Shown here: piece after piece, positions 1 through 64,000 of the stretch
How positions within the stretch are numbered: position 1 is the stretch's first letter
Layout: every line of letters begins with the position of its first letter
Source: Thermoanaerobacterium aotearoense
GTDB lineage: Bacteria; Bacillota; Thermoanaerobacteria; Thermoanaerobacterales; Thermoanaerobacteraceae
Reading direction: 5' to 3'
NCBI RefSeq assembly: GCF_009905255.1
Contig: NZ_CP047602.1
Coordinates: 2,604,691-2,668,690, forward strand
Length of the DNA: 64,000 nucleotides
Position numbers and translations under genes: made by a program
Notes under the pieces: model-generated
Database searches by the model: none
Told to the model about the DNA's origin: nothing
The model's input: only the letters and a program-made list of their open reading frames with translations

Positions 1-2211
1 AACTACATCAGGATTATATAATATTCCTGCTCTATATGTATAAAATCTATATTTAGCTCTTATTTTCTTGAGTGTAATATCGTCATATTTTGAAGTTAAG
101 CTTCCGTATTTATTGTATAAATTTTGCAATTCTAAGGATAACTGTTGTTTTAATTCATCTATCTCTTTTATAAATTTTTGATTTTCATTTATAAATGTTT
201 CTCTCCATCTGTCCACATCTAAATTAACTTTTATATATTTGGGGTAATTAACAGATGTATAATATTTGGAGAATAAGCGCACTATTCTCTTAATTATATT
301 CTTTTCATAATATATTTTTCTATTAAGCCAGTCAGGACTAATAATCAAACCTATACTTTTTAAACAATCTGAATACCAATTAACAAATACTTCTCTATTA
401 TTTTTATATACTTTATAATATTCCTTATTTATACTATATATACTATGGAGAATTCGATCTAAACGTTTCTGAAAATCATCCAGCTCCTTATCATCATAAT
501 ATATATTTTTTAAAGATGATTTATCTCCCATACTTGTTTTTTCTTTATTAATCTCAAGATATAAATCCTTAAGCTTGTTTTCAGCTTCTTTCCCCAATTC
601 TTTAATTTGTTCTTCAGTTTTCCCAAATATAAAGATATCATCAACATAGCGCATATATCCATCGTTGGTTTTACTAATAAAATATTTGTCGAAGTCATCA
701 AGATACAGATTTGCCAAAAATCCAGATGTTAATGATCCTTGTGGAAGTCCTTTGCCATTATTCACATATGGAATATGCCTTTTTATGAGAGAATTAATAA
801 ATTCTTTTAACCTACTATCTTTATATGGGATTAGCTTAATAATTTTATCGTACAATATATTTTGATTTATATTCGTATAAAATGATTTTATATCCAACTT
901 TAAATAATAATTATTTTTGTTTAAAACTTTATTAAAAGCTTTTTTCATAAATTTATAATACCAACCATACCAAAAATACTCGTAGGAATATTCTGTATTA
1001 AGTTTTTTATTTAATCTATTTCCGCAACAATTACTTGAGAATTCCCTATCAATAACAATACCGATAATATCTAAGAATGATGCTCCAGCTATCGTATTGA
1101 AAATATTATCCATAACTTTTTGTCTATCATCTTTCTCATTTTTTGGTACTTTATATCCAATAAAATCGGTATTGAATTTATATCCTTTCAGTATTTCTTT
1201 CGAAAATCTGTTAATATTATCTTCTAAATTATATTCAAATAATTTAATTGCGATCTCATCATATGGAAATTCCTTTTTCAAACTCATTCGCGCTTTAAAA
1301 AATGAAGAAAATAATTCTTTGCTATCAGCCATTTTTGATGTGGTTGTATTATAGGTAACAATAGAACCATAGTAGCTCTCATAAATTTTACCTCTTCGCT
1401 CTTTATAAAAGTATGAATTAGGGAAATTATACATGCAATAATTATATTTATTTGATTTCAAGTAATCATATCTATTATAAATTCTATTTAATATTGACTG
1501 AACTAGTCTTTGTAATCTTCCAAGATCATCAAATTTTGCAGGTTCTACGGATAATAATATTGTATGAAGAGGTTCTATTTGATGAATTATAGGGTCAATT
1601 AATTTAACTATATCTATACGTCTTTCTTTAAACTCATCTTTGACCCATTTTAATATATTGCACATAGAAATAATTAGAAAATCATTATTTATCGTATTTA
1701 ATATTTCATATATTTTTCTTATACATTCATCTTCAGGAAAATAATTATTTATCATATAAATATTAACTTCTATCAATATTTTATCACAAAATTCATTTAT
1801 TAATCTTTTAGCAATATTTATATTATACTTACTTGGTTCAACCATTATTATATTAATTTTGGGTACATGATCTTTTAATTCTTTATAAAGTATATCTAAC
1901 AATGCAAGACAAAATGTACCGGGCCCCGCCCCTATATCTAGTATTGTAATATTTTCTTGGCTAAATATTGATGTTGAAAAACTCGGATTTTGATCTTCAT
2001 ATCGATATATTATATCTTTAGCTTTATAAAAATGGGTTGAGAACCATCGATAAATATTACCTGCAACATCTTTTAAATTATATACTTGTTCTGGATTAAA
2101 GCATTCTTCAAACCCTTTACACTCTGGATTCGTTTCAAATTCTTTTATTAATTTACTATATATTTCTTCCAACTCTTTTGAAGCTCTATATTTATCGTCG
2201 ATATTTTCCAT
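1..2211 (-). CDS. SAM-methyltransferase / reverse transcriptase fusion protein (partial, C-terminus beyond window)
   Basis: I translated this frame by hand from the ATG at 2211 to position 1: 737 codons without a stop, so the protein continues past the left edge. Residues 88-130 look like a class I SAM-methyltransferase core: LDIGAGPGT (D92, G94, G96, G98), then an acidic strand end MVEPS (E125). Residues about 340-560 are a reverse transcriptase palm: KLDIKSFYTNI (motif A, D440), GLPQGSLTSG (motif B, 488-497) and YMRYVDDIFIF (motif C, D524 and D525). All three catalytic aspartates are present. A helical, lysine-rich segment follows. A GAGG sequence precedes the start. By family knowledge such solitary RTs are often antiphage (Abi/DRT-like) rather than intron-encoded, and I see no maturase or HNH domain in the visible part. 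The position beside an AvcD-like deaminase supports a defence role, which is inference. The methyltransferase's substrate is unknown. Confidence 0.85.
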   Translation of the reverse strand, partial: MENIDDKYRASKELEEIYSKLIKEFETNPECKGFEECFNPEQVYNLKDVAGNIYRWFSTHFYKAKDIIYRYEDQNPSFSTSIFSQENITILDIGAGPGTFCLALLDILYKELKDHVPKINIIMVEPSKYNINIAKRLINEFCDKILIEVNIYMINNYFPEDECIRKIYEILNTINNDFLIISMCNILKWVKDEFKERRIDIVKLIDPIIHQIEPLHTILLSVEPAKFDDLGRLQRLVQSILNRIYNRYDYLKSNKYNYCMYNFPNSYFYKERRGKIYESYYGSIVTYNTTTSKMADSKELFSSFFKARMSLKKEFPYDEIAIKLFEYNLEDNINRFSKEILKGYKFNTDFIGYKVPKNEKDDRQKVMDNIFNTIAGASFLDIIGIVIDREFSSNCCGNRLNKKLNTEYSYEYFWYGWYYKFMKKAFNKVLNKNNYYLKLDIKSFYTNINQNILYDKIIKLIPYKDSRLKEFINSLIKRHIPYVNNGKGLPQGSLTSGFLANLYLDDFDKYFISKTNDGYMRYVDDIFIFGKTEEQIKELGKEAENKLKDLYLEINKEKTSMGDKSSLKNIYYDDKELDDFQKRLDRILHSIYSINKEYYKVYKNNREVFVNWYSDCLKSIGLIISPDWLNRKIYYEKNIIKRIVRLFSKYYTSVNYPKYIKVNLDVDRWRETFINENQKFIKEIDELKQQLSLELQNLYNKYGSLTSKYDDITLKKIRAKYRFYTYRAGILYNPDVV

Positions 2212-2499
2212 CACCTGATTACCCGCCTCTTAAAATCTTCATTTGTTGAGATAGGTCTAAATATATCTTTTATAAATTGTTCTATGAAGTCCTTTGTTCT
2301 CCTTTACCTCAAATATATAATTATAACGTAAATTTTTATTTTTGATGAATACCAAAATTTATCATATATTTTTATGTAAAAATGTAACTACATTGTTATA
2401 CATAACATCGAATTACTTATCAACAGTATTTGTTTTAATTTCCGATTATTAAGAAAATTCCTCAAAAATCTGTATCACGAATTATTACATCCATAATCA
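2212..2499 (-). other. 288-bp AT-rich gap between deaminase and RT genes
   Basis: No complete gene is seen here. Read on the minus strand, the last ~80 bases before the RT start stay open in another frame (about 27 codons after a TAA near 2300) and end in a TGATG stop/start overlap with the RT gene. This frame has no ATG, GTG or TTG start, so I do not call a gene. Defence RTs often carry a non-coding RNA beside the RT gene; this is the most natural place for one, but I see no convincing fold. Confidence 0.3.
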
Positions 2500-4419
2500 T
2501 TAATACTTAATTTGGTTATTATTTTTTATATATTGATTAAACTTCTGCGCTTCTTTTTTATCATATTTAGGCCTAAATAATTTAAAATAACTAGAACTCT
2601 TTACACCTTCGAATTGTTTTATTTGAATTTCTCTATTACCATCCTTAAGAAAAATATTTTCTGATATACTATTTGGATATGGTTCTGTGTAATATATTAT
2701 ACATATTCCTGATTGAAGTATTTTTTTTGCACACAATTCACAAGGGAATGTTGTGGTATATATAACACCACCTTCCACACCCATTCCTCCTTTTGATGAA
2801 ACCTGCAGTAGTGCATTTTCCTCAGCATGTAAAGCCCTACAATATTCTAACCGTTTTATTTTGACTTTTTGTAAAATCTCATTTTTTTCATTTTTTAAAA
2901 GATTACATTTTTCTAATTTTTTCTTTATTAACTTTTCAGATTGTAAATCTTTAAAGCAAATTGAGTCCATATCATTATAATCATTCAAATCATCAGCTTC
3001 GATAATGTCTTTAAAAGTATTAACAAAATAATACTTATCAATATTTTCAATAAAATCTGTTTTTTGTTTTAAGCCACAACCAATTTGTCCGTGCGCTACA
3101 TCATTCCAACCAAAACCTAATACAAAACCATCTTTATCAGTAATAACTGCTCCAACTTTTCTCGATATACAAGATGATCTTAAGCTCAAAGAATAAGCTA
3201 AATTCATATTAGTTTCTTCTTTAGTTGGTTGAATACAACCAGGTGATATAATCAATGCATAATAGCGTAAAAATTTATCAAAAAGTTTTTTATCAAAATT
3301 TCTATCTTCATCATTATTTATTGCAATATCAGATAAATAATAACATTTGGATACATTTTGCTTAAATATCCCATTTATATCGGATTCATCTCCCCAATCT
3401 CGTTCATCTATTTGCTTAAATTTTTCTTCAAACTCCCCCTTCTCTATTTGTATCTTTCTATTTATATTATTAAACATTCTACTTTCACGATTTTCTTTTT
3501 TAGCATATATAGAAATAAGATAAAATGCATTATATCTGTTTTTAAAATAATTAACTTCTCCAGGATTTCTAAATGCATCAATAACAAAACAATTAATTTT
3601 GTTCTGATCAGATCTATTTCTGTAATACTTTATTAATCTATCAGCTTCTTCCGCAAGTATGCTAATATTATATTCTGAAAAACTATCTACTTTATCATCA
3701 AAAGAATTTCTTGTACGCCTTAAATTATTACCGAAATTTTGTAAATGGAACTCCTCTATTTCGCCTTTGAAATATTTTTCAATTTCATATTCCATAATTT
3801 GTTCTTTTATTTTATCAATTTGATCAAGCATAATATCAATTCTTTTTAGTTGATCACTATTTAATCTAGAAAAATCTTCTACTTTATAATAAAAATCTAT
3901 ATCTTTTTCAATTTTCCCCTTAGCTTTACATAATATTTCATCAAGTTCAGTATTTTTATTTTTCCATCTTATGTATTCATTACCGTGCATATTTTTAATA
4001 GTTAGCATAACGATAATTGTTGACATTGAAATGTAAACAAATTTAGGATTATTCGTATTAATAATTGTATCAAAAATTATACGATCTTCTAGGCATTTTT
4101 TTAATTCTTGTTGTAACTTATCTAACTCGCTATTATACATTTCATTTTTTATATATACATCTTTATATATATTATAATTATTTTCTGTTTTCTCTTTCTC
4201 TCCTTTTTCATAATTCCTACTATATTTCATATCTTCTTTAATTCGTCTTATTTCATCGCTTAATTTTATAATACGCTTATGTAAATTATTCTCCTTTTTA
4301 GTTATTAAATTCGAAAATCCTTTTTTATTAATCATTCCGCATATATTCTTGCCTAATGTTGTACATCCAGCTCCAATTGGACCAGTTAATCCAATAACTA
4401 AAAATGGTATGTTATACAT
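2500..4419 (-). CDS. AvcD-like P-loop NTPase / deoxycytidylate deaminase
   Basis: A 639-aa protein. The N-terminus has a nucleotide-binding loop, GLTGPIGAGCTT (residues 10-21); the Walker A lysine position is not a lysine. The C-terminal ~250 residues are a zinc cytidine/deoxycytidylate deaminase domain: HAE at 531-533 and PCELC at 559-563 supply the metal ligands and catalytic Glu. The middle is a long charged helical region. This architecture is that of AvcD, an antiphage protein known to deplete dCTP/dCMP pools and usually held inactive by an adjacent RNA (AvcI). A GGGAGG ribosome-binding site precedes the ATG. Downstream, after 288 bp, comes the methyltransferase-RT gene in the same orientation. 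It is longer than the roughly 530 aa I recall for the Vibrio protein. The defence role is inference from family resemblance. Confidence 0.8.
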   Translation of the reverse strand: MYNIPFLVIGLTGPIGAGCTTLGKNICGMINKKGFSNLITKKENNLHKRIIKLSDEIRRIKEDMKYSRNYEKGEKEKTENNYNIYKDVYIKNEMYNSELDKLQQELKKCLEDRIIFDTIINTNNPKFVYISMSTIIVMLTIKNMHGNEYIRWKNKNTELDEILCKAKGKIEKDIDFYYKVEDFSRLNSDQLKRIDIMLDQIDKIKEQIMEYEIEKYFKGEIEEFHLQNFGNNLRRTRNSFDDKVDSFSEYNISILAEEADRLIKYYRNRSDQNKINCFVIDAFRNPGEVNYFKNRYNAFYLISIYAKKENRESRMFNNINRKIQIEKGEFEEKFKQIDERDWGDESDINGIFKQNVSKCYYLSDIAINNDEDRNFDKKLFDKFLRYYALIISPGCIQPTKEETNMNLAYSLSLRSSCISRKVGAVITDKDGFVLGFGWNDVAHGQIGCGLKQKTDFIENIDKYYFVNTFKDIIEADDLNDYNDMDSICFKDLQSEKLIKKKLEKCNLLKNEKNEILQKVKIKRLEYCRALHAEENALLQVSSKGGMGVEGGVIYTTTFPCELCAKKILQSGICIIYYTEPYPNSISENIFLKDGNREIQIKQFEGVKSSSYFKLFRPKYDKKEAQKFNQYIKNNNQIKY

Positions 4420-4433
4420 ATCTAAACCTCCCT

Positions 4434-4523
4434 CTATAATCTTTGATTTTCTTTTAATATCTCACTCATTCTCAGATTCTCACGATCTTCAAAGAAGCCC
4501 TCATGTATATCAATGCTATTTAT
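4434..4523 (-). pseudogene. Possible C-terminal tail of a gene cut off upstream of the deaminase
   Basis: In the minus-strand frame ending at the TAG at 4434-4436 there are 29 open codons with coding-like composition, ending RMSEILKENQRL. No start codon is available, and a TGA at 4524-4526 precedes it. The stop lies just before the deaminase's ribosome-binding site, as an operon neighbour would. The IS110 element lies directly upstream, so this may be the remnant of a gene truncated by the insertion. It could also be chance. Confidence 0.25.
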
Positions 4524-4569
4524 TCATGAATTTGACATGTGATATGTAACCCAAATAAGCTTCTATTGT

Positions 4570-4945
4570 TCTTTCCATATTTTGGCCTATGGATTCCACT
4601 TAAGCTCATGTGGCATACCCTCCCATGTCTCACAGGATCTTTGTCCTTAATTCCTTCGTTCTGCCTTACATGAGGTGGATGTCAATTATGCTCCCATGCT
4701 GGGTCTTATGCCCTTATGGTAAAATTACCAACCTGACAATTCCGGCTCTCTTTGTCAATCTTCGAATTTTTAAATTGAGTTTTAAATCTTTATTTGCTTT
4801 ATTTTTGGCACCGCTTAATTATCCAAACCATCGCAGGAGCGAGGCTGTCAAGGGTCAGCTTTGTGAAGTGAAACGCAGCAAAGCTGAGACGTGGTCCTTG
4901 CCCTTGACTGACGAGTGACTGCGGTGTATCATCACCACGGCGGTG
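4570..4945 (-). ncRNA. Structured 3' non-coding end of IS110 copy 1; candidate bridge RNA
   Basis: The segment next to the transposase stop holds nested inverted repeats: tcaaggg at 4848-4854 pairs with cccttga at 4901-4907, and inside it tcagctttg at 4855-4863 pairs perfectly with caaagctga at 4879-4887. The rest (4570-4800) is richer in G+C than its surroundings and has no good reading frame. IS110-family recombinases are known to use a bridge RNA encoded in the element's non-coding end: upstream in the IS110 group, downstream in the IS1111 group. The strand and limits of the RNA are inferred. Confidence 0.4.
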
Positions 4946-4949
4946 CAAT

Positions 4950-6233
4950 TTATGCAGCATTCCTAATCTCTGGTCTTTTTATGTCTCTTAACATCTTATT
5001 TCCGTTGTATTTTACTCCTTTTTTCAGTATGACAAAAAATACTCTAATTAGCTTGCAGCATAAAACTATCATGGACTGTTTCTTTTTTAGCGGGTTTTCT
5101 TTTCTTGTGGTGTAGTATTTGTGCAATTCCTGAAATTCTTTATTGTTTGCAAGTATGGGCATCATCATTTTGTATAAAGTACTTCTTAGCCGCCTTCTTC
5201 CTCTTTTGCTTATGGTGGTTTGCCCTTTATGCTGCCCTGAACTATTCTCAACCAGATTGTAACCCGCAAGCTTCTGGATTTGTTTTGGATGCTCATATCT
5301 TGTTATATCGCTAACTTCAGCAATAAATGTTGCTGCTGTTATTACTCCTACACCTTTTATACCTAGCATTTCACTAGCATCAGATACTTGCATAAAAAGC
5401 TCTTCTATTTTGCTTTCTATTTCTTTAAACTGCTTTACTAGCATTTCGTACTGTTCAAGTATAATTTTTATCTCTATCTCTGCCATCTCAATGCCATCTC
5501 TTTTACCCACACTTCGACTGGCAGCTTCTATAAGCTTTAAAGCCCTCTTTATACCTACAGCACGGTTAACTTCCTTCTTCCAGGCTGCAAGTATTTCTTT
5601 GGCTCCAATACCTAATATCTTTGCAGGCGTTGGAAATTCTTTCAATGTTATCAGTGCCGCTTTCCCTTCCCAATCTGCAAAAACTTTATTAAACTCAGGA
5701 AAGTATATATCAAGCCATCTTGCAACCCGGTTCTTTATCTTATTTAAGTCTTTTGTAAGCATTTCCCTTATGTCCACTGCAATTCTAAGCTCGCTGTATA
5801 TACCCTCAGGTATATTAGGTTCAACATATCTTCCATCTTTAACTAGCATTGCAATTGTCTTAGGGTCTTTTCTGTCATTTTTAGTTGGCGAGTTATCATC
5901 AAATTCCTTACTTCTTTTTACGTGGAATGGATTTACCAGCACCACCTTATGGTTCTTATCTTTAAGAAACTGTGCAAAGCAGAGCCAATAATGGCCTGTT
6001 GGTTCCATGCCAACCATTAAATGCTCTTTGTTGCTTTTATTCATAATCTCTGCAGCCCATTTAAAGAATCTTTCCATTCCATCAATGTCATTGCTAAATT
6101 CAATACGCTTACCGTATTCTATTCCTCTAAAATCAAAAGCTCTAGCGTGATGTGTCTCTTTAGCAATGTCTACACCTACAATTAATGTCTTTTCTGTTAT
6201 TTGCAATATCTTTAAATTTTGGTTATACTTCAT
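4950..6233 (-). CDS. IS110-family transposase (DEDD recombinase)
   Basis: A 427-aa protein, full length for the family. It opens with the RuvC-like DEDD domain (LIVGVDIAKETHHARAF near residues 17-33, then VGMEPTGHYW and the D-rich KNDRKDPK segment). It ends with the Transposase_20 domain, including IKGVGVITAATFIAEV, KLAGYNL and the SKRGRRRLR stretch. A perfect AAGGAGG ribosome-binding site lies ahead of the ATG at 6233. The protein carries out RNA-guided, site-directed insertion of its element. The frame is intact, so it may be active. Confidence 0.95.
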   Translation of the reverse strand: MKYNQNLKILQITEKTLIVGVDIAKETHHARAFDFRGIEYGKRIEFSNDIDGMERFFKWAAEIMNKSNKEHLMVGMEPTGHYWLCFAQFLKDKNHKVVLVNPFHVKRSKEFDDNSPTKNDRKDPKTIAMLVKDGRYVEPNIPEGIYSELRIAVDIREMLTKDLNKIKNRVARWLDIYFPEFNKVFADWEGKAALITLKEFPTPAKILGIGAKEILAAWKKEVNRAVGIKRALKLIEAASRSVGKRDGIEMAEIEIKIILEQYEMLVKQFKEIESKIEELFMQVSDASEMLGIKGVGVITAATFIAEVSDITRYEHPKQIQKLAGYNLVENSSGQHKGQTTISKRGRRRLRSTLYKMMMPILANNKEFQELHKYYTTRKENPLKKKQSMIVLCCKLIRVFFVILKKGVKYNGNKMLRDIKRPEIRNAA

Positions 6234-6410
6234 ATTAGGTACCTCCTTGTTATTTGAGAGTCGTGTTCATGAACAATCGACATCTTGTATTTTATCAGGA
6301 GGTACTTTTTATTTCAAATCTTATATTTTTTTATTACAGGAATGCTCTATTAATCGATTGTTGCTTTTAATCCATATTCTAACCGATATTTCGATTCCAA
6401 GCCAAGTATA

Positions 6411-6935
6411 TTACTTTTTATTAACATTTCTCTCCCTTATAAAATCTATATAACCCATAGCACGAAAAAGCGAACAGATTGTAAAGCTATCATTAATTGT
6501 CCCATTTAATGCCATTTGATAAACTTCATCAAAGCTTCTAAAAAGTAATTTAGATATACCTTCATCATAGCCAATCATTTCTTGTACTTTATATGAATCA
6601 ATTCCAAGAAATAATTCTACTTTATTCATTATCAAACCACTATCAGGGTAAATATATCCTAATGAAATTAAGGTTCTGCATGAATAACCTGTTTCTTCAA
6701 AAAGTTCTCTTTTTGCTGTCTCTTCCGGAGACTCTCCATTTTCGCTAAAACCACGAATAATTTCAATTTCATTTGTATTTAAAGCATCCCTTTTTATATC
6801 TAATAAAATTATTTTTCTATCTTCAGTTATCGGAATAATTGCTGCACCTGGTTTTAAGCAATATAATCTAAGAATACCATTATTTAAAATAACCTTATAA
6901 TACTTATTTTTAAACAAAGTTTCACTTGTCATCAT
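6411..6935 (-). CDS. Nudix hydrolase (ADP-ribose pyrophosphatase-like)
   Basis: A 174-aa protein with a complete Nudix box, GFSENGESPEETAKRELFEE followed by TGY (from about residue 62), including the REx2EE metal-binding core. Such enzymes hydrolyse nucleoside diphosphates linked to another group; the length and layout recall ADP-ribose pyrophosphatases, but the substrate is not shown by the sequence. Its ATG overlaps the TGA of the upstream 425-aa gene (ATGA, 4 nt), so the two are translationally coupled and probably work together. NAD- or ADP-ribose-related chemistry would fit the defence-like setting, but this is speculative. Confidence 0.9.
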   Translation of the reverse strand: MMTSETLFKNKYYKVILNNGILRLYCLKPGAAIIPITEDRKIILLDIKRDALNTNEIEIIRGFSENGESPEETAKRELFEETGYSCRTLISLGYIYPDSGLIMNKVELFLGIDSYKVQEMIGYDEGISKLLFRSFDEVYQMALNGTINDSFTICSLFRAMGYIDFIRERNVNKK

Positions 6936-8209
6936 GAGCCTTCTTTCCTCATTTTACCTTCGGAAATATTTAATTTGAAATCTTTATTTAATTTATCAAA
7001 AATGTTTATTCCAGATTTTATTTCAGTCAATTTATTTGCATTATTGGATTTAAGTTTTTCAATAGCTTCTCTCTGTTTTGATTGATATTTTTTAAAAGCT
7101 ATAGATAAACCTTTTAAAAACAATGTACTTGCTATTGTGAAAGACAAATCATTTATTAATAATCCTAATGTAATATTTATAATATCATTCGAATATTCAA
7201 ATATCTTTTCGTTTATTGTTAATTTCTTTTCTCGTTTTAATATATCTTGATATTTTTCTTTATCAATAAGTTGAGGAATTAAAACATTGATTTTATCATT
7301 ATATTTTGCAAATAGATTTACATAATCTTCATATTTATACTTTGTATTCAAATTTCTAATTGCAGAAATGTAATTTTTATACTCTGATGTTTTTCTAATT
7401 TCTACTATTTGATCAACACTCAAATTTGATAACAGTCCATAATCAAAAATTAATGTATTTATCTCATTATATTGACTTTTTATTAAATCGTGTTTGGAAT
7501 TAATTTGTTGCTCTCTGAAAAAAATCTCTTTAATTAACTTGTTATTTTCAGTTATAAAGTCAGGATATGCTACCATCAATCCATAATACTCTGGTATATT
7601 ATAATTATACAAAATATCTATAATATCAATAATTTCATTTTTTAAATTCTGAGAAACTCTATTGTTCCTCTTAATCGTATTAATTATGTCAATTCTATAT
7701 AAAACATCGTTCTTCATTACGTTTTCGATATCATTTAATATTTTTTTCCTTTCACCGTTTAACTTAAGCCTTCCAAAGTTAATTTCATTGCCAAAAAAAC
7801 TTAATACATTATAAGTAAAATTTTTACTTATAGTTTTTTCATTCCATTTAAAAATATTTTTATTTGTACTCTCATCAATTTTTTCAATATAATCTCTGTC
7901 AAGTTGCTCTTTGATAGTTTTTCTTTCACACATTTGAAAATATAAATCATTAAAATTATTAACACTATTTCTTAATAGTGGGACAATAATTCCACAGTCA
8001 ATATATTTAAATCCATCTGCTGTATCTACAAAAAAATCACGTACAATTCTATTGTTAATAAAAAAGGAATCTGCTATTGTTATTCTATCAGAAATTAAAG
8101 CGTATAGATTGACAACTGCTTTGAACAAATCAACATTGATATGATTTTCAAATACATCATCAGCATATGATAAAAAAACATCAGATGAATCAAATTTATC
8201 CTTATACAT
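6932..8209 (-). CDS. Unknown 425-aa protein coupled to the Nudix gene
   Basis: I do not recognise a family. The protein is rich in Asn, Ile and Lys and predicted largely helical. A long charged middle section is followed by a hydrophobic stretch near residues 345-370 (INITLGLLINDLSFTIAS), then a lysine-rich helix (YQSKQREAIEKLK). This could be one membrane segment or a buried helix. The GGAGTGAG before the ATG at 8209 is a good ribosome-binding site. Its stop overlaps the Nudix start. Position among defence-like genes suggests an accessory or antiphage role, which is inference. Confidence 0.8.
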   Translation of the reverse strand: MYKDKFDSSDVFLSYADDVFENHINVDLFKAVVNLYALISDRITIADSFFINNRIVRDFFVDTADGFKYIDCGIIVPLLRNSVNNFNDLYFQMCERKTIKEQLDRDYIEKIDESTNKNIFKWNEKTISKNFTYNVLSFFGNEINFGRLKLNGERKKILNDIENVMKNDVLYRIDIINTIKRNNRVSQNLKNEIIDIIDILYNYNIPEYYGLMVAYPDFITENNKLIKEIFFREQQINSKHDLIKSQYNEINTLIFDYGLLSNLSVDQIVEIRKTSEYKNYISAIRNLNTKYKYEDYVNLFAKYNDKINVLIPQLIDKEKYQDILKREKKLTINEKIFEYSNDIINITLGLLINDLSFTIASTLFLKGLSIAFKKYQSKQREAIEKLKSNNANKLTEIKSGINIFDKLNKDFKLNISEGKMRKEGS

Positions 8210-8310
8210 TATGTATTTCTCTCACTCCTAAATTTAATATCTATTAGTAAATAACATAATCCTTTTGTTTACTTAGATTTATAACTGTTATCATATGCAT
8301 CATTCCTTTT

Positions 8311-9261
8311 TTATTTTTCCTTTATAGCAGCCACTTCATCGCTTGCATATTTTAGTCTATAGTATTTTATTGTCTCTTTAAGCCCATCTTCTAATGAATA
8401 ATCTGGTTTCCATCTAAGCACATCTTTTGCTTTTTTATTATCAAGATAGCTATGTAATATATCGCCTTTTCTGGGCTCTTTATATATAGGTTTTAATGGT
8501 TTTTCCATGAATTTATTCATTATCTCAACTAGCTCATTTATAGTAGTTGATCTGTTTGTGCTTATATTTATAATCTCGTTGTCGCCTTTTTCAAGTGCTA
8601 AAAGGTTTGCTTTTGCTACATCTTTTACATATATAAAATCTCTCGTCTGATTGCCATCTCCAAATATCACAGGATTTTTCCCACTCAGCATCTTATCAAT
8701 AAATATAGATATTACTCCACCCTCACCTTTAGGATCCTGCCTTATGCCGTATACATTGGCATATCTTAATATCGTATATTTTAAACCGTATAGTTCATTG
8801 TACACTTTTATGTAATGCTCTGGTGTATGCTTTGATATGCCATAATACGATATGGGATTAACCCTGTGTTTTTCATCAACACCTAAATACTCTGGATCTC
8901 CATATACAGCCGCTGAAGATGCATAAACAATCTTTTTAACATCGTATTTTCTACAGCACTCTAGCAAATTAATCGTGCCTATAATATTCACCTTTGCGTC
9001 AAAAACTGGATCATTTATAGACCTCTGTATATCTATCTGCGCCGCATGATGTATTACGATGTCAATTTTTTCATATTCAAATACCTTGTATAAATCATCA
9101 TCTGTAATGTCTATGTTGTAAAATCTGGCTTTTTTATTTATGTTCTCTTTCTTGCCTGTAGACAAATTGTCAACTACAGCGACATCATATCCATTGTCTA
9201 TAAGAAGATCTACTATATTTGATCCTATGAAACCTGCTCCACCTGTAACTAATATGTTCAA
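8311..9261 (-). CDS. NAD-dependent sugar epimerase/dehydratase (UDP-glucose 4-epimerase-like)
   Basis: A 316-aa extended SDR enzyme. The Rossmann motif GGAGFIGS is at residues 7-14, SSAAVYG (about 115-121) supplies the catalytic Ser/Thr region and Y140-GIS-K144 is the catalytic pair. It probably interconverts nucleotide sugars, for example UDP-Glc/UDP-Gal, for the polysaccharide cluster; the exact substrate is unknown. The start is TTG at 9261, following AGGAGG at proper spacing. It is the last gene of the minus-strand glycan cluster and is now separated from the rest by IS110 copy 2. Confidence 0.88.
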   Translation of the reverse strand: MNILVTGGAGFIGSNIVDLLIDNGYDVAVVDNLSTGKKENINKKARFYNIDITDDDLYKVFEYEKIDIVIHHAAQIDIQRSINDPVFDAKVNIIGTINLLECCRKYDVKKIVYASSAAVYGDPEYLGVDEKHRVNPISYYGISKHTPEHYIKVYNELYGLKYTILRYANVYGIRQDPKGEGGVISIFIDKMLSGKNPVIFGDGNQTRDFIYVKDVAKANLLALEKGDNEIINISTNRSTTINELVEIMNKFMEKPLKPIYKEPRKGDILHSYLDNKKAKDVLRWKPDYSLEDGLKETIKYYRLKYASDEVAAIKEK

Positions 9262-9399
9262 TTAGATACCTCCTAGTATAATATATTTGTAACAAAGTTA
9301 CATAATTTATATCAAATCGGGAGTTAATACACCGAACAATAATTTAACATGACCTTTCTATGTTCGGATTTATCCTAATGCTCAACTCCTATATTATGC

Positions 9400-9720
9400 A
9401 TATCTTGTCTTAAATGACTTTATATGTCACATCTTAAAAGTCATTTAAGACGCTTTTAAATAAATAATTTGGGATATCCTTTAAGCCGGTATAGACTTAA
9501 GCTTTAACTTTGTGTACAATCTTCTCTGAATAGAGGATAAATGTATCACCTCCTGGGAGATCGTCCTTACGGTCTATACCCGTGAAATAGCTAATTATTC
9601 CATTTAGTGAGGATTTATGTTTTGGCTGGTTGGGACCGGCTTTTCGGGATACCCGCGTCACATGCTAGGTTGTTTACTCACTAAATAGAATGGATATTCT
9701 TATTCACTTTTACTTAAAGG
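9400..9720 (+). ncRNA. Structured upstream end of IS110 copy 2; candidate bridge RNA
   Basis: Several strong pairings are visible: gtcttaaatgactt (9407-9420) with its perfect complement at 9438-9451; ggtatagac (9488-9496) with gtctatacc (9572-9580); attccatttagtgag (9597-9611) with a one-mismatch partner at 9677-9691; and a GCTGGT/ACCGGC hairpin between these. There is no good reading frame. This matches the expected position of a bridge RNA in the IS110 group, upstream of the recombinase gene. Limits of the RNA are inferred. Confidence 0.45.
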
Positions 9721-9732
9721 AGTTGTTATTTT

Positions 9733-11025
9733 ATGAGTTTTTTGCCTAATTATATTAGTGTCGGTATTGATGTCGCTGCTGATTTTAGCTGGTTTTGCAT
9801 CTTGACACCTGATGGAAGGGAGTTTAAAAAGCCATTTAAGGTTGATCACGATAATGCTGATTCCCTTAAAAATGCTGCTCTGTCAATTAAAAAGGCAGAA
9901 GAGCAATTCTCCATGAAATCTAAGATATTTCTGGAGTCTACGGGAATCTACCATTTCCCACTCTTCTGCCACCTAAAAGAATTAGGATTTGAGGTTTTTG
10001 TTATTAATCCTCTCATTACTAATTCTAACAAAAATATTGGTATAAGAAAAGTGAAAAATGATAGACTTGATGCAAAACGTATTGCTGTTACTGGTTATTC
10101 GCCTGATACTAAGGTTTCTGTTATGCCCGCTGAGTTAATTTTAAATCTTAGATGTTTATGCAGAGAGTACTATAGCCTTGTCGATAATCGTACTTCTTAT
10201 GTGAATAAGCTTAAAGCTCAATTGCATATTGTTTTCCCTGGTTTTTGCAATGTTTTCTCTGATGTTACTGGAATCGCAGCTATCTCTCTGTTAAAAAGAT
10301 TTCCAACACCAGAGGATGTTATTAATGCTCAGTCTGATGAAATAGTTAAGCTTATTTCAACGTCATCCAGAAAAGGCTTGAATTATGCTAAAGCTAAGTA
10401 TGATAAGTTGTTTAAAGCTGCTAAAAATGCTTTGAATTTCAGGTATAATTTACCTTCTGTCTATGACGTACTAAAAGTGTATATTTATTTCATAGAAGAA
10501 TTTGATAAAAAGATTAATCTAATATTATCTAAAATCAAGGCATTTGTGGATGAAAATAAGTCTGAGAAATTTGTACAGCAAATTTATTACCTCGATTCTA
10601 TACCTGGTGTTGGTTTTCTATCAGCGGTTACTCTTATGTGTGAAATAGGCGATTTTTCAGCATTTAGAAAGCCTAAGCAGCTTTTTGCATATTTTGGTGT
10701 GGATCCTTCTGTTAATGAATCTGGTCATTTTAAAGGTACTGACAATAAAATGTCCAAAAGAGGTTCTAAAATTGCCAGGCGTGTTCTCTATGCCATTGCT
10801 TTAGCTCCTGTAAGGGTTAAAAGAAATGGCACAGCAATAAATCCTGTACTTTATGATTATTACCAGAAAAAGAAGGAATCGAAACCTAAAAAAGTAGCTC
10901 TTGGAGCAATTATGCACAAGATTTCAGATATTGTATTTGCTGTTCTAAGAGATAATAAGCCTTTTGTATTAAAGACACCTGATGAACACCAACTACAATA
11001 TCAAAACATTCATAAAGCTGCTTAA
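9733..11025 (+). CDS. IS110-family transposase (DEDD recombinase)
   Basis: A 430-aa intact transposase: DEDD N-terminal domain (SVGIDVAADFSWFCIL, FLESTGIYHFPL, VKNDRLDAKRIA) and C-terminal Transposase_20 domain (LDSIPGVGFLSAVTLMCEIG, FAYFGVDPSVNESGHFKG, SKRGSKIARR). AAAGGAG lies upstream of the ATG. It is only distantly similar to the copy at 4950-6233, so the two arrived independently. Confidence 0.95.
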   Translation: MSFLPNYISVGIDVAADFSWFCILTPDGREFKKPFKVDHDNADSLKNAALSIKKAEEQFSMKSKIFLESTGIYHFPLFCHLKELGFEVFVINPLITNSNKNIGIRKVKNDRLDAKRIAVTGYSPDTKVSVMPAELILNLRCLCREYYSLVDNRTSYVNKLKAQLHIVFPGFCNVFSDVTGIAAISLLKRFPTPEDVINAQSDEIVKLISTSSRKGLNYAKAKYDKLFKAAKNALNFRYNLPSVYDVLKVYIYFIEEFDKKINLILSKIKAFVDENKSEKFVQQIYYLDSIPGVGFLSAVTLMCEIGDFSAFRKPKQLFAYFGVDPSVNESGHFKGTDNKMSKRGSKIARRVLYAIALAPVRVKRNGTAINPVLYDYYQKKKESKPKKVALGAIMHKISDIVFAVLRDNKPFVLKTPDEHQLQYQNIHKAA

Positions 11026-11171
11026 AGTCTTGCACTATACTTGGAAATAGCTATTAACCATATTAAGTTTTCAAAGTTCGGCTCTTAATTGGGTTTGTTT
11101 GCTATACCCTTTTTTACAACATAAAAAATTTTAAATTTCTTTCTAAAACCTATTGACTTTTACTAGCTGGT

Positions 11172-12587
11172 CTATTTCTCCAGTTTTGTTACTCCAAATT
11201 CGTTATACACATTATAATCCATAGATTTCAGCAATTCTTCTAAAGTCATATCATTTTTTACTCCAGATGATGCCTCTTTCGTCAATGCTATTTTCAAAGT
11301 CAATAGTAATATTTTTATATCTAACCATACTGAATAATTCATAATATAAATAAGATCTAACCTCAGTTTATCATCAGCATCTGTAGTATACTTTCCTAAA
11401 ACTTGTGCAAGTCCGGTAATACCTGCTTTAACGTTATGTCTATATCTATATGGTGGATATTGCTCTTCAAACTGTCTTACAAAATATGGCCTTTCTGGTC
11501 TAGGACCAACAAAACTCATATCACCTTTTAAAACATTTAGTAGCTGCGGCAATTCATCAAGCCTTGTTGCTCTCAATATTTTACCTATTTTTGTTATACG
11601 AGGATCTTTATCAGTAGCTAAAACAGGACCTGTCATTTTTTCAGCATCTTTGACCATAGTCCTAAATTTATATACTTTAAACTCCCGTTCATTTTCAGTA
11701 ACCCTTGTCTGGCTATATATTACCGGTCCTGGAGACGTTAATTTAACTAATATAGAAATAATAAGCATAATTGGGCTCGAAATTATTAATCCAAACAAAG
11801 ACAAAAACACATCGCCTATTCTCTTTATTATTTTCTGTTCTGTTGTAAGCATCGGATAGTCAATACTAATGGTCGGCACATCATCAAATTGAATAAATTG
11901 CGATTTAGTCAAAAGAATATCTTTAAAATTCGGCACAATAAATATGTGTTTTTTAAATTTAATAGCTTCTGAAATAATAACTGACTTAATCTCCTCATGT
12001 ATTTTATCGCAAATATATACTGCATCTATTTCTTTAACATATTCCTTATTACTTAGAAATTTTTCAGGTTCTAATATGTATCTTATATCATACCAACCTT
12101 TTGAACTTATTATCAATTTTTTTGCTAATTTCTCTGCTGTGAGATCATCGCCAATGATCATTATATTTTTCTCGCCATGAACATACTTCCTTATATTCTG
12201 AACAAAATATCTCCAAATTGATAACAAAATTAACTGTATAAAAAAAGCAATAAAAAAAATACTTCTCGGAAAAGCAAATTGCCTTGTAAAAAATGTTGAT
12301 GCTGTTGTTATTATCTGTAATAAAATCAAAGAAATTATCAGTGAAAACAATATGTCACTATATGCTTTTCTCGAAATTGTATAGAGCCCATAAATATTAA
12401 ATAATAAAATCGTTGATAGCGTAATAACTGGTATTAATTGGTAATAAGGCATAAAATTTATCATTGGTGGTTGTAAGCTAAACCTTAATATATATGCAAT
12501 TATAAAACCTATATGTACTAATAACAGGTCAACTATAAAAACAAAAAACTTGCTTAACTTGAAAAATTTATTTATATGTATTCTCAA
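11172..12587 (-). CDS. Polyprenyl glycosylphosphotransferase (exopolysaccharide initiating enzyme)
   Basis: A 471-aa protein with four hydrophobic segments in the first ~130 residues, a CoA-binding-like central domain (NIMIIGDDLTAEKLAKKL), a fifth membrane helix (about 265-290) and the C-terminal sugar-transferase domain: KVYKFRTMV, RATRLDELPQLLNVLKGDMS, FVGPRPERPYF and AGITGLAQV. It transfers a sugar phosphate from a UDP-sugar onto undecaprenyl phosphate, the first step of building the polysaccharide repeat unit at the membrane. It is full length. As first-step enzyme it belongs with the glycosyltransferases upstream. Confidence 0.92.
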   Translation of the reverse strand: MRIHINKFFKLSKFFVFIVDLLLVHIGFIIAYILRFSLQPPMINFMPYYQLIPVITLSTILLFNIYGLYTISRKAYSDILFSLIISLILLQIITTASTFFTRQFAFPRSIFFIAFFIQLILLSIWRYFVQNIRKYVHGEKNIMIIGDDLTAEKLAKKLIISSKGWYDIRYILEPEKFLSNKEYVKEIDAVYICDKIHEEIKSVIISEAIKFKKHIFIVPNFKDILLTKSQFIQFDDVPTISIDYPMLTTEQKIIKRIGDVFLSLFGLIISSPIMLIISILVKLTSPGPVIYSQTRVTENEREFKVYKFRTMVKDAEKMTGPVLATDKDPRITKIGKILRATRLDELPQLLNVLKGDMSFVGPRPERPYFVRQFEEQYPPYRYRHNVKAGITGLAQVLGKYTTDADDKLRLDLIYIMNYSVWLDIKILLLTLKIALTKEASSGVKNDMTLEELLKSMDYNVYNEFGVTKLEK

Positions 12588-12817
12588 ATAATCACCTCCC
12601 CATAATTTTACAGCCAGTTTAATTCTATCTTTTTTGTAATCTTATATAGTAAAAACCTGAATACTTTTATGAACAATATATCCATTTGTTTCATAAAACT
12701 TTCCGCTAACTAAAAATCATTATAAAATCTGCATTTATAACTTATTGATATATTCGACATACAACTATATTTTCCTTCTATTATATATGAAATAGTTATT
12801 TATAATTTTCAAAATGT

Positions 12818-13375
12818 CTACACTAATGATATACATTTACCATATGATATACATTTGCCATCACTAAACCAACACAATTTATTATCTTTGTCCAATTTTA
12901 TAAATAACCCATATTTATAATTTAAGCCATAATCTTTATCTGTATATATTATCAGCTTAAGTCTATCATAATTATCGTCTTTATTATCTGATTTCTTTAC
13001 TTCTATTGCTAATAAATTTTGATCATTTCTGCCACGTTTATGTAAAATAATATCAGGTTTTGCTAGCTTATCATTATTTTTTTCTTTTAAAATATTATCT
13101 ATTTTGTATCCTAAAATTCCTTTATATTTCTCATATAAATTTCTATTTAATCTTTTTGCAATGTCTCCGATTCTGTTGTATTCACAATCCACATCATAAT
13201 AAAAAAATATATCTTCTAAATATCTTGCAAGTTTATGCGTTATTGAAAGTTCATTAACATCATGCTCTAATAAATACCTATCATTATAGTACAGCCTATC
13301 TAAAGCATTATTTACTAATATCTCAATTTCTTCAATATCATAATTTTTACACATAATATTTTTTATAAATCTCAT
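12818..13375 (-). CDS. Small PD-(D/E)XK nuclease-like protein of unknown role
   Basis: A 185-aa protein. Residues about 105-130 read KPDIILHKRG then LLAIEVKKS: an Asp followed by E-V-K, the pattern of a PD-(D/E)XK nuclease core. AAGGAG lies four bases before the ATG at 13375, so that start is well supported although it overlaps the upstream glycosyltransferase gene by 29 bases. It is the only gene here without an obvious glycan function. It could be a stand-alone restriction-like nuclease or a cargo gene; the nuclease call rests on one motif. Confidence 0.65.
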   Translation of the reverse strand: MRFIKNIMCKNYDIEEIEILVNNALDRLYYNDRYLLEHDVNELSITHKLARYLEDIFFYYDVDCEYNRIGDIAKRLNRNLYEKYKGILGYKIDNILKEKNNDKLAKPDIILHKRGRNDQNLLAIEVKKSDNKDDNYDRLKLIIYTDKDYGLNYKYGLFIKLDKDNKLCWFSDGKCISYGKCISLV

Positions 13376-14483
13376 CCATCTCCTTTAAAACTTTGTCAAT
13401 AGAGTAATCTTGAATAATTTTCCTCCCCTCATCTCCCATCTTCTTTCTTAAATCTTCATTTTCACTCAAATTTTGCAAAGCATCAACAGTTGCATTTACA
13501 TCATCTAAAGGCACTAAATAGCCATTTACTCCATCTCTCACTAAATCTCTATTTCCTCTTACGTCTGTTGCTACAACTGGTTTCCCTGCAGCCATTGCTT
13601 CCATTATACATCTCGGTAAGCCTTCTCTCATACTAGTCAAGGCAAATATGTCCGAAATATTTAATAAATCTGGTATATCATGTCTAAAACCTAATAATTT
13701 AACTTTGCCGCTTAACCCATTCTCCTTTACATACTTTTTTAAGTAACACTCATATTCACCTATCCCTACAATTAAATAATATACATTGTCAAGACTCTTT
13801 AATTTTATCAATGAATCTAATATCTGTTTATGATTTTTATTTGCATTTAATTCTGCAACAGTTAATATTACAATATCTTTCTCATCAAAACCAAAAGCTT
13901 TTCTCGTTTGTTTTCGTTTATTTTCATCACTCATATTATATTTATCAATATCCAGTCCAACACCATGTACATAAAATACTGCGTTATTTTTTCTCAGCTT
14001 AAATCTCTTTGCCGCATTATAATCTTCATCATTCATTGTTATAAGACCATCAGTCCAATGAGCAGCTAAACGCTCCATGGTATAATAAACAAGCCAGTTC
14101 TTTATTGATGCTCCTTTATAGAAATGAAAACCGTGAGCAGTATATATCACAGGTTTTGTCCCTGTTATTTTTGCAGCTAAACGTCCTAAAAAAGCACCAA
14201 CAGGTGTATGAACATGAACTAGAGAATATTTATCTTCTCTCATTATCTTTATTAACTGATTAAGTGCTTTTAAATTAGAAAATGAATATGGGGATCTTTC
14301 AAAATCAATATCATAACATACAATTCCTAATTTTTTCAGTTCATCTTGTCTATTTCCCAATTTCGTCGCAACATGAACTTCACATCCTTTATTTTGAAAA
14401 TACTGTATAAAAGGAATATGAAAATTTAATATATGTGATTCAACTGTTGCTATAAATAAAATTTTGTCTTTCAATAGTATCAT
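13347..14483 (-). CDS. Family 4 glycosyltransferase
   Basis: A GT-B glycosyltransferase of about 378 aa. The N-terminal half binds the acceptor (HVHTPVGAFLGRLAAKITG). The C-terminal half has the GT4 donor site: LTVAELNANKNHK, LLGFRHDIPDLLNISDIFAL, REGLPRCIMEAMAAGKPVVA. I choose the ATG at 14483 because GGTGG precedes it and the family N-terminus (KDKILFIATVESH) starts there; the frame is open 48 bases further. It is predicted to add a sugar to the lipid-linked repeat unit on the cytoplasmic face. Confidence 0.9.
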   Translation of the reverse strand: MILLKDKILFIATVESHILNFHIPFIQYFQNKGCEVHVATKLGNRQDELKKLGIVCYDIDFERSPYSFSNLKALNQLIKIMREDKYSLVHVHTPVGAFLGRLAAKITGTKPVIYTAHGFHFYKGASIKNWLVYYTMERLAAHWTDGLITMNDEDYNAAKRFKLRKNNAVFYVHGVGLDIDKYNMSDENKRKQTRKAFGFDEKDIVILTVAELNANKNHKQILDSLIKLKSLDNVYYLIVGIGEYECYLKKYVKENGLSGKVKLLGFRHDIPDLLNISDIFALTSMREGLPRCIMEAMAAGKPVVATDVRGNRDLVRDGVNGYLVPLDDVNATVDALQNLSENEDLRKKMGDEGRKIIQDYSIDKVLKEMDEIYKKYYV

Positions 14484-14559
14484 CACCACCAAATATATAA
14501 GATTACTATAGATGAGAAAAATCGATAACAAATATTGCCATTAAATAGATACACTACAC

Positions 14560-15240
14560 CTATGATAACCGTAGCTGTTCTAAAATTTCATCGATAGACA
14601 CATTGCTATTAGCTTGTTCATATATCCATTGAATACGCTGCCTTTGTACCTCTTTGCGAACCATTTTTATTCCTTGCCCAAATTTGCACTATTAGTCGTA
14701 CAATACACGTATGTCAATGATATAAGCCATAATAATCTGTCTATTGATTTTGTTGAGCGTACTTGATATGTATTTAGTCCAAGATTATTTTTTGTCTGCC
14801 TAAAGAATATTTCTATAGGCCATCTATGATTGTAATAATTTAGAATAGTCTCGGTATCTAATTCAGTATCAGTGCAGATAAATGCATGTAGAGCATTTTC
14901 ATTTTTAAAAGCTTTCTCATGCCAGCACAATACTACTACAGCATTATCTATGCCATTTAAGGCTCCTTCTAACGATATGCCCAGTATCTAGAACCATTTA
15001 CTGTAACGAGACGAACTTCGTTCTTTTCAATATATTAGGCAACGTCTTTTATCTGTATTCTGATGCCTTGTGGATAGATAATTCTGTTAGTTCTTAGTGC
15101 TCCTATGAGATGGTACCCTCTTTCAAAATGTGATTCTATTACTTTTTTGTTTATGTACCATGAATCAGATAAACCATATAGTGCAACAACATATTAATAC
15201 CATAGAAGTGAGTCTTTATCTCTATTTTTTATTAAATTTT
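14560..15240 (-). pseudogene. Decayed DDE (IS4-like) transposase
   Basis: Fragments of one transposase are readable on the minus strand: SDSWYINKKVIESHFERGYH near 15110-15170, then a stretch broken by stops, then 14667-14930 with TILNYYNHRWPIEIFFRQTK and SIDRLLWLISLTYVY, typical of the C-terminal catalytic part of IS4/IS701-type transposases. Several stops and frame changes mean it is inactive. It marks an old insertion between two glycosyltransferase genes. Confidence 0.8.
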
Positions 15241-15300
15241 TTCATGTAAGTTTATTATAGTAGTTTATGCCAGTAATTTTTTTTATCTATAGTAATAAAA

Positions 15301-16389
15301 TTATATTTTTAAACTCATATATAGTTTTCTCAGATTTTTTACATATGTTTCAATTGAAAATCTATTTATAGCATCATTATATGCATTTTCCCCTAAATAC
15401 GCCGCATATTTTTTATTATTTAATAATTTCTCAATAGCATTAGCTAACTCTAACTCATTCCCTGGCTCCACTAGTATTCCTGTTTTACCATTTTTTATAA
15501 TTTCCGGTATACCACCTACATTAGATGCTATAATAGGCTTCCCTTTTGACATAGCCTCAACTATTACAAGCCCAAATCCTTCCCACCTTGAAGGTAATAC
15601 AAACACTTTTGATTTTTCTAATATTGTTTCAATATCTTCTCTGAAACCTAGAAATTCCACTTTATTCTTTAATCCTAACTTATTTCTCAAATTAATCAAA
15701 TCATTTTTTAGCTTTCCATCACCAACGATTACAGCTTTATCAAACTTATTCATTATATGTCTTAATGCCATCAACAATATATCAGCACCTTTCACATTAC
15801 TCCTTAATGAACCCACAAATAAAATATCATATTCAAAATTCTTTTCAATAAAACTTATTTCACCTCTTTTTTCTAAAATTCCATTATATATTACAACAGA
15901 TCTTTCATTTAATGACGGCAACCATTTAATTAACTCATTTTTTACATTATCACTTACACATATTATTTTTCTATACTTTCTATAAAAAAAATAATCAATT
16001 GACTTAAAAATGATATATTTTCTTCTACTATTGTAATTGCTGTGTTCTGTGAAAATGTAATTTATTTTTTTTGTAAAATATGAAGCAATTGAACAAAAAT
16101 AAAGTGCTGGAAATAAATGAACATGTACTATATCATACTTTTCTTCATTAATAAGTCTAATTAACTTAAAAATAGCACCTATATCATATTTATGTTTTAA
16201 TCTTAAATTGTATATTGTAATCCCATTTCTGAATAATCTATCATATAAAAAGGTGTCAGAATCGTATAAAATACACAAATCATTTATATCTGTTTTTATA
16301 TTATTTTTTGCATAAATTAAATAATTTGTAATTAATGTTTCTGCACCACCTATATTTAAACTGTTAATAATGTGTAAAATTTTCATCAT
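15301..16389 (-). CDS. Family 4 glycosyltransferase
   Basis: About 362 aa. It opens with MKILHIINSLNIGGAETLI, the classic GT4 N-terminus, and has the donor-site signature FVLPSRWEGFGLVIVEAMSK followed by GKPIIASNVGGIPEII. I choose the ATG at 16389 (GAGGT just upstream); the frame is open to 16440, but that would overlap the next gene. It belongs to the polysaccharide cluster and probably extends the repeat unit. Confidence 0.9.
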   Translation of the reverse strand: MMKILHIINSLNIGGAETLITNYLIYAKNNIKTDINDLCILYDSDTFLYDRLFRNGITIYNLRLKHKYDIGAIFKLIRLINEEKYDIVHVHLFPALYFCSIASYFTKKINYIFTEHSNYNSRRKYIIFKSIDYFFYRKYRKIICVSDNVKNELIKWLPSLNERSVVIYNGILEKRGEISFIEKNFEYDILFVGSLRSNVKGADILLMALRHIMNKFDKAVIVGDGKLKNDLINLRNKLGLKNKVEFLGFREDIETILEKSKVFVLPSRWEGFGLVIVEAMSKGKPIIASNVGGIPEIIKNGKTGILVEPGNELELANAIEKLLNNKKYAAYLGENAYNDAINRFSIETYVKNLRKLYMSLKI

Positions 16390-16405
16390 ATCAACCTCGC
16401 AACAA

Positions 16406-17311
16406 TTATCTAAATATCTTGTATAAAAATACAATAACATTAAGAGGAAAATAAGAAATAATTAGCAATAAAATCGACACCATAAAATACTTTTTATTTT
16501 TAATATTAATTAAAATATATCTCCTTGCTTTCTGCCTATTATTTGATAGTAAGAAATAAATTGATGCTGCAAAATACCTTTTATGTAATTCATCAACATT
16601 ATATTTTTTATATAAATCGCCAAAATAGTTGATGTATTGTTCTTGCAATAAGGCATGTTCACTCGCAAACTTTATTTGACTTTCTTTCCTTGTTAATCTA
16701 ATTGGAGCATCATCATGCAATAGACAAACAACATTCGACCATGTTGGTATTCCGTATTTATATGCTATTTTATACCACAAAAAGGATTCTCCGCCAACTA
16801 TAGTATCTGGATATTTTAGATTTTCTGATAATATCATTTTTTTGTTAAATATGGGTGTAAAATCACCTTTTATTACATTATTAACATAATCAGAAAAATT
16901 TAATATCATAAAATCTTTCAGTATAAATCCATTCGAACAAGCGAAATTATATACCGGATATTTGTCGAGATTATTTATACTATTTAGTTTATCATAAATT
17001 ATATTTAAAGCACCATTCACTAATTCATCATCATCGTCTAACATTAAAACCCAATTATAACTTGAGTTTACTAATCCTCTATTTCTCGCATATCCTGGCC
17101 CCCTATTTTCTTTATTGCATAAATATTTGATATCAGAATAATATTTTTCAATCATGTCTCTAGTATCATCTTCAGAATTATTATCAATAATTATAATCTC
17201 AATCTTTCCATTGTTATATGTTTGATTCAATATTGAATTAATTGCACGTTTTAACAAATTAGATCTGTTATACGTCGGAATAACTATTGAAAAATCAATT
17301 TGTTTATTCAT
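16406..17311 (-). CDS. Family 2 glycosyltransferase
   Basis: About 301 aa. GT-A fold signature: FSIVIPTYNRSNLLKRAINS, IIDNNSEDDTRDMI and the metal-binding MLDDDDELV. The C-terminus is hydrophobic (SILLLIISYFPLNVIVFLY), suggesting a membrane anchor. ATG at 17311 follows AAGGTG; a GTG nine bases upstream is also in frame. It lies 17 bp upstream of the next glycosyltransferase, in one transcription unit. Confidence 0.88.
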   Translation of the reverse strand: MNKQIDFSIVIPTYNRSNLLKRAINSILNQTYNNGKIEIIIIDNNSEDDTRDMIEKYYSDIKYLCNKENRGPGYARNRGLVNSSYNWVLMLDDDDELVNGALNIIYDKLNSINNLDKYPVYNFACSNGFILKDFMILNFSDYVNNVIKGDFTPIFNKKMILSENLKYPDTIVGGESFLWYKIAYKYGIPTWSNVVCLLHDDAPIRLTRKESQIKFASEHALLQEQYINYFGDLYKKYNVDELHKRYFAASIYFLLSNNRQKARRYILINIKNKKYFMVSILLLIISYFPLNVIVFLYKIFR

Positions 17312-17559
17312 GATATTCACCTTTATATTTCTTAATTTTTCTCATAAGAACATCATACGAAAATACAGGAATCATTAATGGTGAGTTTAATTTTTAATAT
17401 TCTTTATATTGTTATATCATACCCATTTATACCTCCCAAGATGATATCTATATAATAAAAAAGCTTTAAAAAATAAAATTATTTCAATGCTTAAAAATAT
17501 TTTCTTTAATGTTTGATAAACTTTTTTGCTATTATTTAATTCCTAATTTGTACATAATA

Positions 17560-18819
17560 TTAAATACTACTGCTATCGCAGATATTAATGCTTTTTGAAG
17601 ACTTATCATATATTTCTTTCCAATAATAATTTATAAAAATTGTGTACGGGACAAAAAAAGTAATCCATTCTGATGGTTCCACACTCATTGGATGAAAAAG
17701 GCCTAATAAATCATATAAAAACAATGAAAATATACTATTATAAATTAACCCTCGATATCTAAAATCCTTGATATATCTTATTTTATTTATAACTTTTGGT
17801 AAAATCAAAAGCCATGAAAAGTACAATAAAATCAATGAAATAAAACCTAAAATACCCATATCAGCCCATGATTGTAAATAAGTATTATGTATTACTGTAC
17901 CTTTAACATTAGTCACACCAAAACCATTACCAATTATTGGAGAACTTGTTATATGATTTATTGCTTTCTGTATCATTTGATATCGCACTGGATCTGAATG
18001 TATTGTACCACTTATTAATCCATAATTATATATTTTATTTAAAAACATATCGATTCTATCTAATCCTGGTATCAAATTTTCATTAATAATAGCAATTAAT
18101 AATATTATAAAAATAGTATTTAAAATAATATAATAATTCAACTTTTTTATATTTATACTACGAAATTTAACATTCTCAGACAAATAAATCATAATTATAT
18201 ATAATGTTGCAAATATTAATCCTATAAATCCTGATCTTGAACCATCAAAAAATATAAGCCCACACGCTGTAATTAATAATATCAAATAATTGACAGAAAA
18301 TTTATTCAGTATAATATATAATACATACGGTAATATAAATATACCCGGTTTATATAACGAACCCGGCATATTAAAAATTGTTCCATACCTTAGATATGCA
18401 GCTTCCCAAGCTACAGATTTTAAAAATAACTTTCCAACTATTATTAAACCAAAATTGACAATTGAAGACAAAATAAAAGCATCAAACGATATTTTCTCGT
18501 AATTGTCATCTAAATTAAGTATTGGAAAAATTACGAAAAACAATAAAATTAATTTTATACTTTGAAAAATATTATTAATTTGAATACTACTATTAAAACT
18601 AGATAACAACATTGAAATAATTAACAAATTAGATGGTAAAAGAATTATATAATATTTCTTAAAGCTTATTTTTAATTTTTTAATATTAAACATGATAACT
18701 GGTACAAACAAAACAAAAGTAAAAAACCAATCAATATAAGGATTTACTGTAACTTTTAAGTCTGCCTGTAACATCAAAAAAACCCATAAAAAATATAAGA
18801 TATTTACCAATTTATTCAT
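17560..18819 (-). CDS. O-antigen ligase / polysaccharide polymerase-like membrane protein
   Basis: A 419-aa, very hydrophobic protein with about ten predicted membrane segments. The loop GNGFGVTNVKGTVIHNTYLQSWADMGILG matches the Wzy/WaaL (O-antigen ligase-like) signature in which an H-N-x-Y/F motif is conserved. It is the likely polymerase that joins repeat units outside the membrane. No flippase (Wzx) is visible in the window, so the cluster is either incomplete or relies on one elsewhere. Confidence 0.8.
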   Translation of the reverse strand: MNKLVNILYFLWVFLMLQADLKVTVNPYIDWFFTFVLFVPVIMFNIKKLKISFKKYYIILLPSNLLIISMLLSSFNSSIQINNIFQSIKLILLFFVIFPILNLDDNYEKISFDAFILSSIVNFGLIIVGKLFLKSVAWEAAYLRYGTIFNMPGSLYKPGIFILPYVLYIILNKFSVNYLILLITACGLIFFDGSRSGFIGLIFATLYIIMIYLSENVKFRSINIKKLNYYIILNTIFIILLIAIINENLIPGLDRIDMFLNKIYNYGLISGTIHSDPVRYQMIQKAINHITSSPIIGNGFGVTNVKGTVIHNTYLQSWADMGILGFISLILLYFSWLLILPKVINKIRYIKDFRYRGLIYNSIFSLFLYDLLGLFHPMSVEPSEWITFFVPYTIFINYYWKEIYDKSSKSINICDSSSI

Positions 18820-18931
18820 AATTATTTTTCCTCCAGATTTTCATCCACCCAATTATCCTAAATTATGATTTCGTATAATTCTTTTAATATTTTTGTAAAA
18901 AAATAAAAGGCTTAATCACCTTTTTATCAAT

Positions 18932-19822
18932 CTAATTATCATTAAAGTATTTATCTAGGTCTTCTATCTTATTTATATCAAATATATTCTCACCTATCTT
19001 TTCTAATTTATCTACATTTAATTCATACATCCTTTTTACATAAAATTCTGGTATTTTGTTAAATCTTTTTTTCAATTGTTTTATTATTAATTCAGCTTTA
19101 CCTTCAGCCTTGCCTTCAGCTTTACCTTCTTGTATTAACATTTCGGCTATCTTAGTCATTTTTATCGCTCCTTTCAACTTATTTTTATATTCCTCTGTCA
19201 GAAATTTATCGCTTATTCCTATCAATGCACCAATTATATATGTCTTTTCATCTTCATCTTCTATCTTTTTCGCAAGTTCTACCGCATCTATTGCCATCTC
19301 ATCACTGCTTTTTTTGCTTCCCATCAGCGGCAAAAATATTAAATTTAGCTTATCTATATCTGTCAATCGTAGTTTTTTGTCAATTTTTTCGTTCAATTCT
19401 TCATATATTTTGTCACCATCATATTTTGCTAAAAATACTTGTTCTACATTATATATTATTGATCCAATGTCTAATCTACTAATCGCTTCTTCTATTTTAC
19501 CAGAATATATTACAACAGTTCTTATTGTTTTCTCATATTTACTATAAAGCCTTGTGTCATACTGCAAAAATCTTTTTATATCGGCTTTTTTGTTTGTCGT
19601 TTGAAATTCCATATGCAGCAATGAGTCATCTTCCAATAGAAATATAAAATCCAGTCTATCTTCTTTGACTTCAATTGACGGCAAGTTCGCTGGTATAACT
19701 GTTACTATTTTAGGTACATTTATCCCATAAAACTTAAGCGATTTATCTTTAAATTCCCATGCCATTGATTTTAATATTATATCGTTATTCTGATAAGATA
19801 TGTCTAAATTATTATCCTTCAC
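18932..19822 (-). CDS. Rpn-family / DUF4351-type protein
   Basis: A 296-aa protein. The N-terminal part resembles the PD-(D/E)XK nuclease-like Rpn family: RLDFIFLLEDDSLLHMEFQT is the D...E-x-Q core. A (EGKA)n run (about residues 233-245) links it to a C-terminal DUF4351-like helical domain (LIIKQLKKRFNKIPEFYV, NIFDINKIEDLDKYF). Such proteins are abundant in thermophilic Firmicutes and some promote DNA recombination; the role here is unknown. It is 25 bp downstream of a paralogue. Confidence 0.8.
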   Translation of the reverse strand: MKDNNLDISYQNNDIILKSMAWEFKDKSLKFYGINVPKIVTVIPANLPSIEVKEDRLDFIFLLEDDSLLHMEFQTTNKKADIKRFLQYDTRLYSKYEKTIRTVVIYSGKIEEAISRLDIGSIIYNVEQVFLAKYDGDKIYEELNEKIDKKLRLTDIDKLNLIFLPLMGSKKSSDEMAIDAVELAKKIEDEDEKTYIIGALIGISDKFLTEEYKNKLKGAIKMTKIAEMLIQEGKAEGKAEGKAELIIKQLKKRFNKIPEFYVKRMYELNVDKLEKIGENIFDINKIEDLDKYFNDN

Positions 19823-19847
19823 CCTTTTTCTCCTCTTATCAATAATA

Positions 19848-20798
19848 TTAATTTACAATGTATTTCTCTATATCTTCTATCTTATTAATTTCAAATATGT
19901 TGTCTGCTAATTGAAGCAATGTTTTTTCATCCGCATTTTCGATTAACCTTAAATACTTTTCAGGTATATCATTAAATTTTTTCTTCAACAATCTTATAAC
20001 GAGATTTTCTATACCTTTTTCTATACCTTTTTCCATGCCCTCTTCCATACTCTTTTTTAATTCTTCTTCAGTATATATTTTGAAATTTGCTTCCTTTAAG
20101 TTGTTTATTACATATCTCCTTTGTTCTTCACTTAATCTGTCTGCATACATCTTAATCACCTCCGAAACTATGCCTGGATCTATTCTAAATGCCGCTTCAA
20201 TTAATCTTATTTTATTGTCGTATTCTTTTGCTTCATTTATACTGGAGAACACTTTTTCTATTGCATTTCTAAAGTACATGTTATTTGATAAAACCATCAA
20301 TGGATAATTTTCCTCTACATTATCTAACTCAGACAATACTATTATTTGTACCGGTATCCATTCATTATCTATATAATAAATGCCATTATCAAAATTGTCT
20401 AATTTGATTTTATGCTCTGCTAAAAACGATATGAGTTTTTTCGGAAGATTGCTACATACAAATGTCAATGTTAATTCATCTATCTTTATGTCATCAACTT
20501 CTTTTCGTGATTTATCGTAAGCATTCATTATTGATTTATATAGATATACATAACCTAAACCTTTGAAATAATCATCTATTGATATATAATCATCTGGAGA
20601 TTTGTACTCTAGTATATTGTATCTTTTAAATATTTGTCCTACTCTCTTGTTTATTTTTCCATCTTTTTCTTTTTTTATTATTATGACATCTATTCTTAAA
20701 GGCTCTTTTGATAAATATTCTTCTTGTTTTATTTCAACTTTTTCATCTTTTAGCTCTTCTCTTATGGCTGTTACAAAATCACTGTGCCAATCATTCAT
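19848..20798 (-). CDS. Rpn-family / DUF4351-type protein (paralogue of the next gene)
   Basis: A 316-aa protein with the same C-terminal plan as its neighbour: an EEGMEKGIEKGIEN linker and then LVIRLLKKKFNDIPEKYL and NIFEINKIEDIEKYI. The N-terminal part (EPLRIDVIIIKKEKD, ILEYKSPDDYIS) has the D...E-x-K pattern of a nuclease-like fold. The pair likely arose by duplication with diverged N-terminal halves. Function unknown. Confidence 0.8.
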   Translation of the reverse strand: MNDWHSDFVTAIREELKDEKVEIKQEEYLSKEPLRIDVIIIKKEKDGKINKRVGQIFKRYNILEYKSPDDYISIDDYFKGLGYVYLYKSIMNAYDKSRKEVDDIKIDELTLTFVCSNLPKKLISFLAEHKIKLDNFDNGIYYIDNEWIPVQIIVLSELDNVEENYPLMVLSNNMYFRNAIEKVFSSINEAKEYDNKIRLIEAAFRIDPGIVSEVIKMYADRLSEEQRRYVINNLKEANFKIYTEEELKKSMEEGMEKGIEKGIENLVIRLLKKKFNDIPEKYLRLIENADEKTLLQLADNIFEINKIEDIEKYIVN

Positions 20799-21103
20799 TT
20801 TATTTCTCCTTAAATTATATCACATTTTCCTTAAAATAGACATAGCTTCGCCATACGGACACCAGTGAATGAAATTCACCGCCTCCGCTTACAAAGCTTC
20901 TATGATCACCAGTAATATTTATGAGTGCCGAAACATCAGCATAAATGTTACTGGATATTATTACTACTCTTAAATTTATTCGACATAAATTTTGAAAATC
21001 CTTCTTTTAAAAACAATTTTTTGACTCATCATCACTAATAGTTGATTTATATTTTCTCTCAAAAGCTAATCTTATTTTTTGATCCAACTTTTAACTCGCA
21101 ATC
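20799..21103. other. Non-coding stretch with a long imperfect hairpin, left of the island
   Basis: No gene is visible. Its clearest structure is a 15-bp inverted repeat with one mismatch, 20909-20923 against 20940-20954 (arms start ccagtaat and end ttactgg), with a 16-base loop. The segment 20840-20960 is richer in G+C than its surroundings. It may be an RNA or a mobile-element remnant. Confidence 0.4.
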
Positions 21104-21134
21104 AAAAAGGGTATCGACTTTTTCTTCGATACCC
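21104..21134 (-). terminator. Rho-independent terminator, probably the original tRNA-Arg terminator
   Basis: Perfect 9-bp stem: gggtatcga (21109-21117) with tcgataccc (21126-21134), followed on the minus strand by TTTTT. It sits directly after the partial tRNA-Arg copy, where the tRNA's own terminator would be before the island entered. Confidence 0.85.
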
Positions 21135-21198
21135 TCGAATACGCTATTTTACTGGTGCGCCCGACAGGATTCGAACCCGTGGCCTTTTGATTCGTAGT
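21129..21198. repeat. Left attachment-site copy: 70-bp direct repeat of the tRNA-Arg 3' end
   Basis: Identical base for base to 30949-31018. It contains the 3' part of tRNA-Arg (CCA end, acceptor 3' strand, T-arm, variable loop and anticodon 3' side) plus the first bases of the terminator stem. It stops in the anticodon loop, so it cannot fold as a tRNA. This is the usual footprint of tyrosine-recombinase integration into the 3' half of a tRNA gene. Confidence 0.93.
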
Positions 21199-21229
21199 TC
21201 CTTATAAGCCATTTTTATTGAATATTGTC

Positions 21230-21290
21230 TATTCGTGAAGCCTCCCCATCTAAACACAAAGTGTTATAGATGGTGCTTCTTACTGCATTA
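21230..21290 (-). ncRNA. TnpB element right end / omegaRNA-like hairpin
   Basis: Just past the tnpB stop is a strong bulged hairpin: gaagc (21237-21241) with gcttc (21275-21279), ccatcta (21246-21252) with tagatgg (21267-21273), and an inner aacac/gtgtt stem. IS605-type elements carry such a hairpin at the right end, where it forms the scaffold of the TnpB guide RNA. Extent and function are inferred. Confidence 0.5.
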
Positions 21291-21299
21291 ACAGTAGAA

Positions 21300-21865
21300 C
21301 TACCTATCTTTTGCCTGATATTGCGACCTCTCCTTTTCAGAAAGAGGATTTAATATTTCTCTTATGAAATACCTTGCACCTATATTGTACAATGCATTTA
21401 AATCCGCATGATATTTCTTGCCTGTTGTGAACTCACATATATCTTTTTTGTTACTCCTTATCACTTTTCCTATACCAACAAATGCTAATGCTGATGAGTT
21501 TTTAGGATTGATCCATGATACTCTTATTCCATAGCTGTGTGCTATGTCACATACTTTTTCATGTATTTTTTGTTTTGCCCAGTATTGCAGTTTTATTCTC
21601 ATTTTTCGTACATAATTGCCTTTTGAGTTTAATTTTCCTAAATACTCAAACACTATTACGTCGGCTTTATATTTTTTGCAAATTCTATTATTTGATGGAC
21701 TGTATCATCAATAATCTGATTTTTGATGTTGTTTATTTTTCTCCATAGGTTAGGCTTTCTGCCTATGCCTGATATCCTTTGTGCTTTTGCTAATTTATTA
21801 ATTTTATGAAACAGACGGTTTTTTTCTATAGACTGGTTTATAAATAATCTTCTTAAACTTCGCAC
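21300..21865 (-). pseudogene. tnpB (IS200/IS605 OrfB) C-terminal part, frameshifted
   Basis: Two adjacent frames together give the C-terminal ~180 residues of TnpB. The upstream frame (21865-21656) starts RSLRRLFINQSIEKNRLF and ends IIEFAKN; the downstream frame (21653-21300) has VFEYLGKLNSKGN, SSALAFVGIGKV (RuvC part) and HADLNALYNIGARY, the last RuvC aspartate motif. Joining needs one extra A in the run of six A residues near 21674-21679. The N-terminal half is missing and the zinc-finger cysteines are not visible. Inactive as a nuclease. Confidence 0.85.
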
Positions 21866-22048
21866 ATAAATAATTGTTCTGTTCCCTGAAAACTTAATAC
21901 TTTGCCAGAAAAAAGTAATAGTAATTCACGCAATTATACACACTTCGAAAGTCTTTCCTTAAGTTCTTTGGGAAGATCGACGGTTCTTTAGGACGGTTCT
22001 CTAGTGCGAGCATCATATATCTGGTAAATATGATTGCTGTATGTACTG

Positions 22049-22117
22049 TCATCGCATCATAAGATAATGAAGACTTCCGCTTGCTTCAAAAAGCCTTAGA
22101 AGTTCTTCAACGGTCAT
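22049..22117 (-). CDS. Tiny open frame, resembling the start of a YqzL-like small protein
   Basis: A 22-codon frame behind a perfect AGGAGG (7-8 bases before ATG), directly downstream of the ATPase gene. It begins MTVEELLRLFEASGS, which resembles the start of small YqzL-type proteins, then ends quickly after LHYLMMR. It is either a very short peptide or a truncated small gene. Weak evidence beyond the ribosome-binding site. Confidence 0.3.
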   Translation of the reverse strand: MTVEELLRLFEASGSLHYLMMR

Positions 22118-22128
22118 ATCAAAACCTC

Positions 22129-23511
22129 CTAATCAAAGCTTTCTATCAAAATAATATTATTGCTATATGATGCAAAATTAGCCACTTCACTGGTGAAACC
22201 ACTTTTTGAAAATAAAATATAGTACTTATTCGGATAGTCAAATAATGCACTTTTTTCTATTAAGTCATTTAAAACAGCCATGTCTATCTTTTGATTTTGC
22301 CATTTACACTCTCCAAATATTATATTATCATTATTGATAGCAACAATATCAATCTCTTCTTCACGTTTTTTATACGGATTGTTTCCCCACCATTTACCTA
22401 TTTCTTCAAAAATAAATGGAAGCTTCTTATTCTTATTTAAAATTTTAAGATAATCAGTACATATTTCTTCGTACACTAATCCCAAAAAATCATTCATTGA
22501 CGGCTTAATTTTACTTTCAATGACTTCATCAAGCAGTCCTTGCTCTATAAACGCCTTATTGTTAAAAATAAACCTGTACCAGAATCTAAAGAAATTATCT
22601 TTGATCTTATATATGCTTTTTCTGCTTTTAGCTTTTAGTTCTACAGGGGTAATTCTTTCGAGTATTTTTAGATCTATCAATGTAGAAATATATTTAGAGC
22701 ACTTATCAGTATCAACGCTTACTTTTGTAGATATTTCATTTAATTTGCTGCTTCCTGTGGCTATTGCTTCTATTATTGAGTTGTACAAAGCAGGTTCTCT
22801 TACCTCTTGCCTTAGTAATAATTTTGGTTCTTCGTAAAGATATGATGATTTATCCAATATTTTCGTCTTAATATTTTCATATACATTATATTTATCATCG
22901 AAAATACTTAAATATTGAGGAATACCACCTAAAACACCGTACGCTATAACTTGTTCTTCGAAGCTGTAGTTTGGAAAAAACTTTCTGCTGTCAAAAAAGT
23001 CAAATGGTTCGACTATTAATTGCGACGTTCTTCTCCCGTATAATGGGCTTTTATAGCTTAATACTTCTTTTTCAATAAAGCTCATAGAAGATCCACAGAT
23101 GATCAAGAAAAGTTTTGTATCTTTTAAATAGTGATCAATTAAATTTTGAAGTATCGAAGGAATACTTTTATTTGAATTAACGATATAAGGAAATTCATCT
23201 ATCACAAGGACTAATCGCTCATTTTTAGCTTTCTGGCCTAAAAACAAAAAAGCTTTTTCCCAGGATTCAAACCTGCTTACCATTTCATTCAGTCCAAAAT
23301 ATGAAAGTATTTTATCTGAGAAAGATTCAAGAGCAATTTTATCATTGTACTCTTCAGCAACAAAAAATATTGATGGTTTATCTTTACAAAATTCAGTCAG
23401 CAATGTAGTTTTCCCAACACGCCTTCTGCCATACATAACTATAAAATGAAATTTATCTTCATTGTAAAGTTTGTTTAAAGTATTAAGTTCATATTCTCTG
23501 CCAATAAACAT
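22129..23511 (-). CDS. AAA-family ATPase with DUF234-type C-terminus
   Basis: A 460-aa protein. Walker A GRRRVGKTTLL (about residues 28-38), Walker B LVLVIDEFPYIV (about 100-111), then a winged-helix region and the C-terminal nuclease-like domain containing IDIVAINNDNIIFGECKWQN (D...E-x-K). This is the widespread archaeal/bacterial ATPase family often found in multiple copies in thermophiles. Its role is unknown. Transcribed away from the cas genes, inside the island. Confidence 0.88.
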   Translation of the reverse strand: MFIGREYELNTLNKLYNEDKFHFIVMYGRRRVGKTTLLTEFCKDKPSIFFVAEEYNDKIALESFSDKILSYFGLNEMVSRFESWEKAFLFLGQKAKNERLVLVIDEFPYIVNSNKSIPSILQNLIDHYLKDTKLFLIICGSSMSFIEKEVLSYKSPLYGRRTSQLIVEPFDFFDSRKFFPNYSFEEQVIAYGVLGGIPQYLSIFDDKYNVYENIKTKILDKSSYLYEEPKLLLRQEVREPALYNSIIEAIATGSSKLNEISTKVSVDTDKCSKYISTLIDLKILERITPVELKAKSRKSIYKIKDNFFRFWYRFIFNNKAFIEQGLLDEVIESKIKPSMNDFLGLVYEEICTDYLKILNKNKKLPFIFEEIGKWWGNNPYKKREEEIDIVAINNDNIIFGECKWQNQKIDMAVLNDLIEKSALFDYPNKYYILFSKSGFTSEVANFASYSNNIILIESFD

Positions 23512-23642
23512 AATTACACCTCAATGATTAACTTATAAGTTAGTAACTTTAAAGTTAGTAATTATAAAGTTAATAATACTATATCACATTAATATAAAAA
23601 TTCCAATATTTTTCTAATCTAATTTGACTATTTTTTAATAAA

Positions 23643-23666
23643 AAAAGCCTTGTTCTCAAGGCTTTT
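23643..23666. terminator. Bidirectional hairpin terminator ahead of the cas operon
   Basis: Perfect 10-bp stem: aaaagccttg (23643-23652) with caaggctttt (23657-23666), loop ttct. The T-run on one side and A-run on the other would allow termination in either direction; it insulates the cas promoter. Confidence 0.75.
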
Positions 23667-23804
23667 ACTAATTTCAATGTCTATTAAACCGTCAAAGACC
23701 CGGCTAAAACCTCACTGCCTAATGCAACAACTTTATATGATAATTCTATATAATTCTCCAAATTCTTTCTTGCATTAAAAATTTTCTAAATTCAATAATT
23801 TATA

Positions 23805-23833
23805 TTGACAATATGGTAAATTTATGTTACTTT
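23805..23833 (+). promoter_or_regulatory. Candidate cas operon promoter
   Basis: A perfect -35 TTGACA at 23805-23810 and, 17 bases later, a weak -10 TACTTT at 23828-23833, about 120 bp before cas6. The remaining gap (23512-23954) holds the terminator and an AT-rich 5' leader but no gene. Confidence 0.5.
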
Positions 23834-23923
23834 AATAGTAACCTATTTTGGTTTTAGTTTATTTGTAGGTAGTCTCAAATTATTTGAGTTATAAAAATTT
23901 TCGTTTTTGTTTACAGGGGAAAA

Positions 23924-23946
23924 TAGGTAGAACCAATATTGGGAGG
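23924..23946 (+). promoter_or_regulatory. CRISPR-repeat-like element overlapping the cas6 ribosome-binding site
   Basis: The leader reads TAGGTAGAACCA then atattGGGAGG. The first 12 bases are identical to the array repeat (TAGGTAGAACCA), and GGG follows in both after a short variable loop. CCAATATTGG inside it is palindromic. The GGGAGG is the cas6 Shine-Dalgarno. By inference, Cas6 could bind or cut its own mRNA here, or guide pairing could regulate it. Confidence 0.55.
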
Positions 23947-23954
23947 TAAGAAAA

Positions 23955-24755
23955 ATGCAGATTGGCGACAAAAAAAGTTTAAGGATAACGGGAACTGCAA
24001 AAAAAGAACAAAATATTCTTCTTGATGAAATTAATTATTCATTAACAAAATTCATTTACGAGACTCTTGCAAGCAATTCGCCGGAGTTTTCGCGGGAACT
24101 TCATGAAGTTGGTTTTAAAAAAAGCAAAAAAAGTTTTAAAGGAGTATGTTTTTCCCGCCCGTATTTTTCTGATTTTACCTTAAAAGAAAACGGTATTATC
24201 TCAGTTGGTAAGTTTGTAACGATTAAGGTAAGGTCACTTGTTAAAGGATTTTTGGATAATTTTATTCTTGGTTTGTATAAAAATGAAAAAATAAAAATCG
24301 GCGAAGCGGAATTTAACTTTGAAGAAGTAAAAATCTTACCGGAACTGCGATTTAAAACCGAAGAAATGTTTTATCTTGATACACCGTTAGTTTTAAGTGT
24401 TAAAGATCATTCGACCGGAAAGGCAAAATACCTGCGCTATCTTGATGATCGAGAGAAATTCAAAGAAGCATTAAAACAAAATTTAAAGGAAAAGTACAGT
24501 GCCTTTTATGGGAATGAAATTGATTTAAATGATTTTGATTTTAGCTTTGATGAAAGTTATATGGCTACTGCCGCAAAACATTCAAAACTTATTACCTACT
24601 GTGATCAGCGGATTTACGGAGAATTAGCTCCATTTACAATTAAAGCTCCAATTGAAGTTATAGAAATGGTCTATTACTCAGGAATCGGAGAAAAAAATAT
24701 GATGGGCTTTGGCTTTATTAGTAAAAAATTAAAAATAAAAGGGGGAAGGGTATAA
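23955..24755 (+). CDS. cas6: CRISPR endoribonuclease Cas6
   Basis: A 266-aa protein with tandem RAMP/ferredoxin folds. The C-terminal glycine-rich loop GIGEKNMMGFGFI (about 243-255) is the Cas6 signature. It cuts the array transcript within each repeat to release crRNAs. GGGAGG precedes the ATG. It is the first gene of the cas operon; its stop abuts the GTG of cas8. The repeat-like element in its leader suggests autoregulation. Confidence 0.93.
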   Translation: MQIGDKKSLRITGTAKKEQNILLDEINYSLTKFIYETLASNSPEFSRELHEVGFKKSKKSFKGVCFSRPYFSDFTLKENGIISVGKFVTIKVRSLVKGFLDNFILGLYKNEKIKIGEAEFNFEEVKILPELRFKTEEMFYLDTPLVLSVKDHSTGKAKYLRYLDDREKFKEALKQNLKEKYSAFYGNEIDLNDFDFSFDESYMATAAKHSKLITYCDQRIYGELAPFTIKAPIEVIEMVYYSGIGEKNMMGFGFISKKLKIKGGRV

Positions 24756-26189
24756 GTGTCTATTGATTACAGTGGTGTTTATTTGGTAGATGTTGGTATA
24801 GCTTATTTTAAATCATGGCTTAAAGCGCAAAACGGTGGAACAATTACAACTATTACAGGAAATGATGTAAGAACATTTGCTAATCAAATAAGAGGCCATT
24901 ATATAAACAATCCTGATGATTGGAAAACTTTGCAAAAAGAATTGCTATTTATTATTACGAGAAACCCGATTCGTTATAAGTCTGCGGAAAATTTATTCAA
25001 AATCAAAAACAGAGACTTGATAATTGATTTAAGCGAAGAGTATGCCAAACTGCTTGACGGGAATGCAAGTGAAGAAAGTAATGGCACCAAATGCAGTTTA
25101 TGTGGGCAACATGAAGGAGCATATCCATTGGATCGAACATTTATGCCGTATTACGTCAGCGGTACAAACTGGAATGCCAAATTTTTTCATAAAAAAGAGT
25201 TTCTCGGGTGTACAAGATGTACATTTTTCTTAACAGTAATGCCGTTCGGATTATTTAAAACCGTTATGGATGAAAACAACAAAACAACAGGCTATGCTGC
25301 TTTTCATACTGATGATGAGGAAATTTATGAAAGTATAATAGATATAGTTTATACTGAAAACAATAATTTAATAAAGTTTAAAAATGAAAATGATTTGTAT
25401 AAGGTCGTTTATAAAGCATTATCAGAATACTCTCAGAACAACCAAAGTAACCGGTACAGAACAAGTGTTGATATCTACATTTTTAACAATGATAACCGCG
25501 ATGTAGGAAATGATTTAAAAATTATAAGACTTCCGGACAGAAATATCGGTTTTATATTAGAGGTGGCAAGAGACATAAAATTCAAAAAAGATATTTCAAA
25601 AATTAACACGCTGGAATACGGCTACTTTCCAGCGTATAGAATCTTTTTAAGCGATATAAATTTTCTGCTTGGCAAGAAAACTCTCAAAACTTTTGGAGTA
25701 TGGCTTTTTAAAAACTTTTCGTTAGATTTTATTAAACTTTATTTCAAGGAGGTACTGGGTATGCCAGAAAATATTATTGACTATGGTTTTAAGTTAGCTG
25801 AAAGGTTGACGGAATTTTACAAAAAATCAAATGCCAATTTCAGAAAGATTAAATATCTAGAAAACGCTGACAGCCGTCATGAATTTGCCAGAGAAATAGT
25901 GGATATTTACAGAAGAACCGTTACAGAAGGCTGGAAACTGACAAAAAACCATGGACCCGGTGAAGTGGAAAAAATACTTGCGGAATTAAAAAAGCCTTTC
26001 GACAGCGCGAAAGAATTTTTTGATGTAATTATGAACGAGTCATACGATTGGCGGATGTTAAAGTTAATTGTTATAGCAAGGATATATGAGTTGCTGACGA
26101 ATGAAAAGTTCGTCTCTAATATTGATGATTTAGATGGTGAAATTGATAATGATTTGGAATATGAAAGTGCCGATGACAGTGTATTCTAA
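24756..26189 (+). CDS. cas8: Type I-B Cascade large subunit Cas8 (Cst1 type)
   Basis: A 477-aa protein starting with GTG directly after the cas6 stop. Two CxxC pairs (C113/C116 in CSLCGQ, C152/C155 in GCTRC) form a zinc finger typical of the Cst1/Cas8a1-b proteins of the Tneap subtype. The large subunit recognises the PAM and helps recruit Cas3. The C-terminal 60 residues are acidic. A 106-bp gap to cas7 follows. Confidence 0.85.
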   Translation: MSIDYSGVYLVDVGIAYFKSWLKAQNGGTITTITGNDVRTFANQIRGHYINNPDDWKTLQKELLFIITRNPIRYKSAENLFKIKNRDLIIDLSEEYAKLLDGNASEESNGTKCSLCGQHEGAYPLDRTFMPYYVSGTNWNAKFFHKKEFLGCTRCTFFLTVMPFGLFKTVMDENNKTTGYAAFHTDDEEIYESIIDIVYTENNNLIKFKNENDLYKVVYKALSEYSQNNQSNRYRTSVDIYIFNNDNRDVGNDLKIIRLPDRNIGFILEVARDIKFKKDISKINTLEYGYFPAYRIFLSDINFLLGKKTLKTFGVWLFKNFSLDFIKLYFKEVLGMPENIIDYGFKLAERLTEFYKKSNANFRKIKYLENADSRHEFAREIVDIYRRTVTEGWKLTKNHGPGEVEKILAELKKPFDSAKEFFDVIMNESYDWRMLKLIVIARIYELLTNEKFVSNIDDLDGEIDNDLEYESADDSVF

Positions 26190-26295
26190 ATAAATATTTA
26201 AACAGAATGATTAAAAGGCTTCAAGGAAACTTAAATTTTAAGATGTGAAACAAATTTATTGTCTGCAAAAATAATCATACGAGGAGGAATATCTT

Positions 26296-27339
26296 ATGAA
26301 TTTTGCACAAGGGATTTTTATGTTTAATGTAGACGCCGGAGCTTTAAATAACCTGAAAAATGACAAAAAGGGAGATGGAACCACTATTACCAGAACAAAG
26401 AAAATTGTGACATATGATGCAAACGGTCACCGCAAAACCTATGTTTTAGTATCTGCACAGTCTTACAATCACTTTATTCAGGCAACGCATATGGATAAAT
26501 TTAAAGCAAAATACTCTATAAAAACAAAAGAAGGCAAAAAAGTTAATTACGAAGTTGATCCTGTAAAATATGTTGATCAAGACTTAAGAGGTTATATGGA
26601 AACCGATCAAGGTTTATCAAGGATAGCACCATTTAAATTTTCGCACCTGATATCGGTAAACGGCGTTGAAATTTTAGAATCATTCAACACCACCAGCACT
26701 GAAGGTGACAATATGATTTACCAGTACGAAATCTATAAAACCCATTTTAAAGGGAAATTTAACATTGATTTAGACACTGTCGGCAGATTTGAAGCACGTA
26801 ACAAAAGCGGTTACCAAAATATCAACGATGATTTAATTAAAAAATATGATGAAGAAGAAGAGTATAAAGAAATTATTCATAAGGTTGACAAAGAAAATAA
26901 GGTGGTTGTTTTAACTGCCAAAGAAAGGGCAAAAAGAATAAGCGAATATTTAAAATCTCTGAACTATATTCAGGGTGGTGCTAAACTGACAAATAACTTT
27001 GAAAATATTGCACCGCAGTTCATTATTCTTGTTATTGTTGAGAGCGGTAATAATATTCTGGCTAATGTAATACATGAATCTGGTGAATATGGCAGCGGAT
27101 TTAAGGTTAATTTTGAGGTATTGAAAAAAATGCTTTCAGCCTATAAAGATGATTTAAAGTCAAAAGTTTATATCGGGAGAAATGAAGGATATCTTGACAG
27201 TCTGCAAACAGAAATTGACAGATTTATTAAGGAAATGAGCGAGGAAAAAATAGAAGTTGTAAATGACATTGTAAAAAATGTAATTGACAAATTTGAAGAA
27301 GAAATATGTGCCTTTTACTGCCACGCTGATAGTAATTAG
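26296..27339 (+). CDS. cas7: Type I-B Cascade backbone Cas7 (Cst2/DevR)
   Basis: A 347-aa RAMP protein. The start NFAQGIFMFNVDAGALNNL and the later RIAPFKFSHLISVNG are typical of the Cst2/DevR Cas7 group. Multiple copies coat the crRNA. GAGGAGG precedes the ATG. The KGDGTTITRTKK stretch near residue 30 is a lysine-rich RNA-contact loop by analogy. Confidence 0.9.
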   Translation: MNFAQGIFMFNVDAGALNNLKNDKKGDGTTITRTKKIVTYDANGHRKTYVLVSAQSYNHFIQATHMDKFKAKYSIKTKEGKKVNYEVDPVKYVDQDLRGYMETDQGLSRIAPFKFSHLISVNGVEILESFNTTSTEGDNMIYQYEIYKTHFKGKFNIDLDTVGRFEARNKSGYQNINDDLIKKYDEEEEYKEIIHKVDKENKVVVLTAKERAKRISEYLKSLNYIQGGAKLTNNFENIAPQFIILVIVESGNNILANVIHESGEYGSGFKVNFEVLKKMLSAYKDDLKSKVYIGRNEGYLDSLQTEIDRFIKEMSEEKIEVVNDIVKNVIDKFEEEICAFYCHADSN

Positions 27340-27348
27340 CAGCTTTTT

Positions 27349-27382
27349 TAAGATATGTACGAATATGTCCGTACATATCTTA
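27349..27382 (+). promoter_or_regulatory. Perfect hairpin between cas7 and cas5
   Basis: A 13-bp perfect inverted repeat (27349-27361 with 27370-27382; arms taagatatgtacg / cgtacatatctta) with an 8-base loop. No T-run follows, so it is unlikely to be a strong terminator. It may stabilise or process the mRNA so that cas7 is made in excess over cas5, or be a binding site for a regulator. Confidence 0.7.
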
Positions 27383-27407
27383 GGATTATTAAAAAAGGAG
27401 TGAAAAA

Positions 27408-28064
27408 ATGAAGGTTGAAAAAGCCGTAAAAATCAAAATTACCGGTTGGACAGCAACTTTTACAAATATATTTTTTAAGACGGGGAAAATTTTAGCATAC
27501 GAAATGCCGCCTCTTTCTTCATTAATAGGACTGCTTTCGGCAGCTAAAGGGGAAGTTATAAAAGATGTTGATTTTAAAATCGGTTATGAATTTACTTATA
27601 GAGCAAAATCATGGGATGCAGAAACTTACTATAAAGCAACGAAGAGAAAAGATGCTAAAGGCGAATCATCTGTATGGTTTAAGAATTTTTTATATGATGT
27701 GGAATTAAATTTGTATTTAACCGATTTAAGTTTTACCGACTATTTCAAAAAACCCCGCTACACTATATTGTTGGGGCAAAGCCACGATCTTGCCACAGTA
27801 GAAGAGATTAAAGAAGTTGATCTTATAAAAACAGGGAAAGGAACCATAAACAATACGGCAGTTTCCGTTAGCACAAAAGGGGTTTCGGGAGTACCGATTA
27901 TTATGCCGGTGAAAATAGATTTGGATACAAGAGAGATTTTAAACCAAAAACCGTTTATTATTATTAAACGGCCTGTAAGTATTGAAAATGATAATATTTA
28001 TATGGTAAAAGGAGAAAACAAGGATGTGTATCTCTATTCCCCGGAGTTCATCAACGCTTGCTAA
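27408..28064 (+). CDS. cas5: Type I-B Cascade subunit Cas5 (Cas5t)
   Basis: A 218-aa protein starting after AAAGGAG. The N-terminal RAMP strand VKIKITGWTATFTN and the segment YEMPPLSSLIGLLSAAKGE (PxPxTxxGLL-like) are typical of Cas5, which caps the crRNA 5' handle. Its last 41 bases overlap the start of cas3. Confidence 0.9.
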   Translation: MKVEKAVKIKITGWTATFTNIFFKTGKILAYEMPPLSSLIGLLSAAKGEVIKDVDFKIGYEFTYRAKSWDAETYYKATKRKDAKGESSVWFKNFLYDVELNLYLTDLSFTDYFKKPRYTILLGQSHDLATVEEIKEVDLIKTGKGTINNTAVSVSTKGVSGVPIIMPVKIDLDTREILNQKPFIIIKRPVSIENDNIYMVKGENKDVYLYSPEFINAC

Positions 28065-30369
28065 TTATTCTTGTTTAAATGATGTTCTTGCAAAAGATGA
28101 CGGAGAAACGCTTATTGAACATACAAAAAAGGTTGTTAAAGTTCTAATAGAACTGAAAAATCTTTTTGAGAATGCGGGAAGTTACTTTGGTGATGATCTT
28201 CTTTTTGAAAAAGTATATATTGCTGGGTTGCTTCACGATTTAGGGAAAATAATGCCCAGCTTTCAAATTGCAGTTCAGAATAAATCGCACTGGGATTTAA
28301 GGCACGAAGTTGCTTCACTTTTCTTGATTGGTGATATATATATTAACGGGAAAAAACTTGACGAGAATGAAATCATTGATATTTATACAATTATAGTAAC
28401 ACACCACAAATCTTTAAAAGATTTAAAAGAAAAATGGATTGGATATATTGAAAAATCGTTTATTGAAGTAACAAAAGGAAAAATCGAAGAAGGAATAGTT
28501 GAGCTTGCTAAATTGCTTGAAGCAGATCGTTTGTCTGCAAGAAGGATATACCATGATATATTTTTAGAGTATGTAGATTATGTCAAAAAAACTTATAACG
28601 GCCTTACAGGTAATATTTTGGATTTGGATATTATAAAAAATTACAGCGAGAGCCGGTTTTTTCAAAGATTTGACAGGATATATGATATAGTGCAGGATTC
28701 GAAAAGAAAGCAAAAATTAATTTTTATGATAGGGCTGATGAAATCTGCCGATCATCTTGCGTCTTCCGGACAAACAGAAATAGTCAAAATAAAGATTGAT
28801 TTTAAGATATTTGAAAAAGGAATAAGATTATATTCTACCCAAGAAAAGGCTTCAAAAATAAAGGACGATGTTTTACTAATTGCACCGACAGGTTCAGGTA
28901 AAACTGAAGCGGCATTATCCTGGGCGAAAAATAATATGAAAGACAGTGACAATGACCGAATATTTTATCTGCTACCTAATATAGCAAGTATAAACAAAAT
29001 GGTAGAGAGATTACAAAACATCTTCGGTAAAGACAAGGTCGTGCCAGTTCACAGTAAGACTGCATTTAAAATATACGAAAACTTTATTGAAGAAAAAACT
29101 TTTGAAGAGTTATCGGAAGAAGAAAAGCGCAAAATAAATAAAAATGTTTCTCAGCAAAAAAGTTTGATAAAGAAAATTCATTTTCCGGTGAAAGTAGCCA
29201 CTATTTACCAGTTGTTGAAAAATGCTTATTATATAGGCGATTATGAAATCAACTTTGCCGAATTATACAATGCAAGAGTTATAGTTGACGAAATTCATGC
29301 TTACGAAAAAGAAGCTGTGTGTAAATTAATTATTTTTTTGAAGTTTTTGAAAGAGAACTTTAACACCAAAATTATGATAATGTCGGCAACCATACCAACG
29401 AGTCTGCAGGAGTTTATAATTAAAAAATTGGGTATTGAAAATGTATTAAAAATGAAAGATGAAGAACTTGAATCTTTTAACAGACATATTGTTTTCAGGT
29501 TGCCTGGGACACTGATGGACTATGTTAATGAAATAGCATGTAAAGTAAGAAACGGGAAAAAAATTCTGGTGGTTGCTAATACCGTTGAAACAGCTCAAAA
29601 TCTATACAAGATTTTAAAGGACAAACTATCTGACAATTGCATTAAAGAAGAAGGTATTAAACTTTTACACAGCCATTTCACTTTAAAAGACAGGGATAAA
29701 ATAGAAGAAAAGGTTGGAGATTATAAATTGCTTGTGGCTACACAGATAGTAGAAGTTTCTTTAAATATCAGTTATGATGAGCTATATACCGAACCAGCAC
29801 CGCTGGACGCTTTGCTGCAAAGGTTTGGACGCATAAACCGCTTTAGAGAAAAAAGGGAGCTTGCACCCGTATTTATTGTTGAAAAAGATATTAATGAAAA
29901 AGGTTATCCTTATAGGGATAGAGAAGTAGTGGAAAAAACTTTAGAATTATTTAAAGAATCACCGGTTAAACTTGAAGAAAAAGCAATTCAAAAAATGCTT
30001 GATGAAGTATACAGTAGTTATGATTATGAAGTGTTTTTAGATCCGAGGCTACATAACTACTTAAATGAATTGCTTACCGAAAAATATGACAATAAAGACT
30101 TAAGAAAACAGTTTTATGAAGAGTTTGACGGCATAACGGTATATCCTTTTGCTTTCAAGGATAAAGTGATAGAATCAATAGATAGCAGGGATTTTTATGA
30201 GTTGGAACTTTATAAAATTTCGTTAAACCTGGGAACTGTACTGGGATTAATGAAAAAAAGATTAATAGAACAGGAAAAAATAAATGGTATTCCGATAAAT
30301 TTTGTAAAGTGCTATTATGACAGTGAGATTGGTTTGGACAAAAACAGGCCACTGGAAATCAAAAAGTAA
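28024..30369 (+). CDS. cas3: CRISPR helicase-nuclease Cas3 (HD fused to helicase)
   Basis: A 781-aa protein. The HD nuclease domain is N-terminal (H33 in EHTKK, H71-D72 in GLLHDLGK, THHKS later); the SF2 helicase follows with Walker A APTGSGKTEAALSW near residue 285, DExH box VDEIHAY near 421, and SATIPT and QRFGRINR motifs. It unwinds and degrades target DNA. Key residues are all present. ATG at 28024 lies inside cas5 with GGAG upstream, so the genes are translationally coupled. Confidence 0.94.
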   Translation: MCISIPRSSSTLANYSCLNDVLAKDDGETLIEHTKKVVKVLIELKNLFENAGSYFGDDLLFEKVYIAGLLHDLGKIMPSFQIAVQNKSHWDLRHEVASLFLIGDIYINGKKLDENEIIDIYTIIVTHHKSLKDLKEKWIGYIEKSFIEVTKGKIEEGIVELAKLLEADRLSARRIYHDIFLEYVDYVKKTYNGLTGNILDLDIIKNYSESRFFQRFDRIYDIVQDSKRKQKLIFMIGLMKSADHLASSGQTEIVKIKIDFKIFEKGIRLYSTQEKASKIKDDVLLIAPTGSGKTEAALSWAKNNMKDSDNDRIFYLLPNIASINKMVERLQNIFGKDKVVPVHSKTAFKIYENFIEEKTFEELSEEEKRKINKNVSQQKSLIKKIHFPVKVATIYQLLKNAYYIGDYEINFAELYNARVIVDEIHAYEKEAVCKLIIFLKFLKENFNTKIMIMSATIPTSLQEFIIKKLGIENVLKMKDEELESFNRHIVFRLPGTLMDYVNEIACKVRNGKKILVVANTVETAQNLYKILKDKLSDNCIKEEGIKLLHSHFTLKDRDKIEEKVGDYKLLVATQIVEVSLNISYDELYTEPAPLDALLQRFGRINRFREKRELAPVFIVEKDINEKGYPYRDREVVEKTLELFKESPVKLEEKAIQKMLDEVYSSYDYEVFLDPRLHNYLNELLTEKYDNKDLRKQFYEEFDGITVYPFAFKDKVIESIDSRDFYELELYKISLNLGTVLGLMKKRLIEQEKINGIPINFVKCYYDSEIGLDKNRPLEIKK

Positions 30370-30504
30370 TAGAAAAAGATTTTATATAGCACATATACAT
30401 TGTGAATCGTCTAACAAGATGGATTTTTACATTGTCAGAGGTCGACGACGATTTTGAGGTTTTTGTATCCTGAAAGCCTTAAAAAATAAGGCTTTCAGGA
30501 TGGG
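30370..30504 (+). promoter_or_regulatory. CRISPR leader with a long hairpin next to the first repeat
   Basis: The 135 bp between the cas3 stop and the first repeat form the leader. It ends with a perfect 15-bp hairpin: atcctgaaagcctt (30467-30480) with its complement at 30488-30501, extended by an A-T pair in the loop. The hairpin stops three bases before the first repeat. A leader-proximal structure of this strength is not common. Confidence 0.65.
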
Positions 30505-30859
30505 GTTTAGGTAGAACCATTGTGGGTTATAAACTCACCAGTAGAGCCGAAACCGGAGAAACCGAAAAAGGTTTAGGTAGAACCATTGTGGGTTATAAAC
30601 TTAGTAAGGCGTGAAAACAATATAGATTTAGGCTCAAGTTTAGGTAGAACCATTGTGGGTTATAAACTAATGTTTGAGCGTCACTCTCGCCTTCTACAAG
30701 TATGTTTAGGTAGAACCATTGTGGATTATAAACGAAGTATTCGCTGGAGGATTTGAACTCGTCCCCGGTTTAGGTAGAACCATTGTGGGTTATAAACTTG
30801 AAATAAACACTCATAGATTTTCACCGCCTTTAAGTTTAGGTAGAACCATTGTGGGTTAT
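30505..30859 (+). CRISPR. CRISPR array: 5 spacers, 6 repeats (last one degenerate)
   Basis: Repeats of 30 bp, beginning GTTTAGGTAGAACC and ending GTGGGTTATAAAC, at 30505, 30571, 30638, 30704, 30768 and 30834. The fourth has one change (GTGGATT). The sixth loses its last four bases (to 30859), marking the leader-distal end. Spacers are 36, 37, 36, 34 and 36 bp, and richer in G+C than the flanks. The repeat ends are a GTTTA/TAAAC inverted repeat and AACC/GGTT can form a short inner stem. Orientation matches the cas genes. Confidence 0.97.
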
Positions 30860-30920
30860 TATAATAATACCAGAAAACTAGACAGACAAAAAGTCAAAAA
30901 TAAGTTAGAATATAGTTATG

Positions 30921-30953
30921 AATAAGAAAGGTATGCATCTTACGACACATACC
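30921..30953 (-). terminator. Replacement tRNA-Arg terminator supplied by the island
   Basis: GGTATG (30930-30935) pairs with CATACC (30948-30953) and is followed on the minus strand by a T-rich stretch (tttcttatt). It stands where the tRNA's own terminator would be, with a loop different from the left-hand copy, as if the island end were built to restore termination. Confidence 0.55.
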
Positions 30954-31018
30954 CTCGAATACGCTATTTTACTGGTGCGCCCGACAGGATTCGAACCCGT
31001 GGCCTTTTGATTCGTAGT
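30949..31018. repeat. Right attachment-site copy: 70-bp direct repeat inside tRNA-Arg
   Basis: Identical to 21129-21198. Here the repeat is continuous with the 5' half of the tRNA, so the gene stays intact. Confidence 0.93.
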
Positions 31019-31049
31019 CAAACGCTCTATCCAGCTGAGCTACGGGCGC
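30973..31049 (-). tRNA. tRNA-Arg (anticodon ACG)
   Basis: A complete 77-base cloverleaf with encoded CCA. Acceptor GCGCCCG pairs with CGGGCGC; anticodon stem TTTGA/TCAAA encloses CTACGAA; T-loop TTCGAATC. It is the integration site of the CRISPR island. Confidence 0.96.
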
Positions 31050-31157
31050 ACACTTACATACTTTATGATACCACAATTTATTTTAATTTGCAAATCTCTG
31101 CCGAATTTCGTTTGCTTAAAAAGGGCTATAGATTTTTATCTATAACCCCTTACTTTA

Positions 31158-31646
31158 TTACTGCATTCCTGTTTGTGTTGTATTCTGCTGATTTGCTTGC
31201 TGATTTAAGAAATTGGCCTGTGCTTGCTGAGCTTGTTGAGCTTGTAATTGTGGTGTCAATTGTTGCAATTGCTGATTTGACGAATCTAATATTTTGCTCA
31301 TCTGAGCAAATACTTGGTTTGCCTGTATGCTTTGCTGAGCCTGTTGAAGTGCAGCCATAGCCTGTTGTAATGCTTGCTGAACCTGCATGTCTGTCTGCTG
31401 CTGTTGTTGTTGCGCTTGAGCTTTTACTTGATTTAATAATTGCTGAAATTGCTGCGGTGTGACATTTATGCCCATACTCTGCAATTGTTGCTGAAATTGC
31501 TGCGCTTGCTGTTGCGCCTGTTGCTGTGCCTGCTGTTGTGCTTGCTGTTGTGCTTGATTGTTTTTACCAAATCTTGCACTTAATTCTTCAGACACTTCGC
31601 TATTTACTTTTTCGCCTAGGTAATCCTCAAATTCTCTTCTATTCAA
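31158..31646 (-). CDS. Glutamine-rich low-complexity protein
   Basis: A 162-aa protein. After an ordinary charged start (NRREFEDYLGEKVNSEV) the rest is mostly Gln and Ala in AQQQ repeats (about residues 32-48) and long Q tracts, ending in TQTGMQ. No signal peptide or membrane segment. It is probably helical or disordered. I do not recognise a family or function. A good ribosome-binding site (AGGAGGG) precedes the ATG. Confidence 0.8.
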   Translation of the reverse strand: MNRREFEDYLGEKVNSEVSEELSARFGKNNQAQQQAQQQAQQQAQQQAQQFQQQLQSMGINVTPQQFQQLLNQVKAQAQQQQQQTDMQVQQALQQAMAALQQAQQSIQANQVFAQMSKILDSSNQQLQQLTPQLQAQQAQQAQANFLNQQANQQNTTQTGMQ

Positions 31647-31722
31647 TGTAAACCCTCCTTTAAAAAATTTCCCCGTTATTTAATATTCCCTTTATGATTA
31701 GAATTAGTAAATGAAAATTTTA

Positions 31723-32304
31723 CTATTGAAAATTTTCCAAATTATTTACAATATCTTCGTATATTTTTATCCTATTCATACCGTCTTTCGCGATATATAA
31801 ATTATTTAAAGCCGTATTTAGATTATTTACCAGTTGTGGCGGCAAATCATACACGTATTCTACTTTCTCAGGAGCACTCTCTTTGTTTAGCTCTATGTTT
31901 AAAAGCACGTCTTTTTCGATTACAGCTTTCATAGAGCTGATATCTCTTTCAAGATCTTTCAATTTGTACAATGTTTTTTTCATGCCATCCAGATTGTCTT
32001 TTAGAGTTTTTACGTCATTCCTTAATTCATCTACATTAGAGCAAATCATGTTTTCTACTTCTTTTAAACTATCTGATCGATTGTCAGCCTTTCTCAGATA
32101 ACTTATTAAATATTTTCTGTCGTTATTTTCTTCAAATTGGCTTTCAATGTACTCCTTAATTTCTTTTTCGCTTTTTTCTAATTTCGCCTCAATTTTTGTC
32201 GCATCATTTAACAATATTTCGTTGAAGCTCATTAATTTTTCAAATATATGTTCTGTTTCTTTTATCAAATTTTCTATCTTTAATTCTGACTGCAGTATTT
32301 CCAT
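31723..32304 (-). CDS. Coiled-coil protein of unknown function
   Basis: A 193-aa, strongly charged and helical protein with heptad-like leucine/isoleucine spacing over most of its length (KIEAKLEKSEKEIKEYIES, ELRNDVKTLKDNLDGMKK). No membrane segment. Same strand as the Q-rich gene downstream; the two may be co-transcribed. Function unknown. Confidence 0.75.
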   Translation of the reverse strand: MEILQSELKIENLIKETEHIFEKLMSFNEILLNDATKIEAKLEKSEKEIKEYIESQFEENNDRKYLISYLRKADNRSDSLKEVENMICSNVDELRNDVKTLKDNLDGMKKTLYKLKDLERDISSMKAVIEKDVLLNIELNKESAPEKVEYVYDLPPQLVNNLNTALNNLYIAKDGMNRIKIYEDIVNNLENFQ

Positions 32305-32348
32305 TTAACATCACCTACATTTAGTATCTCCATTTTTAATGCAAAAAT

Positions 32349-32385
32349 AAAGTGCACCGCCAAATATTAATTTGCAGTGCACTTT
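32349..32385 (-). terminator. Terminator after the UPF0182 gene
   Basis: AAAGTGCAC (32349-32357) pairs with GTGCACTTT (32377-32385), with a further inner stem, then a T-rich run on the minus strand. Confidence 0.75.
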
Positions 32386-32391
32386 GTATCA

Positions 32392-35124
32392 TCACTTCTT
32401 TATGCTATTGTTTAAATCGTTAAGCACGCTTCCAAGCTCATCGAGATTTTTGCCGAAATCTGTCCAATCGCCATTTTTTGAAGCATTCATTGCATTATTA
32501 TATATGTCATTTGCCTTCTTTATAAGTTCCTGCTGGGTTTCATTCGTCTGCACTTGTGGAACCTGTGGCTGTGCTGGTGTTTGCAAATTAAATAGCTTGT
32601 TTAACGCATTTGCAAGTGTATCTTCCATCACTATTTTGTCCTTGTACGCCAGAATGACCCTTTTCACTTCAGGTATTGCATTTTCATTTGATGACTGTAT
32701 ATAGATAGGCTCAACGTAAAGCATAGAATCATCAATCGGCAACGTCAGCAAATTGCCCCTTATGATGCTTGATCCTTTTTGATCCCACAAGCTCATCTCT
32801 TTTGAAATATTCGGATCTTGATCGATCATGTTCTCAATCTGCATAGGCCCATACACGACAGTGCTTTTTGGAAACTTATAGACTACCAATTTTCCATAGT
32901 TATTGCCATCCATCCTTGCTGCCATCCAAGCCACCATGTTGTCTTTCGTGGCTGGCGTATACGGAATCATCAAAACGTACTCAGCAGTTTTTTCTCCTGG
33001 AAGCTTCATTATGACATACTGTGACTCCTCAGGTTCTATTTTCCCTGTAAATTTCTCCTTTGCTATATCCCAAGAGTCTTCTTTGTTGTAAAAAACCTGC
33101 GGATCCGACATGTGATAATTTTTATAAACACTTGCTTGTATATCAAACATATACTGAGGATACCTTATATGTGCCTTTAAACCTTGTGGCATCTCGTCTA
33201 TGTTTTTGAATAGCCCGGGAAATATTCTGCTGTACACCTTTATTATAGGGTCATTTTTATCAGATATATAGTACTTTACATCGCCTGTATAAGCATCAAC
33301 GACGACTTTAACAGAATTTCTTATGTAATTTATGCCTGTATCCCCATAAGGCTCTGAATACGGATAATTTCCCGAATACGTATATGCATCAATCATCCAA
33401 TACAGTTTGCCATTATCTACTACTATATATGGATCATCATCGTATATCAAAAACGGAGCTATCCTTTGAACTCTATCCTTTATATTTCTAAAAAGAAGCA
33501 TCCTGCTATCAGCCGTAATGTCAGTAGATAAAAGTATTTTTATGTTGCCAGTATAAATTGTGTACAAAAGCTTGTTTAGAAACGTCATCGGTATGCCTGA
33601 TTTGCCAGAGTAAAAATTTTCTTTGTTTGTATCCCCTGCAGGGTAATCAAATTCACCTGTCTTAGTATTTACTATTGCGTATGTGTTTGTAAGCTCCCCA
33701 AAGTATATCTCAGGCCTCGTTATCTTTATATTTGTACTGCTAACAGGCGGAATATTTTTTATCACCATGTCTGGCTGTCCTGTAGCTGTTACATCATTTA
33801 CTGTTGACATCACGACGCCATACCCATGTGTGTACTTAAGGTGCATGTTGATCCAATTTTTCGCTTGGCTTGCCAGATTGTCAAGATTCATCTCCCTTGC
33901 AGATATAAAAACTTGCCTGTAGTTTCCATTTATCATATACCTATCGATATCTATATCATTGAATTTATAGTAAAGCCTTATGCTTTGAAGTTGGTTGTAT
34001 ATCTGGCTTACAGGCCTATAATCGTTTATCCTGATGTTGTTTATGGTATCCTGGTTTTCATCTAATACCTTTTTGTCTATATCGCCGCTTAAATCGTAAT
34101 TTCTCTCTTCAACATTATTTAAGTCAAATGCTTTTTGAGTAAAGTCAATATTGTACTTCAAATAAGTCTTTTCCTTGTCAAGCTCGTTTGGTGCGACGAT
34201 GAAATTTTGAACAACCATTTGAGATACAGTCGATAAAATCATGATAGCAACGATTATTACAGGTGATGCTATTATATATTTAAGCTTTTGCCTAAACGCG
34301 CCAATCATAAATAAAACGCCAGAAATTATTGATGCCAACATTAAAATCCTGTAAAACAAAAGCCTCACATGAACATCCGTATAGCCTGCGCCAAAAACGA
34401 CGCCGCTTTTAGAGTACAATATTCCATAAGCCTTTAAGTAATAACCTAATGAAAGGACAGCAAAAAATACAAAGCCCAATACAGCAATCTGCCTAAACGC
34501 TATCATCAGTATTTCTTTGTTGTAAATAGCTCTAAAAAAACCTCCTCTGTCTGATATCTCATAAAATCTCGTCTTGTCAGACAGGTACATGAGTCCATAG
34601 ACGATTATAGTGGCGACTATGAGTATCGGTATTATGACAATAAGTAGATCATATACGTCTAAAAGAAATGGCAGTCTAAACATGTAAAGGCTTATGTCTT
34701 TATTAAAAATCGGATCTTTTACGCCGAAATTCGCAGAATTTATGTAAAACAAAAAGTCGTTCCACCAATTTGCAGAGATAAATACAGAAATCAAAAAGCT
34801 TACAAATATCGATAAGCCTATAACTACACCTCTAAATCTTTTGCGTACACTTTTGATTTCAATGTCCTGGGCAAACTTTGCATAGTCTTTGACCATTCTA
34901 TTCAGGTAGAAATAAGAAAGGATAAAGATTACTACAAACGATGGCACACCTATAGTAAGCTGTGTCAAAAACTTTTTAAAAAAGACCCCTAAATAATTCA
35001 AGCTGTTAAACCACTGTATGTCCACAATAAGGTTTGCAAGACTTGCAAATAAAGCTGCAATTAAAAATATGGATATCAATAAAATGATTATTGCCAAATT
35101 CCCTCTTTTCAAACAAATCACCAT
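32392..35124 (-). CDS. UPF0182 family large membrane protein
   Basis: A 910-aa protein with about seven membrane segments in the first ~310 residues, then a large outer domain rich in Tyr, Asp and Asn (YTHGYGVVMSTVNDVTATGQP, FGELTNTYAIVNTKTGEFDYP), matching the UPF0182 family. A short acidic tail follows. Function is not established. ATG at 35124 or an in-frame GTG next to it could be the start. Confidence 0.9.
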   Translation of the reverse strand: MVICLKRGNLAIIILLISIFLIAALFASLANLIVDIQWFNSLNYLGVFFKKFLTQLTIGVPSFVVIFILSYFYLNRMVKDYAKFAQDIEIKSVRKRFRGVVIGLSIFVSFLISVFISANWWNDFLFYINSANFGVKDPIFNKDISLYMFRLPFLLDVYDLLIVIIPILIVATIIVYGLMYLSDKTRFYEISDRGGFFRAIYNKEILMIAFRQIAVLGFVFFAVLSLGYYLKAYGILYSKSGVVFGAGYTDVHVRLLFYRILMLASIISGVLFMIGAFRQKLKYIIASPVIIVAIMILSTVSQMVVQNFIVAPNELDKEKTYLKYNIDFTQKAFDLNNVEERNYDLSGDIDKKVLDENQDTINNIRINDYRPVSQIYNQLQSIRLYYKFNDIDIDRYMINGNYRQVFISAREMNLDNLASQAKNWINMHLKYTHGYGVVMSTVNDVTATGQPDMVIKNIPPVSSTNIKITRPEIYFGELTNTYAIVNTKTGEFDYPAGDTNKENFYSGKSGIPMTFLNKLLYTIYTGNIKILLSTDITADSRMLLFRNIKDRVQRIAPFLIYDDDPYIVVDNGKLYWMIDAYTYSGNYPYSEPYGDTGINYIRNSVKVVVDAYTGDVKYYISDKNDPIIKVYSRIFPGLFKNIDEMPQGLKAHIRYPQYMFDIQASVYKNYHMSDPQVFYNKEDSWDIAKEKFTGKIEPEESQYVIMKLPGEKTAEYVLMIPYTPATKDNMVAWMAARMDGNNYGKLVVYKFPKSTVVYGPMQIENMIDQDPNISKEMSLWDQKGSSIIRGNLLTLPIDDSMLYVEPIYIQSSNENAIPEVKRVILAYKDKIVMEDTLANALNKLFNLQTPAQPQVPQVQTNETQQELIKKANDIYNNAMNASKNGDWTDFGKNLDELGSVLNDLNNSIKK

Positions 35125-35261
35125 CCCAAAATGTACTTCTTGACACTATTATAATATATCCAATTTATAAAATGCAAAGCGATTTTTATTGATTAATTTA
35201 GGTATATAATGTATATTAGAAATAAATAGAAAATGATAATTAACAAGGATGTGATATATGG

Positions 35262-36488
35262 ATGAAAAGGGCTTTGAAAATTTCCCTTCTTGTCATTTTA
35301 GGAATCGCTTTATCTATTGGCACAGGCGTTTTTATGTTTTATAGAAATTTAAACGTTGTAAATACCGAAGAAAATCCCGTCACAACTAACGCTCAAGTTA
35401 AAACATCTAAACAAAGTAGCAGTAGTCAGAATAAAAAAAATATACTATTTGTCGGTGATGCCGATGGCCTATCTGACACCATATTTGTGGCAAGCTTTGA
35501 TGCAAATAAAAAAGAAATCGATATGTTATCGATTCCACGCGATACCTATTATCCAAGGCCAGGCTACAATGCACCAACTGAGAAAAAAATCAACGCGGCG
35601 TACTCTGAACAAAAAATAGACGGCTTAAAAGATGCAGTGGAAAATCTGTTAGGGATAAAAATAGACAACTACGTGATTTTAACATACGACGGCTTCAAAG
35701 ATATCATTGACACCATAGGCGGCGTTGAGGTAAACATACCATTTGACATGAAATACGACGACAACGTAGCAAATCCCCCACTTCACATAAACCTAAAGAA
35801 AGGACTTCAGGTATTAGATGGTGAAGAAGCTTTGCAATTTGTGCGTTATAGACATGGTTATGTAGATGGCGATATAGGAAGAATAAATGCCCAGCAAGAA
35901 TTTTTGAAGTCATTCATCAAAAAAGTCACATCGCCTACAATAATAACGAAAATTCCATCGCTGGCCATAACCCTAAGTAAAAACTTGAAAACAGACTTGA
36001 CAGCAAAAGACATCACAACATACGCATTAGACTTCGTCAAAAACAAGCCTCAAAACATAAATACTTCTATACTGCCAGGAGAAGGCGGATACATGGGTGA
36101 TTACAGCTATTATTTTGTAGACCAGCAAAAAGCCATGGAAGTGGCATCAGAAATGTTTGGAAACGGCCTAAGCAATGATTCTGTAAGCACAGTTTCGCAA
36201 ATAACGTATTCACCTTTAAACAGCACTATTTCTGTTGCAGTCTACAATGGGACAAAAGTGCAAGGACTGGCTGCAAAGTACGCTGAGGAATTGAAAAGTC
36301 TTGGCTTTAATGTAATCAAAATTGCCAATGCTGATGCGAAAAATTACGATGAATCATGTGTTTACGCAGATACCAGCATTGATAAGGCCAATAAAGTCGC
36401 CGGTGCTTTGTCTATAAAAAATGTATTAAATGGTGAAAATTCAAGCAGTGCAGATGTCACCGTCATAATAGGCAATGATAAAAAATAA
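35262..36488 (+). CDS. LytR-CpsA-Psr (LCP) family cell-wall glycopolymer ligase
   Basis: A 408-aa protein: short cytoplasmic start, one membrane anchor (residues about 7-28), the LCP catalytic domain (ILFVGDADG..SDTIFVASFD, MLSIPRDTYYPRPG, LQFVRYRHGYVDGDIGRINAQ) and a C-terminal LytR_C domain (ISVAVYNGTKVQGLAAKYAEEL). LCP enzymes attach teichoic acids or capsule to peptidoglycan outside the cell, which suits a genome with a polysaccharide cluster. Confidence 0.93.
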   Translation: MKRALKISLLVILGIALSIGTGVFMFYRNLNVVNTEENPVTTNAQVKTSKQSSSSQNKKNILFVGDADGLSDTIFVASFDANKKEIDMLSIPRDTYYPRPGYNAPTEKKINAAYSEQKIDGLKDAVENLLGIKIDNYVILTYDGFKDIIDTIGGVEVNIPFDMKYDDNVANPPLHINLKKGLQVLDGEEALQFVRYRHGYVDGDIGRINAQQEFLKSFIKKVTSPTIITKIPSLAITLSKNLKTDLTAKDITTYALDFVKNKPQNINTSILPGEGGYMGDYSYYFVDQQKAMEVASEMFGNGLSNDSVSTVSQITYSPLNSTISVAVYNGTKVQGLAAKYAEELKSLGFNVIKIANADAKNYDESCVYADTSIDKANKVAGALSIKNVLNGENSSSADVTVIIGNDKK

Positions 36489-36491
36489 AAG

Positions 36492-36515
36492 AAAGGCGCA
36501 ATTGCGCCCTTTTTT
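36492..36515 (+). terminator. Terminator of the LCP gene
   Basis: GGCGC-AATT-GCGCC hairpin (36495-36508) followed by a run of six T. Confidence 0.85.
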
Positions 36516-36537
36516 CAATAAAAAAATAGCCTATGTA

Positions 36538-36631
36538 TGGCGGAGAAGGAGGGACTTGAACCCTCGCGCCGGGTTATCCCCGACCTACAGTCTTAGCAGG
36601 ACCGCCCCTTCACCAACTTGGGTACTTCTCC
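36538..36631 (-). tRNA. tRNA-Ser (anticodon GCT)
   Basis: 94 bases with encoded CCA and a long variable arm, as in class II tRNAs. Acceptor GGAGAAG; anticodon stem CGGTC/GACTG around CTGCTAA. Confidence 0.93.
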
Positions 36632-36663
36632 ACGTTAGCTACAATCTTTTAATATTAAATTGA

Positions 36664-36752
36664 TGGCGGAGAGGGTGGGATTCGAACCCACGGCTCCGTT
36701 AAGAGACACTGGTTTTCAAGACCAGCTCCTTAAACCCCTCGGACACCTCTCC
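36664..36752 (-). tRNA. tRNA-Ser (anticodon TGA)
   Basis: 89 bases with encoded CCA and a long variable arm. Acceptor GGAGAGG; anticodon loop CTTGAAA. It lies between serS and the other tRNA-Ser on the same strand, grouping serine-decoding genes together. Confidence 0.94.
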
Positions 36753-36836
36753 AAGCCGGGAACGATATAAAGTATATCATATACCGGCTAAGTTGTCAAT
36801 ATTCACGCATCAATTATTTAATGCTATTTAATCCTT

Positions 36837-38120
<1,284 letters not shown>

Positions 38121-38124
38121 CTAA

Positions 38125-38335
38125 TAAAAATATCCCGCCCTATGTAGGGACGGGATTTCCGTGTTGCCACCCTGATTCGGCTTAAAAAGCCCTCATCACT
38201 GATTTAACGGTCGCCCGATGGTTATTAACCATAGCTCCAGGCTGGATAAATATGTACATATACTGGTTTACACCCGCCACCAGCTCTCTTAAATATAATA
38301 CATACTATTGGCCCTTCAACGCTTCTTTTAACTTA
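38125..38335 (-). promoter_or_regulatory. T-box leader of serS
   Basis: On the minus strand it carries the T-box core GGGTGGCAACACGG, then a terminator hairpin (cccgtcccta / tagggcggga, 38130-38153) and a T-run. Upstream is a long stem I region. It senses uncharged tRNA, presumably tRNA-Ser given the gene; I could not fix the specifier codon. Confidence 0.88.
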
Positions 38336-38373
38336 AAACTAATTATACTATATAACAAATGCGATTTCAACAG

Positions 38374-38910
38374 TTATTTGCCAATCATAGAACCAAACCT
38401 GCTTAAAGGCCAAATTCTAAATACTATTTTGCCCATTATAGCATCTTTGGATACATATTTATTTTTCCAATACCTTGAGTCAAGAGACTGATTGCGGTTG
38501 TCCCCCAACATGAAGTAGTGATTAGGTGGGACTTTATACGGTCCAAATGTCTCATTTTTATTCATAGGCTCTTTAAGGTATGGCTCTTTTACTGGCTTTC
38601 CGTTTCTATAAAGTATCCCATTTTTGATCTCGATGGTATCTCCGCCAATGCCGATTACCCTTTTTACAAAGCTTACAGACGGATCGTCAGGATACTTAAA
38701 TACGACTATGTCACCTCTTTTAATAGGCTCAAATCTGTATATAAATTTTAATTCAATAAACTTATCATTAAGCTGTATAGTGTTAAGCATGGAACCTGTA
38801 GGTACATCAACAAGCTCAAATACATACGTCCTAATAAACATAGCTATGATAAAAGCAAGCCCAATAGTAAGTATCCAACTTACAATCTCTTTTTTCGTAT
38901 TGCTCTTCAT
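38374..38910 (-). CDS. lepB: Signal peptidase I
   Basis: A 178-aa type I signal peptidase. One N-terminal membrane helix (about 10-27), catalytic Ser40 in VPTGSMLNTI, catalytic Lys83 in FVKRVIG, then the GDNRNQSLDSRYW box. It cleaves signal peptides from exported proteins at the outer membrane face. Gram-positive single-helix size. Confidence 0.95.
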   Translation of the reverse strand: MKSNTKKEIVSWILTIGLAFIIAMFIRTYVFELVDVPTGSMLNTIQLNDKFIELKFIYRFEPIKRGDIVVFKYPDDPSVSFVKRVIGIGGDTIEIKNGILYRNGKPVKEPYLKEPMNKNETFGPYKVPPNHYFMLGDNRNQSLDSRYWKNKYVSKDAIMGKIVFRIWPLSRFGSMIGK

Positions 38911-39047
38911 CGTCCAATCTCCTTTTTTAAATATACAGTTATTATTATATCACATCAATATTTCAAATACTAACTTTATATGTATTACAATGTATATAAT
39001 AAATATATGTGTCAATAATTACTATATAAAATAATTTATGGGGGAAT

Positions 39048-39218
39048 ATGATGAACGAAATCAAATACCTATTAGAGATTGCCGACATAAAAGACACAGA
39101 GTACAAAAACACTTTAGCTTTGACATCTTTGATAGAATTGCTTATCGAAAAAGGAATAATATCTCAATCAGAAATAGCTAAAAAATCATATGAAATCAAA
39201 ATAAAGACCGCCCAATAA
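39048..39218 (+). CDS. Small 56-aa protein of unknown function
   Basis: Begins MMNEIKYLLEIADIKDTEYK and ends EIKIKTAQ. A perfect GGGGGA precedes the ATG, a strong terminator follows the stop, and the composition (Ile/Lys/Glu helices) is coding-like. It may be a small helical regulator, with SQSEIAKKSYEI resembling a helix-turn-helix segment. No family recognised. Confidence 0.7.
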   Translation: MMNEIKYLLEIADIKDTEYKNTLALTSLIELLIEKGIISQSEIAKKSYEIKIKTAQ

Positions 39219-39221
39219 ATG

Positions 39222-39247
39222 AAATCCGGCAAAACCGGATTTTATTT
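39222..39247 (+). terminator. Terminator of the 56-aa gene
   Basis: AAATCCGG (39222-39229) pairs with CCGGATTT (39235-39242), then TTATTTATT. Confidence 0.85.
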
Positions 39248-39309
39248 ATTCATTTATGTAGACACGTGGCTATTCCGATACTATAATAAAGAGTAAGGAG
39301 GGGTTTTTC

Positions 39310-40374
39310 GTGAAAGATTTTCTCTCACGGTACCAAAGCACTATAAGAAATTCAATCGCAATATTGGCAATCATACTAAGCTTTTACCTATTTGTGTTTA
39401 AACTTATTCCATTTTTAATGCCTTTTGCAGTGGCATTGTTTTTGGCGATTTTAATTGATCCTGCAGTAGAGTTTTCAGAAAAAAAGCTGAAAATACCAAG
39501 GGGACTGTCGTCTGCATTCTTTATACTCTTATTAATCGCAATTATTGGTCTTTTAATAAGCCTTTTAGTCACACAGCTTGTGTTTGAACTAAATACATTG
39601 GCTGAACACGCGCCAAGCTACACAAAAAATTTTGATGTGGTAATATCTGACTTGATAGATAGGATAAGGAGATATTATGTATCGCTTCCTACAAATATTT
39701 CAACTTTTTTAGAAAGCAACCTTCAATCGATTTTAAATAATATATCTGTGTACGCTAAAAACTTCGCAGGATGGATATTAGGCTTGGCAACAAAGCTTCC
39801 TAACTTTTTCTTCATGTCAATAATAACAATCGTATCAACGTTCTTTTTAAGCAAAGACAAATGGCTCATATTAAACTTTATAAAGAGGCAGTTTCCATCC
39901 AATTGGGCATTTCACGCTGAAAATATAAAAGGAGATCTCTTTCAAACTTTAATAGGTTTTATACGGGCTGAAATAACTATAATGTTCATCACTTTTTTGG
40001 AAGTTTCCATAGGCCTTACGATAATAGGATTTGATTACGCGTTTTTGCTGGGGCTTTTGGTAAGCTTTATAGACATACTGCCTGTTTTAGGATCAGGCTC
40101 TGTATTAGTCCCATGGGCATTGTACAATATCTTCACCAAAAACTACCTTATTGGAATCTATCTGCTTATCATATACGCCATCGTCACAGTCGTAAGGCAG
40201 ATGATAGAGCCAAAGATAGTCGGTCAAAGCATAGGCCTTCATCCTCTTGTGACGCTTTTATCCATGTTTATCGGTGCAAGGCTTTTTGGTGGTCTTGGGC
40301 TTATAATGGGACCAGTTTTCGTAGTCGTCTTTAAAACATTCCAAAAATCCGGCATAATACCATCGTGGAAGTAA
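39310..40374 (+). CDS. AI-2E family permease-like membrane protein
   Basis: A 354-aa protein with about seven to eight membrane segments, typical of the AI-2E/PerM/YtvI family; the C-terminal signature LIIYAIVTVVRQMIEPKIVG then QSIGLHPLVTLLSMFIG is clear. Start GTG at 39310 after AAGGAGG. Proposed roles for relatives include export of small molecules or sodium-linked transport; the substrate here is unknown. Confidence 0.9.
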   Translation: MKDFLSRYQSTIRNSIAILAIILSFYLFVFKLIPFLMPFAVALFLAILIDPAVEFSEKKLKIPRGLSSAFFILLLIAIIGLLISLLVTQLVFELNTLAEHAPSYTKNFDVVISDLIDRIRRYYVSLPTNISTFLESNLQSILNNISVYAKNFAGWILGLATKLPNFFFMSIITIVSTFFLSKDKWLILNFIKRQFPSNWAFHAENIKGDLFQTLIGFIRAEITIMFITFLEVSIGLTIIGFDYAFLLGLLVSFIDILPVLGSGSVLVPWALYNIFTKNYLIGIYLLIIYAIVTVVRQMIEPKIVGQSIGLHPLVTLLSMFIGARLFGGLGLIMGPVFVVVFKTFQKSGIIPSWK

Positions 40375-40376
40375 AA

Positions 40377-40418
40377 TACCCATCTTAAAAGCATCATGCT
40401 CTTAAGATGGGTATTTTT
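40377..40418. terminator. Bidirectional terminator between the permease and ribH
   Basis: ATACCCATCTTAA and TTAAGATGGGTAT form a perfect 13-bp stem followed by TTTTTT on the plus strand and a short A-rich flank on the other side; serves convergent genes. Confidence 0.85.
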
Positions 40419-40888
40419 TATAAGCTTTCTATTTCCTTTATCAAATTGGCCATTTCAATTGCCGTAACAGCCGCTTCAAAACCTTTATTGCCTGACTTTG
40501 TCCCAGCCCTCATGATCGCCTGTTCAACAGTATCCGTCGTAAGGACTCCAAATATTACAGGCACATCGTAATCTACCGATATTTTTGCTACTCCTTTTGA
40601 TACTTCGTTTGCAACATAATCGAAATGCGGCGTATCGCCTCTTATTACAGCACCCAGCGCGATAATTGCATCGTATTTTTTTGATGTGGCCATCTTCTTT
40701 GATATAAGGGGTATTTCAAATGCGCCTGGCGTCCAAGCAATATCAATGCTTTCATCATCAATACCATGTCTTCTTAAAGCATCCAAAGCACCATCCAAAA
40801 GTTTATTTGTTATAAATTCATTAAATCTGCTTACAACAAGCCCTACCTTTAGTCCATCTCCAATGAGTTTTCCTTCATACTTTTTCAA
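40418..40888 (-). CDS. ribH: 6,7-dimethyl-8-ribityllumazine synthase
   Basis: A 156-aa protein, full length. [27 protein letters not shown] and [18 protein letters not shown] (with the catalytic His) are the lumazine synthase signatures. It joins the ribBA and ribD products into lumazine. Last gene of the riboflavin operon. Confidence 0.97.
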
Positions 40889-40911
40889 TACAATCTCTCC
40901 TTTGCTTATTT

Positions 40912-42102
40912 TTAAAATGAAGTAAATATGTGGTCAAATTTTTCTTTCTTTGTTTTAAGATATCTTTCATTGTGCCTATTGATTGAAACCTCTATAGGAA
41001 CTCTTTCTACAATTTCAAGGCCATAACCTGAAATACCAACCAGTTTTTTAGGATTATTTGTCATTATCCTAAGTTTTTTAAGCCCAAGGTCCTTCAAAAT
41101 CTGAGCTCCAATCCCATACTCTCTCATATCAGCCGGAAAACCTAATCTGATGTTGGCATCTACCGTATCAAGCCCCTCATCCTGCAAATGATATGCTTTA
41201 ATCTTGTTTAGAAGTCCTATTCCTCTGCCTTCTTGTCTTAAATACAATAGCACACCTCCTTCTTTTCCAATCTTCTCCATCGCTGTATGAAGCTGATCGC
41301 CACAATCACACCTTAATGAGCCCATAATGTCACCTGTCAAACATTCTGAATGAACCCTGACTAATGTAGGACTATCAGATAAATCACCCTTCACCAACGC
41401 AACGTGGTCTTTACCTGTTAGGATTTCTTCATAACCTATTATCGTGAAATCTCCATACTTTGTGGGCAAATATGCTTCTGCCACTCTTTTCACCAGTTTT
41501 TCATTTTTTCTTCTATATTCTATAAGATCAGCGATAGATATTATTTTTAAATTAAATTTTTTCGAAAATTCAATTAGCTCTGGAAGCCTGGCCATCTTCC
41601 CATCATCTTTTATTATTTCGCAGATTACACCAGCACTTTTAAGACCTGCAAGCCTTGCTAAATCACAAGCTGCTTCCGTATGGCCCGCTCTTACTAAAAC
41701 TCCTCCTTCTTTCGCTTCCAATGGAAATACATGTCCCGGCTTTGTAAAATCATCCGGCATCGATTCATCATCTATAAGCATTTTTATAGTAAGTGCTCTT
41801 TCATAAGCAGAAATTCCAGTTTTACAGTTTTTATGATCTACAGATACTGTAAAAGCAGTTTCTTTTTTATCGGTATTGTCAAATACCATCTTGCCGATGT
41901 TTAATTTTTTAAGCCTCTCCCCCATCATAGGAACACATACCAATCCTCGCCCGTACTTTATCATAAAGTTCACATGGTCACTTGTCACTTTTTCCGCAGC
42001 CATAACCAAATCCCCTTCATTCTCTCTATCTTCATCATCGACTACAATGACCATTTTTCCATTTTTTATATCTTCTATTGCGCTTTCAATAGTATCAAAC
42101 AT
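40912..42102 (-). CDS. ribBA: Bifunctional 3,4-dihydroxy-2-butanone 4-phosphate synthase / GTP cyclohydrolase II
   Basis: A 396-aa fusion. The RibB half (1-200) has [20 protein letters not shown] and [20 protein letters not shown]; the RibA half has the zinc site [19 protein letters not shown] and [19 protein letters not shown]. It supplies both starting blocks of riboflavin, the butanone phosphate and the pyrimidine. Confidence 0.97.
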
Positions 42103-42116
42103 CTATGAGCATCTCC

Positions 42117-42737
42117 TTATAAATAATTTTCTATTAAAAATTCATCAACGTTTTTTTTCGTCAAAAGCCTTTCTGCATACTTTGAAAGTATGTCAACTTC
42201 AATATTTACGGTATCTCCGATTCTTTTTATGTTTAAAGTTGTATTGATCTCTGTATGGGGTATAATCGACACTGTAAAATATGAAGCTGATGATTCTACC
42301 ACTGTCAAACTTATTCCATCCACAGCAACACTTCCTTTATCAGCCACATATTTTGAATATCTTTCATCAATTTTAATTTTAAATGTGGTCGTACCGTTTA
42401 TTTTGTTTTTCTCAATTATTGCACCAACGGTATCAACATGACCCGTCACAATGTGTCCATTTAGCCTGCCTGATATGCTTAATGCCCTTTCTAAATTGAC
42501 AATGCTTCCTATCTTTAAACTTCCTAAATTGCTTGTTTTAAGTGTTTCATACATTATATCTGATGTAAATAAATCTTTGCCTATATTTGTAACCGTTAAG
42601 CATACTCCATTTACAGCTATGCTATCTCCAATTTTCACGCCATCTAAGGCTTTTTTGCACTCTACTGCCATTTTGGTAATATTTCCTCTTTGAATCATTT
42701 TGACCTTTCCAACTTCTTCTATAATTCCTGTAAACAT
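42117..42737 (-). CDS. ribE: Riboflavin synthase, alpha chain
   Basis: A 206-aa protein with two tandem lumazine-binding halves. It starts MFTGIIEEVGKV, with NGVCLTVTNIG in the first half and VDGISLTVVESS in the second. Catalyses dismutation of lumazine to riboflavin. Lies 14 bp upstream of ribBA and 8 bp after ribD. Confidence 0.97.
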   Translation of the reverse strand: MFTGIIEEVGKVKMIQRGNITKMAVECKKALDGVKIGDSIAVNGVCLTVTNIGKDLFTSDIMYETLKTSNLGSLKIGSIVNLERALSISGRLNGHIVTGHVDTVGAIIEKNKINGTTTFKIKIDERYSKYVADKGSVAVDGISLTVVESSASYFTVSIIPHTEINTTLNIKRIGDTVNIEVDILSKYAERLLTKKNVDEFLIENYL

Positions 42738-42745
42738 CTTAACAC

Positions 42746-43828
42746 CTACTTTTTTATATAACCTTCTATAAGTATGTCATCGTCAAATTTTTTTATATCT
42801 ATCTTTTCAACCATTATTGCGTCTTTAATCAAAGCAATGCCATCACCTTCCACAGGCGTCAATGAATTGCTTCCACCTATTATTTTAAGAGCAATATAAA
42901 ACATAACTTTGTCTACTATTCCTTCTTTTAAAGCAGAATAGTTGAGAGTTCCTCCACCTTCTATGAGAATACTATCTATCCCTTTTTTCCCTAACGTATG
43001 GATCAACTTCTTCAGATGGACTTTATTATTTTTTTTTTCGATTGTAACAACATCAACACCTAAATCCTTCAAAGCCTTCACCTTATCATGTGGCATCATA
43101 TCTGTTGTAGCTATTAATGTCTTAGCAGATTTATCTATGATGACATTTGCATCTAATGGAATCCTGCCATGACTATCCACAATGACTCTTAAAGGGTTTT
43201 TATATCCTTGCAATCTAACAGTAAGATGTGGATTATCTTTTATAACTGTATTAATACCTGCCATTATTGCCATAACGCTGCCTCTAACTTTATGGACATG
43301 CTCCCTTGATTTTTCATTTGTTATCCACTTAGAATCGCCTGTAAAAGTTGATATCTTTCCATCAATTGTCATAGCAGATTTTAATATCACATAAGGTTCT
43401 CTACTTGTAATGTACTTTATAAACACTTCATTCAATTTTTCTGCTTCATCTTTTAACAATCCCGTATAAACATTTAAACCAGCTTCTTTAAGTTTCTTAA
43501 TTCCTTTTCCTGCTACAAGTTCATTTGGATCCTCCATAGCGATAAAAACATTTTTTATGCCTGATTTTATGACAGCATCCACACAAGGTGGTGTTTTCCC
43601 ATGATGGCAACACGGTTCCAATGTCACATAAAGCGTAGCTCCACTTACATCTTCTTTAGCGTTTTTTAATGCATTTACTTCCGCATGTGGTCCTCCGTAG
43701 TACTCATGATAGCCTTCACCTATTATCCTGCCATCTTTAACAATTACGGCTCCTACTAAAGGATTTGGGTTTGTGTGTCCTACACCAAGTTTAGCAAGCT
43801 GCAATGCCCTTTTCATGTATTTCTCCAT
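42746..43828 (-). CDS. ribD: Bifunctional riboflavin deaminase/reductase RibD
   Basis: A 360-aa fusion. The deaminase half has H48-A-E50 and the zinc cysteines C73 and C82 (EPCCHHGKTPPC). The reductase half has the NADPH site GDSKWITNEKSREHVHKVRG and ILIEGGGTLNYSAL. First gene of the operon, directly after the FMN riboswitch. Confidence 0.97.
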   Translation of the reverse strand: MEKYMKRALQLAKLGVGHTNPNPLVGAVIVKDGRIIGEGYHEYYGGPHAEVNALKNAKEDVSGATLYVTLEPCCHHGKTPPCVDAVIKSGIKNVFIAMEDPNELVAGKGIKKLKEAGLNVYTGLLKDEAEKLNEVFIKYITSREPYVILKSAMTIDGKISTFTGDSKWITNEKSREHVHKVRGSVMAIMAGINTVIKDNPHLTVRLQGYKNPLRVIVDSHGRIPLDANVIIDKSAKTLIATTDMMPHDKVKALKDLGVDVVTIEKKNNKVHLKKLIHTLGKKGIDSILIEGGGTLNYSALKEGIVDKVMFYIALKIIGGSNSLTPVEGDGIALIKDAIMVEKIDIKKFDDDILIEGYIKK

Positions 43829-43842
43829 AAAATCACCTCAAA

Positions 43843-44005
43843 AAATTAGCCCTGAAGCATGTAATACTTCAGGGCATAATAACAATTGCCATTTCACCTT
43901 CTTTCATCCAGACTATACTGTCGGCTCTGGAATCTAACCAGATCTGCCATAAGGCTCGCGGGCTTTACCGCCGGTATGGAATTTCACCAATCCCTGAAGG
44001 TTTAA
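43843..44005 (-). promoter_or_regulatory. FMN riboswitch (RFN element) with terminator
   Basis: On the minus strand 44000-43895 carries the conserved RFN sequence: CTTCAGGGATTGGTGAAATT near the start, then GGCGGTAAAGCCCGCGAGCC and the closing CCGACAGTATAGTCTGGATG. A terminator follows: CCCTGAAG (43850-43857) pairs with CTTCAGGG (43867-43874) before a T-run. High FMN should end transcription early and shut off the rib genes. Confidence 0.95.
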
Positions 44006-44049
44006 TCTTATTCAGTTTTTATAATTATAACATTGATTTTATAAAAATG

Positions 44050-45705
44050 CTAGTCTATCATCTCTTCAATGGTTCCTCCAGCAGGAATAAATGGCAGAAC
44101 CATCTCATCTTTGTCTATGATACACTCTAAAACATAAGGCTTGTTGTTTGACAATGCATCACTAAAAGCCTCTGTAAATTCTTCTTTCGTGTAGATTCTT
44201 CTTCCGGTTACTCCAAAGGCTTCAGCGACTTTTGAGAAATTGAGATTCGGGTTTAAATCCGTCTGAGAAAATCTTTTATCGTAAAGGAGATTTTGCCATT
44301 GTCTAACCATGCCAAGTGTCTGATTGTTGAGGATTATCGTTATAACAGGTATGTTGTACACCGACATCGTTTCAAGAGCATGAATATTCATCCTTATGCT
44401 GCCGTCACCTGCAATATTTACCACTCTTTTGTCATCTCGCCCTACTTGTGCACCTATTGATGCAGGAAGTCCGAAGCCCATAGTGCCAAGTCCACCGGAT
44501 GTGACAAATGTCCTTGGTTCTTTGAATCTATAGTATTGAGCAGTCCACATCTGGTTTTGCCCTACTTCTGTGGCTACTACAAGACTGTCTCCTCCAAGCT
44601 CTTGAACCTTTTCTACTATCCACTGTGGCTTCAATTTTCCATCGTCTTTATATTTAAATGACGTCTTGTCTTTTATCGATATAAGCTCATTAATCCATTC
44701 TCTATTTTCTCTTTCTTTTATCATTCCATTTAAAAGAGACAGGACTTCTTTGATGTCTCCTACTAACGGCACATCAACATCGATATTTTTGCCGATTTCC
44801 GCAGGATCAATATCGATGTGAATGACTTTTGCATTTGGCGCCAGTCCCCCTGCTTTACCGGCGACTCTGTCGCTAAACCTTGCACCTACAGCAATCACTA
44901 AGTCTGATTTATAAACGGCTGTATTGGCATATCTGCTTCCATGCATTCCAATAAGCCCTAATGACAACTCATCATCTTCTGGAAAGCATCCAAGGCCCAT
45001 AAGCGAAGTAGCCACAGGTATCATGTGCTTTTTAGCAAAATCGTACAAATTCTTCGATGCCTCGCTCCATATCACTCCACCACCAGCAAAAATAACTGGC
45101 CTTTTGCTTGATGAGATTAACTGGGCTGCCTTCTCTAAATCTGATTCTAATGCTTGATGCTTCTTTACTTCAACGTAAAAATCCTTCCGCTTGACGAAGT
45201 TTATATCTGCAGTCTGAATATCCTTCGGTATGTCTACGAGAACAGGGCCTGGTCTTCCATCTTTTGCTATAAAAAAGGCTTCTCTCAAAGTGTCAGCTAA
45301 TTTATCAGGTGATTTCACAATAAAATTGTGCTTTGTTATGGGCATCGTAATTCCTGCGATATCTACTTCTTGAAAAGAGTCTTTTCCTATGAGGCTTGTA
45401 GCAACTTGCCCTGTTATAGCGACTATTGGCACAGAGTCCATGTAGGCATTGGCTATTCCTGTGACTAAATTGGTAGCACCAGGTCCTGATGTGGCAAAAC
45501 ACACGCCAACTTTTCCGGTCACTCTTGCGTATCCATCCGCCATGTGAGCAGCCATCTGTTCATGTGTCGCAAGGATATGCCGCAAGTCAGAATCGTACAA
45601 AGCATCGTAAAGAGGTATGACGGCGCCGCCAGGAATGCCAAAAACGACTTCTACTCCTTGTTCTTTTAATACTTCTATGACAACCTGCGAACCTTTTATA
45701 AGCAC
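44050..45705 (-). CDS. ilvB: Acetolactate synthase, large (catalytic) subunit
   Basis: A 551-aa ThDP enzyme. The N-terminal GIPGGAVIPLYDAL and HEQMAAHMADGYAR carry the catalytic Glu; FAD-region motifs lie in the middle; the ThDP site GDGSIRMNIHALETM with NN is near residue 430. It makes acetolactate/acetohydroxybutyrate. It is last in the operon, far from its regulatory subunit ilvN, which is first. Confidence 0.96.
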   Translation of the reverse strand: MLIKGSQVVIEVLKEQGVEVVFGIPGGAVIPLYDALYDSDLRHILATHEQMAAHMADGYARVTGKVGVCFATSGPGATNLVTGIANAYMDSVPIVAITGQVATSLIGKDSFQEVDIAGITMPITKHNFIVKSPDKLADTLREAFFIAKDGRPGPVLVDIPKDIQTADINFVKRKDFYVEVKKHQALESDLEKAAQLISSSKRPVIFAGGGVIWSEASKNLYDFAKKHMIPVATSLMGLGCFPEDDELSLGLIGMHGSRYANTAVYKSDLVIAVGARFSDRVAGKAGGLAPNAKVIHIDIDPAEIGKNIDVDVPLVGDIKEVLSLLNGMIKERENREWINELISIKDKTSFKYKDDGKLKPQWIVEKVQELGGDSLVVATEVGQNQMWTAQYYRFKEPRTFVTSGGLGTMGFGLPASIGAQVGRDDKRVVNIAGDGSIRMNIHALETMSVYNIPVITIILNNQTLGMVRQWQNLLYDKRFSQTDLNPNLNFSKVAEAFGVTGRRIYTKEEFTEAFSDALSNNKPYVLECIIDKDEMVLPFIPAGGTIEEMID

Positions 45706-45739
45706 ACTATGCGCCTCCTTTCATGAAATTTAAGCTTTG

Positions 45740-47404
45740 TCAATCGTCTTTTAAAACCGCACCAGTATTTGCAGATGTGACTAATCTGGCATACCTTGCC
45801 ATGTAACCTGTCTTAATATGAGGCTCAGGCTTTCTAAAGTTTTTCCTTCTTTCTTCCATTTCTTCATGGCTTATCTTTAAATTAAGCTTTCTTCCTGGTA
45901 TGTCTATTTCTATGATGTCCCCGTCTTTTATCAAAGCGATTTCTCCGCCTTCCATGGCTTCAGGCGACACATGACCTATGCAAGCTCCTCTTGTAGCACC
46001 GGAAAACCTTCCATCTGTAATAAGCGCCACATCTTTGTCAAGACCCATGCCTGCCAGTGCAGATGTAGGGCTTAACATCTCCCTCATGCCAGGGCCGCCT
46101 TTTGGACCTTCATACCTTATTACAACAACATCGCCTTTTTGTATCTTGCCATCGTAAATCGCTTTTATGGCTTCATCTTCTGAGTCAAAGACTCTTGCAG
46201 GACCAGAATGGCAAAGCATCTCTTTAGCTACTGCAGACGCCTTTACTACAGAACCGTCTTTCGCTATATTTCCGTACAAAATAGCCAAGCCACCTGTATT
46301 GCTGTAGGGATTTTCTACTGAGTGTATTACATCATGATTCTTTATCCGGGCATCTTTGAAGTTTTCACCGATTGTATCGCATGTGACTGTAATGCAATCT
46401 GTATTTAAGACTCCTATCTTTGACAGTTCTTTTAATACTGCCTGTATGCCGCCTGCATGGTAAAGATCTTCTATATGATACTTTCCTGCAGGACTTAATT
46501 TGCACAGGTTTGGAACCTTCTCATTGATTTCATTTATTTTTTCAAGAGGTATATCGACTCCTGCCTCATGGGCAATAGCCTTTAAGTGGAGAACTGTATT
46601 TGTAGAGCCTCCTAAAGCCATGTCTAAGCAAAAAGCATTTATAAAGGCATCTTTTGTCAAAATATCCCTTGCCTTAATGTCCTTTTCTACAAGCTCCACT
46701 ATCTTCATACCTGCTTTTTTAGCAAGCCTTATCCTCTCTGAGTAAACGGCCGGTATCGTGCCATTGCCAGGAAGTCCTATGCCAAGCCCTTCTGTAAGGC
46801 AATTCATCGTGTTTGCCGTAAACATTCCTGAGCATGACCCGCAGGTAGGGCAGGCTGACATCTCCATCGCCTTTAGCTCGTCTTCACTTATCTTACCTGC
46901 CTTCAATGCACCTACCGCCTCAAACATGGAACTTAAATCACATGCTTCTCCTTCGTAACTTCCAGCCAGCATCGGACCTCCGCTTATTACGATAGCCGGA
47001 ATGTTTAGCCTTGCGGCTGCCATAAGCATACCTGGAACTATCTTGTCACAATTTGGTATAAGCACAAGTCCGTCAATGCCATGCGCCATAGCCATCGTCT
47101 CAACGCTGTCGGCTATCAATTCCCTTGAAGCAAGGGAATATTTCATCCCTTTGTGATTCATGGCTATTCCATCGCAGACACCTATTGTGGAAAATTCTAA
47201 AGGAGTGCCACCAGCAAGCCTTACGCCAGCTTTTACTGCCTCTGCAATCTTGTCAAGATTTATGTGTCCAGGAATTATGTCGTTTTTTGAATTAGCTATA
47301 CCTATTAAAGGCCTATTTATCTCTTCATCAGTAAGCCCTAAAGCGTACAAAAGTGACCTGTGGGGCGCTTTTTCAACTCCTTTTTTCACGCTATCGCTTA
47401 TCAT
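45740..47404 (-). CDS. ilvD: Dihydroxy-acid dehydratase
   Basis: A 554-aa Fe-S dehydratase. The cluster-ligand motifs [25 protein letters not shown] and [17 protein letters not shown] are present, and [19 protein letters not shown] lies near the C-terminus. Third common step of Ile/Val synthesis. Five bases separate it from leuB. Confidence 0.97.
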
Positions 47405-47408
47405 AAAA

Positions 47409-48476
47409 TCACCTCTTTAAATACTTTACAACCATGTCGCCCATCTCTTCGGTGTTTAAAATAGTGCCTTTTCCTAAATCAGGAGTCCTGTAACCATCCT
47501 CCAATAGGTCATTTACCGCCTTTCTTATATCATTTGCCGCATCAACCATGTCAAAGGAATACTCCAACATCATTGCGACAGATAGAATTGTAGCCAAAGG
47601 ATTAGCTTTCTTCGTGCCAGCAATATCAGGAGCTGAACCGTGTACAGGTTCGTAAAGCCCAACTTTGTCACCTCTCAAACTGGCCGATGGCAGCATTCCT
47701 ATTGATCCCGTAAGCTGTGATGCCTCATCAGACAATATGTCTCCAAACATATTTGACGTAAGTATCACATCAAACTGAGACGGATCTTTTATAAGCTGCA
47801 TGGAGCAATTGTCAACATACTGATGGTTTAATTCTACATCTGGGTATTCCTTGCTTACTTCGTTGACGACTTTTCTCCATAATCTTGATGAATCCAAAAT
47901 ATTGGCTTTATCAACCGATGTGACCTTTTTCTTCCGGTTTCTGGCCGCTTTAAACGCTATATGGGCGATCCTCTCTATTTCCATCGTCGTATACGATTCT
48001 GTATCATACGCCTTGTACCCGTAATCAATCTTTTCCGTTCCTCTATCGCCAAAATATATGCCGCCTGTCAATTCCCTCACAACAAGTACATCTAACCCAT
48101 CCTTTAAAATCTCATCTTTTAGAGGAGATGCGCTTCTTAAAGAATTAAAAAGAGTGGCAGGCCTTAAATTAGCGTACACGCCGAGGCTTTTTCTCAAGGA
48201 CAAAAGACCTGCCTCAGGCCTTTTATCCCCATCCAGATCGTCCCACTTAGGTCCGCCAACAGCCCCTAACAAAACTGCATCGCTTTTAAGGCACGCTTCT
48301 TCTGTTTCCTTAGGATACGGCTTTCCAAACTCATCAATGGCACAGCCGCCAAACAGATACTTATTAACCTCAAAGTCAATGCTGTATTTTTCTGAAACAG
48401 CATCTAATACCTTCAGTGCTTCCTCCATTACTTCTTTTCCTATTCCATCTCCTGGTAACACAGCTATCTTGTACAT
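47409..48476 (-). CDS. leuB: 3-isopropylmalate dehydrogenase
   Basis: A 355-aa protein. [18 protein letters not shown] at the start, the substrate-binding [10 protein letters not shown], and [20 protein letters not shown] (metal aspartates) near residue 240. Oxidises and decarboxylates isopropylmalate in leucine synthesis. It overlaps or abuts leuD by one base. Confidence 0.97.
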
Positions 48477-48962
48477 CTATACCACCTTTTCCTTCACGTA
48501 GTTTATAAGGCCGCCACACTCGATTATCTTCTTTATAAATTCAGGAAATGGCTGCGATTTAAACTCGATACCTTTTGTTATGTCTTTTATGACACCTGTC
48601 TCAAAATCAACTGAAACAATATCACCGTCTTCTATTGAAGACGCTGCATCAGGACATTCCAATATAGGCAATCCTATATTTATGGCATTTCTGTAAAATA
48701 TCCTGGCAAACGACTTTGCGATGACACAAGATATGCCGGACTCCTTTATGGCTATAGGAGCGTGTTCTCTTGATGAACCGCAGCCAAAGTTGTCCCCTGC
48801 AACCATTATATCTCCTGGTTTGACTTTATCTTTAAAGCTTTTATCTAAATCCTCCATGCAATGGGCAGCAAGCTCTTTTGGATCAGATGTATTTAAAAAC
48901 CTCGCAGGTATTATTACATCCGTATCTACATTATCCCCGTACTTTATTGCCTTTCCTTCCAA
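48477..48962 (-). CDS. leuD: 3-isopropylmalate dehydratase, small subunit
   Basis: A 161-aa protein with the swivelling-domain motifs [34 protein letters not shown] and [13 protein letters not shown]. Partner of LeuC. One base from leuC. Confidence 0.97.
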
Positions 48963-50219
48963 TTACGCCACCTCCTCAGGACTTGCTATATATCCTTTTA
49001 TCGCTGATGCCGCTGCTACAGCAGGACTTGCCAAGTATACTTCGCTTTCTGTGTGACCCATCCTGCCTACAAAGTTTCTATTTGTGGTGGATATTGCCCT
49101 TTCGCCTTTTGCAAGTATGCCCATGTGACCGCCTAAGCATGGACCGCATGTAGGCGTAGATACAGCAGCACCTGCTTTTATGAACTCTTCTATATAGCCT
49201 CTTCTTACACATTCCAGGTAAATGTCTTGTGTAGCTGGGAATATTATCAACCTTACGTCTGGATGAACCTTCTTGCCTTTCAAAATTTCATACGTCACTT
49301 CCATGTCTTGTAGACGGCCATTTGTACAAGAACCTATTACAACTTGATCTATCTTTATACTTCCAACATCATCTATTGACTTTGTGTTTTCAGGCAAGTG
49401 AGGAAATGCTACTTGCGGCTTTATCGCTGACAAGTCTATGTCGTAGGTCTTTACATATTCTGCATCATCGTCAGCTTTAAACACTTTGTAATTTCTCTTT
49501 ACTCTCCCCAAAACATATGCTTCGGTAATTTCATCGTAATCGAAAATACCGTTTTTAGCCCCTGCTTCTATAGCCATATTTGCAATTGTAAACCTGTCGT
49601 CAATCGACAAAGACGAGATGTCGCCGGTGAATTCCATCGACTTGTAAAGTGCGCCATCTACACCTATCATGCCGATGATGTACAATATGACGTCTTTACC
49701 GCTTACCCATTTATTAAGCTTTCCTTTAAGATTGAACTTTATGGCTTCAGGAACCTTAAACCAAGCCTTGCCTGTAGCCATGGCACAAGCCATATCAGTG
49801 CTTCCTATGCCTGTAGAGAAACACGTTATCGCACCATACGTGCATGTATGGGAATCTGCACCTATCACCACATCTCCAGGCAATACTAAGCCTTTCTCCG
49901 GCAAAAGGGCGTGTTCTATCCCCATTTGCCCTACCTCAAAGAAGTTTACAATGCCATACTCTTTTGCAAATTTCCTTACGATATTTACTTGTTCTGCAGA
50001 CTTTATGTCTTTATTCGGGACAAAGTGGTCAGGCACCAATGCGATTTTCTCTTTGTCGAATACTTCCTTTACACCTATCTTTAAAAACTCCTTTATAGCA
50101 ACAGGCGATGTTACATCATTGCCTAACACCATGTCTACGTCTATCTCTATAAGATCTCCAGGTTTAACTTCATATCCAGCTTTATTAGCTAAAATTTTCT
50201 GCGTAAGTGTTAACCCCAA
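48963..50219 (-). CDS. leuC: 3-isopropylmalate dehydratase, large subunit
   Basis: A 418-aa aconitase-family protein. It starts [20 protein letters not shown]. The [4Fe-4S] cysteines lie in [13 protein letters not shown] and [31 protein letters not shown] is the active-site region. Isomerises isopropylmalate with LeuD. The 5' end overlaps leuA by 10 bases. Confidence 0.97.
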
Positions 50220-51403
50220 AGCTCTCCCTCCTTAAAACTTTTACTGTTTAAGATGACATCTTCTACGATTTCTCTTATATCTTCATCATCTACAACTTTT
50301 TTATTGTCAGCTATGTCTTTAAATCTCTTAAAAGCAATATTTATCTCATCTCTCGAAAGGTTGAATCCCATGTTTTTTAGCTTCAATTCAAAGGCATTTC
50401 TGCCGGATAATTTGCCCATAGATATATGATCAGTCGTTATGCCTATGTCTTCTGGCTTCATTATCTCGTAGGTGGCTTTATTGTTTATAACACCGTGCTG
50501 ATGGATTCCAGCAGTGTGCCTAAACGCATTAAATCCTACGATGGCTTTATTAGGCTGAAGTTCTATCCCCGCCATCTCACTTACCAGCTTGCATGTGCTG
50601 TAAATTTCCTTTGTGTTTATGCCGTGGATTACATTAAAATAATCCTTTCTGGTATTTATGGCCATGATGACTTCTTCTAAAGCAGCATTTCCAGCTCTTT
50701 CCCCTATTCCGCATACAGTCACTTCCACTTGATCTGCACCGCTTTCCACTGCCGAAAGTGAGTTTACCACAGCCATACCAAGGTCATTGTGGCAGTGAAC
50801 GCTTATCGTCACATTTTCTCTGTCGTGAATGTTATCTTTGACGTACTCTACTAATCTGCCAAATTCTTTTGGAACGGCATATCCTACCGTATCAGGTATA
50901 TTTATTATCTTAGCACCGGCATCAATGACCTCGTTAAATACCTTGCCTAAGAAATCCCAATCAGTCCTCGATGCATCTTCAGCAGAAAATTGAATTTCAT
51001 CAAACTTGCCTGAAGCGTATTTCACGCTGTCAACTGCCATCTTTAAGGCTTCATCTCTGGATATTTTCAACTTGTATTTCAAATGAATATCAGATGTGGC
51101 AATAAAAAGATGTATCCTGGACTTTTTCGCATTTTTCAATGCTTCATAAGTTCTATCTATATCGCTTTTCACACATCTTGACAATCCTGCAACAGTGACG
51201 CCATCTAAATTCTCCCCTACATACTTTACAGCCTCAAAATCACCGTTTGATGCAGCAGGAAAACCGGCTTCTATCACGTCAACTCCAAGTGATACAAGCT
51301 TATTTGCTATCTTGTATTTAGTTTCCTTGTCGAAATTGACTCCCGGCGTCTGCTCACCATCTCTCAATGTCGTATCAAAAACAATGACTTTTCTATCCCC
51401 CAT
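50210..51403 (-). CDS. leuA: 2-isopropylmalate synthase
   Basis: About 397 aa, DRE-TIM metallolyase: [19 protein letters not shown] at the start, [20 protein letters not shown] and [18 protein letters not shown] see no long C-terminal regulatory (LeuA allosteric) domain: ordinary LeuA enzymes exceed 500 aa, and this short form is like homocitrate synthase/LeuA-1 or isopropylmalate synthases of anaerobes. GAGGGGG precedes ATG 51403; the frame is open six bases further. Confidence 0.9.
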
Positions 51404-51418
51404 ACACAAGCCCCCTCT

Positions 51419-52414
<996 letters not shown>

Positions 52415-52924
52415 TTACAATTCCTCCTCATATTCTTTTAAAATTCTATTTCCTCTTTCTAAAGTTATAAGACCTGTTCTTGTAAGTTCTCTCACTTGAA
52501 ATTGTTTGATGAGCTTTATAAATGCCTCCACCTTTTCAGTGTCTCCAGTCATTTCAATAATGATGGAATCAAGCGAAATATCGATGACTTTGCCTCTAAA
52601 AGTATCTACTATGTGCATGATGTCGTCTCTAGTGCTTGAATTGATCTCAACTTTCACCAGTACAAGCTCCCTCGATACATTTGGGAATTTGCCTACATCT
52701 TGCACTTTAATGACATCATACAGCTTGCTAAGCTGTCTTATTATTTGTGTTATCACATAATCGTCACCATCGACTGTTAAAGTAATGCGAGATTGGTCGT
52801 TTTGTTCTGTGGTGCCTACAGCAATACTTTCTATGTTGTAGCCTCTTCTTGAGAAAAGGCCTACAACTCGCGACAATACACCAGAATGATTATTTACCAA
52901 GACAGATATTATGTGTGTGATAAT
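52415..52924 (-). CDS. ilvN: Acetolactate synthase, small (regulatory) subunit; non-canonical start proposed
   Basis: An ACT-domain subunit of about 169 aa: ISVLVNNHSGVLSRVVGLF then SRRGYNIESIAVG. A start at the TTG at 52900 would omit the first beta strand of the ACT domain. The open frame upstream encodes ITHIISVL, which matches the conserved family N-terminus, but contains no ATG, GTG or TTG; ATT at 52924 and ATC at 52921 stand 4-7 bases after AAAGGGG. I therefore propose a rare AUU/AUC start. First gene of the operon, behind the T-box. Confidence 0.85.
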   Translation of the reverse strand: MITHIISVLVNNHSGVLSRVVGLFSRRGYNIESIAVGTTEQNDQSRITLTVDGDDYVITQIIRQLSKLYDVIKVQDVGKFPNVSRELVLVKVEINSSTRDDIMHIVDTFRGKVIDISLDSIIIEMTGDTEKVEAFIKLIKQFQVRELTRTGLITLERGNRILKEYEEEL

Positions 52925-52934
52925 ATCACCCCTT

Positions 52935-53205
52935 TCACATATTAAAAAATCCCCGCCCCATATTCAGGGCGAGGATCATCTCGCGGTACCACCTGATTTC
53001 GCATTTACCTCACGGCAAATGCCTCAGCAAGTAATCATACTTTACCTTTAACGCAGGTCTTACGGTTAAGCCTACTAAAACTTCAACTTAACTACTCCGG
53101 AGCGATCTAATATATGTACTCGCACCGGTTTGCAGCAACCACCGGCTCTCTTTAGCTTATACATATACCCCTCTCCATCATCGCCTTTATTGAGATGAAA
53201 TATTT
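52935..53205 (-). promoter_or_regulatory. T-box leader of the ilv-leu operon
   Basis: On the minus strand: stem I region (53205-53080), then the T-box core AGGTGGTACCGCGAG, and the terminator made of cctcgccctgaa / ggggcgggg before TTTTTT. It responds to an uncharged branched-chain tRNA; ATC (Ile) and CTC (Leu) are both present near the expected specifier, and I could not decide between them. The remaining ~185 bp up to 53390 is AT-rich and contains the ferritin-like gene's promoter region. Confidence 0.9.
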
Positions 53206-53390
53206 TAAGGTGAAATTAGTAGTTATTTTATCAGCATATTGAAAATAAGTCAACTTAATTTTTTGTAAATTCTAAATAAATCATCGTTTACATTTATTAA
53301 AAAATTTTAATTTTTTAAGCAAAAAAATACTTTTTTTATCAGTATCATCATAGTATGAATCAACATATATTTTTAAAGAGGTGAATTTTA

Positions 53391-53825
53391 ATGATAAGCA
53401 AAAAGGAGCTTATATCAAACTTAAATACCGACTTAACCAAGGAATACGCAGCAATGGTACAATACATCCAGCACTCCAGCATGCTGCACGGAGCTGAATA
53501 CGTAGAAGTTATAGACAAGATCTTAGAACACGCAAAGGATGAGCACGATCACGCAGTGATATTGACAGACATTATACAATACCTTGGTGGAATCCCCACA
53601 GTAGAAGTTTATCCAAGACAGACTTCACTCGACAATAGAGAAATGCTTTATCAAGATTTAAACTACGAGTACGACGCACTGAATGGATATAACCAGAGAA
53701 TATCTCAAGCAGAAAATCTGGGACTTTTCGATGTGGGGCAAAAGCTCAGAAATATAGCTTTAGAGGAAGAAAATCACATAATAGATCTGGAAAAAGCATT
53801 AGGTATACTAAAAATAGACCCATGA
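53391..53825 (+). CDS. Ferritin-like (bacterioferritin-type) protein
   Basis: A 144-aa four-helix protein. KEYAAMVQYIQHSSMLHG, LEHAKDEHDHAVILTDIIQYLG (E-x6-E-x2-H iron site) and LEEENHIIDLEKAL give the paired E/E-x-x-H ligands of a di-iron site. Likely stores iron or detoxifies peroxide. AAAGAGGTG precedes the ATG. Confidence 0.88.
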   Translation: MISKKELISNLNTDLTKEYAAMVQYIQHSSMLHGAEYVEVIDKILEHAKDEHDHAVILTDIIQYLGGIPTVEVYPRQTSLDNREMLYQDLNYEYDALNGYNQRISQAENLGLFDVGQKLRNIALEEENHIIDLEKALGILKIDP

Positions 53826-53853
53826 AAAAACCCTCCAAAATGGAGGGGTTTTT
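53823..53853. terminator. Terminator between the ferritin-like and lipoprotein genes
   Basis: CCCTCC-aaaat-GGAGGG stem, then TTTTTTATT on the plus strand and an A-rich flank on the other; serves both convergent genes. Confidence 0.85.
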
Positions 53854-54299
53854 TATTTCTTAGCATCTTTCAATGCTTGATTTGCCAACTCTACAAACGT
53901 CTTTGACGATTCTGTAGCACCTGCCACAGTATCAACTTTTGACGTATCTTGACTATCTACTAATTCTTGCTGAAGTTTTTCATCTACTTCTTTTGGCGTT
54001 ATATTGTTCTTAGCTTTCATCTTTGATGCGTAGTCGGCATCGTCTCTTTTGAACTTGCCATTTTTATCTACTTCATTGTACACAACGCTTGAAATCTTAC
54101 CGTCTTTTACGGTGATTTCAATCTGTCCTTTGTATCCGTGTGCATCGAATGATGCTTGCTCTGCCTTGTAAGTGCCGTCTTTGTACGCACCAGATGAACC
54201 TGATGTGTTTGAAGACGTATTGGAGCTATTTGAACCACAACCAACCAAGCTTACTGCAATAAACACCGTAATAAGCCCAATAGCCAATGATTTTTTCAT
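53853..54299 (-). CDS. FMN-binding domain lipoprotein
   Basis: About 148 aa. Signal peptide MKKSLAIGLITVFIAVSLVG with lipobox LVGC, then a Ser/Asn/Gly linker and an FMN_bind domain (GYKGQIEITVKDGKISSVVY); VDTVAGATESS carries the Thr that covalently links FMN in relatives (flavinylation by ApbE). Likely an extracellular electron carrier. Start ATG 54299 after GGAGAGG; the frame is open 33 bases further. Confidence 0.9.
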   Translation of the reverse strand: MKKSLAIGLITVFIAVSLVGCGSNSSNTSSNTSGSSGAYKDGTYKAEQASFDAHGYKGQIEITVKDGKISSVVYNEVDKNGKFKRDDADYASKMKAKNNITPKEVDEKLQQELVDSQDTSKVDTVAGATESSKTFVELANQALKDAKK

Positions 54300-54401
54300 G
54301 GTAACCTCTCCTTTTAGAAAAATTTTTAACAATTCACCTCTTAATATATATTCGACATCTATTTTAAAAATCCTTCTTTTGTTAAAATAAATTTTAACAA
54401 T

Positions 54402-56840
54402 TTATTCCTCATCATTCGCTATCCTTGCGGTTGAAACAACCCTGTCTCCTTCATCAAGCTTCATTAGCATCACACCTGCAGTATCCCTGTGCATCTTTGA
54501 TATATCAGCGATTTTTGTCCTTATGAGGATACCATTGGCTGAGATTATCATAAGCTCATCTTTTTCACTTACAGACATTATGGAAACCAATTTTCCAGTT
54601 TTTTTCGTTATTTTTGCAGCTATTATTCCTTTTCCAGCCCTTGTCTGCAATCTGTATTCATCGGCATCGCTTCTTTTACCATATCCATTTTCTGTAACCA
54701 CTAATATATCTCTATCTCTATCCACCAAATCCATCTCAACAACGTAATCATCGTCTCTCAGTGTAACTGCTATTACACCCCTTGCCTGTCTTCCCATTGG
54801 CCTTAAATTGTCTTCATGGAATCTTATGCAAAAGCCATTAGCCGTACCTATGATGATTTCCCTATTGCCATCTGTAAGCATGACATTTATAAGCTCATCT
54901 CCATCGTCAAGCTTTATGGCTGTATTGCCGCTTTTCTTTATCTTCGGGAAATCTTCGATTTCGGTCTTTTTGATTATTCCATTTTTGGTGCACATGACGA
55001 CGTACTTAGCATTGTGAGATTTCTTTACAGGTATTACGGCATTTACTTTTTCATCCTGATCTATCTGAATGAGGTTAATGATAGCTGTGCCTTTGGCTTG
55101 CCTTCCTGATTCAGGTATATCTATCGTCCTTAAGCTGTACACCTTGCCTTTGTTTGTAAAAAACAAAAGCCTATCATGCGTCGTAGTCGTAAATACATTT
55201 TCCACGAAGTCATCTTCTCTTGTAGATATCCCAGAGATGCCCTTTCCGCCACGCTTCTGCGATTTATACGCATCAAGAGGCATTCTCTTTATGTAGCCAA
55301 AGTGTGTCATGGTTACAACAGCGTCTTCCAGTTGAACTAAATCTTCAATGTCGACTTCGTCTTCTTTCGCCACAATTTGCGTCTTTCTCTCTGATGAATA
55401 TTTTTCTTTCACGTCTTTAAGCTCTTTCTTTATTATCTCCAACACTTTCTTTTCGTCTGACAGTATGTTTTTTAGATCCTTTATTTTTTGATAAAGATCG
55501 TTTAATTCATCTTCTATCTTCTGTCTTTCTAATCCTGTAAGGCGACCTAACCTCATATCAACTATAGCCTGTGCTTGCCTATCGCTGAGGCCAAACTTGT
55601 CCATCAAATTCTTCTTTGCTATAGGCTCTGTTTTGGAGCTTCGTATCACATTTATTACTTCGTCAATATGGTCAAGGGCGATCTTCAAACCTTCTAAAAT
55701 GTGCGCTCTTTCGTCAGCCTTTTGAAGGTCAAACTTCGTCCTCCTGGTAATGACGTCAAATTGGTGATCTACATACTTCTCGATAATCTGATTTAACGAA
55801 AGTATCTTTGGAGCTCCATCTACAAGGGCCAGCATGATGGCTCCAAACGTCTGCTGCATCTGAGTGTGCATGTACAATTTATTCAAGACGACCTTTGGAT
55901 TTACATCTCTCTTTAATTCTATGACGATCCTCATGCCGTTTCTATCTGATTCGTCTCTTAAATCAGAGATGCCTTCTATATGCTTGTCCCTTACAAGCTC
56001 TGCTATCTTTTCAACCAATTTTGATTTTATGACCATATACGGCAATTCTGTGACAACTATGCGATTTCTGCCATTGTGCTCCTCTATCTCTGCCTTTGCC
56101 CTTACTATTATCTTTCCTCTTCCTGTCTCGTACGTCTCTCTGATGCCGTCTTTTCCAACTATAAGACCGCCAGTAGGAAAGTCAGGGCCCTTTATGTACT
56201 TCATAAGCTCATCTGTAGCAATATAAGGATTGTCTATATACGCAATTATTCCGTCTATCACTTCGCCTAAATTGTGAGGAGGAATATTAGTAGCCATTCC
56301 AACGGCTATTCCTTGTGATCCATTTACCAATAGGTTTGGAAACCTTGACGGAAGAACTACAGGTTCTTTGTAGTTTTCATCAAAGTTTGGCACAAAGTCT
56401 ACAGTCTCTTTATTTATGTCGGTAAGCATCTCCAATGCTATCTTCGATAGCCTTGCTTCTGTGTACCTCATGGCAGCAGCCGGATCTCCATCGATGCTTC
56501 CAAAGTTGCCATGGCCATCAACCAATGTTTCTCTCATGGAAAAATCCTGCGCCATTCTAACCATGGCGTCGTAAACAGCTACATCGCCATGTGGATGGTA
56601 TTTTCCTAATACTTCTCCTACCACAGTTACGCTTTTCTTGTATGGCTTGTCAGGCGTAAGACCAAGGCCATTCATTGCATAGAGAATTCTCCTGTGAACA
56701 GGCTTCAAGCCATCTCTCACGTCAGGCAACGCCCTGCTTACGATGACACTCATGGCGTAATCTATAAAAGATTTTTTCATCTCATCTTCTACATCTACCG
56801 GTATTACTCTCAATTCTTCGTTATTTGTGTTATCGCTCAC
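54402..56840 (-). CDS. gyrA: DNA gyrase subunit A
   Basis: An 812-aa protein. Catalytic Tyr126 in [11 protein letters not shown], GyrA C-terminal beta-propeller repeats with the GyrA box [10 protein letters not shown] (about residues 528-537). The quinolone-pocket segment reads [10 protein letters not shown], with Val87 where E. coli has Ser83. Introduces negative supercoils with GyrB. Fourteen bases after gyrB. Confidence 0.98.
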
Positions 56841-56853
56841 TTAAATCACCTGC

Positions 56854-58770
<1,917 letters not shown>

Positions 58771-58940
58771 CTAAATTCCAATAGTTTTATTGTATCATTT
58801 TTTTGTTTTTTATACAAGGAAGTGGATTTTAGCAGTTTTTTGCTTCTTCTCAAAAGGAAATTTTTTTATTTTATAAAAACACTATTTTATAATATACTTA
58901 AATATGTAGATAAGATGTTCATTTTCAAGGTGGTGTTATA

Positions 58941-60302
58941 TTGGATCTTCTCGGTATATTGGTAGGAAAGTTCGTCATACTCGGATGCAAATTAACTGGA
59001 AAAAACGGCACATCTTTGCCAGGAAAGTTAGCCTTAAAGGTGGATTCTGATATCATAAAAAACATCGTAAAAGATGTGAAGAACGAAAAAATAGTCGTGA
59101 CAGGAACAAATGGAAAGACTACTACATCGGGACTTATAGCTGAAATTTTAAAATCGTCTGGCAAGAAAGTAGTCCATAACAGAGAAGGAGCAAACATGTT
59201 AAGTGGAATTGCCACTGTGCTTATAAAAAACAGCGACATCTTTGGCAATATAAGCTGCGACACTGGTGTTTTTGAAGTGGATGAAGCGAATATGCCTCTT
59301 GTTTTAAATGACATCAATCCAAAGGTAGTCGTTGTGACGAATTTTTTCAGAGATCAGCTTGACAGGTACGGTGAATTAGACACGACTATTAAGAAAGTCA
59401 AGGAATCTTTAAGTAAACTTCCAAAAGATTCAATGCTTCTTTTAAATGCAGATGAACCTTTTACAGCTTCTTTAGGCGATGACCTAAATCTAAATGTCTT
59501 TTACTACGGCATCTTAGACAAGCTAAACTACGGTTACAGCTTATCACCAGCATTTGAGCAGAAATACTGTCCGGTTTGCGGTGGAAAATACGTCTACAAG
59601 GATGTTTTTTACGGTCAGCTTGGCGATTATTACTGTCCTAAATGCGGAAAATCACGGCCAAAATTAGACTTTGGCGCACTTGACATAAAACTTACAGAAG
59701 ATGGCATATCATTTAAATTGAAATTCAAAGACAGGTTAATAAGCGTAAAAAGCCATCTTACAGGTGCATACAATGTTTATAACGTCATGGCATCTGTAGC
59801 AGCAAATGTACTTTTAGGCATTCCATTTTCAAATATACAAATGGGGCTTAACAACTACACTCCTATTGCAGGTAGACTTCAAAAGACTTATTTAAAGGGC
59901 AAAAAAGCCATAATAAACTTGATTAAAAATCCAATAGGCTTTGACAGCACTTTAAATATGTTAAGAGAAATCAACAAACCTTTAAACTTACTGATCGCCA
60001 TAAACGACAATTACGCTGACGGCAGAGATGTATCTTGGCTTTGGGATGTAGACATCGAAAATTTTGTATCACATACAAAAATAAACCATGTTGTAACATC
60101 GGGATTAAGAGCAGAAGATATGGCGTTAAGGCTTAAATACGCCGGTATAGATCAAAAGAAGATAAAAATCATGAAATCAATAGACGAAGCATTGGAATAT
60201 ATTCCAACCATAACAAATGAAGAATTGATAGCCGTCCTGCCTAACTACACATCGTTGCACGAAGTAAATAACTACTTAAAATCAAGAGGTGTAAAACAAT
60301 GA
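58941..60302 (+). CDS. murT: Lipid II isoglutaminyl synthase, Mur ligase subunit MurT
   Basis: A 453-aa Mur-ligase-fold protein. ATP loop VTGTNGKTTTSGL (K59, T60) and the inserted four-cysteine zinc ribbon CPVCGGKYV ... YCPKCGKSRP (about 209-232), which is special to MurT. With GatD it amidates the D-Glu of lipid II peptide stems. Start is TTG at 58941 after AAGGTGG. The stop overlaps the gatD start by 4 bases. Confidence 0.96.
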   Translation: MDLLGILVGKFVILGCKLTGKNGTSLPGKLALKVDSDIIKNIVKDVKNEKIVVTGTNGKTTTSGLIAEILKSSGKKVVHNREGANMLSGIATVLIKNSDIFGNISCDTGVFEVDEANMPLVLNDINPKVVVVTNFFRDQLDRYGELDTTIKKVKESLSKLPKDSMLLLNADEPFTASLGDDLNLNVFYYGILDKLNYGYSLSPAFEQKYCPVCGGKYVYKDVFYGQLGDYYCPKCGKSRPKLDFGALDIKLTEDGISFKLKFKDRLISVKSHLTGAYNVYNVMASVAANVLLGIPFSNIQMGLNNYTPIAGRLQKTYLKGKKAIINLIKNPIGFDSTLNMLREINKPLNLLIAINDNYADGRDVSWLWDVDIENFVSHTKINHVVTSGLRAEDMALRLKYAGIDQKKIKIMKSIDEALEYIPTITNEELIAVLPNYTSLHEVNNYLKSRGVKQ

Positions 60303-61033
60303 AACTTGTGATAGGCCATATGTACCCGGAGCTACTGAATCTTTACGGAGATAGAGGAAACATAATAACGCTGAAAAGAAGATGTGAGTGGAGAGGAATT
60401 GAAGCTGAAATAAAAGCTATAACGGTAGACACCAATACAAATTTTAAAGACATTGACATACTTTTCTTAGGTGGCGGCTCTGACAGAGAACAAAAAATCG
60501 TCAGCGATGATCTGACATTAAAAAGAGCAAAAAATTTAAAGTCTGCCATTGAAGATGGATTAACGCTTCTTAGCATATGTGGAGGATATCAACTGCTTGG
60601 CATGTATTATCTATCTTCTGATGGAAGCAAATTGCCTGGAATAGGAGCGCTTGAAATATACACTGTGGCAGGAAACAAAAGGATGATAGACAACATAATA
60701 ATAGAGTCATCTATCGATGGCAAGGCATTTAAGATGGTAGGGTTTGAAAACCACTCCGGAAAGACATTTTTGCAAAAAAATGTAAAACCTTTAGGAAAAG
60801 TCATATATGGAAATGGCAATAACGGTGAAGACGGCATGGAAGGTGCAATATACAAAAACACATTTGGAACGTACCTTCACGGTCCAGTGCTGCCTAAAAA
60901 TCCAGAGTTTACAGATATATTGATAAAAAAAGCTTTGGAAAGAAAATACGGCAATTGCAATCTGACGCCTTTAGATGACTCATTCGAACATCTAACACAA
61001 GATGCCATCATAAATAGATTTGTAAAAAAATAG
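60299..61033 (+). CDS. gatD: Lipid II isoglutaminyl synthase, glutamine amidotransferase subunit GatD
   Basis: A 244-aa type I glutamine amidotransferase: nucleophile Cys94 in LSICGGYQLLG and His194 in GTYLHGPVLPKNP. It hydrolyses glutamine and feeds ammonia to MurT. Overlap ATGA with murT makes the pair co-translated. Confidence 0.96.
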   Translation: MKLVIGHMYPELLNLYGDRGNIITLKRRCEWRGIEAEIKAITVDTNTNFKDIDILFLGGGSDREQKIVSDDLTLKRAKNLKSAIEDGLTLLSICGGYQLLGMYYLSSDGSKLPGIGALEIYTVAGNKRMIDNIIIESSIDGKAFKMVGFENHSGKTFLQKNVKPLGKVIYGNGNNGEDGMEGAIYKNTFGTYLHGPVLPKNPEFTDILIKKALERKYGNCNLTPLDDSFEHLTQDAIINRFVKK

Positions 61034-61056
61034 AGGTTTTACCTCTATTTTTTATT
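61026..61056. terminator. Bidirectional terminator between gatD and remB
   Basis: AAATAGAGG-TTTT-CCTCTATTT type stem flanked by A and T runs; serves convergent genes. Confidence 0.8.
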
Positions 61057-61306
61057 CGCTGTATTTTAAAGCTCTTTTAATAATGGTGTAGGACGATATG
61101 GGAGATATATAAATTATGCTTTTTTTGTTTCTCTCCGTTATTACAAAAGACTTTATATTGTCATCTGATATTTTAACGATAAATCCTTCTTCTTCGGCAA
61201 TTCTCAAAAATTCGCTGGTATCTTTTGATGTTTTTACATCTATATTAAAAACTGCAATTATTTCATCGTCTGGCACCACTACATTCCCACCTAAATGAAC
61301 GTACAT
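61052..61306 (-). CDS. remB: Extracellular matrix regulator RemB (DUF370)
   Basis: An 84-aa protein: MYVHLGGNVVVPDDEIIAVF start and IYISPISSYTIIKRAL end match RemB/YaaB, found next to recF in Bacillus and relatives. Relatives affect biofilm matrix genes; here the role is inferred from family and position. Confidence 0.92.
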   Translation of the reverse strand: MYVHLGGNVVVPDDEIIAVFNIDVKTSKDTSEFLRIAEEEGFIVKISDDNIKSFVITERNKKSIIYISPISSYTIIKRALKYSE

Positions 61307-61316
61307 AATTTCCTCC

Positions 61317-62405
61317 TTAATCAGGTATTATTACACCATTGGAAATCAAAAAATATCTATCGCCTTTTACATCTTCTTTTTCCGTATGTGTAACAAATGT
61401 CTGACATCTCGTAACTTTATTCGAGATATAATTTCTTCTCTTTTCGTCTAACTCTGACATGACATCATCAAGCAAAAGTATAGGGCTTTCACCATCTTCT
61501 GATTTTATTATTTCGTATTCTCCTAATTTAAGGCACAATGCTATCGTTCTTTGCTGCCCTTGCGAAGCAAATATTCTGGAATCATGTCCATTTATCGATA
61601 TTTTCACATCATCTCTGTGAGGACCGTACTTCGTATCACCGTACCTTATATCAACATCCCTGTTTGAAATCAACTTATTTAAAAATAAATCCTTAATAGA
61701 CTTAATATCATCAGCCTCGTCCGACACATTATTCCAATAGTTTAAATCAACTTTTTCGCTTGAAATATCCTGAACTATCTTCTTTATAATCAAGTTAAGA
61801 TTACTGATGTACTGTCTTCTGTACATGATAATCTTTGAACCAAAGAATGAAAGCTGCTCATCCATAATGTCCAAAAGCCTTGCGCTTTCCTTTTTGAATT
61901 TTACATCCTTTAAAATCTTGTTTCTGTTTGCTAAAACTTTGTTGTACTGTATTATGTCGTAAAGATAGTTTCTCTTGATCATTGAAATAGATACATCGAT
62001 GTATCGCCTTCTTGTTGAAGGACTGCCTTTTACAATATTTAGGTCATCTGGAGAAAAAATTGTAGTAAGTATAATGCCGATTAACTCAGAAATACTCTTT
62101 ATCTTATTGTTATTTACCTTAAAAAATCGGTTTTGATTTAACTTATACCCTGTCTCGACTGTTATTTCTTCACCATCTACATCGAAAACACCTTTTATGT
62201 AATAATAATCACCGTCAAAACACACCATGTCCTTATTTTTGCTATTTCTAAAGGATTTTCCGATGCTTAATAACCTTATGCATTCTAAAAGATTGCTTTT
62301 CCCTTGTGCGTTTGAACCATATATTACATTTGTGCCAGCAGAAAATGTAACCTTCTGATGCTTTAAATTTTTAAAATTGTCGATCGTAAGCTCTTTTAGA
62401 TACAT
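61317..62405 (-). CDS. recF: DNA replication and repair protein RecF
   Basis: A 362-aa SMC-like ATPase: Walker A GSNAQGKS at 30-37, ABC signature FASQGQQRTIALCLKLGE and Walker B PILLLDDVMSELD. Loads RecA at gaps. Normal place after yaaA. Confidence 0.97.
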   Translation of the reverse strand: MYLKELTIDNFKNLKHQKVTFSAGTNVIYGSNAQGKSNLLECIRLLSIGKSFRNSKNKDMVCFDGDYYYIKGVFDVDGEEITVETGYKLNQNRFFKVNNNKIKSISELIGIILTTIFSPDDLNIVKGSPSTRRRYIDVSISMIKRNYLYDIIQYNKVLANRNKILKDVKFKKESARLLDIMDEQLSFFGSKIIMYRRQYISNLNLIIKKIVQDISSEKVDLNYWNNVSDEADDIKSIKDLFLNKLISNRDVDIRYGDTKYGPHRDDVKISINGHDSRIFASQGQQRTIALCLKLGEYEIIKSEDGESPILLLDDVMSELDEKRRNYISNKVTRCQTFVTHTEKEDVKGDRYFLISNGVIIPD

Positions 62406-62440
62406 TCATTCCTTATCCTTTCGTACAGTAAAGCTGTACT

Positions 62441-62650
62441 TTAAATGATCACAAATTGACGGTCATTTACCGATACCGTATCGCCTCTATATAACTTTTT
62501 CCCTCTTTTAAGCTCGATATTTCCATTCACTCTTACAAGGCCGTCCAGTATCATCTGTTTACCTTTACCGCCAGTTTCTGCTATACCTACATATTTTAAA
62601 AATTGATCAAGCGTAATGTATACAGTGCTTATCTTTACTTCTTCCATCAT
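62441..62650 (-). CDS. yaaA: S4-domain RNA-binding protein YaaA
   Basis: A 69-aa protein with an S4 fold: TLDQFLKYVGIAETGGKGKQ and GLVRVNGNIELKRGKKLYRGD. Common between dnaN and recF in Firmicutes; likely ribosome assembly or RNA binding. Confidence 0.94.
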   Translation of the reverse strand: MMEEVKISTVYITLDQFLKYVGIAETGGKGKQMILDGLVRVNGNIELKRGKKLYRGDTVSVNDRQFVII

Positions 62651-62665
62651 ACCAAACCCTTTCGA

Positions 62666-63778
62666 CTAATCATTTAATTTTACAGGCAATACCATGTACA
62701 AGTAGTCATCATTTTCTATCGGTGTTATTATCATAGGGTTTATGCTGTTTATCATGCTCATCTTTATTTTTTCAGAATCGATGACTCTAAGTGCTTCTAA
62801 AAGGTACCTGGAGTTAAAAGCTATCTCAATAAGGTTGCCTTCAATCTCTATGTTAAGCCTTTCCGACATCTTTCCCTTTTCAGAATTTGATGATATTACA
62901 AGTTCTCTTTCGTTAAAAGTAAATTTAATTAAGTTGCTTTTATTTGAAGCCAACAATGACGCTCTATCTATAGCACCTATCAAATCATCTTTATCTACAA
63001 TGACTACAGACTTAAAATCCTTAGGTATTACCGCCTTATAATTCATATAATTCCCATCTAAAAGTTTCGATATAACCTTTGTACCATCAAATTCGAACAA
63101 AATCTGATTTCCTGTAAAAGATATAGATACATCATCATCGCTATCTTCCATTACTCTTAAAAGCTCATTAGCTGTAGTACCAGGTATGACAACGCTAAAA
63201 TCATCTAAATTTTTTGTCAAAAGTCCTTCTGAAGCGTATTTTTTTATGGCCATGCGATATCCGTCAAGAGCTACCATATTTATAATATTTTTACTTACTT
63301 CCATAAGTATACCCGTCAAAATCGGCCTCGTCATATCTTGAGCGACGCTAAATGAAGTCATCTTTATCATTTCTTTTAAGACTTTCTCTTTTAATGTTAA
63401 AGTTACATCTTTTATTACATCTGGTATATCAGGGAATTCTTCTGATGAATTTCCTGATATGGAAAACTCAGAAAAACCACACCTTATATTTACTGTATTG
63501 TTTTCGTCAGACTCAAAAAAAACGGTATCATCTGGAAGCTTCCTTACAAGGTCTGAGAAAACCTTAGATGATACAACTATGCTTCCCCTTTCAATGATAG
63601 ATGCATCGACACTGCATTGAATTCCTATCTCCATATCTGTTGTGTACATGACTATCTTGTCATCTTCTGATTTAAGAAGAATACCTTGAAGTATAGGGAG
63701 GGTGGTACGGGGGGTTACCCCTTTTATAACTTTGTTTACGGCATTTGATAATGAAATTTTATCGCAAGAAAATTTCAT
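62666..63778 (-). CDS. dnaN: DNA polymerase III beta subunit (sliding clamp)
   Basis: A 370-aa clamp with three repeated domains: MKFSCDKISLSNAVNKVIKG start, AIDRASLLAS in the second/third domain and the C-terminal ITPIENDDYLYMVLPVKL. Start ATG 63778 after AGGAGAG. dnaA is expected upstream, just past the window's right edge. Confidence 0.98.
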   Translation of the reverse strand: MKFSCDKISLSNAVNKVIKGVTPRTTLPILQGILLKSEDDKIVMYTTDMEIGIQCSVDASIIERGSIVVSSKVFSDLVRKLPDDTVFFESDENNTVNIRCGFSEFSISGNSSEEFPDIPDVIKDVTLTLKEKVLKEMIKMTSFSVAQDMTRPILTGILMEVSKNIINMVALDGYRMAIKKYASEGLLTKNLDDFSVVIPGTTANELLRVMEDSDDDVSISFTGNQILFEFDGTKVISKLLDGNYMNYKAVIPKDFKSVVIVDKDDLIGAIDRASLLASNKSNLIKFTFNERELVISSNSEKGKMSERLNIEIEGNLIEIAFNSRYLLEALRVIDSEKIKMSMINSINPMIITPIENDDYLYMVLPVKLND

Positions 63779-64000
63779 AGAAATTTCTCTCCTTTTAGGT
63801 ATATTTAAAAAAAATAAGAATATAATTAAATAATAGTAGTAGTAATAACAGAGCTTGTTAATATGTTAAAAACTTTTTTAATCAGTATAAAGGCTAATCT
63901 TTACGCTGTTGATAACTTATAAGTATTTTTAAAAAGATATCGACAATATCAACAAGCTCTAAAAAATCGATGTTATCAACAGTTTATCAATGTGAATATG
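63779..64000. other. dnaA-dnaN intergenic region with DnaA-box-like sites (edge of oriC)
   Basis: AT-rich, with sites close to the DnaA-box consensus TTATCCACA: TTATCAACA on the minus strand at 63907-63915, TTATCAACA at 63973-63981, and the weaker TTATCAATG at 63984-63992. The position between dnaN and the expected dnaA fits a bacterial replication origin. No gene seen. Confidence 0.7.

Follow-up and report, generated by a model that had tools for sequence, protein, structure and literature searches.

A UG25-class reverse transcriptase with an N-terminal methyltransferase domain and a DUF1848 partner in a variable island of Thermoanaerobacterium aotearoense

The defining survey of UG reverse transcriptase (RT) classes is reportedly that of Mestre et al. 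2022. In the literature, class 1 UG RTs are characterized by an RT domain joined to an alphaRep domain and by untemplated synthesis (PMC13174585). Protein priming has been described for AbiK, AbiA and Abi-P2, and the priming tyrosines of AbiA lie in the loop which links the RT and the helical domain (PMC9508834, PMC11077055). In DRT1, an RT-nitrilase of class 3, DNA synthesis activates the fused nitrilase (PMC13275509). UG25 has also been used by the authors of myRT, with six founding sequences and 25 after expansion (PMC8934634). Searches of the open-access literature for UG25, for DUF1848 and for DRT systems combining an RT with a methyltransferase yielded no study of this class; UG25 is catalogued, apparently without experimental study.

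Gene structure, class and relatives

The window analyzed here, a stretch of 64,000 bases, is the right end of a single contig of 2,668,690 bases and begins at base 2604691. On its minus strand a frame is open from GTG 2214 or ATG 2211 to the window edge (738 and 737 codons, respectively), with GAGGCGG preceding the ATG and the GTG lying one codon earlier. This bears out the continuous frame of 737 codons described in a sequence-only reading of the window, which had also placed D92 within LDIGAGPGT, D440 and YVDD (522-525) correctly. The C-terminus, cut off in that reading, could be completed with the sequence reaching left of the window (L002; window position equals L002 position minus 12691): the gene runs for 560 further bases, ends at L002:12131 and encodes 923 amino acids from the ATG. 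The features discussed below are located as follows.

1..2211, minus strand: methyltransferase-RT gene, residues 1-737 of 923; last 186 codons and stop at L002:12131-12691; RT_UG25 match, E 2e-122
1342..2184, minus strand: N-terminal SAM-methyltransferase domain, residues ~10-290, predicted from the Rossmann model, METTL17/Rsm22 fold match, PADLOC UG25 positions 6-254 and Methyltransf_28
1915..1941, minus strand: SAM-binding motif I LDIGAGPGT, residues 91-99; D92, G94, A95, G96, G98 and T99 unchanged in all five UG25 proteins
493..1323, minus strand: RT domain (fingers and palm), residues ~297-573; RVT_1; RT structures match the full-length model over 289-573
892..894, minus strand: motif A with the catalytic aspartate D440, unchanged in all six sequences
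637..648, minus strand: YVDD, residues 522-525, invariant in six of six sequences
1..216, minus strand: start of the C-terminal helical (alphaRep/HEAT-like) domain, residues ~666-737, continuing to ~897 left of the window; alphaRep profile match, all-helical model, AbiK alignment
2212..2499, minus strand: intergenic stretch upstream of the RT gene, 288 bases; no conserved RNA found
2500..4419, minus strand: anti-phage dCTP deaminase-like neighbour, 639 amino acids; PADLOC dCTPase, E 9e-111

The best match of the protein among the PADLOC profiles is RT_UG25 (PDLC03763), which aligns over residues 10-915 with profile positions 6-862 of 870 (408 bits). RT_UG35 (PDLC03774), matched in its N-terminal methyltransferase and its RT part, comes second for the whole protein with 328 vs 408 bits, and the remaining RT profiles are far behind. 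When scanned alone, the methyltransferase domain matches RT_UG25 over positions 6-254 (E 1.9e-28) and RT_UG35 over positions 9-209 (E 4e-16), which makes the fusion a part of two catalogued classes; the relatives in L008 and L009 likewise match the methyltransferase part of the class profile. The sequence-only reading had rightly seen a methyltransferase and an RT of defence type. Its claim that this fusion is absent from the described DRT/UG classes does not stand, as the search against the DRT/UG/Abi profiles it had proposed places the whole protein, methyltransferase included, in RT_UG25. The listed partner of this class, RTasDUF1848 (PDLC03815), is also present, and nothing essential distinguishes the locus from UG25. 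Membership in this already catalogued class is strongly supported by the ranking of PADLOC profiles, which is a different measure from a place in the published RT tree.

UG25 is rare: matches were obtained in 5 of the 398 genomes sampled from the phylum, and for one of these (G023, L011) UG35 is the better fit. None of the eight other genus members contains a UG25 RT. Five loci were usable: the window locus, L008 from a Thermoanaerobacterales MAG (the closest relative), L009 from a Clostridia bacterium, L010, whose scores for UG25 and UG35 are nearly the same, and L014 from Syntrophaceticus schinkii. Frame changes interrupt both L010 and L014. The methyltransferase domains of the UG25 proteins are 26-41% identical to each other. 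As the SAM-motif residues are invariant in all five of these proteins and the RT catalytic residues in all six aligned sequences, the observation is not a product of chance. Searches of plasmids and phages by tblastn returned other RTs only, over 12-47% of the protein, and neither the viral contigs searched for UG25 relatives nor a single-sequence scan of genome contigs yielded any. The UG25 frame of L008 extends upstream of its first ATG, GTG or TTG, with an ACG codon following the stretch GGGGGGAG (L008:7860-7960), so that the start of this gene may be non-standard or mutated.

RT, C-terminal and methyltransferase domains

The RT domain is recognized by Pfam (RVT_1, E 6.6e-21). In the full-length AlphaFold model (pLDDT 75.3, pTM 0.75) residues 666-896 are all-helical, and a profile search matches designed alphaRep proteins. 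The protein has the architecture of class 1 UG/Abi RTs, an RT domain followed by an alphaRep/HEAT-like domain. The RT and C-terminal part of the model aligns with AbiK (7r06) over residues 302-897 (458 aligned, Z 16.3) and with AbiA over 364 residues (Z 17.6). As single-domain RTs (DGR, group II) score above AbiK, with Z 25-27 over the RT part (289-573), it is the C-terminal part, together with the alignment of six sequences, that carries the class 1 reading. AbiK, AbiA and Abi-P2 share the RT and C-terminal helical domain with UG25, but have neither a methyltransferase nor a DUF1848 partner, and by sequence AbiA resembles UG25 in the RT part only (NCBIfam AbiA, 50 bits at a cut-off of 250). 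All six sequences share two tyrosines, Y592 and Y613, which follow closely on the RT domain. Given their location, which is comparable to that of the AbiA priming tyrosines in the loop between RT and helical domain, either of them is a candidate for the priming residue.

The intact RT active-site motifs and the 288 bases upstream of the RT gene would also be compatible with a mode of action as in class 2, in which an RNA encoded nearby is copied to cDNA and the methyltransferase modifies this RNA or the product, an idea already put forward in the sequence-only reading. The stretch 2212..2499 has no Rfam match, though, and the intergenic stretches of the five loci, which are few and divergent sequences, share no significant similarity. 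Moreover, the DUF1848 gene abuts the RT gene upstream in L009 and L014, so that an ncRNA could not be accommodated immediately ahead of the RT gene there. A class 2-like mechanism is quite improbable, although with so few sequences compared an RNA that has diverged or lies downstream may have been missed; no conserved ncRNA near the RT gene emerged from Rfam or from the intergenic comparison.

For the N-terminal domain, AlphaFold (based on five aligned sequences) predicted a Rossmann-type alpha/beta fold (mean pLDDT 76.9, pTM 0.78), in line with the methyltransferase which had been read from its motif. The features of class I SAM-methyltransferases are present, i.e., the Rossmann fold, a glycine-rich motif I and an acidic residue after strand 2 (D92/GAGxG/E125), and Methyltransf_28 of Pfam barely exceeds its cut-off (24.6 vs 23.3 bits). 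D92, G94-G96, G98, T99, E125, N185 and W189 do not vary among the five UG25 proteins covering these positions, with N185 and W189 being located after strand 4. Neither the DNA-amino motif IV [DNS]PP[YFW] nor the C5 motif PCQ occurs anywhere in the methyltransferase-RT protein.

The top structural matches of the N-terminal model are METTL17/Rsm22 chains (Z 14-16 over 224-236 residues; best Z 16.1 over 230), followed by plant GRAS domains (Z 12-13) and other methyltransferases (Z 10-12). While the fold is alike, sequence likeness to METTL17/Rsm22 is confined to motif I (hhalign probability 55%, 44 columns), and METTL17/Rsm22 have no RT part. As read from the alignment, Rsm22 carries a Cys cluster to which the UG25 domain has no counterpart. 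METTL17 holds SAM, and a methylating activity has been shown for it in no organism (PMC11785013). As this is the closest fold, the UG25 domain may likewise be a scaffold: it would bind SAM without methylating, either as a part contacting RNA or the ribosome or as a SAM sensor, and the RT alone would be the effector. This reading agrees with the ranking of solved folds (Z 14-16 vs next 10-13) and with the missing motif IV of DNA-amino or C5 methyltransferases. Yet the SAM-contact positions are invariant at 26-41% domain identity, a stricter conservation than one would expect of a mere scaffold, and the positions after strand 4 are invariant as well. A scaffold or sensor, the strongest of the competing readings, appears somewhat unlikely.

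DUF1848 partner and genomic island

The gene neighbouring the RT gene matches the partner profile RTasDUF1848 with E 4e-98. In each of the five UG25 loci the RT gene has a DUF1848 gene as its direct neighbour, which lies downstream of it in the window locus, L008 and L010 and upstream in L009 and L014. All five RT-linked DUF1848 proteins have kept the radical SAM cluster motif CX3CX2C (CPNGCYYC and equivalents). As Pfam Radical_SAM stays below its cut-off on the DUF1848 protein (14.7 vs 29.5 bits), the protein counts as a putative radical-SAM-like enzyme. Of 199 genomes of the phylum, 61 encode members of the DUF1848 family, most of them free-standing and without an RT, and because of these free-standing copies the role of DUF1848 in the RT system is known by neighbourhood only. 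The support in a DUF1848 tree of seven rows is too weak to tell whether the RT-linked copies form one clade.

The host has two more DUF1848 genes. One of them is free-standing and converges, tail to tail, with a gene for Rsm22 (PF09243, E 4e-83; L022:404-2334). A general pairing of DUF1848 with Rsm22-type methyltransferases was considered on account of this locus and was rejected, being found at only 2 of 31 free-standing loci, both from the same genus.

The UG25 pair is part of a variable segment of about 36.3 kb, which reaches from L002:7391 to window position 30970 between tRNA-Arg(CCT) and tRNA-Arg(ACG). The corresponding site is empty in the genus member G016, where the left flank (ending at L002:7390) adjoins the right flank (from window position 30970). 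The segment contains AbiE genes, the UG25 pair, the dCTP deaminase and cas genes of type I-B. Among the parts of it that were read, none revealed an integrase. The AbiEi/AbiEii pair is found at L002:8387-9759 on the minus strand, 1.4 kb past the DUF1848 gene (PADLOC, E 1.6e-102 and 1.4e-87), and the type I-B CRISPR-Cas genes at 23955-30366 on the plus strand (cas6, a weak cas8b match, cas7, cas5 and cas3). Further genes on the minus strand encode an ATPase of the PADLOC candidate family PDC-S27 (22132-23511, E 6e-63), a putative IS110-like transposase (4950-6233), read from the sequence, between the deaminase and NUDIX genes, with about 530 adjoining non-coding bases, and a protein of 425 amino acids without PADLOC match (6932-8209), whose gene immediately precedes the NUDIX gene and overlaps it at the end. 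Elsewhere, the UG25 operon of L009 lies beside a gene for DruA of Druantia (L009:10673-11854, plus strand; PF14236, E 2e-67).

This setting bears on the question of whether the locus serves defence at all. One might argue for a chromosomal RT that serves housekeeping or a mobile element, given the DUF1848 relatives in 61 of 199 genomes, mostly without RT, and given that no paper showing defence by UG25 was found in the open-access literature. Against this stand the rare and patchy occurrence of UG25 (5 of 398 genomes, 0 of 8 other genus members), the position inside a variable island with defence genes, the vicinity of DruA at another UG25 locus and the existence of frameshifted UG25 copies, which together render a non-defence role very unlikely.

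The dCTP deaminase-like protein matches NCBIfam antiphage_deaminase with 316 bits, below the cut-off of 400; it has about 200 residues beyond the 437-position model and is perhaps of a divergent AvcD type. Its gene shares the strand of the RT gene and precedes it by 285-288 bases, and both proteins act on dNTPs or use them, so that it might belong to a three-gene operon in which it depletes dCTP and thereby feeds or starves the RT. As the other UG25 loci lack a dCTP deaminase of this kind, the gap between the two genes is long and the island houses still other defence systems, such an operon is highly improbable. The deaminase was not retained as a third component of the UG25 system; it probably forms a system of its own and merely shares the variable island.

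Possible mechanism

On balance, the most likely of the readings, for which even chances are assumed, is that of a class 1 polymerase similar to AbiK, protein-primed and untemplated. Through its DNA adduct it would control the SAM-dependent part of the protein, be it an effector or a scaffold, which works with DUF1848. The RT would make DNA without a nucleic-acid template, primed on its own Y592 or Y613, and the resulting adduct would set the oligomeric state of the UG25 protein and hold or release the attached SAM-dependent domain. This domain and DUF1848 might then attack a target of the host or the phage, for which RNA or the ribosome may be considered, and infection would thereby be aborted. 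Control of the SAM domain and DUF1848 by protein-attached DNA is inferred from the analogy to AbiK/AbiA and DRT1, and the same conditional sense applies to priming, to template independence, to the methyltransferase as an effector and what it would act on, and to defence itself. DRT1 resembles UG25 in that an RT is fused to a second enzyme, for which the logic of a DNA-controlled effector is proposed here. Its effector, though, is a nitrilase in the C-terminal part, and it has no N-terminal methyltransferase.

A further variant, in which the untemplated protein-primed polymerase controls two SAM enzymes altering the DNA adduct, RNA or the ribosome, or is itself modified by them, is considered unlikely. 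If true, the combination of methyltransferase and radical-SAM chemistry on an adduct, RNA or the ribosome would be new for DRT systems.

The order Thermoanaerobacterales includes thermophiles, and as the closest relative of the protein comes from this lineage, it may offer a stable protein suited to structural analysis. UG25 appears as a rare class which joins an Abi-type polymerase to two putative SAM enzymes. If the polymerase governs both of them, DNA synthesis could switch on group-transfer chemistry, comparable to the activation of the nitrilase in DRT1.
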